Below, piece by piece: positions 1 through 64,000 of a stretch of DNA of 64,000 nt. Below the pieces are notes generated by a model. The model saw nothing but the letters and a program-made list of their open reading frames with translations. It was not told where the DNA came from and searched no databases. The stretch lies in the NCBI GenBank assembly GCA_013368315.1, contig JAACJM010000150.1, forward strand, positions 62,001 through 126,000, read 5' to 3'. The DNA is from Tetrapyrgos nigripes (taxonomy: Eukaryota; Basidiomycota; Agaricomycetes; Agaricales; Campanellaceae). A program made the position numbers and the translations under genes. Every line of letters starts with the position of its first letter. Position 1 is the first letter of the stretch.

Positions 1-1133
1 CTTCACCAAATGCTTTCTTCAAGGGACTGAAGACGACGACATTGAGAGCTGAGTAGATGTGAGTACCGTGGGCGACATATGCAGGAACATGAATACAATT
101 TTCTCAGCAGTACTTCAGGAATGCTCGGGAACAGTGGGAAACATGGCTGTCGACAGTAAGAGAGCGGTAGTGTCCATTTGCTTTTGTGCGTGTGTGAAGG
201 TCGAAGTGTTTTGCCCAAGCAACGCCAATCTGGTTAGTGACCCAACCTTTCTTGGAGTATCTGACACTAAATCCATCAGCATATGTCAGACTGTGAATGG
301 ATAGGACACAAGTACCTTGCGTTAGCTAGATTTCCATCAAGCCATGACACGCCATAAGCTTTGGCCTTGAAAATGATGATTGGTGGCACAACTGTTCCAT
401 CTGCACAGATACAGAAAATGATTGTCGTTATTTCCCTTCCTCCCCCTCTATTTTGGTACTGCATCTTCTTTCCTTTCCTTCCAATAACCTTCTTTCGTAC
501 TCCACTTTGCTCTGTCACTCCAATCTCATCCATGGTATAGACATTTTTTGGATCCAGTGGCTCTCCATCATTCCCAGACTCTGCCAGATTACCAATGATA
601 TGAAAATAAAGTTTGTTGTTCGCAGGGTTCACAGCTTGTCCACGGAGAGTATCTAGTGCGGCAGCATGGTATGTATGGAGGCGGTTGGAGTGCTTTTTGA
701 TGAAACGAGCAGGCCAGTTCTTGCTGACACCTGGAAAAGTTGGTAATCGTGCCTTGATTATCTCGTTTGCGTGCTCTGCAAGACGTGCCTGATCTAGAGG
801 GTGCCCCCATTCTGCACATTCTATTGCAAACTCGATAATCTGGTCAGCCTCCACTGCATTAATCCAGCTCTTGGCTGCATTGGACTCTGCATGGAGAATG
901 CGACCATTGACCATGGCACGAAGTGTAGCATGGCTCAAGGGTATGTTTACACCAGTTTCCCGACGATACTCGGCAGAAATCTGGGTACAGACAGTTCGGA
1001 AACCTGCAGGTGATTTCTCACCAGTTTGACCTTGCAGTTCCTGGTAGCAAGCAAGGGCACAGATGTAAAGCTTGTTCTTCTCTTCTGTGTCATTTCGTGC
1101 ACGTTTGGTTAAAGATAGCGCATGCTGGCCCAT
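1..1133 (-). pseudogene. pogo-like transposase, broken and cut by window edge
   Basis: Transposase of the pogo/Tigger branch of Tc1/mariner elements (CENP-B-type HTH followed by a DDE_1 catalytic domain). The open stretch 1133-276 starts MGQHALSLTKRARND and carries the N-terminal DNA-binding part; the first catalytic aspartate sits in YTMDEIGV. Near position 285 the frame shifts; the continuing frame has the second catalytic region (VDSHVSHCSRAFLKYC) and the ending VVVFSPLKKAF, both typical of this family. An in-frame TGA lies where family members have an arginine codon (CGA to TGA by one transition), so the gene is dead. It runs off the left edge, so the third acidic residue and the left terminal repeat cannot be judged. 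A long open N-terminal half suggests fairly recent decay. Confidence 0.85.
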
Positions 1134-1581
1134 TCAAAGGAGAAGAAGTCGAGAAGCAGGCCAAAAAAGTCGTGTTGGCCTTGTGTGACATGTGACATGA
1201 ACTGTCAGCGTGACTTGTCACAGCTAACTCTGACAGACACATCTTGGGCTTCTACCAGGACTATTGGCAGACTACGCAACCTGGATGCCTGTGGTACACT
1301 ACTAGAATGCCTCCTGTTTCAAAATATCTACTTGATATGAGCCTGCCCACTCTCGTTCTCTTACAATCTGCAAGATATATTTTTGGATCTGTATGTAAAT
1401 TTAACGAAATCACCCCTCCTTAAGCAGTCTACCAGGGAACAGACAGTTTGAAGTGGTATGACTATGTCTCTCAGCTATACATACATATATGAGACCTTGT
1501 TTGAGCCCTGGGTAGCCTCAGTCACAAAATAAACTACAGTGTATCGGTGAGTGGTGGTGTATCGCTCAGTGGTGAAATACT
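1134..1581. other. gap, probable 5' flank of pogo element
   Basis: No convincing gene. The first part should be the 5' end and terminal repeat of the pogo element to its left, but the terminal repeat could not be pinned down because its partner lies outside the window. Confidence 0.4.
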
Positions 1582-2689
1582 GTATAGCTTCTCATATTCA
1601 GTTCCATTAAATGGACTGCCCAATATGCTTTCCGTTTCAGTCGCTGTAGAGTACTTAAGTACATAGATTTCACTGACATGTCACGATCTCCTCCTCTACT
1701 TACTCATTTATCTCTAACTGATCGTCATTCGTTACTTCATGTCATACTCTTGTATCATCTTTTCATTAGTTTCTCTACTGATCATAGTCTATAGTATTTA
1801 TACTTCATCGTAGCTTATTGATTCAGTAGTCAAATCAACTCATATTTTCCTCTGCAATCACTTCTTTCCTTCTAAGTCGTCTTTCCATTAAGGGTAGCCC
1901 GAACCCTTACAGTTTGATTTGACTAATGTAAGGGTCACGTCCCTTACTCCATATATAGAGCCTGCAACGGTATTCACACGTACCGAATATTGTGGCCTTT
2001 TGGTCCAGTTGGAGGTTGGGTCTCATCGCAGGCTGACCTAATCCTTTACATGACATTTTCTATGTATGAACTTGTGGTATGTTTTGCGAAGAACTGGGAC
2101 AGGTCTGATCTTTGTTCCACCAGCATTCGGTCAAGTAGAGTACATACATGCTTCCAGCCTGGAGAGCTACTGAGCGCTCAACGATTTACACAGAATAGAT
2201 TACGTAGATGTGATTTGATGGTGCGAAAGTTAAAGATAAAGTTTTGCCTGCCCGCCCACAATGACAAAGATGCTCTTCTCGATCCTTCACCTTTGCCTTG
2301 CCAGCTGGCAGTCCCATGGTCCTCATCTGCTCACTCTCCTTAACCTCCCTCCCGTGAGGATGAAGTTATAAGTGAGTGACACTGAAGCGAAATGGCAATA
2401 AGCTCCGAAGCTCTGTTTCACTTCAAGCTCATCCCGACTCCGTCTTCTTTGTTTCTCTACGTAATCTATTCTGTGAATCGTTTAGCGCTCAGCACTCAGC
2501 AGCTGGAGACATGTACTATACTCGACCGAATGCTGGCGGAACAAATATCTGGCCTGTGCCAGTTCTTCGTAAAACATACCGCAAGTACATACATAGAAAA
2601 TGTCAGTGAAATCTATGTCCTTACTCTACAGCGACTGAAACGGAAAGCATATTGGGCAGTCCATTTAATCAGGAATACGAGAAGCTATA
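1582..2689. mobile_element. fold-back (long-inverted-repeat) element interrupted by an LTR
   Basis: Two long inverted arms. Positions 2051-2220 are closely mirrored by 2442-2602 (arm ends TGACATTTTCTATGTATG and its complement), and 1582-1678 are mirrored by 2603-2689. If the 372-bp LTR at 1679-2050 is removed the two left segments join, giving inverted arms of roughly 260 bp around a 220-bp loop. No transposase is encoded, so this is a MITE or fold-back element, possibly MULE-related by arm length. The exact outer ends and target duplication were not found. Confidence 0.7.
1679..2050 (+). mobile_element. solo LTR (372 bp) with 5-bp target duplication
   Basis: The insertion starts TGTCACGATC and ends CCTTTACA (TG...CA) and is flanked on both sides by TGACA (1674-1678 and 2051-2055), the hallmark of LTR-retroelement integration. 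Its last 124 bp (1927-2050) match almost base for base the LTRs of the TRIM-like element at 19171-26697, including the TATA-like ATATATAG at about 1951. No internal coding sequence remains. Confidence 0.75.
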
Positions 2690-3830
2690 AGGCGTCTACC
2701 CAAGCAATGCCCAGCTAGAGCTCGTGTCAGAAAAGTGAGCTGATCCTCGATGGCAACGGTAAAACGGCTATTGCACTGAATCAGCGGATGTTCGCGGGAA
2801 TGGGCCCGGGGTTACAACTACTATCTGGAGAATGGTCAATTGGGGGAGATGTTAATGAAGGGTCAGGTACAAGACTTGTTAGATCGCTGCATAAGTATCA
2901 TTATAGCTATCTACTTTCTCATATGTACATCATTCAAGAACGAAAAAGATGGATTTGACAGTTAAGGTGATCCGGTTGCCGTATTGCCAAGATTGCCTCG
3001 CACTTGGATTCCGGCAACACTACGATTCCATGTGTTGTATCTCTGCAATACCTACCGTGATATTGCTCAGAGTTGCGCTTTTTTTAATGATTCTGTGTAA
3101 TCGCAGTATTATTCGTAACCTAGAAAAATGTCAATGAATTAAAACTTTCACAACTCTTTACGTTGTCCGGAAAAATTTGCACACCTCAAGTCTATGATAT
3201 AAACCTTCATTTTATCAAACTTAGAGGGTTTTCCGAGGGATGTAGATACAAGCCGTGGAGGGCCGGCGAGGGACGTTTCGTGACGGCGTAGTATTGGCGG
3301 GGAAGTGATATATGTCACAAGCGTGACCCTCTTTCAAAAAGCAGGTGCCGAGTGGAGTTTGAAGCAACTTTTCTATCACTTCCATTTGTTTTGATCCTCG
3401 TTTGCTGCGTACAAAGGCACAACACTGAAATTTTGACACAGGAAAAGGCTGGATACGAATCAGATTAGTCCTAGGGTCTGGTCTGTGAAGCTTCACAAAA
3501 ATTTGCTGATGGGATAGCTTATGCGAAAGCCTTTCAATGACAGGCTGGATCATCGGACGAATTTTTGGTACGAATCTGAGAGCTTGGCACATTGTTGGCG
3601 CCAGCATCTTCTTCCACTTCAAGCAGTTACTACATTCGTCTAACTGGATATATGTACTTTTCTGACGACGGGAACAAACGGGATTCCAGACGCTAAATCG
3701 TCCTTAGTGCTCACACAAACGTCAGATCTAAACCAGGTGGCCGACGGTGAAAAGGCTTTCCCTTACATAAGCACTAACACGGCTGTTATATAAAAGATCA
3801 AGTCTTGATAGGGGTTGCTTCTGACACAAG
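2690..3830. other. intergenic, one weak ORF
   Basis: No recognised gene. A 133-codon reading frame on the minus strand (3622-3221) has no recognisable motif and may be chance. The last 80 bp before 3831 are repeated in inverse orientation at about 49200-49273 and so belong to the duplicated promoter of the zinc-finger gene. Confidence 0.4.
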
Positions 3831-5129
3831 ATGTCAATAACCCTTCCTATCGATGAAATGTTACGCCTACGCCTGTCGCTCAAACTGGGACCAGACAGCC
3901 GGCTGACATTCGAAATGCTACCTATCAACGTTAACCGCTCTCCTCTCCCGGGTCAGCCATCCTTCCAAGCAAATCGCAAGCTGAGGTTCGAAGGGAAAGC
4001 TGATGGGACAGGATCTTTGCAACTTGATGTATGGGTTGAGGATGATATTGCTAAGGATTCCGGTACGTATCTACCACTTATTGTGAGTTTTCGATCTAAA
4101 ACTCACAATAACTCAGTTCAAGAGACATCAAGCTCCCTTGAAGACGCCGCTCAGGCTGCTGACCCGTTCTCCTTTCACGACGTCTTTTTTAGTCAGCCGA
4201 GTCAAAACCCAAACCTAGATGATGCTATGGACATCTCATATTCCCAGCCGGAGAGTACTCTATCATTTGACTCGTGGCCAAACTACTACGACGCCAATCG
4301 TACCCTTCCAATCGCTAATCAACCAGATTCAACATCTTTATTATCTGAATCATTCAACAGTTCACCGTGGGGATCAGATTTGGATATGACTCGTAAGAAA
4401 TGCTATAAAATACCCTCTCTGAACCAATAACTGAAAATCTACACAGAAATTATGTCTTCATTCGAATGTACGCTCTCGTCATCATGTTCCTTGTACAGTA
4501 TTCATGCTCACCTTGTGTCAGACCCAGAATCACCTGCCGACGTTGTATTTCCAAGTCCTGATCCAGAGCCAACATTGGCACCAGTACTCTCCGCTTCAGC
4601 AGCAGGGGAAGCATCCTCGAGCTCACTAAGCAGAACTATCACTTTCCCATCACCATCAACGCTGCCCACAACAAATTTTCTAGGATCTTCAGAAAATGGC
4701 ACTGATCCTCATTCCTCCTTCTCCGCTGAGCTTGGCACACTCAGTGACGGGCCCGACGGTGCTTCTCCATCGAACACATCGACTTCTCATAATGATACTA
4801 CGGAGAGTGCCACTGAAGATCTCGCTCGGCCTTGGCCTTGTCTCGAACCTGGATGTCCCAAGCGCTTTACTCGAAGTTATACTCGAAGTGTTCATATGGG
4901 AACTCACACACGAGCGAAACAAGAGCGAAAGGTGTTTCCTTGCCGAAATCCTGGTTGTCCTGAAAATTTTGGGCGAAAGCACGATAGATTAAGGCATGAA
5001 GTTGGGATCCATAAACTGGACTGTGAGTGGACGTGCAAGGAGTGTTCACGAGTTTTTTCATCGGAAACTTCGTTTGAGAGACATCTCTCAAGTACTGGAC
5101 ATCCTGATCATCGAGGACCTGCGGGGTAG
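3831..5129 (+). CDS. C2H2 zinc-finger protein (putative regulator)
   Basis: Likely nuclear DNA-binding regulator. Start ATG 3831 (MSITLPIDEMLRLRL); introns inferred at 4062-4115, 4392-4445 and 4470-4523, each 54 nt, with GT...AG ends; stop at 5127-5129. The N-terminal part is Ser/Asp-rich and disordered. The C-terminus holds three zinc fingers: CLEPGCPKRF...H...H, CRNPGCPENF...H...H, and CKECSRVFSSETSFERHL...H. The gene lies next to an SDR and upstream of a terpenoid-type cluster, so it could be a pathway regulator, but that is inference. A second, inverted and disrupted copy occurs at 43348-49273. Alternative: a regulator unrelated to the cluster. Confidence 0.82.
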
Positions 5130-5530
5130 TACTTAGATAGAGCCTGCTTGGTGATAGATGATATGCTTCTCGAGGCGCCCGAGGTAGTATGATTCAGTCA
5201 TTGTAAAGTACTTGCTACGTTGCTTTGATCTCCGATTCCTGAGGTAAGATACTGATGCATTTAAAACTTGATAAAAAAACTTAAGTATAATTTCTTCCAG
5301 TGGCACCTCCAAAGCGGCGCTTTTTCGGACTCGCCGGCGCGATCGATTGCCGGTGTGGTGGAGGGATTCCTTGGTGAATGGGTATAAAATATTATTATAT
5401 CCTCTGCCAGCGTATAGACCGCAGCCCAATGGGTCAACCGTCAAACCAGTGTTGACAATGAATATTTCGGGCGTCCGCAAGCCATACACTAGTCTTTATA
5501 AGTCACTGTATGTTGAATGATTGCGCAAAC

Positions 5531-6786
5531 ATGGTACAGATTCAAGGCAACACTTTCATTGTATCGGGTGGGTCAGTGCTTCAGTTTTTGGGTCGTAAAA
5601 TTAAACATTCTGATCCTCGTACGAAGTGCAAGCGGTCTAGGGAAGGGTGTGGTGGAAGTGTTTATTGGGAAAGGTGCGAAGGTCACAGTAAGTACGTTAA
5701 TCATCTGTCAGAGCTTTAAGTCAACCACTTCGCAGATCCTAGACGTGAACGAAATAGAAGGGTGAGTTATCGCGAAGATCCCAGCTGCGGCCAAATGTTA
5801 TCATGATACTAAGTACTCTAGGTACAAGCTGCAAGATAGATTTCCAGGCCAGGTTCTCTTTCCAGGCAAGGTCGACATCACTGACCCGGTCATTATCTAC
5901 AATTTACACTTAAGAAGCCGTCGCGGGTTATTCATTGACTTCTCCTTATATTTAGGCAGCCGTGGAGAAAGCCTTGAACCAGGTCTCGGAAAATCCTGAA
6001 TTCTCCCGATTTTCGGGTGCAGTACTTTGCGCGGGAATAATGAGCGTTGGGTTGGTGAGTTGCCGTCGTATCCGTGCGCCTCCGAGTCGGTCCATTCACG
6101 ATCCCGTCTTCACACAGATAGCTGCATTACGGGAGCATTCTGCTCCATACGGTGTCCAGGACATGGACGCGTTCAAGAGGATGTTGGAGGTGAATGTGCT
6201 TGGATCGTTTAACGTGGCGCAGAAAGTTTCCGAACGAATGATATTGCAAGATTCCGATCCTACTAACGAAGGTATTCAGAACGCATCTCTATAGATATTT
6301 TTATTATCTCAAACCGTTTCTGTTGAAGGTGAACGGGGCGTTATTGTGCTTACTTCATCGTACACTAGTACAGATGGACAAAGAGGCTCTATTGGATATA
6401 GCACCACGAAAGGTCAGTTTCTGCCATTCCCATGATTCCCGCTCGTCCGGGTTTGAAGTCCATTGGCTACAGGAGCGTTATCTTCAATGGTCCTCCCAAT
6501 GGCTCGGGACCTTGCTCCATACGGAATCAGAGTCAATGCCGTTGCTCCTGGTGTATTTCGTGAGTTGGTTGGTTTTACTTCTGATTCCGACCTCATAATT
6601 GCCACAGTGACACCTATCAACGATTCCTTTGTGAACGAGAGAAGTAAATGTGGCGAATTTCCTCAGCGCCCCGGCAGACCGGAAGAATTTGGAGCTTTTG
6701 TCGAACATATCTTTTTGAATGAGATGATCAATGGGGCCGTGTTGAGGCAAGATGCTGCGTTAAGGGGTGCAATTTCTATAGAGTAG
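5531..6786 (+). CDS. short-chain dehydrogenase, 3-hydroxyacyl-CoA dehydrogenase type-2-like
   Basis: NAD(P)-dependent oxidoreductase of the classical SDR fold, closest by eye to the HSD17B10-like group. Start ATG 5531 (MVQIQGNTFIVSGG). At least six introns are needed, e.g. 6273-6330 and 6415-6474. After joining, the nucleotide-binding glycine motif runs across the first intron (SGG|GLGKG, perhaps two residues short of the usual GGASGLG), followed by AVLCAGIMS, the Ser region VLTSSYTSTDGQRGSIG, the catalytic YSTTK, and APYGIRVNAVAPGVF. The C-terminal FPQRPGRPEEFGAFV is typical of the group. It lies 400 bp after the zinc-finger gene on the same strand. The first splice site is uncertain; if the glycine motif is really shortened, activity could be affected. 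Confidence 0.8.
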
Positions 6787-7202
6787 AATAGAATCAATTG
6801 ATGTGTTGTGTCTTTCCCTCTTAGTGCATACCCCTCGGTCAACTTGGCCAAAAACTATGCATTAAGAGAGAGTATGTATTAGGAAAGAGTTCACTTATCA
6901 GGCCCGTAAGAGCATGTCTGAGCATTGAAGGTGTTCCTACGTCCTTTGTTGGAGCTCTACGCGCCGAGGAAGCAATGCAAATTGAGAATACATCTCAACC
7001 GGTGAGTTCAAAGCCCAAACAAAACTGGAATTCCCGCAAAGTATGAAGAAAATCACTCCAAATCTATTTCCGAGCAGCGTATGTAGGCATCATTTGGCCC
7101 AGAAATCAGTCAACATTTGACAAACAATTGGTCAAAATAATCGTTAGCCAGCCGTTAAAACATCCCCATTTGGAAGGTATGCACTTTGAGAGAGGAATTT
7201 TT
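6787..7202. repeat. intergenic with degenerate ATGCATTAAGAG repeats
   Basis: No gene. At about 6848-6895 lies AACTTGGCCAAAAACTATG followed by reiterated TATGCATTAAGAGAGAG. The same motif recurs in the same orientation at 9285-9400. These look like decayed ends of a pogo/mariner-type element. Confidence 0.5.
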
Positions 7203-7210
7203 GGCGGAGG

Positions 7211-9252
7211 GGGTCCGAGCCGTGGTTCCGTAACATGCAGTCGGTCGGTCGGTCGGTCGGTCGATTGGTCCTTAAAAAAAATTTTAGGCGCCTTTTTTTT
7301 AAGTGTATTCCGACCTCTGGCTGGACAATTTGAAGCATTCCAAGTCATTTTTCAGAAGAATTACTGAAGGTAAGATTGTAGTACTCCTATGCCTTTGAAT
7401 TGAAGTGAGTGTGAGCATGTTTCGTCTATGACTCGGGCCTTCAGCCCTCAAGTCCTCAACAATGTCAGGGTGGCCAGCTGGTAACTAGTCTTGATAAAGA
7501 CTCGTATACTGAGGCGTCTGACAATGGAATGTTCTTGACATGGGTCTACTTTAGTACTTACACTAAAGTCCTGGATTAAGTGAGTACCCACTGTACACCC
7601 CCTGTCACTTTATCCAAAGCTGGGCAACGAATTATCGAACATGCTGCCGCTCATATTCTATTTGACCCCAACATCGATACAGAGTCCGAACCGTGCGGTA
7701 TGTGCATGCGACCATATCCTGTCTGTCAGTGGCGCCTGACCCGGAAAGGGGATCAAGTCGACTGGGCAAAATCCACCTGCGCAAATTTGGTCAGATTCAA
7801 ATATAATGTTGCGGCGGAGTCTTCACCTACTAGCCCATGTACTAATGTACCGAAGCGCTGTCCCGAGTGTAGCGAAAAGGCGCCTGCCGTCTGGTCTTAC
7901 AGCTTTGTTGCACATATGAAGAAGAAACATCCGCACGCTGACGCAAATGTGGTCAGGGAGAAGTATGATATCAAGGAACAAAAGATCAACCTAATCAAGA
8001 ATATCCGGGCCAATCGACACAAGGAGAAACGTACACGGGCACAAAAGAAGAAGCACGTTGTTATTTCGGAAGCTCACAGTTCTAGACTAGCAGTACCGTA
8101 AGTTTTCCCCTTTCTTTCCTATACATATCCACTCACTGTAAGCTAGAGAAAAAACCGCAATCGCACCTGCAAACGAGAATCTGGATCAAGAATCTGGGAT
8201 TATTGACATCGACCCGAACTGCGATACTAGTGATTCTGATCCAATCAGCTCGAATTCAGACAAGGATCAAGGAAGAAATATCTCACCTTGCTTGGATGAC
8301 GACGGTATGATCTATCCAGATCACGGCGAGGGTAGGTGATGGTTGTTGGCATTGAACAGATTCTCGTTTGATACTTACAGAAGCTGATAGAGAATGCTCC
8401 GAGTCTCAACAACCAGGGTAATGCGAATACTGGGAATGGAAATGCAGGTAAAAATCGAAAGAACCAGAATCACAGCAATCACTCACAGAGCCAATAGAGA
8501 ACGAGGATCTGCGCACTGCCGAAAGGGATGGCAACATACAAGAAAATACCACATCATTTGACAGTCTGTGTCAAGGTAAGTGTTATTACGATCCACAAAT
8601 GATAAGAAGACTAAGGATAGAAACTTACAGCGTCAACGAGGTCACTTCAAGATAAAACATTGGAAAACAAGTCCGCTTCTTCCATACAAGCTAAAGTTAT
8701 CCAATCAGCCGCTACAAGAACAAGTGGAAGAAAACGTACCGTGACACAGAAAGCAACTGATCAGGTTTCGTACGGCACTTGTATCTGTGATACTCCCATT
8801 GTAAATCCCAATGACCTCAGGCTGTTCATCATAAAATGTCGAGGTAAAATGCCAATGGATGCGAAACAGGCTATGTAAGTATATTTTCACTGCTATCTCA
8901 ATAAACAAGATACTTACCTGAATGCACAGTACCATCTAGCATGCGCTAGTCTATCCAGACACGTCGCTAATTGGGTTTGCGAAGCCTGCAGAACCCAACG
9001 AGGTTCAAAACGAGCCAAACGCACCTAGGTATCAATAGGATCTACATTACAATATAGATTCGAATACACACCTAGATTTTATGTGGAATCTTACTTATAC
9101 GATACTACTCCGAAGGATTTGGATATATGCGTTGACGGTCATGGTGGTTCAATTCAAAGGACACATCCCTAGCACGTGGGAATTACTAAATTTGGTGATT
9201 ACATAAGCAATCGGTCGGTCAGCCAGGCCTTTAAAAAATCCGGACCCCCCTT
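7211..9252 (+). mobile_element. CAAGGGGG-family element, copy 1 (2042 bp)
   Basis: Flanked by a perfect 8-bp direct repeat GGCGGAGG (7203-7210 and 9253-9260). The right end is GGACCCCCCTT; the left end begins GGGTCCG, i.e. the matching inverted end lacking its first few bases. A (GGTC)n block followed by CCTTAAAAAAAATTTT lies near the left end (7240-7285), and a similar block in the same orientation (CGGTCGGTC...CCTTTAAAAAATCC) near the right end (9213-9243). It carries the zinc-finger/PHD-like exons at 7580-9028. The 8-bp duplication points to a hAT-like or KDZ-like mechanism, but no transposase is present. Confidence 0.75.
7580..9028 (+). CDS. multi-exon zinc-finger / PHD-like protein inside mobile element
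   Basis: Function unknown. The first long exon (about 7580-8099) has CGMCMRPYPVCQW, then CPECSEKAPAVWSYSF and HMKKKHP, i.e. Cys/His pairs suitable for zinc binding, followed by a Lys/Arg-rich stretch. Middle exons (about 8150-8580) are acidic. The last exons contain CICDTPIVNPNDLR...IKCRG, then YHLACASLSRHVANWVCEAC and a basic tail ending at TAG 9026-9028. The Cys/His spacing resembles a PHD finger. The first exon has no in-frame ATG before the cysteine cluster, so the true start is in an unseen upstream exon. A shorter relative of the C-terminal part is encoded in the related element at 46924-47658. Whether it is expressed is unknown. Confidence 0.5.
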
Positions 9253-9260
9253 GGCGGAGG

Positions 9261-9687
9261 GAGACCCTCAAACCCTATGCATTATGCATTAAGAGAGAGT
9301 TATGCATTAACCCTGCCAAACCAACTTGGGAATGCCAAAAACCTATGCATTAGGAGGGTGTATGCATTAAGGGGGGTATGCATTAAGAGGGAGTTTACTG
9401 TACTCATCGCGTGGCCAGAGCGCGAAAAGGTCCATTTCTGGTGACCTTTCCGGTGGGGCTAAAATGGGCTGTCCCCGCCGTCTTGAGTGAAACATCAGAA
9501 CTTTTGGTGGGACAAATTGGTCAGAACCGATATGGAATCAGCAGACGGATTCGCGACTGTTTTTCGGTTGTGTATGCATGCCATATGCAGGCCTCCGGTC
9601 AGATCCGTTATAAAGTACAAAAAAACCATCCTTATTATAACAGCCGTTTGTGTTATACAACGATATCGTTTAGTACAGGAGTAAGAT
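9261..9687. repeat. decayed element end (TATGCATTAAG repeats)
   Basis: Positions 9285-9402 consist of reiterated TATGCATTAAGAGGG and finish in GGGAGTTTACTGTA, which resembles the complement of a pogo-type CAGTAAAC terminus next to a TA dinucleotide. No matching left terminus was found. The remainder (9403-9687) holds nothing recognisable. Confidence 0.45.
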
Positions 9688-10796
9688 CTAAACAGGGATG
9701 TGCAGACGGTTGACAAGAGCCTCCTGTTCGAGGATCTTTGCTTTCCAAGTCGACTCGACTTCGTCGAGATTCCAATTCGCGTTGACATATCTGAAGAATT
9801 ACACACAAAGATGAGCACTGCCCGGACAAAGACGAAGACTTGAAGATGCACACCTCCCATTCAACCAATCCTCACTGCCGCTCGTAATCCTCAGCGACGT
9901 CGCAGCAGGAAGCTGGAGGGTATCGATGAGCCAAGGAGCCGCCTCAGGGTTGTTATCAGCCATGTCGGTTTTGATAGCCCCAGGATTCAAGGAAAATGTT
10001 TTGACGGTGGGGTGCTCAGCCTTGATGTACTCGACAAGACGGTTTACGGCGTGTTTGGAGAGTACATACGCCGAGGCAAAGGGCATACGCATCTGAGCCC
10101 CGATAGAACCGATGACAAGGAAGTAGCCAGATGAGGTATCGAGATAGGGGAGGCCAAAGCTAGAAGACACATTGTCAAATCATTGTCAAAGATGTGTATG
10201 AGATTGTTTTGAACAACATACTGAGCAGCATTGTAGACACCACGGATGTTGACTTCGACAGTCTTCCACCAGTTGTCCGCGTCGTAATCAGTGAAGGCTA
10301 ATATCGAACGATGTAGTTAGAGGACGCTCGCAGTAGTAAATTTAGAAATACTCACGCTTCTTCCAGGGATCGGCTTTTCCAGCATTTGCAACTATGATAT
10401 CGATTTTGCCAAAATGTTTCGCGGTTCCGTCAATGGCATTCTTCACTCCCTGAGTGTCGGTAACATCGACCGCAAAGGTGACGATCTGGGTTTTAGGAGC
10501 TTGGGAGAGGATGGATTCTTTCGTCGTTTCCAAGACAGTCTGTGACCGAGCAAGAAGAGAGAGCGAAGCACCAGCACGGGCGTAGTACAGGGCGATCTCT
10601 GAACCTATTCCTCGAGATGCACCGGTAACAAGAACGACTTTGCCAGCATATGTCTGTTTATCAAAATGTGGCTTCGGGTCAATCCCTGGGTAGATACTGT
10701 GATAATTTGAGTTGAGGAAACATTCATGTAGAGTGTAAGAGTCAGGACGTACTCGGACATGCGGGTAACGGGGAGGTCTTCGGGAGGAACAGACAT
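9688..10796 (-). CDS. short-chain dehydrogenase/reductase
   Basis: NAD(P)-dependent SDR. Start ATG 10796 (MSVPPEDLPVTRMS); introns near 10749-10694, 10356-10298, 10221-10163 and 9855-9791; stop TAG at 9690-9688. The joined product of about 300 residues shows VVLVTGASRGIGSEIALYY (cofactor glycine motif), DIIVANAGKA (NAG motif), the serine in VIGSIGAQ and the catalytic YVLSK, then LNPGAIKTDMA. The C-terminus (NANWNLDEVESTW) is typical of a large set of fungal SDRs of unknown substrate. It is divergent from the MFS transporter gene with 350 bp between the starts, suggesting co-regulation. The substrate cannot be read from the sequence. Confidence 0.85.
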
Positions 10797-11146
10797 GGTG
10801 ATAGTGGTTAAGGAGGACTTTAGACGGTATAGGGTAGGATTTAAGGATAAAGCTTAATGAGATTGGAGAGCATGTTGGCTGGCCTTTTGAAGGACGTTGG
10901 GTCTGAGCATTGTCAAGTAGGACATTGTCCGCGGGAGGATCTGTAATTAGTCATCCAATTCATCTCCGCAAATTCCCCAGTAATTAGTCATCCAAATTCC
11001 AATTCACCTCCGCAAATGATAATAAAGACAAACCTACTTACCGGCGGCAATGTGCTGACTGATTCCATTACGGGCTGTCCGCAACTAGAAAGAAAACAGC
11101 CAGCCTTCGAACATGAGTGTCCTGCCACTTCCCTCTTTCCTTCTCC
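10797..11146. promoter_or_regulatory. shared SDR/MFS promoter region
   Basis: 350 bp between two divergent starts. It contains a near-direct repeat of AATTAGTCATCCAA with ATTC(C)A(A/T)TTC and CACCTCCGCAAAT or similar (about 10946-11015). This could be a regulatory duplication, though no known factor site is claimed. Confidence 0.45.
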
Positions 11147-12979
11147 ATGTCAGACACAAAGTCTCCTAGGTCATCTTCTTCAGCAGAGGGCAATGTCAAC
11201 CAAAAACCCGCTCCAGAGCAGGCAGTGGCCATCATCGACCCAAATGCCTCTAGCCTGCGCAAAGCGATCGTGCTTGTTGTCGTCTGTCTTGCTCTTTTCA
11301 TAGATTCTTTCAACACCGGAGGAATGATTGTGTGTCTGAACGATGTAAGACTCTTTCATTAACGTGAGGACCGTCATATTGACGTTTTTACAGATTGAAA
11401 CTACCTTGCACCAAGACCCCTCCATTGTACAATGGGTTTTGACGGCCTTCAACTTGACTTTTGGTGCATTCCTCCTTCTTGTACGTGTACACTCTCTATA
11501 TCCATTCATAAATCTACATGTTTCGTCAGGCTGGTCGTATATCGGATATCTACCATCCAAAACCCGTGTTCATCTTAGGATTCTTCATTGTCGGTGTCTT
11601 TGGTATCGGGGCTGGTTTTGTGAACAATATAATAGGCCTTATAATCATCCGTGCCATTCAAGGCATGGGGGCCAGCATGACCATTCCCTCAGCCATTTCG
11701 ATGTTGACCTCTGCGTACACGGACCCAGAGAGTCGTGGTATTGCCCTTACATTGTGAGCACGATTACTATATCCCACAATCGATTTACTTTCTTACATGA
11801 TGCAGTTTCGCTTCCGCCGGTACTCTCGGTCTGTGTCTAGGTTTCGTGATTGGTGGTGTCATAGTCCAGTTTGCATCCTGGCGTTGGGTATTCTGGGGCA
11901 TAGCTTGTGTTTCCGTTCCACTTTCACTTGCTTCCATCTGGATTATTCCCGTCCCAAGTCTCCGAATAAAATCCGGGGACAAGAAGATGGATTACCCTGG
12001 CGTGTTTGGCCTAACTGGTGAGTTTCCTCTTTCCGAGGCAGATATCCCAAGTTGTTGATTGACAATCTATCGAAAGCCTCTATCATCCTCCTCATTTTCG
12101 CTTTCTCCCAAGCTCCCACTGTCGGATGGGGCACTGCTCGTGTCCTTGCACCTCTAATCATTGCCCTTCTCGTCCTGACCGTATTCTTTGTCTGGCAAAC
12201 TCGCCTATCCGACGAACACGCGCTCATCCCTAGCAAAATGTGGTTCATACCCAATTTCCTCATCCTCATTCTCGTCTCCTTCTCCAATCAAATCTATTTC
12301 ATCGGTCCTGTCGTCTTATTCAGTAATTACTACCCGGTCCAATATGGATGGAATCCTCTTACAATCGGATTGCATTTCCTTCCAACGGGTATTATCAGCG
12401 GCATCATCTGTATCATTTTCCCGAGACAGATTCTGCGACTTCCACCCCGAGCTGTACTTGTAGCAGGACAGGCTATGGCAGGTCTGTTTGGAATCTTGTA
12501 TGCGTTCGCGTATACTCGTGAACGATATTGGAGCTTCACTTTACCCGCTATGATCCTTGCTACCGCTGGAAGTAGTGTAACCTACCTTGTCTCAAAGTCT
12601 GTCTTTTTTCTTTTATTTATTAGGACCAGGTCACTAACCTCCCCTCTTTAGTGTTGGCGTCATAACCTCGGTACCCGTCGACAAAGTCGGTGTGGGCTCA
12701 GCAGTTTTCAACGCTGCACAACAAGTTGGTTCAGCCGTTAATGTTGCCATTGTGACTACTATCCTCGTAGAAACGACCAAGGTGCAACCAACTTCGGATC
12801 GGGAGGCCTATCATGGGGTGAGCAGTGCGATGTGGTGGGTCGTTGCAATTGGATGTGCGGAGGCTGTTGCTAGTGCAATTTTCTTCAAACCGCGGAAGAA
12901 CTCGCTCGAGGGTGATGGGAGTGGAGCTGCAGGAGCAGAGGCCGGAGCAGGCGAGAAAGAGGAAGCGGCGGCTGTTTGA
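11147..12979 (+). CDS. MFS transporter, drug:H+ antiporter type
   Basis: Plasma-membrane efflux transporter of the major facilitator superfamily, DHA2/14-helix-like. Start ATG 11147 (MSDTKSPRSSSSAEG); a start slightly upstream would need GTG. Exons are separated by introns near 11345-11394, 11480-11530, 11755-11805, 12018-12050 and 12597-12652. After a hydrophilic N-terminus come the first helix (AIVLVVVCLALFIDSFNTGG), AGRISDIYHPKPVFILG (loop motif), RAIQGMGASMTIPSAISML, WRWVFWGIACVSVPLSL, and several further helices to the C-terminal VGVGSAVFNAAQQVGSAVNV. It ends in an Ala/Glu-rich tail. Probable role: export of the cluster product or toxin resistance. The exporter role is inferred from context only. 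Confidence 0.87.
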
Positions 12980-13534
12980 TAGCTGGGACATGAGTTTTGT
13001 TCAAGTTCTGTAGCGTATCGCTCTCCAGCTTTCCTCATTCATGATCACGATTGCATTATATACATACATACCTGGGACTTTCAATTTCTTACTACGACGA
13101 CTACGATAACTTGTTGCTGACACATATATCAAAAGGCACCATTACTCATTTTTTGCGTATATAGTAATATACATGGACGAAGCCCCCTGTCGATGCAATG
13201 GCTGCCTCATTTTACTTAGATAGACGGTAATAACGATACTTTATTTCCTCAACTCTTTTCAGTCTCCTTGAGATCTAAAGTGTAAATTTTGAGGCCATCT
13301 TCACGCAGTGTTGCAAATTGGTTGCAAAAGTATTTCGGGTACGCCGTGTAACATGTATGTAACCCTCTTCGCTGCGACTCTGCCCAGCTAACTGTTCTGT
13401 CAACACTGCCAACACTCTCTAATGACACCACATCTCCAATGAAGCTATTAAAGGCAACAAGAGCACGCGCCAGAGCAACTATCTTCAGTGAAGAAGGCGA
13501 GGTAGCCCGGGTTCAAGCAACAACACTATGCCTA
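12980..13534. other. intergenic, 3' flank of transporter
   Basis: No gene seen. The sequence looks like an ordinary 3' flank up to the border of the AT-rich element that starts near 13535. Confidence 0.5.
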
Positions 13535-14216
13535 GAGCATCAGGAAAAGCCTCAAAGGCACTTTTATGCAAATGTAGCCTAATCATGCAACTTCGGCATG
13601 AAAATGCATATTTATGTATGACCACTGAAACATGTTGCATAATTTCTGTATTTTTTGGTATGAAAATGCACACAGTGCATCCTCATGCATTCTATTGCAT
13701 AGAACATGCTCACTGTTGTATGAAGGAGTTGCACATGAGGACCGTCAAAATCTGCTTGTAATGTGCCTTTTGGGCATCTTTGACAAGCAGGTAGAATATA
13801 AGGATATTTTACTTACAAGATGACAAGAGACTATAGACATGGGCTCATTGCATTTAAGAGGACGGTTTTTCTTGCGACGTTGACTGGACGTGTCGAGACC
13901 TTCAGAGCTAAGTCGCCACCGGAGGAACTTAACCGAAACCGGGAAGCAGCTACGTAGCCTACTTCTCAAATAATTCAAACTCCGCTGAAGAACTGTACAG
14001 TTGCTCGCTTCCCATATAACCGATCAACAAAACGATCACCTGATCATGTTGACTTCTTCTTTTCAAACCTTCAAGTCGACTCGCGATTCCCTTCTTCATT
14101 ATCCCTTCCAGACTTCTCCGTAACGAGGTTTTGCCTTCCCACTTACCCGCATTCCTTGGATGATCTCTAGCTCAAGCCGGATACGTTGTCAGGATATCAG
14201 TTGCGGTGTTATATGA

Positions 14217-17200
14217 CTAAACGCTATCCACCCACCAAATTTCACGGGTCACGTGCCATATTCACAGGGCCACCGCCGCGTCTGTCTCGCGTCGGACAAG
14301 TCCATCGTCGCGTCCTCTGGCCCCGGTTCCTCAAGCACGGGGCTATGGCTTGAAATAAACTCGTAAAAATATAATAGATTGAGCATGTATTAGGTGGATT
14401 AGAGAATAAAAAAAACTATTTAACTGTCAAGAAGTCCTTCAATACTACTAGCAAAGGCTGGGCTCACTTCGAAGAGCCCTCAATCTGATATCCCATAGTG
14501 TTTGCAACCCTTCTATTGTCTCCTTTCTGCTTTCTAGCCCATGTGGTCTCCCTGTTCCCCCTTGGGCTTTCAAATTCCCGCACATCTTTTACAAAATGAG
14601 AGATATCCCGGCCAATTTCGCGCGTGTGAAGGCTCTTGAGCCATAATCGATTTTTGTGAGGAATTTGCGCTTCGATAATGTTGGCCGCATTTCGTAGGGT
14701 CTCAATAAGATCTGTTGCATATTCAATATCTTTGTCAATCTATAACAGTAGATGAGTCCGGGTTCATAAAAAAAATGGAGGAATTATAATCATAATATCA
14801 ATTAGTACTCACATCCTCGCCATCACTTCCATAGCCAATTGGAGAGCTTGCTCCAGTGCTTGCCCCTAACTCTGGTGACGATCGTGAGACTGAAGATGCT
14901 CTGCGCTTGGTACCGCGAACACTTCCGGAAGTAAGTTCCCGCCACTGTCCATCAATAAGTTGACTTTTGTCACCAAGCCAAATCTGATCATCACCGTCAG
15001 TGATACTCCCATCATCCATATCACTATACATCCGTGGAGGCATATTAAGGGGAACCAGCTCTGGATGACAGTAAATGGGGCAGGTCCGGCGTTGAATGAC
15101 GTGTTGAAAAAATCGGGGAGATGGTAGTCCAACAGCCTGAACGAGGTGTTTGCACAAGCAGTGTCGGTTGTACTTCTGTTGCCTGCAGTTACAGATCCAT
15201 GCATACACATCAGTAGCATAGTCTGCACGTTTTGATGCCGGCTGAGATAAAAGCTTTTTCCAATCTGTTTTGAAATATCGTTGGTAATTTGTAAGTGGCT
15301 GGGACTTTCCGATCATAAAGGTGGATTCGAGTTGTGCTATGCAGTGCATATACGATGGGGTAACCTCGTGAATAAGGATCCAAACGAGTTGATCAAGTCG
15401 GGGATGAAGGAGGTGATGGAGATTATCATGTTTGAGCTGTTTCCAGAAATTTTCCACATTCATGGTTGTTCGGAGGTGGGACAAATAGTCAGGACCTGCT
15501 GAGCGGGCCCACAGTCGCCACATCTTGGGACAATACCAAGAAGTCCACATGTATCCCCACACCTCTCGTAAGCCGCGAACGTAGCAGAACTGATACATCT
15601 CCAGAACTGCATTTCGTCGAATTTCCTCTGAAGTCATAGACTCAGTTTGGAAGCACTCTGGGAATATAGGGTGCTGGCAGAAATGTCGAGTGAATAGATG
15701 GAGAAGCTGTTTACGATGAGGAGCAGGACAGAAGACATAACTTGGATCTTTTGAGCATTTTTCATCAGCATCAAACATATACTCTGATCCAAACTCTTCA
15801 TCTGTTTCTGTGTCATCAAGCAGTTTATCAAATGCAGGATCATCCATAATCTCATCTTCGTCAAGATCACCAGATTGATCCATTGACTTGGAGGACTTCA
15901 AGGTGACTTCGGACAGAGGTTTCAGTCGAATGGTAAGACGAGGCTTTGGGGGAGCAGTGTTCTGCAGGACACCACCAATACGTATAGTGACTCGTGGAAT
16001 CATGGTTTGAGACACCACAAAATTCTGAAATGAGTAGATCAGAGCAAGAGAAAATCAAAGTTTTGATTGATGACTGACTACACGTTCTGCTTCAGAAACT
16101 TGTCCAACTGGCACAAAGTTCTTGTCAATTTCATCACCAAACTCGTTCCTAGCCTCTTTCACGTCATAGTACTTTGGCGATCGCCTCAAGACACTAAGAC
16201 GTGATTTGACTGCTCGGAGAGCATGCCAGAAGCAAAGCTGGTGTTTTGCCTGGGGAAATGCTTTGAGAAAGGCGTTGATCTTGGAAAGATCTTTGTCTGT
16301 CAGCGTAAAAATGGGCTTCAGATCATGCTTCACTTTAAAGTGCTCCAGAAAAGAATGGATATACTTCTCCTTTGCTCCAGGTTTACCTTCAGTTGGGGAC
16401 TGAAGCAGAAGGTATCCCAAAGGACAACCAGATCCATATAGCTCTCCAATAAGAGCATAAAGCTCGTAATGCGACCCATTTGTATTCTCTGGAATAAATA
16501 GATTATGATTATCATTGAGTGCATTCAAATCAAATAAAATCTTACATGCTGAGTCCAACAAGATTTCTCGGATTTGACCACCCCACTTAAGAAGAACATC
16601 AGGAAGAGTGAATGCAAGTCCTATGTAACCCTCAACCAAAGACAAGTCAATTGCCTCAATAGTATAGTGGTTACCTGAATCATTGCTCTTCTTGCTAGAC
16701 TCCTCCAAAAGAATCTTCGCAGACTTCACCTCATCTGGATCCCGCTTCCATCGCTGACTCTTTTTTGCATTTGCGATAGCATAGACATCACGACGATGAA
16801 CAGCAGGATTCGGAAATTTTCCGAGAATTTCGCTCCACAGCTTCATGAATAGAAATTAGTACAGTCAATTACGAGTTGATAAAAAAAAGTCACATACTGC
16901 AGAAGTACTCATCTTAAAGTTATCCTCAACAAAATGCTGAATATCATCTGGGACAGTCGTTTTTGGATAGTCACAGTGGTCCTTGTGATGCTTGAACTTG
17001 ATGAAAGCTTGTTCACTGTCTTCAAAGACAGTGATATGCAGCCATCCTTGACAGTCAAAGGTGTCCATGGAGCCTTTGTCCCGATTGCAGACATCAGTAT
17101 GCTTTGCGGGTTTGGACTGGCGAGAAGCAGTCTGCGCACAGCTGTACTTGAAGCGTGTCGAAGGGGTGTTGATGTGACTGTATTTGCCCTCATATCTGTA

Positions 17201-18045
17201 TTTATACATTATTTCAGGAATAAAAACTTCGAAAATGGACTTACTCGAATCGCATTTGAGTTTTCTCCCAAAACAGTGCCACAAAGTCATCAGCCTTCTC
17301 TTGGAGTCTCTCACTGTCAGTAAGACCAGTCAAGTCAACAATAGCAGTGAAGGAGTATGCTTTGTTGTTGTCCGGAAGCTTCTGAAATAGCGACTCATAA
17401 TGAATAACTCCTAATCCCACAAACTCATCTGCATCAAATACTTTAGAATCAGAGTCTGGGCCATTTGCATTAGCTAGTGCGTTGGCAGGTGAGTCCAAAG
17501 AAGGTTCTGAAGTAGAAGTGGCTGGAATAGGGGCTGGATCCATGCAAGACTTCTTCACGGACTTGGTCTGCCAGGTTTGTTTTTGCTAACTTTGAATTGG
17601 GTGTTGCGCGGTTTCCTAGTCTTGCACCCAGAGCAATAGCGTAGCACCACCCCATCAGGAGATACCGAGTCCATAGAGTACTCCATGGTATTGGATCGGC
17701 GTGGGATTAGAAACGACAGGGAATGAATAGCATGTCGACGTCGAAAAAAACGGGTTCTTTGACTTTGTTTGGCTGCGCCCTCTGAGTCCAGGCTTGGTCC
17801 AGGCAGCAAAACTTGATATCAGTTGGATATCAGTTCTTAAAAGCCGCATTAAATTGCCTCATTCTACTCATACATGCACTATCTACTATGTTTTTTACGA
17901 AATCATTTCAAGCCATAGCCCCGTGCTTAAGGAACTGGGGTCAGAGGACGTGACGATGGACTTGTCTGACACGAGACAGACGCGGCAGTGGCCCTGTGAA
18001 TATGGCATGTGACCCATGAAATTTGGTGGGTGGATAGCGTTTAGT
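14217..18045 (-). mobile_element. MULE DNA transposon with long terminal inverted repeats
   Basis: Inverted terminal repeats of about 165 bp (14217-14385 and 17885-18044) begin CTAAACGCTATCCACCCACC. By eye they agree at nearly nine positions in ten, with many differences being C/T or G/A. The same 10 bp TGTTATATGA stands at 14207-14216 and 18046-18055, fitting the 9-10 bp target duplication of Mutator-like elements. It encodes one transposase gene on the minus strand. Confidence 0.88.
14464..17686 (-). CDS. MULE transposase with SWIM zinc finger
   Basis: Transposase of the Mutator-like superfamily, moving the surrounding element. Exons read from 17686 (MEYSMDSVSPDGVV) to TGA 14466-14464. Main blocks: N-terminal Cys-rich segment (CSGCKTRKPR); a DNA-binding-like region (17210-16915); MULE catalytic domain with ILLDSACKILFDL, TLTDKDLSKINAFLKAFPQA and KHQLCFWHALRAVKSRL; then a SWIM finger CNCRQQ...CLCKH (about 15190-15130); and a Ser-rich tail with a last exon 14742-14464. 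Introns near 16090-16019 and 14812-14743 have proper ends. Between 17600 and 17560 the frame changes without a convincing intron, so a small indel may have damaged the N-terminus. The catalytic core is otherwise open. Confidence 0.82.
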
Positions 18046-18882
18046 TGTTATATGATTTCGAACTACTTTTTGCATGGCATGGATGGTGCTACGGTACGTG
18101 CTCTTCTTCCCAATCTTCTCATTACCAAATCTGTTTGCATTCTCTCTTTTTTGTTTTTTTGCTTGTCAGTGTCGTTATTAATAACTTTCTATCTTCTCGC
18201 TCATATGTGCACTCGTTATAGGTTTACTTGTTGGCCAACTCATTCCAATACATTGCGGTCATTACGCTGGTGAGTCTTTTGCTTATCCATACCAAGTGTT
18301 TCTCTGATCTGAGTCTTAGTCCATTGTAGGTATGTTTCTCTTGAGCGGCCACCAGGATGTAGTGCCTTGTATGTGTCCAGGTATATCGCTTGCTCTTTTC
18401 GTTGACGCTGGCTGACCCTTAGGCTGTAGGTATTTTTGGACAGTACCTTGGACGTATGCTCTGGTATGTGTGCCAGACTTCCTATCCTTTTTTGAACTCA
18501 TGATTTCTCTTTCCAGGTTTTTCTTCGCTATGTGTCCAGTCCGTTCAGTAGTATTCTGTTAGCTTTTGTACATCTGTAGTGTAATGAGTCTTTATGCCTG
18601 TACTCGGTAGTCCTTTGCAATACACACATCTTTCTCTATTCTTGCTCGCTTTGCTGTCTCAAATGTGTCAAATGAAAGAATATATGACCTGAATCTCATG
18701 AATTGAGAAGCATAAATGATGAAGATTTATGCATAATTTTGTATAATGTCTGTATCTCATCGGGGGACTTGCATGAGGTGCATAATTTGCATAATTACAC
18801 AATTTTATGTGTTCTCATGCAGTTTTTTGTATTCTTATCCTTATATTGCATGAAAGTACATTTGAGGCTTTCCCTGATGAGG

Positions 18883-19165
18883 CTGGTTCACTGCAAGATA
18901 TATAGAAGATACATCACAGTCTAGTCTTCACATTCATCTTCAATTCATCGACATGCTGCTCCCAGTGCTCCATGATGGTGCGTTGTACTGCCGATTCCGA
19001 TGAGTGCCGAAGAGTCAAGTTGCTCAAATGTTGCAAAATCTACATCCAGTCTCCTAACTTATCTACCTACTCCTTATGGTCCAAAAAGGTCGATTCAACT
19101 GCCTCAAACTCTGGTGATCCTCTAATTCCACTTCCAAAGTTGCAATGGAAATACTCTTGGTCTCG
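18883..19165. other. short intergenic stretch between elements
   Basis: Nothing recognisable; it separates the AT-rich element from the TRIM-like element. Confidence 0.4.
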
Positions 19166-19301
19166 ATTCCTGTAAGGTCACGTCCCTTACTCCATATATA
19201 GCGCCTGTGACGGTATTCACACGTACCGAATATTGTGGCCTTTTGGTCCAGTTGGAGGTTGGGTCTCATCGCAAGCTGACCTAATCCTTTTTTTTTTTTT
19301 T

Positions 19302-20447
19302 ACTCCTAGTTTATTCGCCATAGTGCTAAGGCATACGGTAGCGACTAGTCTATCATGGATCTATGTGGGGTCCGTCAAACGTGGGTCTACCAAGTCGTGT
19401 GGGATAATATGAGTAGAAGCGGGATTGTGCTGTGTGTGTGCGTGTAAAGTATAGTAGTAAGGTTTGTGTAAGTATGGATATAAGGGCGATATGGTAGTTA
19501 GAGGCCAATAATGCAAGAAAGAAGAGAAGAGAAAGATGAAGGGAGAAAGGTTGAGGCGGGTCGCCATACCGCAGAAAGAGAAAGTATGCTACAGGGATAA
19601 GTAGGTGTAGGTTGTTATATACTATTGCAATTAGCGGGGTATGTTTATATGTGCAAAGTGGGAAGAGAGAGAGAGAGAGGAAGAGGAGATAGAGACATAG
19701 ACACTGAGGTGTGTATAGAGGAGAGGGAAGGGAAGATGAAAAAATAAAATGAAAAGGGGATCATACCGGATGACTCTGTCAGTTTTGTCTGTTGTGGGTA
19801 TCATGGTTGGTGCCTGGCGCGTGCAGTTGTGCGAAGGATGAAGAAAAGAAAAGAAAAGAGAGGACAATATAGATAGAGAATAAGAAAATGAGGGATGGGA
19901 TGGTATGAATTCTACATTGTTCGTTTGTCTGTCTGATCTACGTTACGTTTGATGCTGATCGTTTTGCGTTGTTTTGTTTGTTTTATTTCGTTGCTTGTGT
20001 AGTGGGAGTGGGAGTGCGTAAATGTTTTGTCAAGTGCGCAAGGAGATAAAGAGAGAAAGGAGACGTAGAGAAAAAGGAGAAAAGTGTTATGTAAGAGCAT
20101 GAAGAGACGAAAGGGTAAAGTTGTGACAAGGAATAAGAAACGTTGTTCTGCATACTATGTCTGACCGTCCTTTGCATGCAAATAGAAAAGAAGTCAAGGG
20201 CGTTGGGCTCGGTCATGTAGGCTCGGGTCAGGCTCGCATTGAGTGTCGGGACACATTACTCGTCGTCACTCAGGCAGACTTCTGGGAAATTGTTGAAGAT
20301 GTGTCGGAAACGTCCTGTGTTGTTTATGTACTGGAACAGCAGTTTAAGGCAGCTCCGGTTGGATAGAAGTTTCCCAAACTCATAGAGGTCAGGGTTGACA
20401 CATTGACGTAGACAGTTCCGGGGGACTCGTCATAGAGGAATCATTTG

Positions 20448-20450
<3 letters not shown>
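19302..20450 (-). other. probable 3'-transduced sequence of the LINE
   Basis: Between the inner T62 and the terminal T14 lies 1149 bp with no resemblance to LINE coding sequence: purine-rich on the plus strand (GAGAGAGAGAGAGG around 19667), several weak minus-strand frames, no known domain. Because the target duplication lies outside this block, it moved together with the LINE. Confidence 0.6.

Positions 20451-20512
<62 letters not shown>
20451..20512. repeat. internal poly(T), 62 nt
   Basis: Uninterrupted run of T on the plus strand immediately 3' of the LINE 3' UTR (read on the minus strand). It is read as the poly(A) tail of the LINE's parent copy. Confidence 0.8.
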
Positions 20513-20514
<2 letters not shown>

Positions 20515-20619
20515 CAGTTCTAATTTTTTTAATCATGTATTGTTATGCGGTACTACATTGAGTGTAGGTAGGTTCCGATGGTGCAATTGATTTTTTTTTT
20601 TTATTGGTGCGATACGCAT

Positions 20620-23600
20620 TGCATGATGAAGTGGAAAGGGGTTTCGTGGCATCATGACAGCATGGGCATGTGGGGGAGTCTGCCATTCCAAAACAGTTCA
20701 AGTATTAATTGAGCTGTATATGCCCAGTGCGTAGCTGCACCAGCATGCTGGAGTGTTTTCGATGCAGGCCCTGGATGAGTTTTTGGTAGTTTCAGGCAGC
20801 CTTTGTTGCATCTGCTGGGTCTATGATCTTGAACCGCTGGTAATGTGGTGCCATGGCCCATGCTTTATCGTGACGTGACTGTAGCTCCACATGGAAGGTT
20901 CGGATGACGGATGTCTGGCTGAGTGGGAGTGGTTTATGCAGTTCGCTGGGCAATTCCTCGAACGGGCTGGAGTCTCCAGTTGCAGCTTTTTTGGCTTCTT
21001 TGTCAGCTCTTTCATTGCCAAGTATACCTGTGTGACTGGGTATCCATGACAGAAAGAGAGGCATATCTGGATTCACGTGTTTGTACTTGTCAAGTGTCTG
21101 ATGGAACCAGTCCAGAATGTAGTGAGCTGGTCCAGGTTTTGGATTGGTGACTGCCTGCAAAGCCGCTGTGTTGTCCACCCATATAGACACTGACTGTGTG
21201 TCCAGTTCTGCTGCGAGGAGATGTAGGGTGAGGAGCAAACTGACGCATTCACCTTCGTAGACTTCATGTTCTGTGTCCTTTCCCAACCGATACCTGATGG
21301 CCTCCATTTCCTGTCCATTTCTGAAGAGCACTGCAGAGGCGCCAACCCCCATCTGTGTAGACCTGTATGTGTGAAGAGTCAGAAAGAAAGTGCGTCATCG
21401 CCTCCTCCTCCGTTTCCCAAAGCCTGACGTCAACCCCGGATCCCAATTCGCAGGGTACCTTACTGCCTCCTTCTTCTCTATCCTATCTGGGTGCAGGTTG
21501 TAGGTTTTGAGCAAATCGTGTAATGGTGCCCGGTGTGTGATCCTGGCATCATGAGACTGTACTCTCGCCTGGTGTAGGTGTTCTGCCAAGGGGTGTGTTG
21601 GAGGTAGCGTGCAAATCTGTACCGCCGCCCGCTGTTGGTGACGCTGGACTTCAAGATGCATTGGTGTGAGCCCTGCATGGATGTCGAGTAAATCTGTTGG
21701 TGTGGTACATAGGGCTCCAGTGATGATGATCGCTGCTTGTCTCTGAACTGAGGTGAGTTTCTTGACTACGCCCATGCTGGATATGGGGTCGGCTTGATTT
21801 CTTGGCTGTCTCTGCAGGGTAAGAACAACGTCAGCAGCATACAGCATTCTTTCTACTGCCTTCGTTTTGTATAGGGTGTGGATGTGGGGAGCTGCTACTC
21901 CCTTGGTTACATTGGCCATCCTCCTGAACTGATGTACCCATCTCTGTCCCTTCTTGACCATTTTGGCGAACTGTTCCTTCCATCATAAATCACTGTCGAC
22001 GAGGACTCCCAGAAACCAGTGCGTAGTTCTCCGATTGTATAGTCGTGTTCCGTAGCTGTATTGGTGGCTTGTGTTGGAGTCTTCGGTAAGATGCATATAC
22101 CAAGTTGAACTTGTCGATCCCGAAACTACAATTGTGTTTGTCTGCCCAGTTCATCACCCCGTCCATCTTGATCATCAACTGTTCCAACCTGCACTTCACC
22201 TCTATCTCGCTTTGACCCCATACCACCGCTGCTAGGTTGTCCATGAAGCCAAAACCTTCTGTGTTGTCCTCTTCTTGGATTATCTTCAAAGCCCCTGCTG
22301 CATAGGCGATGTAACCGACTGACGAAAAAGGGTCGCCTTGGTCTTCTCCTCCATAAACATTGAAAGGTGCTGATTCATAGTCGTCGAAGGCCAGTGTCGT
22401 TTTGCAGTCCTTGAAACGGTTTCCCAACCAGTCCGTTGTTTCCTTCGGTACCCCTAACATTCTTAACTCATGCTCCAACAGCTCTAAGTCCACGCTGGGA
22501 AACGCCCCCTTGATGTCCATGAAGAGAACTGCAACCTTGTATCCTTTCCTCCATAGGTCCTTGACTCTATGTATCAGCAGGTGAATTGAGTCGGTTGTGT
22601 TCCTGCCTGGTCGTGCTCCGAACTGGTTTACCGGTAGTAGGTCATGAAGCTCTAGGTTCTTGATGAGGTCGTCCACTACAACACCATTGAGAGTTCGTCC
22701 TTCTCCGTGTGACAATGATATGGGTCGGTGTGCATTCGGCTGTCGATAATCCGGTTTGCCAGGTTTCCGTAGTACCAGAGTCTTGGTCTTGGAGTAGTTC
22801 TCTGGGTAGACTGGCAGAGTGAACATTGCATGGAAGATGAGCATGAGATATGGCGTGATGAGGTGATCGGTTTCTTTGAGGAATGTATTTGATACGGTGC
22901 CAGGCCATGTAGCTTTGCCGTTCTTGAATCTATGAATTGTGTTGCTGACCTGTCATTCCGTGGGTAGCTGGAATTGCCACACAGGGGCGGGGTATCGGGC
23001 ATTGCACGGCACTTGCGTTTGAAAGCTGTCTTGAATAGGTTAGCCTTTCCTTCATTATCTTCCTCTACCACCTCGTCTCCCTCCTGATTCCTCTCCCCCG
23101 TTAGCAACCCCAGCATCCTGGTGCGTCCTCCATCCGTCAACACTGCCTCTGCAAGCGATCCTATGGTCCATATCGTGTTCCCTTCTGCATTCTCTATCCA
23201 TTCCATCCAATGCTCAGCCTTTACTCTTTTAATTTCCCCTGACAGCACATTCCTCAACCTCCTATACTCCTTGTGTACTGGGTGGTCGTCGTTTGCCCTC
23301 TTCACATATGACTTCCTGCCTAACTTCCTGACATCCTTCTGCATCTGCTTCAACTCGTCATTCCACCATCTTCTTTCATACGGCGACGGTTTGGTCTTCG
23401 GCACCAGCTGCTCGTCTTCGATGATGTTGTCGATAACATTGCGAAAGCCATCATATGCTGTCCAGAAATCCGGTACGGTCTCAATGTCAGCGGGTGGTCC
23501 TAGCTTGGGTAGCTCGTGTTCTAGTCGTTCTCGGATTTCCTCCCAGTCGGCAGCTTTCCAATTATGTCTTGGTGTTTTGTCCACAACAGGAGGTTGGAAG

Positions 23601-24402
23601 TTGAGTTCTGTAACTATCGGGATGTGGTCAGCATTGGGAGGTCTTGTTTCCAGTTCCATGGCGCATCGTACTATGTGTTGGGCTAGGGTGGCTGTGCAGA
23701 AAACATTGTCAACTCTGGTATAGTTACCTGTGGAGGATGTGACGAGTGTCAGAATTCCTTCTGGTAGGGCCATGATCATGTTGTGCTGTCCGACATATTC
23801 GATTAAAGTGTCAGCCGCGGCTAGGTTTCCATTGGTGAAAAGATGGCTGTTTCTTTCTTCATCCCACAATGGGTGGTGTCAGTTGAAATCTCCCAGCCAT
23901 ATGTTATAGAGTGGGTGTTTCGGTACTTGGTTGGCGTGCACAGAGTTCATGTAGTTATGGACTGCAATGATGGCCTCATCGTGTTGGTTGGATCCCCCTG
24001 CAACATATAGGTTGTAGATGTGGAGTGTACGAAACTGGCTGAGAGTTGGATGGCGGTAACATCGGGATTGTTGATGGGAAGGGTAGTCCAAGCCCCAGTT
24101 AATATCACTTTGTTGATCATGATTACTGACCTTGTGGCTTTGGGGTTGTTTCTGTGCTGTGGCGGGTAGATTGTTAGGAGTCCATTAACTGATTTGGTGT
24201 TTCCCAGAAAGTCGATGGCAGGTTCTTGGACTGCGATAATGTGATAGTTTCTGGTGTGCCCGTTGACTAGGGCAAGTTGTCCAGTGGCGGAGTTGTTGAC
24301 GTTTTTCTGTAAGATTTTAATGGTTTTGTTTTTGTTGTTTGTTGCTGCTCGTGGGGTCGAATGTTCCTCGTTGTGGTCGTTGGTGCTGTCGTGGTGATTC
24401 AT
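20620..24402 (-). pseudogene. LINE ORF2: endonuclease, reverse transcriptase, RNase H (broken)
   Basis: Starts near 24402 (MNHHDSTNDHNEEHS). The APE-type endonuclease is seen as ILQKNVNNS, VQEPAID and WLGDFN, where the next codon is TGA in place of a usual arginine (GDFNRHHPLWDE in relatives). The reverse transcriptase follows (VLFMDIKGAFPSVD; VYGGEDQGDPFSS in the place of the catalytic box), then RNase H (VYTDGG, CVSLLLTLHL, WVDNTAALQAV, NERADKEAKKAA). Frame changes occur near 24000, 22750, 21975 and 21370. The C-terminal segment (QLRTGHIQLN, CPCCHD) has two stops. Dead copy; mobilisation would have needed a working parent. Confidence 0.85.
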
Positions 24403-24749
24403 TGGGATGATGGTGGGGTAGAGGTGGGAGTGGCCATGGCCTGGCCATCATTGTCAAGATCTTGTGTTTGGTTTGCTTCATTTCGAGTCTCATTCTGTGG
24501 TGTTCCGCAGTAATGGGTCGTCTGCCCCTGGGAGGTGATTGGGATTCTATTGGCTCCTGTGCCTGGGGTCAATTGGTTCTGGCTGAGGTATTGATCCATA
24601 GTTTGTTGTGAGCCTTGTCTGGACTTGTCGTTCTTTTTCACTTTTTGACTGGCATATGTCGTTCTTGTTCCCATACTCCCTAGGTTTGTTCTTCCCCCAG
24701 CTCCAAAAGCCCCACCTGCTAGCTGTCCATGACCTCCTCCTGCAGCTGG

Positions 24750-26177
24750 TCATTTCCAACCCGATGTTTCTGCCTGCATTCTAACTTCCTCCCTCCAGTT
24801 TCCACTTCCCTTTGGTGTGTTGTTGGCGTCTTTCAGAACCCATGTCTTGGCATCGTCGGTAACGTAAAACTTGTACTTGCTTTCGAGGTTTCTTCTGTCC
24901 TTGTCGTTCTTGAGGGCCACAAAGAATGGGCAGTTCCTGTCTTTGGCTCCGTGTCCAGGGACATCGCAATTGCTGCAATGCTGTTCATTGGCGTCTTGAT
25001 GTGAGCAGCCTCTGGTGTCGTGTTGCTGCCTGCAGAGACCACACATCGGAATGGCAGCTATGCATTCCTTAGTGATGTGATATGGTCGAAAGCATTTGGC
25101 ACACAAGACTGGGTCAGCACATTCCTTTCTTACCGGAACCCTCTTTCCTTCAATCACCATCCCCCACTCGATAGCTCTGTTGCACGTTTCCCTGTCCGCG
25201 AAATATAGCTTGGCAAGTGCAATGTTTTGGAGAGCATTTCGTTTCTTTGGGTCTCTGCACCACTTCATGCCGATGATGGACCTGGGTGAAAAACTGTTTG
25301 CGTCTTCAATGGACACCCATAGGTTGGGGTTGGTGATGTCTGCTGTGACGTCGACCCTCTCAGCGATGGCCTGGTATGTGTTGGGCTTTGTCTGTATCTT
25401 GCATTGCCATCCTTTGGCAAAGATTTCCAGTCGTTCGGGGTTTGCCAGCCATCTTGCCTGTGTGACGGTTCTGAAACCGCAGAGAACGTGTTTGGATGGC
25501 AATTTGGTTGTAGTGACTACCTTCATGTCTCCTGGGCAGTCGTTGTTGAAATGACTGGCTATTACCTTCTCTAAAGCGTTCTGGGCCTTTTCCAAGAGTA
25601 CCGGCTCCGTTAGGGTCCAGTCAAAGTCAGGGTCCGGTATCTCGACAATGAGCTTGCTGTCGTTCTCTTTGGCCGCGTTAAGAGCTTCATCGTGTTGGGT
25701 TCTGGCAATGGACTTTGCGACAACGTCGACCCAGTTGTTGTTGTCCTTGGGCCCAAAGGAGTGGGTTACTGGCTTGGCGAGGTGCTCCTCCATCTTCTGC
25801 TGCATGGTCTTCATCGTCTCATTCATCTTCTCGATAGTTATCCCAATTTCCTCTACCTTCTTCTCCGTTGTCTCTGCTTTCCCCTCATCTTGCATTGCCT
25901 CCTTTACGGCCTCCTTGATCGTGTTTGGTGTGGTGGAGGCGAGTACATGTGTTAGTATAGCTGCCATGGTATGCACCTTGTCCCAAGATTCTTTTCTTTC
26001 CTCAACTCTGATAGTACCAGTTTTGTTGGTATACTGGTCTGCCAGTTGAGTCAGGCAAGCGGGTATGGCAACCGCTGGGTTGTCATCGGGTTCGAATAAC
26101 TTCAGTTTGGCCGCTTTTTTGAGCAGGGCTTCGTATGACGGCGACATGCCGCTATTGTGGGTTTGTGAGGTGTCCAT
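24750..26177 (-). CDS. LINE ORF1, gag-like zinc-knuckle protein
   Basis: 475-residue open frame starting MDTSQTHNSGMSPS, intact to the stop at 24750. It has a coiled-coil-like region around residues 95-140 and an RNA-binding-like middle. At the C-terminus are three zinc knuckles: CAKCFRPYHITKEC, CGLCRQQHDTRGC and CSNCDVPGHGAKDRNC. It coats the LINE RNA in the retrotransposition particle (family knowledge). It is intact although ORF2 is broken, so it could act in trans if expressed. Confidence 0.85.
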   Translation of the reverse strand: MDTSQTHNSGMSPSYEALLKKAAKLKLFEPDDNPAVAIPACLTQLADQYTNKTGTIRVEERKESWDKVHTMAAILTHVLASTTPNTIKEAVKEAMQDEGKAETTEKKVEEIGITIEKMNETMKTMQQKMEEHLAKPVTHSFGPKDNNNWVDVVAKSIARTQHDEALNAAKENDSKLIVEIPDPDFDWTLTEPVLLEKAQNALEKVIASHFNNDCPGDMKVVTTTKLPSKHVLCGFRTVTQARWLANPERLEIFAKGWQCKIQTKPNTYQAIAERVDVTADITNPNLWVSIEDANSFSPRSIIGMKWCRDPKKRNALQNIALAKLYFADRETCNRAIEWGMVIEGKRVPVRKECADPVLCAKCFRPYHITKECIAAIPMCGLCRQQHDTRGCSHQDANEQHCSNCDVPGHGAKDRNCPFFVALKNDKDRRNLESKYKFYVTDDAKTWVLKDANNTPKGSGNWREEVRMQAETSGWK

Positions 26178-26702
26178 CGTGTTGGCTGCGCGTCCCAGTA
26201 CACGTCGTCAGGTGCTATTGTTCGTTCAGAGTAGGTATAGGTTGTAAATTGGCTATCTATGTATGTAGTTGTACCACCGAGGCCTCAGATTTCCTGGTTT
26301 TTGGGCGTGGGAAAACTTTGGATGGTGGGAGTACTAAAACAAGACGCGTCCTGACCTAATCCTTTACAGAATATTCGGTACAAACGGTCACTGGTTCGAT
26401 CCTCGAGGAACTCCCCTTTTCTCATAGGGCCTCGGGATTTCGCCCTTCACGGAACCAGTGGCTGAGGATCGGGACAGGCGTGGGAAACCTGAACCGATTC
26501 GAGGTCTTCTATATAAGGACACCGATCTGGACCTGAGGAACCCAGAAAGGAGATTGCCTCGAAGGGGAGGTAATGTAAGGGTCACGTCCCTTACTCCATA
26601 TATAGCGCCTGCAACGGTATTCACACGTACCGAATATTGTGGCCTTTTGGTCCAGTTGGAGGTTGGGTCTCATCGCAAGCTGACCTAATCCTTTACAATT
26701 CC

Positions 26703-27261
26703 CTGGTTGGACTGACACGCTGCACGCAAATGCGGATTAAAGCTATTCTTGAGCTATTCACCACCACAAGAACGACCTCACCGTCATATAGTCGATGTCG
26801 ACAAGCGCGGGGTTTGTGGAGGATCTGGGTGACAGAATGTGACAGAGGAGACGAAGGATGAATTCTGGGTTGACAAGGGGAGCTCGTCCTCGAGAATCGT
26901 TACGTTACAGCTCTATTGCAGCTCTAAGTGTTCTGTTCTTCTTCCCAGAAGAAAATCTGACGGTCGTCCTCAATGAACTGGATACCCTCCAAATCCCAGG
27001 AAGAAGTTCTGTTCTCAAGGCTGTCGAGGACATCTATGAAAATTCCACCAATTGGAGCGTTGATTCTGGTGCAAGGATCTGAAGACTTGAAAAAACGTTC
27101 CGAAAGTCATCTTAACCAACTACACGACGGACAGATACGATTTGGATACGATTGTAAATAGGTACGTATTACTTATACTAGAGTAAAACGGTAAGTAAAA
27201 GGACAGATACATATGTATTAAATAGAAGCAATGAGAGGAACGCGAGTATTGAAGTCCATTA
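26703..27261. other. intergenic, possible gene remnant
   Basis: The frame 26858-27082 (plus) contains LTVVLNELDTLQIPGRSS then AVEDIYENSTNWSVDSG. This faintly recalls the C-terminal end of SDR proteins, but too little is left to classify it. It may be a remnant of a gene broken when the TRIM/LINE complex arrived. Confidence 0.3.
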
Positions 27262-29597
27262 TTAGAGGTTAAACCTATCAAACATGGGATTGCGCCGGTC
27301 GAAACCGACGTACTGCCAACCAGTGAGGACATTATGAGGATCATATTTACGCTTAATAGCGAGTAAAGCGGGGTAATTAGGACCCCAGAAAACCTCTGAG
27401 GAGTTGTCTGCGAGGATCTAGAGAAAACATGCAACAAGATGCGTCAGATACAGTGGACGCGACACAGCCACTCGACTTACATCTGCCTCATTAACATACT
27501 CTGCACTTCCCGGCGTCACCTTTCTAACGATATCCAGCGCGTCGTGAAGGTTAGTCATCAAGGCCTTCTCTTCTTGGGCAGTAGTATTGTGAGAATAGCT
27601 GACGCCCCACACCATGACGAAAGCACTAGACCTCCAGGCAGGATGCACCGACGTCTCTTTCTTGGTGTCCGGGGTGAGGAGAGGAGTGTCCATGAGGATT
27701 TCCATGGGAGGCCAGACGCCAGGACCTACTTTCTTGAGGCCAGCTTTCATAGCGACGATCAGCTCGTCGAGGGTTTCTTCGCCCGAGGTAAAAGAGGACA
27801 TGGGCAGAAGACGGGATCCAATGAATGCACCAAGCCCGACTGGGACAGTGGCGATGTAGTTTCCTGTAAACACAAAGTCTGTAGGTAGGATTCTTTGATA
27901 GTAAACGGATGGACACACGCACTCTGAACGAATAGATAGTTTCCACTGGGTTGGAATCCGTTCACAGCGACCAAGATACCATCAGTACCATTGATAGAAT
28001 TGACATAGTCGATGACAGGAGAGAAAGTGTCCAAAGCTTCTTCATCGCTCAGGGTTGGATTGACCATCGAGATTGCCATCGTTCCAGGCGTAAACTGGAA
28101 CAAATATCAACTTCAATAAAGGAGTAAACGGTTGGAAAACGTTATGCACCTCAGGCAAAAAAGCACCACCCCATCCCTCGTTGGCGAGTCTCTGGCGTAA
28201 CCGGGCGAATACACGGAACACCTCAAATTGTGCATCCACGGTGATATTCTGAATTTGGACAATGGCCACTTTGATGTCGTAGGCTGGATAAGCCGCAATG
28301 GTACTTTCGAGGGAAACACCAAAGCCGGAACCACCACCACGGAGAGCCCAGAAGAGGTCCTGGTTCTGACACTTGTTGGCGACGCGCAGTTTACCGTCTG
28401 CCGTAACAATCTTGTACTGTATCAGGAGTCAGTATATCTGTGAAGTCAGCATATGATGACGTATGCGCACCTGCAAGATCGTATCTGCACCGACTCCATG
28501 TTTCCCGGACATGAAACTAAATCAAAACCTTTAGAGAGATTGCATATTATACGGAGATGATGTTACTACGCACGAATGTCCACCGCCCATGTGCCCTGGA
28601 GCCATAGAGAGGTTAGCATCAGTATCGACTTGAGGCCAACAGCGATGAATCGACGTACACCCGCCACTTGCTCCTACAGATTGGAATGCTCCCCCAACAA
28701 TCGTTGCATTGTTTGCATCAGCGACTATACCGTGAACCGTGAGCTGTCGAGAGCGAGCATCGACGACGAATGACGACTGACCTTCATATGCCTGGATCCA
28801 GGTTACACCAGCCTAGAGAAACCGAGTCATGATCAGTAGAGATAACTGACAGAAGGCCTTTGAGCAAATGCATACCCCGTTGGTCAGTGCACGACCGACA
28901 CTCTCATTACATCCTTCGGGGACAAAATCCTCATGGAATGTCTGGTTCAAGAGATTTTTGGTCCAAAGAGCCAGCGAATTTGGAGCAGATGAACGTCCCA
29001 GGTAGTCGTGGCCAGTACCCTTAACGACAAGGGGAACGTTGGTTTTGTTCACGAACTTCAAAGCAGCTTGAATGTCCGCTGCAGTGCGGACATCGATCTA
29101 ACGGAAATCCTCTCGGTCAAAATTCGAAAACAGATAAATGAAGAGGATACAAACGTGATAAGGGGGGATAGAACCAATGCTGCAAGGAGTCGTCGTAGCC
29201 TCTGGGTCAGTAGGGTCGAGTGCATTGAGGTCACAGTTTGCACCGTGAAGGCGCTCGCTGAAGGTTTGCTCATAAGCTCCAAATTGTTGGACACGGAACG
29301 TAGTGTTCTGGAGGTGAAATCCGCGTGAATACACAAAGGACATGGTTAATGAAGGCTTACACTCCAAGTAGATTGTATCTGCGAACATTTGTCAGCGTTG
29401 GGGGCCAAAGTGTCCCCGGAAACTATGCCTGTAAGTTGGTCAAAGCAAGGCTGCGCGATTGGCACAGAGACGTATAGACGTCCGTCGACTGAAGAATTCA
29501 GGGCAGCCCATTGCTGGGGAGTGACCGAAGTGAAACCTTGGGCAGATGCCTTGAAGAAGAAGAAGCAAGCCAAGAAAAGAGAGCGAGATAGAGCCAT
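27262..29597 (-). CDS. secreted BBE-type FAD-linked oxidase
   Basis: Flavin oxidase of the VAO/PCMH superfamily with a C-terminal berberine-bridge domain. ATG at 29597 gives a signal peptide (MALSRSLFLACFFFFKASAQ), so it is secreted or enters the secretory pathway. Exons contain VVKGTGHDYLGRSS (His for FAD attachment), AGVTWIQAYE, GASGGC followed by GHMGGGHS (likely second attachment by Cys), LFWALRGGGGSGFG, and the BBE ending FWGPNYPALLAIKRKYDPHN then TGWQYVGFDRR. Stop at 27264-27262. About ten introns are needed. In clusters such enzymes oxidise alcohols or form rings using O2. It is divergent from the P450 at 30291. Confidence 0.87.
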
Positions 29598-30290
29598 CGC
29601 GGCCTTCACAGACTCGATAAATAAATGCAAGCTGAAAAGGGAATGAGAGCCTCAACGCGCAACGAGCTGGTATTTGTACCAAAATGTGACTTGATGCGAT
29701 GTTCAGAAAATCGTCGGCGCCTCGACACTTTGTCGCGAAGAGCGCGCATAGCCTCTCGAGTCGCTATACTACTTACAGCTCCCTGCGGATCATCCATATG
29801 ATGGATGGCGTTCATCTGGGTCTGTTTCCGTTTGGCCTGCAATTTGTCTTCACGGTGACCTACACCATGCATGAATTCTAGACATACGAAAGAAACGATA
29901 TGAATATAGATGAACACGCTCATGGCATGACTTACAGCACTTAGAGACAGAAAAGAAAGAGATGCACCAAAAGTTCGGACAAGGTTGGAACGTGGGGCGC
30001 GGAAGAAAGGGTTGCGGATATAATCCCACGGTCCCGACGCGCATTGTCCACCGCAAACCATGCCGCTAGCCTGTCTACAGGCTTGAGCCCATTTGTTGCG
30101 CCGATCGCTTTCGTTTTTCCAGACTCGGATAGGGAAGAAAGCGCACACCATTACCCCTGCATCTTTCTGGCCTCTCTCCGCTGTCTTTTGCGGTTCTAAC
30201 TCTGTACCACTACTATAATTAGAGCTGTCTGGGTGATGGTAATTCCTCTGCATTGGCCGTATTTTCACCAGGAACTGCACACCAGTTCTC
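29598..30290. promoter_or_regulatory. shared FAD oxidase/P450 promoter region
   Basis: Nearly 700 bp between divergent starts. A long minus frame (29606-30343) crosses it but shows no domain and is probably chance. No specific site is claimed. Confidence 0.4.
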
Positions 30291-32452
30291 ATGTCTTTCA
30301 GGCTTATAGACTGGGCCGCTTTCGCCGGCTTGGTATTTGCCATCTACCTTATCAACCGAAGATCCAACAGAAAACTACCTCCTTCTCCCAAGGGTCTTCC
30401 ACTCCTTGGGAATGTCCTCCAGATGCCCAAGCGGAATGGCTGGCTTCTGATGCATGAGTGGTCAAAGGCTCTCGGTCCCATCTTTCACTTAAACATGGCT
30501 GGTCAACCTGTTATCGTCCTCAACTCTAACGAAGCTGCTTTGGAACTCCTCGAACGCCGTTCTCATATTTATTCCGACCGTCCTAGGCTCATCATGACTG
30601 GCGAAATCATGTCTCAAAATCTCGTTGTCGGCTTCCAGAGATTCGGTGAACAGTACGGATTTTTTCTCGCCGTATTCGGAATTTCTCATCTGACTTACCT
30701 GGTAGATGGAAACGGTTCCGCAAGGCTGCTCATGCAGGCATCAATATCAGAGCAGCTGAAGCCTACTACGGGATAATGGAGAGGGAATCGGCGCTTCTTG
30801 TTCAGGAGTTTCACAGAGACCCCAAGAGTTGGGACGATCACCTTCAACGGTGAGCTACTTGGTTTTAACTCGATCGGTTAAAATGTCTAAATTTTTGTAC
30901 TAGTGTGATTGCCTCATCCCTGTTCACAGCGCTCTACGGCGGCGAGCCTATGCTCAATAAGAATGATCCCATAGTCGACCAGGTAAGCTCTGCACATCTG
31001 TGTTCCCTTCCTCGTCTCTCAAGATGCACTTTTTCGCGACTAGATAAACGATTGCATGCATCGACTAACCGGTGCTGCTCTCCCTGGAGCATTCCTTGTC
31101 GATGTCTTCCCTATTCTGAAAAGGCTTCCCGACTGGTTATACAAACCCAAAGGTGAAGGTTATCAATGGTATAAGAAAGACAACGCCATGTTCAATGATT
31201 GGATCGACCGAGTCAAGAAGGATATGGTGGGTACATTTTATGCTCTCTCTCTCAATGACTCATTGCTCGTCACGCCCTACATAGGACGGTGGATCGCCTC
31301 CACCCAGTTTCGGACGAGTACTCTTGGAAGCCCAGAAACAGTTCCAGCTTGAAGACTTTGAAGTCCCGTGGCTGGCTGGATCCATGTTGTCAGTTCAGGT
31401 CTTCTTTCTCATGGGTTCCTGCTTATCTCGATTGCGCGGACAGCGGGGCTGGATCTGATGCTGTAAGTCTTAGCGTACCTTTTGCATTACTGTGCATCGC
31501 TAATGCTACGAGTAGACAGCTGGTAGCATGCGTTGGTTCATGCTCGCCGCTACTCTTTTCCCAGACAAGATTAAACGCGCTCAAGATGAAATCGATCTGG
31601 TAGTCGGTCGTTCACGCTTACCCACTTTTGATGATCGCGAGAGTATGCCCTACTTGCGTGCTTTTTGTCGGGAGGTCATGCGATGGCGAACAGTTGCTCC
31701 CCTTGGAGGTGAGCATCACGGTTTTCTCTTCGCTATCGCGTCTCCAAGCTAACATACCTCTGACATTGTACACCTCCTTATTTGATAGTTCCTCACAGGT
31801 TAATCCAAGTAGGTGTGGATAGTCTTTTCTGCAATTCCCTTTTTCATATTTTCGGTTTGTTCCAGGACGACCACTATATGGGCTATCATATACCTGCTGG
31901 TTCAATTGTCCTGGCTAATATATACTCTATCAACCGTAGTCCTGAGGCGTTCTCTGATGCCGAGGAATTTATTCCTGATCGATTCTTGAACGAAGAAGGA
32001 ACCTTTGAGGTACTCCACCCCGAAACTCATAACCAAGGTCATTATACCTTTGGATTTGGCCGGTGAGCAATCGTCTAGTTATCTCCCTAGTACTTGCTGT
32101 GAGTTCTAAATACACTTACTCCATATACAGGAGAGCCTGCGCTGGTATGCACATCGCAAACAACCTCTTGTTCATCAACGCTGCTACTATTCTCTGGGCA
32201 TTCAACATTCGCAAGGCCAAGGATGCACAAGGTAATGAAATCACGCCTAGTGCGACCAACTACCATGATACAGGACTCATTGTGTAAGTTGTCTTTTTCT
32301 ACAAGTTTGCTTGTTTAACATTGACTGACTCGACCTCACGCTTGCCTGCTTGACCTAGTCGCCCACATCTTTGGGAGGTGGAAATCATTCCTAGGAGTCC
32401 CGAGGTGCTCGATATGGCGAGAGAGAGGTTTGCGAAAGGGGTCAACGGATAG
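30291..32452 (+). CDS. cytochrome P450 (first of four)
   Basis: Membrane-anchored, ER-facing haem monooxygenase. Start ATG 30291 ([21 protein letters not shown]-terminal anchor), then proline hinge [16 protein letters not shown]. Exons are split by about eight short introns. Key motifs: oxygen-binding FGAGSDATAG (reconstructed over two introns at 31398-31460), K-helix EVMR in CREVMRW, PERF-type FIPDRFLN, haem loop [12 protein letters not shown] with Cys ligand. Stop TAG 32450-32452. By general layout it resembles the CYP64-like fungal P450s common in basidiomycete clusters. It is closely similar to the P450s at 35980 and 49800 (e.g. [16 protein letters not shown]), suggesting local duplication. 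The substrate is presumably a terpenoid intermediate (inference). Confidence 0.9.
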
Positions 32453-33128
32453 ATACCAGATTCTGTATATTGTCTATTATTTCACTCGCAATCCTGAGAA
32501 ACTCAGACCGAATAGCTGTCAATGTGGAAAGAGCATCTCCCTAATGACAAATGATGTCGGTAGCATGCGTAGTGTCAAGTGCATGAGCAGTGGCGGTGAA
32601 GCGGTGCACTGGACTCAGACTGGGCTTGCGAGCAAATGGATACATTGTAGTGCTGAATTCGAGAAGGAGTACTATGGATCGAGAAAGTGGTATATTGACA
32701 GTCTAAGTCTGGGTCCTCGCACTGGAGAGAAATCCGTTCAGAGACCGAGAACGTATGAAGAAGACTTTCACACCAGTACTTGAGAATCCTTCAAAGGTTC
32801 TATAGCCTGTTTTAGCTTGTCATTAATCTTTCCGCCCAGCTCCCACACCGATGTACATGTAACGCGCAGAAATAATTAGTCTTGTGGGCGTTGCTGGAGT
32901 ACCTGCACCTATATTTTGGGAATTCGAGAGAAGTCTTGAAGAGGTCTTGAAGAAAACTTTGGCGACTCCGTAACTCCCTTACAAGGTTGATGATATACTG
33001 AACCAATAATTACACAGTACTCCAACCAATAATATTTACATTGAGAGCACTATCGTCATGATACAGACGGTCCACGGAACGAAAATTTCTCCGAGATTCC
33101 TTAATTACAAACAACTTCTCTAAACCAA
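32453..33128. other. 3' intergenic region between convergent P450 genes
   Basis: Holds the 3' flanks of two convergent genes. One plus frame (32430-32783) follows the P450 stop but has no motif. No element ends were seen. Confidence 0.45.
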
Positions 33129-35533
33129 TTAAGCGCCAGCCTGCGGCAATTCAATCTCGTCTAGGAACTCTTGCACGCCCGGACGAAGCGTAATATTGCA
33201 CTTGAACGGAAGTGGGTGCCTACACATAGAGAAGAGAGATAACAATGGCAGATAGTCTAAGTTAGAACGCAGCCAATTCTCAAGCAAGGGTCACGTACGA
33301 AGCTTCTCCTCCAGAAGTAAACATCTCAGGTCTTACATCCGGGATAATGTCGTTTCCGAATTCGTCTTTCTCTCGCTCAAGGTTTAGAGCCCACAAGACA
33401 TGAGCGGCGAAAACCCAAATGGCGTGATCAGCCATTGTTGCGCCAGGACAGAATCTAAGTAGTCAGTACCCGACTGGTAAGCGCCACGACAATAGAGGAC
33501 AAGGACAAGGCAAAACCAACTACATACCTCCTACCAAAACCATACAAATGGTGCCCAAATGCTTTACTTTCTTTCGTATTTACCTCGTTCATATTTTCGT
33601 CGAGGAATCGCTCAGGAATAAATTCGTCTGGGTTGGGGTAGGTTTCGGGATCTCTATGAATAGACCTGGGGTTAGGTTGTCAATATGTAGGAGCTTCTTA
33701 TCGTCAAAGTAAATCAGGCGAAAACCTACCAGATTGAGCTGATGACAGTCGTTCCTTTTGGAATGAAATATCCCATGTACACATCGTCCTATAGTGATTA
33801 CAACATGGATCGTATCCAAAAGCTTGAAAAAGGTGGTAAAATGGACACGTACTTTACTAGATGCATGAGGAACTGATAATGGCGCAACAGGTCTCCATCT
33901 GTACAAGATGCGTCAGAACCTTTGCACACATTGGGAAAGCAGTAAGAACTGAGTAGTCTCACCTGCATGTTTCCTTTACGATCGCAGTGACATATGGCAA
34001 ATTGACAGAATCCTGGAAGACAGGGAATCTTTTCCTCCCTACCACACGATCGATTTCTTCTTGGGCCTTTCTTTGGATTTCAGGCCATCGAGTCATTGCG
34101 AGCATAAAACCAGATGAAACACTCATGAGCTGTATCCATAATTGAAAGAAAATGATAATTAGGGAATAATGTGTGACGAGCATTAGGAGAATATACTACT
34201 AACCGTGTCTGGCGTCTGCGTTATGATTCCTCCGATGTAGGCAAGTTCCACGTCGTCAACTCCATAAGCGTTTCCAAGACCCTGTGAAATGAAAGAGGTC
34301 TGCTTCGCCGCATTTACCTTTGAGACAAAAGTCAGAAGACCAATTTAACTTAATGAAAAACTAGAATCGCATACCCGCGCATCCTCTCGCATAGTGGTGA
34401 ACAGATTGTAATCATCTTCTGCCCATTCTGCTGCCTTTTTCTTCCAGCCTGGGAGGGAAATTTTTTTCAGAAATCGTGCTCGATTTGATGAGGACGTTGA
34501 ATAGTCACCTGCACCCGGAACCCAAGACGGAATATATCTCAACCAAGGAAAGACATCGACCAAAAACTCTCCAGGGGCTAAAGATCCTGCGAATCGAGCT
34601 GCAGATGCGAATATGGATTTCACATACTTGTCGCTGTCGAATGTAGTCACTGTATGGCCATACATGGTAGCCAAGATGACAGCTGCGGTATATCTGGGGT
34701 ATGTAAGTTATGTTTCACGATTGAGTGTTGCAACACACCGTTTGACACTGTTTCGGAAATCCTTTGGATTGTTGGAAACCTCTTTCAGATATATACGGGC
34801 TTCGCGTTCTTCGATGGGATGATAGGAAGATAGAGCTTTAGGTCCAAGACCGGCGTGTGTGGCTTTACGGAAACGTCTGTGTCTGGTTCATAATGGCGTA
34901 AGTTAGCAGTGATGATATAGCTCATTGACGTAAATGAAGAACCAACTTTTCCCCGTATGGCATAACTCCAATGTGCATACCCTTGGACAAGATATCGTGA
35001 GCAAGAATCCAACGAGGCCTATCGCTGTAGATTGCCGATCTACGGTCTGAAAACGACATCAGCGTTGGGGGAGATTGGGATTAGAGATGACATGCCGAAG
35101 AGATCCGCTGCGACCTTCGGGGTTCCTAAGAGAACGACAGGTTTCCCCGCAAGATTGATAGAGACAATAGGACCTGCACGACCGGGTTGAATAGCCATTA
35201 GTATGAGGGAAGAAAAAGGTGATCACCGTATTCCTGAATCCATTCGTCGAACTTCAACCAGTATCTGTCGGACGGAATCTAATTGGGTGGACGAAAGGAA
35301 GTTGGTGAGAATTTGACTGAGTGAGGTGTAGGACCTACCTCGAGCAAATTACCAAGGATCGGCAAGCCGCGAGGTCCCGGTGGTGGAGGTAAATTCAACG
35401 GGTTATTAGGGTTCTTTGTGAAGCGTCGAAAGCCAAGCACGGCAGTAAAAAGTAGAGCAAGCAGAGAAATTGTCAATCGCGAATCAAAGGCCTCTAGAAA
35501 TGAAGATGTCGAAATTGGCAAGATGATCTCCAT
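33129..35533 (-). CDS. cytochrome P450 (second)
   Basis: Start ATG 35533 (MEIILPISTSSFLEAFD), membrane segment LTISLLALLFTAVLGF, hinge NLPPPPGPRGLPILGNLLE. Exons then carry DRRSAIYSDRPRWI, RRFRKATHAGLGPKAL, the I-helix GGIITQTPDT (aspartate and threonine kept but a proline in the oxygen-binding motif), K-helix ETCR in VKETCRWRPVAPL, FIPERFLDE, and haem loop YGFGRRFCPGATMA. Stop 33131-33129. It differs more from the other three P450s, so it probably acts at a different step. It is divergent from the P450 at 35980. Confidence 0.9.
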
Positions 35534-35979
35534 TCTGAAAGGATCAAGGTAAGGTCCAGACTGACACCAGGCAGAGGATTGTTATATGGAAAGCAAGATC
35601 AGCCATATTTCGACTCCAGAAAGGCTGTGTGAAAAAGTTATGCTCACCGCTGCTATCCCCGTCCAAGTTAGTGATAGCAGTGTACTGTATTGTCGAACAT
35701 AGTCTGCGGATAGCAGAATCTTTCCGCTTCCGGCATTTTACGAATCCACATGCGTGCTTCAAGGAGTTCTTGAAGAGGAAAGTGCGCAACTCGGTAACCT
35801 TTCAACTGTGTGAGGTAAAGAACCGTGGGAAATATACCTGGGCAAATCATGGTCCTGCGGATTGGGTCAACACCTGCGGCCATCATATACATACTCCCCG
35901 CCAACCCATTAGCAGTCATTCAAAAGCATCAATCAAAAAGCTGGCTGGTAAGTTTCCTTATTTTTCTTCAAAGTTCGCT
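35534..35979. promoter_or_regulatory. shared promoter of two P450 genes
   Basis: 446 bp between divergent starts. Small frames here are not supported as genes. Confidence 0.45.
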
Positions 35980-38204
35980 ATGGACGTCTTAACTTCCAAC
36001 AGCTCTTCCCTGTTATCGTCGGATTTTGGCTCCTTGAGCTCACTGTACAATGCGACCAGTGAAAACGCCTATACACTGCTCGGTATTGCTTTAGCTGCGG
36101 TTCTCCTCTCGTGGGCTACCAAGAAACCACAAGGCCCCTTTCCTCCTGGTCCAAAGGTGCGTTCCACGTTTAAGATAACAGAGAACACCTCTGATCCTAA
36201 TGCCGTATCCTAGGGGATCCCGTTTTTTGGCAATGCGTTCCAATTACCGCACTCATTCACATGGGTAGGCTCAACTACTCTCTGTAGCTTTCGTTCTGTA
36301 GTCATTCTGGCCTTTTAGTTCAAATTCACAGAATGGGGACAGCAGTATGGTCCCATCGTCGGACTCAACATGGCCGGTCAACCAATGGTTATTTTAAACA
36401 CTGGCAAAGTTTGCGCAGATCTTATGGACAGGCGTTCCGTGATTTACTCGGACAGGCCTCGCTTCATCATGGCGTCCGAGATTCTTACTGGCGGAATGCT
36501 GGTCGGGTTCGCAAACTATGGCCCTGTGTACGTCGTCGCCCATTACCTCTACTGCCATTCACCTAATTCTCTGCAGATGGCGTCGTCTTCGAAAGGCGGC
36601 TCATTTGGGACTACATCTTCGTGCCGCCGAGTCATACTATCCCATTGAGGAACGCGAAGCTGCAATCCTTGTCAAAGACCTTTTGAGAGATCCTGCCTCA
36701 TGGGATAGTCATATTCGTCGGTACGTCATGTACACTTGTGTATATGTATTGGTCACCCATGTTTTCCTATCAGCTCCATCGCGTCGACAATGTTCAACGT
36801 CGTATACAATGGCGAGCCCCTTGCAACAAAGGAAGACCCTACCGTAGCCAAGGTAAGTCATCCGCGTACTATGTATTCCCGACGACCTCTGACTAGTTTT
36901 ACGAATCAGATAAACGCACTAATGCATCGCGTCGTCCAAGCCGCTCTGCCTGGGCGTTTCCTCGTCGAGATTATTCCTTGGATGCGTTATCTTCCGGATT
37001 GGATGGCTTCGTGGAAGAGGAAAGGAAAGGAAAGCTTTGTGGAAGATTCAAAGATGTTCAAAGGCTTCCTACAGAGCGTTAAAAATGAAGTCGTATGTTT
37101 AAGCTGGGTTGGATGTCTTTAGTGCATTACTGAAAGATCTTCCATTGATAGGCTACAGGTGACTATAAACCCAGCTTTGGCTCGCATCTCGTTTACCCCG
37201 GCAATCCTCATGGCCTCTCAAAGGATGAGGAGGCCTGGTTAGCCGGTATCATCTTGTGATTATACTTTTTTTTCGGCTCTTTGTCCTTTTTCTGATATTT
37301 GCGGCAGTGGTGCTGGCTCTGACTCTACGGCTGGGACGTTGGGATGGTTTATGCTTCTTATGGCTCTCCACCCTGAAGCTCAGGCCAAGGCACAAGAAGA
37401 GATTGACCGTGTTGTAGGTCGTCATAGACTACCCAACTTTGAAGATCGGGATAGTCTACCATACGTTAACGCGGTTGTGAAAGAGGTTTTGCGATGGCAT
37501 CCTGTCAGGTATGCTGTCTCTCTATACGACATTTTCGTTTCTCATCTCATGATTCTAATCAGCCCTCTCGGTCTCCCACATCGGCTCACGGAAGATGATT
37601 GGTACAACGGCTACTTCCTCCCCAAGGCATGTTCGATTACATGATACCCATTTCCTATCTTCTTAATGTTTTTAACTCTCAGGGCACGATTGTCGTTTCA
37701 AATATCTACGGTATCAACCGCGACCCAGAGTTCTTCCCCGACCCCGATGCTTTCAGGCCCGAGAGGTACTACAATGAAGATGAAGACCTCACCAAGAAAG
37801 CCGAATTCGACGATACCCATGGGCAAGGTCATTATTCGTATGGATTTGGACGTCGGTACGTAGATGTTGACCATTTTCTCGTCTCAATCGTCTCTTACTT
37901 CTTGCATTAGCGTATGCGTTGGCATGAACCTCGCCAACAATGCCCTTTTCATCAACATTGTTTCTATCCTCTGGGCTGTCAACGTCAAGTGTCCAGTTGG
38001 TCCCGATGGCAAGAAAATCATTCCTGACCGTAACAAGTTCATTGATGATGGACTGGTAGTGTGAGTTTCCTCCTTCTCGAGTCTAATTTGTTCGCCGACT
38101 TGTTCTGATTCTGATTTGTTGCCTATAGTCGCCCGGAACAATTCAATTGTGTAATTGAACCTCGGGAACATGATGTTAATGTGAAGCTGGGTGAGGGCTA
38201 TTAG
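35980..38204 (+). CDS. cytochrome P450 (third)
   Basis: Start ATG 35980 (MDVLTSNSSSLLSSDFG) with anchor NAYTLLGIALAAVLLSWA and hinge GPFPPGPKGIPFFGNAFQL (across an intron). Later exons show MAGQPMVILNTGKVC, DRRSVIYSDRPRFIMASEI, WRRLRKAAHLGLHLRAAESY, oxygen-binding SGAGSDSTAG, K-helix EVLR in VKEVLRWHPV, FRPERYYNE, haem loop YGFGRRVCVGMNLA. Stop 38202-38204. Close paralogue of the P450s at 30291 and 49800. All core residues are present. Confidence 0.9.
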
Positions 38205-38378
38205 GATGAAGGTAATTTAAGAGCGTAGATTATATTTTACAGAGAATCTTTCATCTATCTGTGTTGGAATAAACGTTGCACAGTGACATTCTGGGCAGTT
38301 CTTAGGCAGTTCGTGTTATTCAGCGCAAGGTAGTCGAACTCCGATGTGCTGGTCACTTACCGACGGACATTATATGTA

Positions 38379-39422
38379 GGGTCAAGAGTGCCCATTTTGA
38401 GGCGTTTCAACGAAGCGTTGCAACCAACTGCAACCAACCTCCAAGCTGCAACGACAACGCGTTGCCAAAGGGGCTCCACGTGATAGCATTTCCATATAGG
38501 GGTGGTTAGTTAGTCCAGCTGCCAGGCCGTTAAAATTTTTTTAGGGTCTGGAAGGGGTTCTGACTGGGTAAAAAGGTAATCCTAGGTATGAATCACCATT
38601 TGTTCTCTAACAAACAATATTTTGAACTATTGTCAACCATAAATGCAATCACTTTTGAGAGAGTCTTACGAAGCTGCAGTAGACCTGGAGACATTTATGG
38701 AGCCCTCCGGAGATAAAACTCTGATCTAGCCGGCTTATCATTACCATATTTAGTATATAAGCTTATGTAACAGCTAGTTAGTCCACCGTCCAAGGCCTTA
38801 AATTTTTTTCCGACCCTGTATGACTCTACAAAATCCTGGACCCCCCTTGCGCGTTGCAGCTTCTGCTCTCTTATGAAATAAGTAAGACCTTATGCAAATC
38901 AAATTTATTTTGTCTCTCTTCGTTGTACCGTACATACTCTGCCATGGTCAAGAGAAAAGTAGACAGCAGCAACCAAGACCCTCTACCAAAAAAGAGCTTC
39001 CACCAGAAGAGGTACAAAGGCTACGCAAGAACCTAAAACGGTAAAGGAAGAGGATGATGGGCCTGTCCAAGGTGAGTCAGAGACAAGTAAAAAAAAAAAT
39101 AGCCTGATGACGATGCCAGCCTTGAATGGGCTAAAGACCTGTCTCAGTCTCTACTGAACCACATCAACAAGAATGAGAACATACGACAAGGTCTTTATCC
39201 TCGCCTTGGAGGAAGGTAACGATAAGATATACAAAATTTACGTAACACAGAATCGTAAAAAGTATTTTTCTAGACTGAGGAAGAGGTGAGCAACGAAGGC
39301 CTGCAACGCCTTTGAAAAAAGGGCGGTCAGACTGAGAGACCGTTTCATGAGCGTTTCGTGAGGTTGCAACGGCACCTGAAATGGGTGTATGAAACGCCTC
39401 AAAAAATGGGCACTCTGACCTA
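38379..39422. mobile_element. TIR element with TA flanks, carrying a nested smaller element
   Basis: Left end GGGTCAAGAGTGCCCATTTT (38379 on) and right end AAATGGGCACTCTGACC (to 39420) are inverted copies, each bordered by TA. This suggests a Tc1/mariner-type non-autonomous element of about 1.04 kb. Inside, after a Lys-rich start at 38944 (MVKRKVDSSNQDPLPKK), a later segment around 39105-39220 can be read as SLEWAKDLSQSLLNHINKN, typical of N-termini of basidiomycete transposon proteins. Frames are broken. Confidence 0.65.
38466..38849 (+). mobile_element. CAAGGGGG-family element, copy 2 (384 bp)
   Basis: Left end CAAAGGGGCTCC, right end GGACCCCCCTTG, 8-bp duplication CGCGTTGC on both sides (38458-38465 and 38850-38857). 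Near each end, in the same orientation, lies a block GTTAGTTAGTCC...TTAAA(A)TTTTTTT, a decayed form of the GGTC block of the family. It has no coding capacity. Confidence 0.8.
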
Positions 39423-39625
39423 CCTAATTAACGCCTCACGTCCAGTGCTTGCACCCAAAGGCCTTGATGTGATAGCGCGCTGATGCTGGGTATACCTTGT
39501 AAATCATGGCAGTGAGACAGAGACACCGAAACGAAAGCACGTATACATTTGCAAGCTAAATCATAGCAGGTGAAAAGCCAAGGTATCATGAAACTAGAAA
39601 ATGTAACAAGAATCCAGTAACAAGA

Positions 39626-40868
39626 TCAATTCTTCACGTTGATTTGCAAACAGATAGTCTGCCTCGTCCTTCCACTCTCCTTGATGGCATCGATGACCCT
39701 CCTATTCCTCACTGCATCCTCCAGTGTCGCATATTCGCCTACCCTGCCCTCAGCGAAAGCATCCCAAGCTCTCCTGACCATCCCCAACTTATCCACCTCT
39801 CTCTCGAGCTCCAGCTTCTTCCCATTCACAAACACGTCCGGATCCACAGGTGAAAACAGCCTATTCTTATTATCCTCCACTTTAATAGACCCTTCCTCTC
39901 CATCAATCAACCATAAGAACCCGATCGCCGTTTTCGCGACGCCCGCTTGCATATGAAAATTGAACACTGTGTTGTTTGCGAGGAAACCTGAGACGGCCGC
40001 TTGGGTAGCAACGGTTTGAGGGTGGGTTTGGGAAGTGGGTTGGAAGTCTTGGGCAGGGTTGAGAACGATACTGCGAGGGAAAGGGTTGTGGGTGGTCGCA
40101 GTGAGAGAGATGATGGGACCAAGGACGAATTGGAACATTTCGAGGGCATGACCGGCACCGATGTCGAGCATGCCAGCACCATTAGCCTCGTCGAGGAGGT
40201 AAGCGTGGGAAGGGAGGGTGTACTTGCCCCAGAATGGAGCGTCGTGTCCGAAAGAAATGATCTATAACAAATTGGGTATGTAAAGAGAGTGGATTCGTAC
40301 ACTGCTACTCACAAGAGTAGACGAGAGGACTCGACCAATCGTGCCTGTTTCGACCAGTGACTTTACCTAGAGAAAGATGCTGAGAAAACAAAAGGTACCA
40401 TCAGAGACCGAGACGTACCTTCCTTGCAAATATGGATGTACGAAACTGAGCACCGACTATAGTCCTTATTCCTTTTCTCTTCGCTGCCTCGTAAAGTTCC
40501 TCAGTCTCCTTCGCGTTGCGTCCTGCAGGCCACTCTAGAAACAGATCCTTGCCCGCTTCAATCACCTTCATCGCAGCCTCCATGTGCATCGTCGTTTTAA
40601 TGGATACAGCAACCATATCAACGTCGGGATCGGAAGAGATATTCTCGGTGGAACCATAGTATGGCTTGGCCTTGATTTCTTCTCCTGTAGCAGAGGAACC
40701 AAGCTCAGAGTACTTCTTTGCGCTGCGTGCTGCTGATTCGGGGTTGCTTGTACTCACTGCTACGACGTGGTACTTGGAAGACAGAGGAGGCCGGAAAAGA
40801 GGAGCCGCGAGGGTAGAAGAAGCCCATCCTTGGGTTGACAACCCAACGAAACCGAGACGAATGGGCAT
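39626..40868 (-). CDS. Gfo/Idh/MocA-family oxidoreductase (Gal80-like)
   Basis: NAD(P)-binding oxidoreductase. Start taken at ATG 40868 (MPIRLGFVGLSTQGWAS); an upstream extension would need TTG. N-terminal Rossmann motif LGFVGLSTQGWAS, then DVDMVAVSIKTTMHMEAAMK and the family EKP-like DLFLEWPAGRNAKETEEL (Trp in place of the usual Lys, as in Gal80-like members). Two introns near 40420-40360 and 40310-40262. The C-terminal alpha/beta domain starts GANGAGMLDIGAGHALEMF. Stop 39628-39626. The missing catalytic lysine suggests either a different catalytic base or a binding role. It lies divergent from the FAD oxidase at 41254. Confidence 0.83.
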
Positions 40869-41253
40869 TGGAGAGGAAATGAAACTGGGACTGGGACCGG
40901 AATTGGGCAAATTAAGATTTTAGACACCAATTCTAACCTGGGTACACTTTTCAAGCACAGAGCGCCTTTGGTCTTCTAGCTTCACGACCCAAAAAGCAGC
41001 GCCGAGTTGCCCTTTGATCGTTTGCGAGTAAGCGACCGCACACCATACCATACCATCTGGATACCACTCACCGCAGAGGCTGACTCATTGTTGTCACATA
41101 GTGACTCAACTACGGTCAGTCACTACTAGTGCTACCCTTGATTCTTGATTCTTGTCTATTGTTGGTCTACTGCATTGCACTGACCCGGGTCGATACATTT
41201 TCTGTGCAACATAAGTAAGTTGTTCTCCTTGAATCCATCGTAAATTCATCCTA
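40869..41253. promoter_or_regulatory. shared oxidoreductase/FAD-oxidase promoter
   Basis: 385 bp between divergent starts. It includes a palindromic stretch TGACTCATTGTTGTCACATAGTGACTCA (described here only as two TGACTCA boxes at about 41082 and 41100). TGACTCA is the AP-1/Gcn4-type core. Confidence 0.45.
41082..41107. promoter_or_regulatory. paired TGACTCA boxes
   Basis: Two TGACTCA heptamers about 20 bp apart in the divergent promoter. The sequence matches the bZIP (Gcn4/AP-1) core. Occupancy cannot be shown from sequence alone. Confidence 0.45.
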
Positions 41254-43172
41254 ATGGTGTCCTACTTTCCTTACATTTTCTTATTTCTGTCAGTTTCGTT
41301 CAAGGGCTTTGCGCTCTCGAATGAGGCCGCTCAAATCGCTTGCAACCAGCTTGCCTCCACTCTAGGCACTACACTCATCGAAAACAGTACTGGACCAGAC
41401 TTCAACAACACTGTCAGCGCTCCTCGGAATCTCTTCAACACTCAGATAAATTTCAGCCCCGCATGCATCGTGCTCGCACAAGAAGCGTCAGATGTTCAAG
41501 TCGCTATGAAAACTATATTTCAACATGAAGTGGACTATGCCGTTTTGGCAGGTGGCCATAGTGCCAATGAAGGATGGGACAAGTAGGTTTTTTGAGTCTT
41601 TCTCATGTATGTTGTTAATGTCTCGTCCAATTTTCAGTGTTAATGGCGGAATATTGATCTCATTTGAACGTATGGACCAAGTATCTTATGATCCTCAACG
41701 TGACACGATAACTATTCAACCCGGAGTGCGTTGGGGACCTGCTGCTGTCGCGTTAGAGCCTCAAGGAGTCGCACCCGTAGGTGGACGCGTCGAGTGAGTT
41801 ATCACGCTTGGCTCTCGTGTACTTTTCTGATGTCTGCCATCTTGTCTCGCATTCCTGCAAAACTATGAAACCTTGCCGCTTTCTATTTACCTGTCGACGA
41901 CTCGGCTTCGACACTATTCAGCGATGTCGGCACTGGCCTCCTCCTGGGTGGCGGACTAAGTTTCCTGTCTCAAGCTCACGGATTTTCCGCGGACAATTTC
42001 GTCGAGTTGGATGTTGTGCTTGTAAACGGCTCAATGGTGACGGCTACTGCGGTAAACGAGTATGCAGATCTATTCCGCGCTTTAAAAGGTGGAGCAAATA
42101 GGTTCGGAATAGTCACCAGGTACGAGGTACAGGCCATTCACACCGGGAAGAGTGAGGAAAAAACGTGGTTTGGAGGGTCCATAACAGTCAGTACCATTCT
42201 TCACCGTTTTACTATTTACACTTGATTGTGTAAATAGTACCCAGAAGATTCTTTCGAGGACCTCGCTAGAGCCATTTCTCACTTTGTCCACGATAACGTT
42301 GATCCTAGAGCAGGTAGGTACCAACTTCGTCGCCGCACTTGTATCAGTCTTAAGATTCGTCTCAGTCCATCTATCAAATTTTGCTAGGGTTGGGTTGACG
42401 ACTACTGCAACTGCAACGCTCTTCTACAACGGGTCCACATTACCCCAAGATATTTTCGGCGAATTCCTCTCCATTCCCTCTCTGTCGTCTAATCTAACTT
42501 CACTAAGCTACCTCGACATTGCTCTCGCTCTTGCTGGGACTAGTCCCCTTGGTCAGGGAACCCTGTTGGGTGCAAAAGCACTAATTGGTGGCTCAAGTTC
42601 ATCGGACGATAGTACAGATCAACTGTACCTGAACACCCTCCACCTCTGGAAAAACCTCAGCGACTCTTTCTCTCCATCTGAAATCGCTATCTCGACTTTG
42701 GACTTTACTCCAGTTCCTATTTCTCAGATTTCATATGGAAGGCCGGAATCGGGACGCGGTGGAAATGCGATTGACCCGCCGTTAGTAGGATATAACCAGA
42801 TTGTGATTGGGAATATACTTCCTGTTGGGGTGAAGGTAGTCTCGGAAGAAATTGAGGACGCTGTTAGGTTGTTCTTGGAACAGTGAGTTCATCCCAATTC
42901 TCTATTTCTAAAGTTTGGAAAGCTGGATTATAATCCCGTGTGTTTTTGCGCAGAGCGCCTTCCTCACCTGGAATACCCCTATTCATAAACGAATGTGATT
43001 CGAATCAAGAAGTGTTTGCGACGTATGGTGGATATGATTTTTTGAAGGCAACCTATGCAAAGTATGATCCAACCAGGTGAGTAGTTGCTTCAATCTTCAA
43101 GGCATCTTTCTCTGAGACAGATCTTCGTCAAGGTTCAACATTAGACACACGAATGGACCCATAGGCCTGTGA
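41254..43172 (+). CDS. secreted FAD-binding (PCMH) oxidase, second copy type
   Basis: VAO/PCMH flavoprotein oxidase. ATG 41254 gives a signal peptide (MVSYFPYIFLFLSVSFKGFA). AVLAGGHSANEG holds the FAD-attaching histidine; then ITIQPGVRWGPAAVAL, and across an intron VGGRV to SDVGTGLLLGGGLSFL, where no cysteine is present, so single (not double) FAD attachment is expected. LFRALKGGANRFGIVTRYE follows. The last short exons end FNIRHTNGPIGL and stop TGA 43170-43172. Six or so introns. It belongs to a different subgroup from the BBE-type gene at 27262 and lacks the typical BBE tail. Confidence 0.86.
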
Positions 43173-43805
43173 CCGGTAAGGCTTGCAGCTTCAAGACAGT
43201 TGACAAGGAGGAACGTAACTTACTGGGTAATATTGAGACAAGTCTCAAAATGCTAAAGCGTTGGGCTGCTAGTACTTACAATAGATCTACACATAATATT
43301 CAATCTATTCACCTTTTACGTGACGTCGTACTGTTCCCTGAAGTCCCATTCGCCAAGGAATTCCTCCACAGTCGATTGCGCCGAGTCCGAAAAAGCGCCC
43401 CTTTGGAGGTGCCACTGGAAGCAAACTGGAAGCAAATTGACTTGAGTTCCTTTATCAAGTTTTAGTATCTTACCTCAGGAATCAGCGATCAAAGCGACGT
43501 AGCAAGTACTGTACAAATGATAGAATCGTTCTACCTCGGGTGCTTCGAGAAGCAGTATCTATCAAGTACACACCGTCTAACCAAGCAAGCTCTATCTAAG
43601 CTACCCCGCAGGTCCTCGATGATCAGGATGTCCAGTACTTGAGAGATGTCTCTCAAACGAAGTTTCCGATGAAAAAACTCGTGAACACTCCTTGCACGTC
43701 CACTCACAGTCCAGTTTATGGATCCCAACTTCATGCCTTAATCTATCGTGCTTTCGCCCAAAATTTTCAGGACAACCAGGATTTGGAGAGCATCCGGGAA
43801 CTCAG

Positions 43806-43968
43806 GACTACGGGACGTATTACGAGACATATTACGGGACATTACACGGGACATTACACGGGACATGGTACGGGACACTACACGGGACAGCCTATGTACG
43901 GGACAACTTATGTACGGGACATGTACGGGACTTAGATACGAGACTTGGATACGGGACTTCGGACCAAA
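43806..43968. repeat. left subterminal ACGGGAC array
   Basis: About fifteen near-copies of ACGGGAC/ACGAGAC spaced 8-14 bp. Likely transposase-binding sites, by analogy with other transposons with subterminal repeats. Confidence 0.75.
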
Positions 43969-44232
43969 ATCACGAGACATTTGTTTGACACAATTTGGTG
44001 CCAGGCCCGCCAGCCTATCTCATCTCTTCACGTACCACGACAATTCACGATTATAACGCGTTTCCTGTAACGGTGAGCTAGCCGCCTTTTAGATACATCT
44101 ACTAGAGATTAATTATATGCCGTTAGACCTTCATTCATAACCACCTTCCTTTCGTTTGGGTTTGTGAGCAGGTAAGCGTGCCTACTGGCTACTGTACGTT
44201 TGCTGGACTTTTGCTAATGTATTTCCAGGTAT

Positions 44233-44719
44233 ATGCTTGAGGACCCCTACTACTTCGAAGACCCCGACAAGTTTAGCTACTCAAAAGGCGTGTTTTGTGA
44301 CTGCCCTGAGTGTCCGGTCAGCTTCTTAGTTTGGATTGCATCCAAGAGGCCGAACAGTAAAGGACGACTTTTTGCTAGTGTGCGTATGACTTTTTTTGCT
44401 TGTATTTTTTTACTGTACTAACTTCTCTGTATTGTAGTGTAACGAAAGGCACCCTGGAGACATACCCTGCAAGTTCTTTCGGTGGAAAGTGTCAGACAGT
44501 GCCTACTACTTTTCCAGCCAGTCCAGCCAGTTCTCCTCACATTCGTCCTCGCATTCATCCTCGCACTACATGTCTTCCCGGTCCAGACCCCCTCCTTCGA
44601 GTCAAGCCGGCCTCGTTTGTGACGCTGACCTTCAGTGCAGAAGGAAAGCGAATACCAACTACATAGCGATACCTTTTTTACTGTATCATACTTGTCTTAT
44701 GCAATTAGTTACTACATAG
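44233..44719 (+). CDS. GRF-type zinc-finger protein carried by KDZ element
   Basis: Small protein on the opposite strand from the transposase. The ATG at 44233 is only the first in-frame one; an upstream exon is possible. Exon 1 contains FCDCPECPVSFLVWIASKRP, then NSKGRLFAS; a 58-nt intron (44380-44437); exon 2 starts CNERHPGDIPCKFFRW, followed by a Ser/His-rich tail. The C..C...N.GR.F..C....C.FF.W pattern is that of GRF zinc fingers, which bind single-stranded nucleic acid in other proteins (family knowledge). Probably an accessory protein of the element. Confidence 0.7.
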
Positions 44720-46923
44720 TGATACCTTTTGTACCATTGTCTTCCATCAGTAACATGGTGTACCAAAATACTTGACCGTCATATGGTGGCTTCAAATATA
44801 CAATTATCATTTCCTAACATACTATTGTGCTATTTTACCAATATGATGGCTTATACCCATCCCTCTCCAGCTGCTTCCTCTTCTCTACATTATACATCAT
44901 AATCATCTGGTTCAAAAAGAATTCGTAGAAAATGCAACCCATTTCTCAACACAACGGCTGATACCGACCAAACCAAGTGTTCGTTTGTTCTGCAATTGAA
45001 GTGTTGAAGTACCACTTCAGTTTACCATTCTGGTCAATGTAAAGCAGCTCTGGAAAGTCAACCGGATTGCAATTCTGCCCACAGTACTCATCTTCCTCCT
45101 TGTGTTTGCTTTTGAAATGAAAGACGTCGACGGCCAACTTGATATCTTTAAAGAAGGCGCACATTTCACTGTTGCCAGGATTCCAAACATACTTTGAAAG
45201 AATACAGTTCGTGTCGTAGATGAAATGGTCAGGTTTACGCCGACTTTGAAAGGTGTTCTTGCAAAATGCCTGTCAGGTACGATGTTAGAATGGCTTGAAC
45301 ATCGAGCAGCATTCACTTACGGCAACCAAAGAGAATGCTTCTGAATGATAGAACGTCTCGCGAGCAAGAATAATACCACATGGAGCAATGATTAATTGCT
45401 CATTATGGGTACGCTTCCGTCCGAACCATCCTCGCACCTTTGATTTCTGCCCCTCTTGAATAATTTCGACTTCAATCCCATTTCCCGAGTCCATATCCTC
45501 CCCTTCATTCCACCCGCTATCACTCACTCCATATCTTTGACGTGCGCGCTCCGATCTTCGTTTCAGTTGGAAAATAGACTGACCCGCCTCTTTATACTTC
45601 CTCTCTGCTGCTTGTGCTCCAAGTTCGAACACGTCTTTGAACCCTGCGTCACAAGTGCTGTACAACCGTTCACCCGACATCTATTCTCCTCCGCAAAATG
45701 TGTTTGTGCAAAATGTCACCTTCGTGGTAGATAATGGCTGTCTACAGTGAGCAACTGCACATGTTGGACGTCCTACAGTCACTCCATCACATACGACAGC
45801 AAAGATCTCTTGCTCTAACTGACTATCAGATTTATAACACTGCACGCAAGTCAAAGATTACTTACCATTGCCAGTCTCATTTATCCAACGCCGAACGCAT
45901 TTCTCACAACGATGATTAACTTCCAGCTGTCCTTGCACATTGATATACTCATTCATACTGAGCATAGCATTGTTGAACCGCTCAGCTTGGTTGATAGTTT
46001 GAGGGACTCGAAGACATAAAGAGTGGGAATGATGAAACTCGAGAAGTGAAATTACTTTGAATGCATCATATATATATTCGGTACGAAGAGAAGGTGATAT
46101 CGGCCAGGATAATGGAACGTTCCCATACATATCACATGCTTTGTACGCTTCGGCGCAACCACTGGCAGATGTCCTACATAAAGAACACAATAATCAGGAA
46201 TTTGGATGCATCAAGATAAAAGGTTTGCGTACCATGAGAACAGCATGCTATATCTCCAAGCGAGTGCGACACTAACTTCAATGAAATGATGTGTTGCGAC
46301 CTGAATCACTTCTGGCAGAGCTCTTCCACTATAGGCAACATCCATGTCGTAATAGACGCGCATACGGAGCCCAAGGTCTGGATCATTGACAATGTAATAG
46401 TCATGATGATACACCACACGACATCCTGAAAGGTGCTGCCGTGATTGAAGTAATAATAAAACGAAGATATATAGGACTTACCTTCACATGTAATTTGGTG
46501 AATACGGACGGCCACTGCACCCTGATCTCGTGTATAAAGCACACCCTCATGCTCTACTGTGCCTTGTAGCTTGAGCGGTTTGCGATGAACCACATATGGG
46601 CAAGATTTGTTAAGGCATACGGACGTTGGGGGCCAGAGGCTCAGGAAGGATGCTAGTACCAAAAAATAACTGCTATTAATCTCAAACAAACTGATAAAAG
46701 GGACACTCACGATATATCCTGCCTCCATGTGCTTGGAATGTCCTCTGCAGTGCTTGATTCCCTTGTACACCTTGAAGAACGTTGTCTGAATGCCATATAT
46801 CGCTGGAGAGGGCAGACCAGCAGGCTTCGACATCTGAGTGGTTCAAGTTGCAAGCTTGCTGGAGGAAAACGTTGGTTTCTTCTGGAAGAAATGGTGGAGG
46901 ATCCGTCGGCAGTTGATTTGAGG

Positions 46924-47658
46924 CAAGGGGGTTCGGATACTGTGGACTGGTACACTCCGGGGTCGGTCGGTTGGAGGTCCGCAGGCCACTAAAAAATTTT
47001 TGATGCGTAATATTTTTGGGCTTCGTAGACGTTGAGAAGAGCAGGATAGTGTGTATAAAATAATTTTACATCCCTTTCTGACAGTTTGAGCAACAAAGAT
47101 GAAGTAAAGTAAGCTATCATAGGCAGCGGCAGCGAGGATAGGTCATGTAAGACGGAAAATCAAATATCCTCATTGCCTGGCTGTCCACTCCATCAGTGTA
47201 CTCCGAAAAAAAAAACAGTAATGATTGACTCGGATGAGAAATCCCAGCGTACCAAAAGGCCCAGAGTGATGGAAGGTAGTGATATCTTCATGTGTGTGTG
47301 CGGGGTGGTTGTCCAAGATGGAGAGAAGTCGACCGACGTTGCAGCTGGTTGCAGCAACCGAGCAAAATGGGTGAGTACTATTACTGCCATTTTTGCGTCA
47401 GGAAACTCACCTTTGCGTTCCCAAATCATAGTACCATTGTATATGTGTGCAGCTGGATGAGTTTGTGCTGTCTGGCTGGCTGTGCGAGGTTTGCGAGGCA
47501 GAGAGAGGTCGGTCTCAGAAACGAGGAAGGCAAAATTGATGACGCGTATATTACATAAGCTACCTTTTATGGAAGGTCGGTCGGTCGGTTGGTCTGCTCA
47601 AGGTCCTTAAAAAATTTTTCGAGGTTGTGTAATAAAATAAATTTTTTGGACCCCCTTG
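46924..47658 (+). mobile_element. CAAGGGGG-family element, copy 3 (735 bp)
   Basis: Left end CAAGGGGGTTC, right end GGACCCCCTTG, 8-bp duplication ATTTGAGG (46916-46923 and 47659-47666). GGTCGGTCGGTTGG...AAAAAATTTTT blocks lie near both ends in the same orientation (about 46962 and 47576). It is inserted in a coding exon of the KDZ transposase and encodes the small PHD-like protein at 47221-47539. Confidence 0.88.
47221..47539 (+). CDS. small PHD-like cysteine protein of CAAGGGGG element
   Basis: Two exons: ATG 47221 (MIDSDEKSQRTKRPRV) to 47370, an 82-nt intron with GTGAGT...GCAG ends, then 47453 to TGA 47537-47539. About 78 residues. Cysteines: MCVCGVVV, then AAGCSNRAKW, then across the intron LSGWLCEVCEAERG and a basic tail QKRGRQN. 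The spacing and the W-x-C-x2-C ending match the C-terminal part of the protein in element copy 1 (ANWVCEAC then basic tail). Likely a nuclear zinc-binding peptide; its role in transposition is unknown. Confidence 0.6.
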
Positions 47659-47896
47659 ATTTGAGGGCCAAATAGAAAGAATGTTGTTTTTGATGTGTGC
47701 ACATAGAAAGACAAACGCAATAACTTGAGAAAGCAGTAAATTTTGCAGATCTATGGACTTCGCCCGAAGCGTTTGTACCAGCTCCGAGATAGAAACCATT
47801 TACAGCAGGAGGAAGGTGCGCGGAGGGCTGTAGAAGGGCGATGACGCGTTACCTTGCGTTCTTTCCAAACTTAGAAAGCCAGTTTCCCACACTGGC

Positions 47897-48052
47897 CTGT
47901 GGCCTGTATAGCTGTCTCGTATACCTGTCTCGTAGATTCTATGTCCCGTATGCTACGTTTCTGTCTCGTATCTATTTTTTGTCTCGTAAGTGTCCCGTAT
48001 GTTGTCTCGTATATGTGTCCCGTTGTCCCGTAATAGGTATGTCCCGTAATCC
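47897..48052. repeat. right subterminal GTCCCGT array
   Basis: Inverted counterpart of the left array, with GTCCCGT and GTCTCGT units at irregular 8-20 bp spacing. Confidence 0.75.
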
Positions 48053-49273
48053 TGCGTTCCCGGACAATTTGAGGATTTCGGCATGGAAACACCTTTCGCT
48101 CTTGTTTCGCTCGTGTGTGAGTCCCCATATGAACACTTCGAGTATAACTTCGAGTAAAGCGCTTGGGACATCCAGGTTCGAGACAAGGCCAAGGCCGAGC
48201 GAGATCTTCAATGGTACTCTCCGTAGCATCATTGTGAGAAGTCGATGTGTTCGATGGAGAAGCACCGTCGGGCCCGTCACTGAGTGTGCCAAGCTCAGCG
48301 GAGAAGGAGGAACGAGGATCAGTGCCATTTTCTGAAGATCCTAGCAAATTTGTTGTGGGCAGAGTTGATGGTGATGGAAAAGTGATAGTTCTGCTTAGTG
48401 AGCTCGAGGATGCTTCCCCTGCTGCTGAAGTGGAGAGTACTGATGCCAATGTTGGCTCTGGATCAGGACTTGCAAATACAACGTCGGCGGGTGATTCTGG
48501 GTCTGACACGAAGGTGAGCATGAATACTGTACAAGGAACATGATGACGAGAGCGTACATTCGAATGAAGACATAATTTCTGTGTAGATTTTCAGTTATTG
48601 GCTCAGAGAGGGTATTTTATAGCATTTCTTACGAGTCATATCCAAATCTGATCCCCACGATGAACTGTTGAATGATTCAGATAATAAAGATGTTGAATTT
48701 GGTTGATTAGCGATTGGAAGGGTACGATTGGCGTCGTAGTAGTTTGGCCACGAGTCGAATGATAGAGTACTCTCCGGCTGGGAATATGAGATATCCATGG
48801 CATCATCTAGGTTTAGGTTTTGACTCGGCTGACCAAAAAAGACGTCATGAAAGGAGAACGGGTCAGCAGCCTGAGCGGCGTCTTCAAGGGAGCTTGATGT
48901 CTCTTGAGCTGAGTTAGTGTGAGTTTTTAGAACTCTCGAAAACTCACAATAAGTGGTAGATACGTACTGGAATCCTTAGCAATATCATCCTCAACCCATA
49001 CATCAAGCTGCAAGGATCCTGTCCCATCAGCTTTCCCTTCGAACCTCAGCTTGCGATTTGCTTGGAAGGATGGCTGACCCGAGAGAGGAGAGCGGTTAAC
49101 GTTATAGGTAGCATTTCGAATGTCAGCCGGCTGTCTGCTCCCAGTTTGAGCGACAGGCGTAGGCGTAGGATTTCATCGATAGGAAGGGTTATTGACATCT
49201 TGTGTCAGAAGCAACCCCTATCAAGGCTACTTTTTGTATAACGTTGGTGCTTACGTGCGGGAAAGCCTTTACC

Positions 49274-49799
49274 TTCATTCTCACTACTGATCATCTTAGA
49301 GTTCCTGAACTCGAACCGAACCCGGGGTTCTTTACAGCGAACGAATGATATTGCAAGATCCTGACTAACGAAGGCATTCCCAGCCAAACGAACCGCCATA
49401 GGAACAAGTTTTTGCGCATGTGCACATGAAGTATTTGCGCGCGGCTCACAAAAGTTTTTGGGCGCGGAATTATTTAACCGATGGAACTATGGCGTTTGTT
49501 TGTACAAATATTATTTCACACGCGCGCGCCGTCCTCGGCCCACCTCACTAGGTCTATTCCGTCAGTGTTTCTCAACTCATCTTCCTTCTTCCACAACAAG
49601 AAATCCATCCGGTAAATGTCTGTGCTCGACCTTTCCGTACGTTTTCTAGCTCAGAAGATTATCTCTCTCTACCGTAACTAAAACTGAATTGCTATAATCA
49701 TTTAACCTAGGAGATTACAACTACAAAAGCAATAACAAACGATTATTTCTTCGAGAACAACACTGCATACTCGAAACTACATTTGAAAACAGTGAGTCA
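49274..49799. other. intergenic with a fragment of SDR exon
   Basis: At 49334-49371 the plus strand repeats, with small gaps, the exon sequence at 6231-6271 of the SDR gene (GAACGAATGATATTGCAAGA then CTAACGAAGG). The rest is unremarkable. Confidence 0.55.
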
Positions 49800-52078
49800 T
49801 CACCAGATCTTCTTCTTTGCCATCGCAAGCATAGCGTCTACATCCTCTGAGCGCGGCGCAATCTTGCAGTGGAACGGAACAGGTCGACTAAACCCAAACA
49901 GATTAGAATAAACATCAATGCCAGAACTCAGGTGTTTGAAACAAAAGGACAAGAACTCACACCACTAGACCCTCGTCCACGCATTCTGTACGTGAAGGGA
50001 TAATTTCGGCGCCTGTTTCATCATAGGCAGCTTCAATACTCGCAGCCCAAAGTAACGATGCGATATCAATGAACAGTGCCTGATTAGCAATGTTTAACCC
50101 GATGCAAATGCTATGCAAAGTATGAGTATTCAAGAAAGTGACAAGATCACAGGCGCAGTCACACTCACCGCCGACCAAAGCCAAAAGTGACATGTCCTTG
50201 ATTGTGAGTATCCGGTGGAACAATTTCCAAAGTCCCTGTCTTGTCCAAAAACCTCTCAGGACGGAATTCGTCATAATCCGGGAAGATGGCTGGGTCGCGG
50301 TTCATGGCCCAGACATTTGCGATAACTAGGGAGCCTTTAGGAATGAAGTATCCTTCGTAAAAGTCATCCTAGGGTCTTTCAATATAGACATTCCTACGAA
50401 CGCCAAGGGCGAATAAACGTACCTTCATTGCTCTCCTGGGAAGCCCTAAAGGTCCTACAGGTCTCCATCGTAAGACTTCCTTGACAATAGCTCGAATATA
50501 TGGAAGATTCTTCCTATCCTCAAATGTTGGAAGCCTATCTCGTCCCACTACAGCATCGATTTCTGCTTGAGCTTTCTTCATGACGTTGGGGTATAATCGC
50601 ATTGCCAGAATGAAAACGCTAAGGGCTGCAGCAGTCTAGAAACCGGCACCGTGTCAATGAAAAAATACTAAGGGACCTCAAGCGTTAATGAAACAACTCA
50701 CAGTTTCAGCACCAGCTCCACTGCACACGAAAGGTAATTAGTGATATTGAAGGCACGCAAGTCTTCAACACGAAACACATACAACATCGTGCCTGCTAGC
50801 CAACTCTCCTCTTTTGTACTCAGCTGGTGCGTCTTTTTTTTCTCAATGAGCCCAGCGGCAAAGCTTGGTTTTGCTTCTCCGGCGTTCTAAATGAGTGTGA
50901 GTAAGTATATACGACTGGCAGGAAACGGAATGCGACAAACCACTTGTTTCCTCACTCCATCCATAAACTCTTGGAACATGACTGTATCTTTTCGATGCCA
51001 TTCCATACCTTCCTTTTTCCATGGTGCAATAGCTTCGGGAAGGTGTTTCATGACAGGGAAGATATCGACGAGAAAAGAACCGGGAAGGGTTGCACGGACC
51101 AATCGATGCATAAGGTCCTAGAATCATTAATGCAACGCGTCAGAATCCTCGCTCCAACGGATATACAGAGAAATGAAGCAAACGAAGCTCACGTTGATTC
51201 GCGTAATCAGTGGGTCATCTTTAGTTTTGATTGGGTCCATACCATAGACAGCGGTCAAGATCGTGGATGCCGCCGATCTATGGGCCAATACCGAAGGTTT
51301 TCTCAGTTGAAATTTGACGAATGTATGAAGGAAACTTTACCTCTTCAGATGATCATCCCATGAAATAGGATCTTTGAGCATGTTATCAACAAGAACAGCA
51401 GCTTCCTTCTCTTGTGAAGGCTGGTAGACTTCGGAGGCGCGAACATTGAGCCCTTCATGCGATGCCTTTCTCAGTTTTCGCCATCTGCGTTCACCGGTAT
51501 AATTATGTCAAAAGATATGACCCAACACGTAGCCACTTACAACTCTCCGTAGCCAGAGAACGCAATGAAAATCTTCCCGGTCAGAATTTCCCCTGCCATT
51601 ATGAACCTGAAAAGATGGATACATCAGCTCATGGTGGATATGATTGCATTTGGATGCTACCTTGGACGATCACTGTAGACTGCCGAACGACGATCTGGAG
51701 TCACAATCATCAGAAATACGCGAATATCAGGAGCATGTATGGACGTGCCTAACAGGTCTGCAGTCACTTTGTGCGAATTGAGAACGATAACAGTCTGACC
51801 AGCAAGATTGAGTGAGAATATAGGACCTGTCAGGTGAACGTGATTAGAGATAAATGTTGTCGCATTACATGGCGTAAAGACATACCAAACTCCTCCTTCC
51901 ATTCCGTGAAACGAAGCCATTGGAATTGGGGCAGTTGGAATAGATTGCCAAGAAGAGGAAGACCCTTGGGTCCAGGAGGCAGGTTGTGCTTGGGCTGGAA
52001 AAACAGGTGAACACTCAAGGTGATTAAGGTGACAAGACCGAGGGCTTGCCAAGAGCCTGGAATTACTGGGAAATCCAT
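49800..52078 (-). CDS. cytochrome P450 (fourth)
   Basis: ATG 52078 ([18 protein letters not shown], anchor), hinge [18 protein letters not shown]. Exons show [97 protein letters not shown] (oxygen-binding, Glu form), K-helix EVLR in [27 protein letters not shown], haem loop [14 protein letters not shown]. Stop TGA 49802-49800 after KKKIW. Close relative of the P450s at 30291 and 35980. It is divergent from the EthD gene with 231 bp between starts. Confidence 0.9.
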
Positions 52079-52309
52079 GTTAGGAGAGAACGACAACGAT
52101 GTCAATTTCTGTTTATAAAGGTTAAGCGCCTCTTGCCTAGAACAACTCGGCGCAAGTATATGGTATGCGGTAGCAGTCTCCTTCTCGCAGACCTATTGTA
52201 TTGATTGCCGGATGGGTATGCGCAGGTGATTTCGCGGTGCAGGTGCACGATATGTTAAAGGCACCCATGGGCCGCTGCCTCTATTCGTATCCACCTTGAC
52301 AGAACCACT

Positions 52310-52844
52310 ATGCCTATCCGTCTCCTCTGCTTCATCAAGCGTCTGCCTGGAGTGTCCTTTGAACAGTTCGACTACCACTGGTAAGGACACGTATTGTTCC
52401 ATCAGCATCCTGCAACTTATGGAAATATGACTAGGAAAAACACTCATGGAAGACTGGTAGCGACTTTGAAGCCAATTGTGGAGGGCAGAATCAAATATGT
52501 TCAAGTTAGTCGGAGTAAACACGAGACGAAGTTGACCCCACTTACCTGCCCATGTACAGCTCCATACCATTCCCCAATCTACAGAATTGCTAGAGAGCGC
52601 TACTTTGCCTGTCATGGCTTACGATGGTATTGCAGAGTTCCATGCGGAGACCGTCGAGGAGGTCTTGCAGATGTTCGGATCGCAAGAGTACCAAGAAGTG
52701 AGTCGACGGATGCTCAGATGAGCTAACGTAGAGCAATACTGATTCGTTGACCAGAAAGTCGCGTTTGATGAGGCTACACTTGGATTTGATCGTGTGGCTG
52801 TGCAAGTTCTGGCAGGAGAGGACCATATACCTGAGCCACTATAG
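52310..52844 (+). CDS. EthD-domain protein
   Basis: Small protein of about 110 residues in four exons that no single open frame reveals. ATG 52310 (MPIRLLCFIKRLPGVSFEQF); intron 52380-52433; WKNTHGRLVATLKPIVEGRI then KYVQ; intron 52505-52559; LHTIPQSTELLESATLPV then MAYDGIAEFHAETVEEVLQM; intron 52711-52755 approx.; KVAFDEATLGFDRVAVQVLA and stop 52842-52844. The order matches EthD ferredoxin-like-fold proteins, which occur in fungal pathways as dehydratases or cyclases or as proteins of unknown role. Position beside a P450 and the terpene synthase supports a pathway role (inference). Confidence 0.75.
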
Positions 52845-53830
52845 ATACGATGTAGAACAGTGTAGAATGGCTTACATAACTGTAAAAAATGAAAAATGAT
52901 GAAATTGGCTATCTACGCTACAAACAGCTCAGGTAAATATTGACAAACATCTACCTCGATAGCTCATAGTTTAATGAAAACGAAACCGAAAACGAAACCG
53001 AAAATATAAAGTACTTATAACAAAGCGGGAGGATCTGTATCTGAAAAGGTAGAAATCAAATGATGCAAATGAGATGGTAACGACTTCCGCAGGCATTTAA
53101 CTGTATCTTTCTTGAAGTGGAAAAACAGCACTGCCACTCAACGTCGACATTTCTCAAACTGACGAGGAAAATGTGGGCCATCGCTACGCATGGCACGATA
53201 AAATGAGGCCCAACTCTGGTGAGGTGAAATGAAATTATCAATTGGCTGTGAGGAGCTGGGATGATGTGCGACTGAATCGGGAGACGTGGGTGATACAGTA
53301 AACGGCGGGTTTGTAGCACTAAAGCAGACCGTCCACCTTACGTGCCTTGTATTTGGGCCTACACCGAAGTTGTATCCGCTAGATCCTTATATAGGGCCCA
53401 TGGACACGAGGGTCGAGAATCTTGCTCATAAACACGGTGAGTCCCGTTATTCTTCTCCAAAAATTTTCCTTCGAAATGTCCAGATGATGATAATTCATAC
53501 GGTGATACTTTGTAGCAATGCAGATCCTCTCTCCACTCGTCTGGAGACTTGCCTCAGTTTCATCAGGATCAAATGTTAGGCACCCCAAACGCAAGTTGTG
53601 CAAAGCATTGCGGTCTTGAATTATATCACTGCTGAAAGCGCTTTGTTTATATCACCTATCTCCGGATGTGGGCTCCCGCATCCTGTAATCATGTACCAGC
53701 GCCCTTCAATGGGATGCGGAACCTGCAGTGGTTTGCGGAATCTTCCCGCTGGTTGTCGTAGCATAAAAGATGCCACCATCATCCTCACCCAATTCTTCAA
53801 ATCATTTTCGAGTCGTACCCATTACTCTCA
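52845..53830. promoter_or_regulatory. intergenic / upstream region of terpene synthase fusion
   Basis: Nearly 1 kb without a convincing gene; short frames lack motifs. It should hold the 3' end of the EthD gene and the promoter of the terpene synthase gene. Confidence 0.4.
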
Positions 53831-56782
53831 ATGTCTGAAACTAAAGTCGGCAAGGTCGCTCCTTTTCCACCGCTTCCAGGCCACCCATACCCTCCCGTTC
53901 GAAACCATCCACGATGGAAAGGTTACTCAACAACTACTATTGATTCTCAGCATGCCACTAACCCTTTCCCACTCTTTTTACAGAGCTCTATAGGCTCCAT
54001 GACGAATGGATGATGAAATACTGGCCTTTCAGTAGCGAGAAGAAGAGGTCTCGCATTCCTTTCATGAATTTGGCAGGGTTTAGCACTTGGTGTCAGTCCT
54101 TAGCCACTGTGGAATCACCAACTTGTATCTGACTTATCATTCTTAGGTGCGCCCGCGGCTGATTTCAATCGCATGGTCTGGGGTGCTCGAATCGCTGGGA
54201 TTTTCTTCCTGGCGGACGATTATATCGATAGTGGAAAGATGCTGGACAGAATTCCGGGTTTCAAAACAGCAGCCACTGGCACTGGAGTTAGTGATGTACC
54301 TTCTCTAGTCATCGTGGTTTATATTGATTGTCTCCTTTCCTCTAGCCTCTTCACGAAGAAGATCAAGCCGAGATTTGCCACGATATTGTCTTCCGCGCTA
54401 TTAAAGCTACCAGTCACCCGCGCACTTTCGACCAATTGACTAAATGCACGCACGAGTGGTGGGAGTAAGTAGCAACATCTGCATTTCAGGTGTCCCTCCT
54501 CATGATTCACCCGTCGTAGCTCAAACATCCATGAGCCTTTCAAGAATTTGGACCAGTATCTTGCAGTTAGACGTGTTAACATTGCAATGGTGAGTTTACA
54601 TGAGATTCGTATTTGAGCATGATACTCACAGCAATCATCGAATCCTTTAGTATTTCGCAAATGGTGAATTCTTCTCTCCTTCTCTATTCGAAGCGGATTT
54701 AATGACGATGAGCAATCAGCTTATTTCCGGTACACCCTCGACATCAATCTCACCGATGAGCAAATTAATCATCCCTTGATGCGTGAAGCCGAAGGTATCG
54801 TCTCAGGTAATGGCATAAACTTCAGTTCAAGTACAAGTGGCCCATTGCAGACTCTCTACAGATCACGTCGGTCTCACAAACGACTTTTTCTCTTACCTCA
54901 AGGAGAAAATGACCAACTCAGATGATACGAACATCGTTCGAATCCTCATGGAACATGAGAACCTGACCTACCCCGAGGCCAAAGTTGTCATCGAGAAGAA
55001 AATCCGCCAGAAAGAGCAAGATTTTATCGGTGCTGGTATGGCCGTCTTGAACGATCCGAGCTTGGGAAAGATCCAGAAGTATATAAGTGGATTGCAAATT
55101 TGCAATACTGCATGGGCGGTAATTTGGCTTGGTCGCAGGAGGTGTGTGCCTTTAAAGCTTGACCCGTCGACGTTTACGACTGAATTGTGGATCCTAAATC
55201 TATCTCAGAGCGGTAGATATAATGTCGGCGACATTGACGGAATCACCTTCCCTTCACTGTCGTGGGCGGCGGAGCCTACACCCGAAGACGAAGTTGTCGA
55301 TGATACCGAGGAGAGTTTACGCCGCGACAAAATATTCAACGTTGACGCCAAGGACATTCCACCACCGGACTTTACAATTGATGACGATGAAATTTTCTTG
55401 TCGAATCCACACGCGCACATTCAACAATACGTGAAACTGCCTGAACGCCCCAAGAATGTTGGAATTATTGGTTTGGAAGTATCCATACCTGAGCAAGTAC
55501 GTGAAATTTCCCAGTACCTTATTCTTGCCAACTAAACTTCTGCCAACAGTACATCGCTGTCCAGGCTTTCGAGAATACCGATGGTGTCGCACCTGGCACA
55601 TACTCATCTAGCCTTGGGCCAGTGTACTTCCCTGACACCTCGGAGGACAAGGTCTCCATCATCTTTGCTCTTCTCGAAAAATACAACATTAACCCACACG
55701 CGATCGGCCGAGTGGACACTATCGCCGACTGTAGACTGCCCAAGTCTGCTCAGGCTAAACTGGAACGCTCATTTGACGAGGGTGCAGAGTTCACAAACAG
55801 CAAAGGCATCACGTCTGCCATCTTCAACGCAGTCAATTGGATAGAGAGTTCTAGCTGGAATGGAAGGATATGCGCTCGTATTTGGAAGGAACAACGGTGC
55901 CGCTGCTTCGGGAGAAGTAGCATTGCTTATTGGGCCCGACGCACCGCTTGTGCTTGAACGTAAGTGATCGCCACTGCATCCTTCCCGACCAATCTAATTC
56001 GTTACATGGATAGCCATACACGGTGCTTCCATCACTTCCGGCACTCCCGCTTCTCTTGCCACATACCTGAAAACACTCGACAAAAGCTTGAGTGCGTATG
56101 AACGCAAGGTTGAGAAGGCGGCAGTCAAAGCGGAACATCTGCTTGCCACCGCCGTGAAGCTTTCAGATTTCGACTTTTCGATCTTCGAGAGCCCCAAACC
56201 TGAGTATGTTCAAAAGGCTTATAGCCACATGGTACGTTTTAGAACCACTATTTTTGAATATAAAGAGCTCAATATCATCTTTTAGACATACCACGACTTT
56301 GTGGCGCATCCACCATCCTCTGCCTCTCGAGAATCCATTCCTGCATCAATGGACGAGAACTCTTTCCAGGATTGGAACTTGGCCAAAAGGGAAATCAACG
56401 GCACACCCATTGATCAAATTTCAAAAGCGCAATACACCGAATCAGTTATCCCGTCTCAGCTGCTCTCCACCGTACTCGGAAATGCGTATGCTAGTTCCCT
56501 GTACGCAGGTCTCGCTTCACTGCTCACAAACATCCCTTCATACGAGCTGTTCGATAAGAGGATTTCGATGTTCCAGTACGATGGCTCTGGCGCGAGTACA
56601 TTCTTCGCTATCAGGGTCAGAGGCGATACCTCTCATATCCAGAGACGGTTGGATTTGAAGAGTAGACTGGCAAAGATGGATCTGGTGACACCTTCAGTGT
56701 ATCAGAACGAAGCCAGGATGGAGGTAGGGACTGCTGAGGTGCAATTACTGAGGCAAAGGGCGATTACTGTTTCTGCTGCTTA
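53831..56782 (+). CDS. terpene synthase fused to HMG-CoA-synthase-like domain (two frame breaks)
   Basis: ATG 53831 (MSETKVGKVAPFPPLPGHP). Exons 1-8 build a class I terpene synthase: RIAGIFFLADDYID (metal-binding DDxxD-type, about residue 90), HVGLTNDFFSYLKE (NSE motif, about 214), CMGGNLAWSQE|SGRYN (C-terminal RY motif, across a 67-nt intron). One exon then continues without a break through an acidic linker (EPTPEDEVVDDTEESL) into an HMGS-like domain: RPKNVGIIGLEVSIPEQ, NTDGVAPGTY, LEKYNINPHAIGRVD, SAIFNAVNWIESSSWNG, LLIGPDAPLVLEPIHGA, NAYASSLYAGLASLL. The HMGS catalytic Glu, Cys and His positions are all replaced (see findings). One base is missing near 55069 and one extra near 55866 for the frame to run through, so it is either a recent pseudogene or has sequence errors. 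The likely reaction of the first half is farnesyl diphosphate cyclisation. Confidence 0.8.
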
Positions 56783-57217
56783 AGTACTATGTATTAACTC
56801 GGGTTGTATAGGTAGAATACTGATAGAGAATTTCCAGGGTTTTCGGGAATCCACACGGAAACAACGGGAAGATTTGAAAGAAACATAGAGCAACGCGTGG
56901 AGCGCGAATGGCACGGTGTCGAGAATGAGTGCTACAGTGAGGCATACGGCAGACCCTCTGCGTAACGGAAGTGAAGGGAAGGGCGAGCAGCCTTATAGAG
57001 TCGGAGAGCGCAAAAGACATACCTCCAGTCTTCAACATGCTCCCTCGTTCCTAACCCACTTTCAGATTCCTCCAATGCCTTTTGCAATGAGTGGTCCCAT
57101 CAGTAAAAGTGGAAGTCTATAATCGGTATATCCGGTATATTGGTATCACGGTCATACCCTGTCATACCAAGCGAGCCCCACCCCCGAATATACACATGGT
57201 ATTTCCGTCATACAGAC
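56783..57217. other. 3' flank of terpene synthase fusion
   Basis: No gene. Direct motifs GGTATATCCGGTATATTGG begin near 57127 and recur around 60130-60160, suggesting leftovers of a further repeat. Confidence 0.4.
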
Positions 57218-59254
57218 CACCACAAAAATTGACAGAGCAAACTATTGAAAAACGGACCAATATACAATGAAATATTGGCCGCTTTTAAAACAGGGTAATA
57301 TTCTGTCAAAGTATCATTGAAGGATTGGCAATACCTTGGCCCGATTTACGATGGTTTGCAAAGCAGGGTAATATTTTGCGATATTTTGGGTCGTTTTGTG
57401 AAGTATCGCAGATGGGGTCAAATTTTGGAGGGGTATTGGAGGAGTATTGGGATGACTTCGGGGAAGTTTTGAGTCATTTTCAAGGTACTGAAAAAGGGTC
57501 GATGTATTGCTGAAGTTTCGTAGATACATTCTCAATAGTGTGACCTATATATCACTTTCCTAGAGTAATACTGGAAGGGGCAGCATGCGCAGTTCAACCC
57601 AGAACCAACCGTTGCCGTCAACGCGAATGATACATTTAGTAACCTAACATATGCGCATTCACCCATCAACGCATTGCAATGAGCATTGAGAGCAAATCCG
57701 GCTTACTACCACCGGCTCTTGATGGTAGGACAAGTTCCTTCAACGTCGGCGGTGTCTTGTCATAGCCTTGACTATCGAATTACTTACTTTCTACCCCGTG
57801 CAGGCCAGCAGAGTGAAACATTTTCAGGCTGTATGTATGCATTTGGTTTTCAGCGATGAGCACTTATTTGCGCTTTGTTTGGCATCAGCTTTGGAACGCG
57901 TAATTTTCAAACTCCGCTAAATACCGCCCAAAACTGGGCGACGCGTCAACGCGTCAACTTCTTTCTTCACCACCACCATTCTTCGAGTCCTCGTTCCCTT
58001 CCTTCTTCTTCCGACCTGTCTTTCCTGTCTCTCCGACTCTCCTTCCCACTCAATGACCCACACAGTGCTCACCCTTCAGTCCGAACGTGTGGTAGGCTTA
58101 TGGTGAGCTTTCTGGCTCAATCTTCGTTGCCTTCCTACTCACCCTCCTCTGTAGATCCACCCCCTTCTATGGATTTGAGCTGTCATTCCTAAAACTGATT
58201 TGGAGGATTCAGAGAAACGGCAGTTGGAGTTGGACCGAGAGGGTTAGCGGTTCACGTTCATCCATCATCTTGCTGGTGAGTTTCGCCGTCTTTGTTAGTT
58301 ATTTTCCCTTTGTTTTTGGCTTTCCGTCATTGCCTTTGGCGATGATCCTCTTGTGTCTTTGTGTTCCCGCCTTTTGTCTTTGCCTTTGGATATTCACTCA
58401 CGCATCCTACAGCAACGAGTATGCTTTATCCACCAAGGCGATCCTAGTTTCCTGCTTACGTGTGGTCAGTACGTCCTCCCTTGTCTGACGCCCAGTTTAA
58501 TTATTTTTCCCGCCCTCATCGTTGACAGTGTTGTTGCCACTTCCCTCCAACCCTATGCGCATTTTCTGACCTTGTAATGTCAAACCCTCCAGACTACCAA
58601 TGCGCAACAACCAGAATATCACGCATATGGCTGCTTCTTCAGTTTGCGGTGAGTCGTTCTTTCGCTCCGCTCAGTGTCTTTAATCTTACAAGTCCCTCCT
58701 TCCGTATCTAGTTCTCTGCTCCCGTCATGCTTTCGTGAGTGTTCCCTTTGACTCTTGTGTCGTCAATCTATCTCATCCAAAAACATTACAGAGTGGATGT
58801 ATATCTGTCTACAGAGGGTGTGCTGCTGTGAGTCATATAATCATATACAACAGTCTGTTTGTCTTGGTAGAGTTGGTGTCGCTATTCTCAGTAGCTACTG
58901 TATCTTAGTAAATGAATATATGAAATTTGATCATTTGGCATATGGACTCTCTGGTTTATGAATAGCATTGATGAACTGCTTGGTACTTCGTTCAATACTT
59001 CGCTCGTCTCACAAGACTTTGTACACTTCTCGAAATTTCCCTTATCTCGCAGTACTTTGCTCACTTTAGAAAACTTTGCTCACTTTGCAATACTTTTTCC
59101 GCTCACGATATATTGCAAAGCGGCCTCGGTATATTCCCGATATACGCTCAAATATCATCCGTCTCCCTAATATATTGTGGCATTTTTCGGACACACAAAA
59201 TACTGAAAATCAGACAAGATCTCAGCGTATATTGGTCCGTCAATTTTTGTGGTG
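57218..59254. mobile_element. non-autonomous TIR element (2.04 kb)
   Basis: Left end CACCACAAAAATTGAC (57218-57233) and right end its exact complement (59239-59254), followed inward on both sides by RGAxCAAxxTA-like and ATATTG/AAAGTATTGC motifs. No transposase. The middle (57950-58760) is a series of GT...AG units of 45-60 nt separated by short spacers. The target duplication is not clear. Confidence 0.65.
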
Positions 59255-60516
59255 ACTGAAATGAATGAAGTTTGATATCGGCTTGGCACCCGAGAATTTT
59301 AAAACTCCGGAAATGCAAACTATATAGTTCAAAGCCACCATCAAACCCTCGGTAACCATTGATCGGACTTCAATGAAATTCCACGTCAACAATTCCTTGC
59401 TCTCTTCCTCCACCGTCTCCCTTCCGTCTCCTCCCTTTCTACTCCCCTTTACCCTCTCTCTCTTGGCCGCTGAGGGCCAATGCAACTTACAGGTAGTTTC
59501 CCGTCATTTCTTCCTTGTGCTCACTCCATACATAGCAGGTTTTGTTCAAATTTCTATGTACGTGGCAGGGTGTAGGGCTGTATACCAGGGCGGGTACATA
59601 TGTACATGTGCAGGTATGTTTGTTTTTTCTTCTCTTACTTGTGCTCACTACTTACCAGGTTTCATTCGATTTTCTATGTGGCAGGCGTAAGGTCATAGCG
59701 TATACATATGGATACGTGCAGGTATGTCCATTTTTCTTCTTGAGACTTCACTTCGCTCATGACCTTTTATGTTTCAAGTGCTTTTTGGATATTTTTTTTG
59801 TTCAGTGCTGCTAGGTACGTGTCGTCACTTCTCCCAGACTATTCTGTGCTAACTTAGGGCTCTTTTGTAGGTGTCGTTAGGAGAGGGACTAGGTTGTGGA
59901 TACTGGGATCTCCTAGTGTAGGTTGCAGGATCACGAGTATTGGAAGGTGGGACGTTGGAGGTTGATATATGTTGTAGTCAGATACATACACTGTACTTCA
60001 GTAGATCTTGCAATACACAAATTTTGTTGATTTTTTTCATATATCAGGCGGCATTCCAAAAAGCAGCACATTTGAGCATCCAGAAAGCCGTATATTCATG
60101 CATGAACGAGCGTATAATCTGAGGTATGACAGAGGTATATTCTGGTATATTCTGGTATATTGGAGTGTTCCGAAAATGCACTCGGGGGTTGTGGAACACA
60201 GCCGGACATTTGTATTCCCGGGTATAATCCACATGGTGGAACGCCGATTATACATCTCCAGTTTTACTGATGCCTTCTCTTTCTGTCCACTGAAATACGC
60301 ACTTTAGACAATAATACTTCATTCATACAGATATGGTGCTCCTACTCGGAAAGCAGCACAAGACTTGAGCATTGGTATCTCGACTGAAGTAGCGTAGGGC
60401 CCGTTTCGTTGGCTCAGAAACATTCGCTGATTGATTCTACAAAAGGCCAGGACGTGAGCGCGTGAGCACGTGAGCGGTAGTCGACATCTATCTCCCTAAG
60501 GGCTGGCTCCGGCGAT
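59255..60516. repeat. region of degenerate tandem, intron-like units
   Basis: Two adjacent units of about 160 bp (59515-59613 with partner 59640-59720) share GTGCTCACT...ACCAGG, TTTCTATGT and ACATATG...ACGTGCAGGTATGT. Each starts and ends like an intron. The start MKFHVNNSLLSSSTVSLPS (59373) with a hydrophobic stretch could be a small secreted peptide, but no stop-free continuation supports it. Confidence 0.45.
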
Positions 60517-60524
60517 ACTTGAGT

Positions 60525-61412
60525 CAAGGGGGAGGCTGGAATTTGCCGAGCGACATAGGGTCGGTCGGTCGGTCGGTCAGGCGGGTCCTAAAAAAAAATT
60601 TCATATGATCTTTTTTTAGACTGATTTTGGCCTTCGTTTGAGGGTTTAGCCAGCTCCGAAACTTGCCCAGCTGTGCCTGGGAGCAAGATATTACTCTTGG
60701 AACTCATATCCGCCTTTGCAGACCTGAACTTTGGCTTTGCAACAAAGGTAGTAAGAAACTAGACTATAATACATGTATGTATGTACTGAATTACCGTTGT
60801 TGGAAAACTGGAAGACGTTCTTGTACCAGACCCAATGAACCTTGCGTAGTATCACTAAGTTATTCTGAGCAAGTCAGCTCCAATAAATCAAAATTGGAAA
60901 TCTTCATCTCTGCTCGAGTCGTCCCTCATGCCAAACGGCGAGCCTACAGAGGTGAGTAGTTAACTGTGCTTAGAGCGAGGATCTATGTAAAGACTAATAC
61001 CTTGATAGAAAAATGAAAAGGGCCATGTTAAATGCCCAGATTGTGGAACCTACGTCAATCCGGGTGCGGCATCGGCTGAAGCCATATTGAAGAGGCATCG
61101 TAGAACGAATAGCTGCAACGATGCACGAGCTAGACGGGACAAGCAGAAGTCAGGTCCCAAGCAAAAAAACCCTATTCTCTATGTTCGCCAAGCAGCTTCT
61201 GAAAGATCCTTGAACTGAGAAGGCAAATAGAGGCTGTTTGACACCCACCGCACACTTCGAAACGATGGTTGAAGTCAAGATGTGTCGGAGTCTGGATTGA
61301 CCTGCCATATTAGGTATATTATGTAAGCGGGTCGGTCGGTCGGTCCACCGGTTGGTGGCTTAAAAAAAATTTCGACCCTATGTTCTTAAAAAAAAATCTA
61401 GCCTCCCCCTTG
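60525..61412 (+). mobile_element. CAAGGGGG-family element, copy 4 (888 bp)
   Basis: Left end CAAGGGGGAGGCT, right end AGCCTCCCCCTTG, 8-bp duplication ACTTGAGT (60517-60524 and 61413-61420). GGTCGGTCGGTCGGTC blocks followed by TAAAAAAAAATTT occur near both ends in the same orientation (about 60560 and 61329). It encodes the zinc-finger exon at 61011-61218. Confidence 0.88.
61011..61218 (+). CDS. zinc-finger peptide exon of CAAGGGGG element (5' part unclear)
   Basis: Exon following an AG at 61008-61009: NEKGHVKCPDCGTYVNPGAA, then ILKRHRRTNSCNDARARRDK and a basic tail, stop TGA 61216-61218. A CxxC...H...C arrangement suggests a single C2HC-type finger with a strongly basic flank, consistent with nucleic-acid binding. 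The upstream exon (ending near 60955, KRRAYRG) does not join in frame with the obvious splice sites, so the start is unknown. Confidence 0.5.
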
Positions 61413-61420
61413 ACTTGAGT

Positions 61421-61973
61421 ACTCAGTATGTCGAGTGAAGCGATGAGGAACATGGTGGTCGAGTTGCAAGCTGCGGTTCGGCAAAATACGAGGTCCGTGC
61501 ACAATCTAAACCACGCTTGCAGTGTGCACCATCCCAACCAAGAGGTCCCAACAGCGTCCTCTGGTGATTAGTAATATCCGCTCTACTCTCTTCATGGTGC
61601 TCAAGTAGGACGAAAGCCATGTCTGCCTTGCTACTTAGATGTACATGAACTGGACATGAACTGGACTATCGTCAATCCCCGGCCAATGCCAAACCCACCT
61701 CAAAACTCAACATCCTCTGAGTAAGTATTCCTTCTCTAATCGACCCTAGTTACATCTGGGTTACATCTCATCTTTTTATAATGTTATCCCGACATATCTG
61801 AGTCGTCCCCTTACTAATGCTCATCGCTCATCGTAGGGTTACAGTTTACAAATCCCCGGCTGGTCGGGAACTTCAATCGCATGTCATCGCGTACTCCAAA
61901 ATCCTGACTTAGTAATGAGTCTTGGAGAGCATATTTAACCAGCATGGATTCTTGCGAGAATCTCTAGTCCAAA
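61421..61973. other. intergenic / promoter of NmrA-like gene
   Basis: No gene seen. Ordinary promoter-like sequence runs up to ATG 61974. Confidence 0.4.
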
Positions 61974-63209
61974 ATGGCTACTTTGCCAACCGCCATTGTC
62001 TTCGGAGGAAGCGGCCTCACCGGATCTTCAATTGCTAATGCTCTCTTGGAGAGAAAGGAATTTGTGCGCTATTCTTCACTTGTCCTTCTGGTGTATTATA
62101 TGCTGATCTTTCTTCATCATCATAGCAAGTCAAAGTGCCCGTTCGTCCTTCATCTCTAGATAAACCCAGCACTGTAGACCTTCGTCAAAAAGGGGCCATC
62201 ATCATTCCCTTTGACCTTGTTGGTTCAACAGCCAACGAACTTCAAGAACTTATCACAGGCGCAGATACCGTGATTTCCGCCATAGTCTGGGAACAGCTCC
62301 ACCAGCAATACAAGATGGTTGATGTTGCAAAAAAAGTTGGAGTGAAGAGGTTTGTTCCTTGTGATTTTGGAACAGCAGGGCGTAGAGGTGTTAGGAAGCT
62401 TCATGATCTGGTAAATCTCAGTCCACTCTAGATCCCCGAGTGTGTATATTGACACATGATAGAAATTGGACATACGAGACTACGTTAAAGCCAGTGGAAT
62501 CGGATACACGTTTATCGATGCTGGCTTTTGGTGAGTGCTCAGCGTTCAGCAATGGATGTCCATTCAGGTGTTCCTAACGACGTTCAAATTTAAAGGTATC
62601 AACTCCTACTGATGTGCACCAACGAGAAACAAACTTCCTATCCATGGCTCTACGAAGATTCCAGATATGTCTGGAACGGTGGACTTGTGAAGACGGCCGG
62701 AATCGACCTTCGTGATGTCGGTCAGTTCTCCGCTCGCATCGTCGCTGATCCTAGGACTTTGAATCAATATGTCAGTCCATAAATTCTTGTTTCGCACTAA
62801 TTCCACCTAACCTTGCTGTTTCATTTCTCTATAGGTGTTTGCCTGGGGACTAGAAGTCACTCAACAAGAATTGGTAAAGTATGCCCGGAAATACGGAGAC
62901 CCAAACGTCGAGATTTTCCCTGTAAGCGTCATTCAGCTTTCAGTTTACATATTTTTCAGTCTACTCAACCCCTCCTTTGCTCGCCTGTCACAGAAATCTA
63001 CGGACGATCTCAGGTCCTTCATTGCCGGAGCTGAAGACATGAGACTAGTCTACTGCCACTATCAGCACAGTATGTGGATATTGGGAGAGAATACAATTGA
63101 AAAGGCGAAACTTCCGGAGTTCGGTGGAGCTTTGGATGCGAGAGAGTTGTATCCCGATATGAAGATACGGCCCATTGGAGATTATGCAAGGGAGTTTTAT
63201 AAGAAGTAG
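61974..63209 (+). CDS. NmrA-like / isoflavone-reductase-like NAD(P) oxidoreductase
   Basis: ATG 61974 (MATLPTAIVFGGSGLTGSSI): atypical SDR with the glycine motif GGSGLTGSS. Introns near 62062-62125, 62411-62463, 62531-62595, 62771-62834 and 62922-62992. Further blocks: ITGADTVISAIVWEQLHQQY, VGVKRFVPCDFGTAGRRGV, YVKASGIGYTFIDAGFW, TAGIDLRDVGQFSARIVAD; C-terminus GDYAREFYKK, stop 63207-63209. About 310 residues, a normal length. Such proteins are either NADPH-dependent reductases (isoflavone, phenylcoumaran type) or redox-sensing regulators. Next to a terpenoid cluster a reductase role is more likely. Confidence 0.85.
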
Positions 63210-63363
63210 CAGATCTACTTACTAGTAGGCCTAGGAGAACAATAGAATCTGGAGTAGACTCTGAGTACGTCTGGGGAGACAGTTCATTAATGTATTCATA
63301 TATTATTCTATGAAGAAAACTCGCATCGTGTAAATAGCTTATATGCTGGTATGTTCAGAGCCT

Positions 63364-64000
63364 TCACACCGAATGCAGCTGTTGCATGTTGACAACCTGT
63401 CGGAATACCTCAAATGCAGCTTCAGGTTGGTAAGCAGGCTATAAGAGTCCACGAAAAGGAGTTGGCAAAGTCGGATAATCAGAAGGATGAAAAAACCACC
63501 AGCCACACCAGTAAAAGACTCACCACTTCGTGTCCTGAATCATATACTCGCCTACCAGAATGAATTGTTCGATGTCAGGACGGGCAAGAGTCAAACGGAT
63601 CCAGATGAGGCACTCACGCAAAGGAGAAATTATCCACATTCTTGATCGCAGCTACAACCTTCCCGTTAATCGTCATGTTGGCGAAAGACGTGTTACCGAG
63701 CCGTTCTTTTCCGTACCAGTCCATAGCGAGGACTGAAGCGTGTCCACCAAGCCAGTTGCAGCTGAGTGAAAGAAAGCGGGAACCGAGTCAGATATACGTG
63801 TTTACTGGAGGGCCTTTTGGAAAAGGAAACGCATACTTGATGTCAGCATCCCCTGCCCACGTCAAAATTTTCAGTCCCGAATTTGCTAGGTTACCGAGTT
63901 GAGGTAGAACCGTCCTTGCGTCCTGAAACGAACGCGTAAGAGACGTCTCCACAGGCAGCCGGAGAAAGTGATACACGTACATCCCCTGTCCTCGTAAACA
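63364..64000 (-). CDS. serine carboxypeptidase (S10), partial at window edge
   Basis: Only the 3' half is inside the window. ILTWAGDADI carries the catalytic Asp. NTSFANMTINGKVVAAIKN and, across an intron, VYDSGHEV|PAYQPEAAFEVF carry the catalytic His. Stop TGA 63366-63364 after MQQLHSV. Vacuolar or secreted exopeptidase of the carboxypeptidase Y/D type. Convergent with the NmrA-like gene, 154 bp apart, and probably the cluster border rather than a member. Confidence 0.83.

Follow-up and report, generated by a model that had tools for sequence, protein, structure and literature searches.

An enzyme that combines a sesquiterpene synthase (STS) with a C-terminal HMG-CoA synthase (HMGS) is an architecture that is already known, not a new one. 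Two hirsutene-making fusions are named in the passages of a review that deal with them, HS-HMGS from Stereum hirsutum and A8411 from Steccherinum ochraceum (PMC9501842). For HS-HMGS (Flynn and Schmidt-Dannert 2018), the motifs DDYID and NDFFSYLKE are tabulated in the relevant part of one article (PMC10608071), a gene cluster containing P450s is mentioned in a passage of another (PMC8705726), and the enzyme is also treated in a section of a third (PMC7409058). A8411 (Wang 2022), known here by its citation in a passage of PMC9501842, is likewise a chimeric enzyme. According to a secondary statement in a passage of PMC12667498, HS-HMGS forms HMG-CoA besides cyclising; the same passage names its product class and substrate differently from the reviews, and, with the citation that it also gives for HS-HMGS, attributes to several such fusions no apparent advantage over the separate domains. 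Loss of catalytic residues is not described in the literature passages on such fusions that were covered, a scope outside which the primary papers on HS-HMGS and A8411 lie. The locus from Tetrapyrgos nigripes described here shares with HS-HMGS the STS, the C-terminal HMGS, both tabulated motifs, and a setting that includes P450 or P450-like genes. It differs, as far as a comparison by description only can tell, in that the HMGS of HS-HMGS is described as catalytic in the passages concerned, whereas that of T. nigripes has none of the three catalytic residues Glu, Cys, and His. An HMGS part without these three residues that is nevertheless retained is the unusual feature of this locus.

The window analysed, a stretch of 64,000 bases, corresponds to positions 62001–126000 of a 199,685-base contig in the 98.5 Mb assembly of T. 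nigripes. Within it, 12 exons were resolved on the plus strand (53831–56783), which together encode a class I STS, an acidic linker, and an HMGS-like domain. All 11 introns are of the GT-AG type and between 50 and 67 bases long, that is, 22 of the 22 splice-site dinucleotides are intact. The STS half comprises exons 1 to 4 (53831–53921, 53984–54091, 54147–54295, and 54346–54464) and exons 5 to 8 (54520–54589, 54651–54663, 54720–54806, and 54862–55141), and it contains the motifs of a class I STS, namely the Asp-rich metal-binding motif DDYID (54215–54229, plus strand), the NSE motif NDFFSYLKE (54879–54905, plus strand), and the RY motif (SGRY), the latter encoded by exon 9. The STS protein is 84% identical to that of Somion (269 of 320 positions), and PF19086 was matched (Pfam; E 5.4e-18) in D9758_011143 (P0001), the public protein of this very fusion gene. 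The original prediction that a single exon joins the two halves holds, albeit with bounds at 55209–55496 instead of 55208–55498: on the plus strand and in a single frame, this exon 9 reads from the STS C-terminus with SGRYNVGD and the RY motif (55209–55262) through the acidic linker (55263–55394) into the start of the HMGS fold (RPKNVGIIGLEVSIPEQ, from 55446). The remainder of the HMGS is encoded by exon 10 (N-terminal half; 55550–55959), exon 11 (56014–56231), and exon 12 (C-terminal half with NAYASSLYAGLASLL and KRISMFQYDGSG; 56286–56783, stop codon at 56781–56783), all on the plus strand. The HMGS identity of exon 12 is indicated by matches to PDB sequences (best E 2.3e-08), and that of P0001 by PF08540 (Pfam; E 6e-35), with PF01154 also above the cut-off.

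Canonical fungal HMGS served as the reference for the catalytic residues (five rows in one alignment, 30 rows in another). In both alignments, the window HMGS has D, K or a gap, and E at the Glu, Cys, and His columns, respectively. The losses proposed initially from a hand alignment were thereby borne out: GTE is changed to IAD (55721–55729), NACYG to NSKGI, one residue short (55796–55810), and IFHSP to IFESP (56181–56195). The segment thought to be missing after HGA is absent as well (DFYKP...EYPEVDG is gone after IHGA; 56016–56030, exon 11), as is most of the glycine-rich loop when the domain is aligned to canonical HMGS. At the level of the enzyme, as judged by Glu, Cys, and His, the domain does not qualify as HMGS; at the level of the thiolase-type fold of HMGS, it does. 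A canonical HMGS of the same species (P0086) has this fold in common with the fused domain (36% identity over 374 positions), but all three of its catalytic residues are absent from the latter. The canonical HMGS on contig C71 of T. nigripes contains GTE, NACYG, and FHSP.

The fusion occurs in other genera as well. Protein searches revealed STS-HMGS fusions in Somion occarium, Cerrena zonata, Hebeloma cylindrosporum, and Collybia nuda (a short model), and the gene models of all four have the same linker. A protein of Cyclocybe aegerita (P0033; UniRef name Delta(6)-protoilludene synthase) carries an HMGS-like domain on a different synthase. Like the T. nigripes protein, it combines an STS with a domain devoid of the Cys and of several of the same segments; it differs in that it belongs to another cyclase lineage (STS 26% identical) and has kept the Glu, and possibly the His. 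A degenerate HMGS-like domain is found in two cyclase lineages, the hirsutene type and the Cyclocybe protein. No further fusions were found in one protein search among the best 120 of 275 matches listed, and neither Stereum nor Steccherinum was among the named matches listed in the protein searches (∼8000 candidates scored in each; in one, the best 120 of 275 listed).

When the six degenerate domains (Tetrapyrgos, Somion, Cerrena, Hebeloma, Collybia, and Cyclocybe) were compared, the Cys was gone in all six and the Glu in five, the exception being Cyclocybe, which reads ICIE and retains the Glu in both alignments. The His is replaced in four (Tetrapyrgos, Somion, Cerrena, and Hebeloma); the short model of Collybia ends before this position. 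In Cyclocybe, the His column depends on the alignment (Ser in the first, His in the second, the latter within GAHTPT, a low-complexity stretch), and only the loss of the Cys is sure for this domain. In Somion and Cerrena, a His is found next to the catalytic column, shifted by a single residue (TDHPE). A protein of Pluteus cervinus (P0006) starts inside the same linker and has kept Glu and Cys, with His replaced by Gln; its annotation probably represents a split STS-HMGS gene at an intermediate stage. The public models of Hermanssonia and Phlebia consist of STS and linker with almost no HMGS. They stop near the HMGS start, which indicates that the fused HMGS can be lost.

The three parts of the fusion differ in how far they have diverged. 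Among the hirsutene-type genera, STS identity is 73–86% (81–86% without the short Collybia model and the Somion/Cerrena pair, the latter being 96% identical). Linker identity between genera is 43–69%, again without Collybia and the Somion/Cerrena pair, and reaches up to 70% for Pluteus, for which only the linker was compared. Within the set of five hirsutene-type degenerate domains, the fused HMGS is 27–35% identical, except for Somion/Cerrena at 69%; for comparison, canonical HMGS of T. nigripes and Collybia share 80% identity. In trees of the HMGS domain, the seven fused domains all lie to one side of a single branch, whose support is only 77/79, and the end branches are very long; this topology is compatible with one origin or with several.

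A working member of the STS-HMGS group should possess one open frame, which the 12-exon coding sequence does not. Two frame changes, not mentioned in the original prediction, were located on the plus strand by three-frame translation and comparison with relatives. One is in exon 8 (about 55066–55080), with DPSLG in the upstream and KDPEVYKWIANLQYCMGGNLAWSQE in the downstream frame, and affects the STS C-terminal helices; the other is in exon 10 (about 55853–55866), between WIESSSWNG and YALVFGRNN of the HMGS. Elsewhere, all exons can be read without interruption in the frame expected from homologs. The frame changes were not attributed to a missed intron, as the relatives continue uninterrupted across both places. 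With intron 8 retained, a single open frame (54819–55535) spans exons 8 and 9, and the frame change in exon 8 is thereby hidden from gene finders. The public model P0001 reads through intron 8, and it appears to rely on an implausible 13-base intron (55832–55844); the D9758_011143 gene model needs correction or a note that it is a pseudogene.

The window copy is either recently broken or mis-assembled. That the gene was broken recently and that T. nigripes is losing the cluster has about an even chance of being correct, and this would be compatible with the explanation preferred below for the family as a whole. Besides the frame changes in exons 8 and 10, this notion would account for a second, decayed copy at C147:160 kb, 42 kb downstream, of which only the HMGS C-terminal part was found, with a frame change of its own and a stop, and for a Cyclocybe-like HMGS relic on C87, also with a stop and with an insertion. 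It is less easily reconciled with the 22 intact splice dinucleotides and the otherwise open exons, and the two frame changes, both of them small, might stem from the assembly. HSP70 loci were used as a check for frame errors in the assembly. The picture was mixed: at several loci, such as those on C139, C65, and C24, gaps the size of introns separate the pieces, but C94 has two pieces that overlap in different frames, and neighboring pieces are 4 bases apart on C22 as well as on C136. The HSP70-like stretches C22:728149–729286 and C136:210328–211465 have nearly equal scores and spacing, and may reflect either a duplication of contigs or the duplication of one broken gene.

Irrespective of the state of the window copy, the fused HMGS domains of the family could be vestigial, that is, HMGS became redundant after the fusion and is decaying, persisting merely because it is the downstream, uncut part of one gene. 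The rapid divergence and the many gaps of the fused domains are in accordance with this, as are the Hermanssonia and Phlebia models with STS and linker alone, the frame changes of the window copy together with the decayed copies elsewhere, and the lack of a clear advantage of such fusions stated in the passage cited above (PMC12667498). Three lines of evidence argue against it, and make it rather unlikely. First, the HMGS fold is kept in two predicted structures from two species, in models whose alignments contained real HMGS and were thus biased towards the HMGS fold.

Second, the losses are concentrated in active-site motifs and not evenly spread. The invariant set comprised 139 positions, each of which deviates in no more than one of 30 canonical fungal HMGS; these 30 rows were hand-picked from 157 proteins (fused ones included), with P0070 (odd C-terminus) and P0121 omitted despite their presence in the tree. 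The active-site motifs were those that we regard as such in HMGS. The window keeps 11 of 47 invariant positions within these motifs versus 56 of 92 elsewhere (Fisher p 3e-5), and when only ungapped positions were considered, 11 of 33 versus 56 of 84 (p 0.0016). The same tendency is seen in each of the five other degenerate domains (p between 0.00016 and 0.025), but not in Pluteus. Uniform decay is disfavored because the losses cluster in this way. Of the invariant positions, 39 survive in four or more of the six degenerate domains, 4 of them inside the active-site motifs and 35 outside; many of these 35 belong to the NWxESxxWDGRxAIV block, the GPxAPxV block, or the LxxL and KR region close to the C-terminus. 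We read this as a fused HMGS that has kept its core and lost its catalytic loops.

Third, the alignable part of the domain shows signs of constraint. Comparison of the window with the decayed copy at C147:160 kb over 147 alignable codons yielded a pN of 0.129 and a pS of 0.614, with 28, 14, and 65 differences at codon positions 1, 2, and 3, respectively. The resulting pN/pS of 0.21 (bootstrap 0.14–0.30) covers the alignable pieces alone (segments of exons 11 and 12 that aligned poorly were omitted) and one partner of the pair is now dead. Because both copies have Glu at the His site (IFESP in the window, VFEMP at C147:160 kb), the constraint probably acted on a domain that was already His-less. 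Taken together, a retained pseudoenzyme is favored over free decay.

We therefore regard it as likely that the HMGS domain is dead but constrained and, with somewhat less confidence, lean towards the locus being a hirsutene-synthase-type STS-HMGS fusion in which HMGS is a structurally retained pseudoenzyme. The initial description of the domain as a pseudo-enzyme gains support from the loss of the Cys in all five other degenerate fused proteins (and of the other residues in most of them), from the fold kept in both models, from the preferential loss of active-site motifs, and from purifying selection between two His-less copies; the scaffolding, dimerizing or regulatory role proposed along with it is an inference. 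The ancestral fusion would have carried a working HMGS, whose catalysis was presumably dispensed with, the canonical HMGS on C71 possessing all three residues, and the dead domain would have been kept for structure. HMGS enzymes form dimers and have a thiolase-type fold. The likeliest role, in our guess, would be that the HMGS dimer interface holds two cyclase units together and that the STS is stabilized; dimerization specifically is put forward only tentatively. A bolder and improbable reading is that the dead HMGS pairs with the active housekeeping HMGS, as a chain length factor does with its ketosynthase; it would thereby tether the cyclase to the step at which the mevalonate pathway is entered, or regulate that step. 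In type II polyketide synthases, the chain length factor (KS-beta) is a thiolase-fold subunit that lacks its Cys and serves as a structural partner; it differs from the fused HMGS in belonging to another family, in having an active KS as its partner, and in not being fused to a cyclase.

The two frame changes, the fast divergence of the fused HMGS (27–35% identity, versus 73–86% for the STS), and the Hermanssonia and Phlebia models with almost no HMGS speak against the domain being a retained pseudoenzyme. The Stereum STS is reportedly active alone, and the Stereum HMGS is said to complement yeast. A structural role that is needed is disfavored by this reported activity of the STS alone and by the statement that such fusions have no apparent advantage. 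An HMGS part that is still an active enzyme, via other residues, is very improbable. The Stereum relative reportedly makes HMG-CoA, in a secondary statement (PMC12667498), but in the window domain Glu, Cys, His, the DFYKP segment, and most of the glycine-rich loop are gone. A catalytic Cys at another position was rejected, as the single Cys of the domain lies in IADC, outside the nucleophile motif. Two separate transcripts in place of one fusion are equally improbable, with nothing found in their favor, and two separate genes were rejected: exon 9 crosses the junction in a single frame, and Somion, Cerrena, Hebeloma, and Collybia have the same fusion and linker in their gene models.

With HMGS as a retained pseudoenzyme, the question of why a mevalonate enzyme is fused to a terpene cyclase would turn from an oddity into a testable series, running from active (Stereum, according to the secondary report) via intermediate (Pluteus) and degenerate (six species) to almost no HMGS (the Hermanssonia and Phlebia models). 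Such a series could separate a catalytic from a structural role of the fusion. It is also a warning that pseudoenzyme domains can be present in mushroom genes whose annotation reads HMG-CoA synthase or terpene synthase.

The decayed copy at C147:160 kb shares the position of the exon 10/11 intron with the window (by eye); a second full match to exon 12 was not found in the genome search. The relic on C87 (C87:174500–184400, minus strand, from about 5359 down to 3860 of that piece) is closest to the fused domain of Cyclocybe, is interrupted by a stop and by about 400 inserted bases, lacks the Cys motif, and has FGTP in place of FHSP. There was no STS match in the 9.9 kb around it, and no open stretch nearby exceeds 151 aa. 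Beside the fusion gene, DNA and protein comparison identified a P450-like gene on the minus strand (49796–52078, ends approximate), of which stretches with ∼70% DNA identity were found at four main places (C147:142.7–154.3 kb), before the HMGS relic. The window gene had no Pfam match in the three stretches scanned; two of the C147 copies have weak P450 Pfam matches, just below the cut-off. The P450 and fusion block seems to have been duplicated (C147:142.7–160.3 kb), with the fusion gene since largely lost. A further P450 piece is located at 37243–37641 of the window. Two other open stretches of the window (4431–5126, plus strand; 47874–48590, minus strand) share SDPESPADVVF-SPDPEPTLA-VLS-SAAGE and are possibly copies of one repeat.
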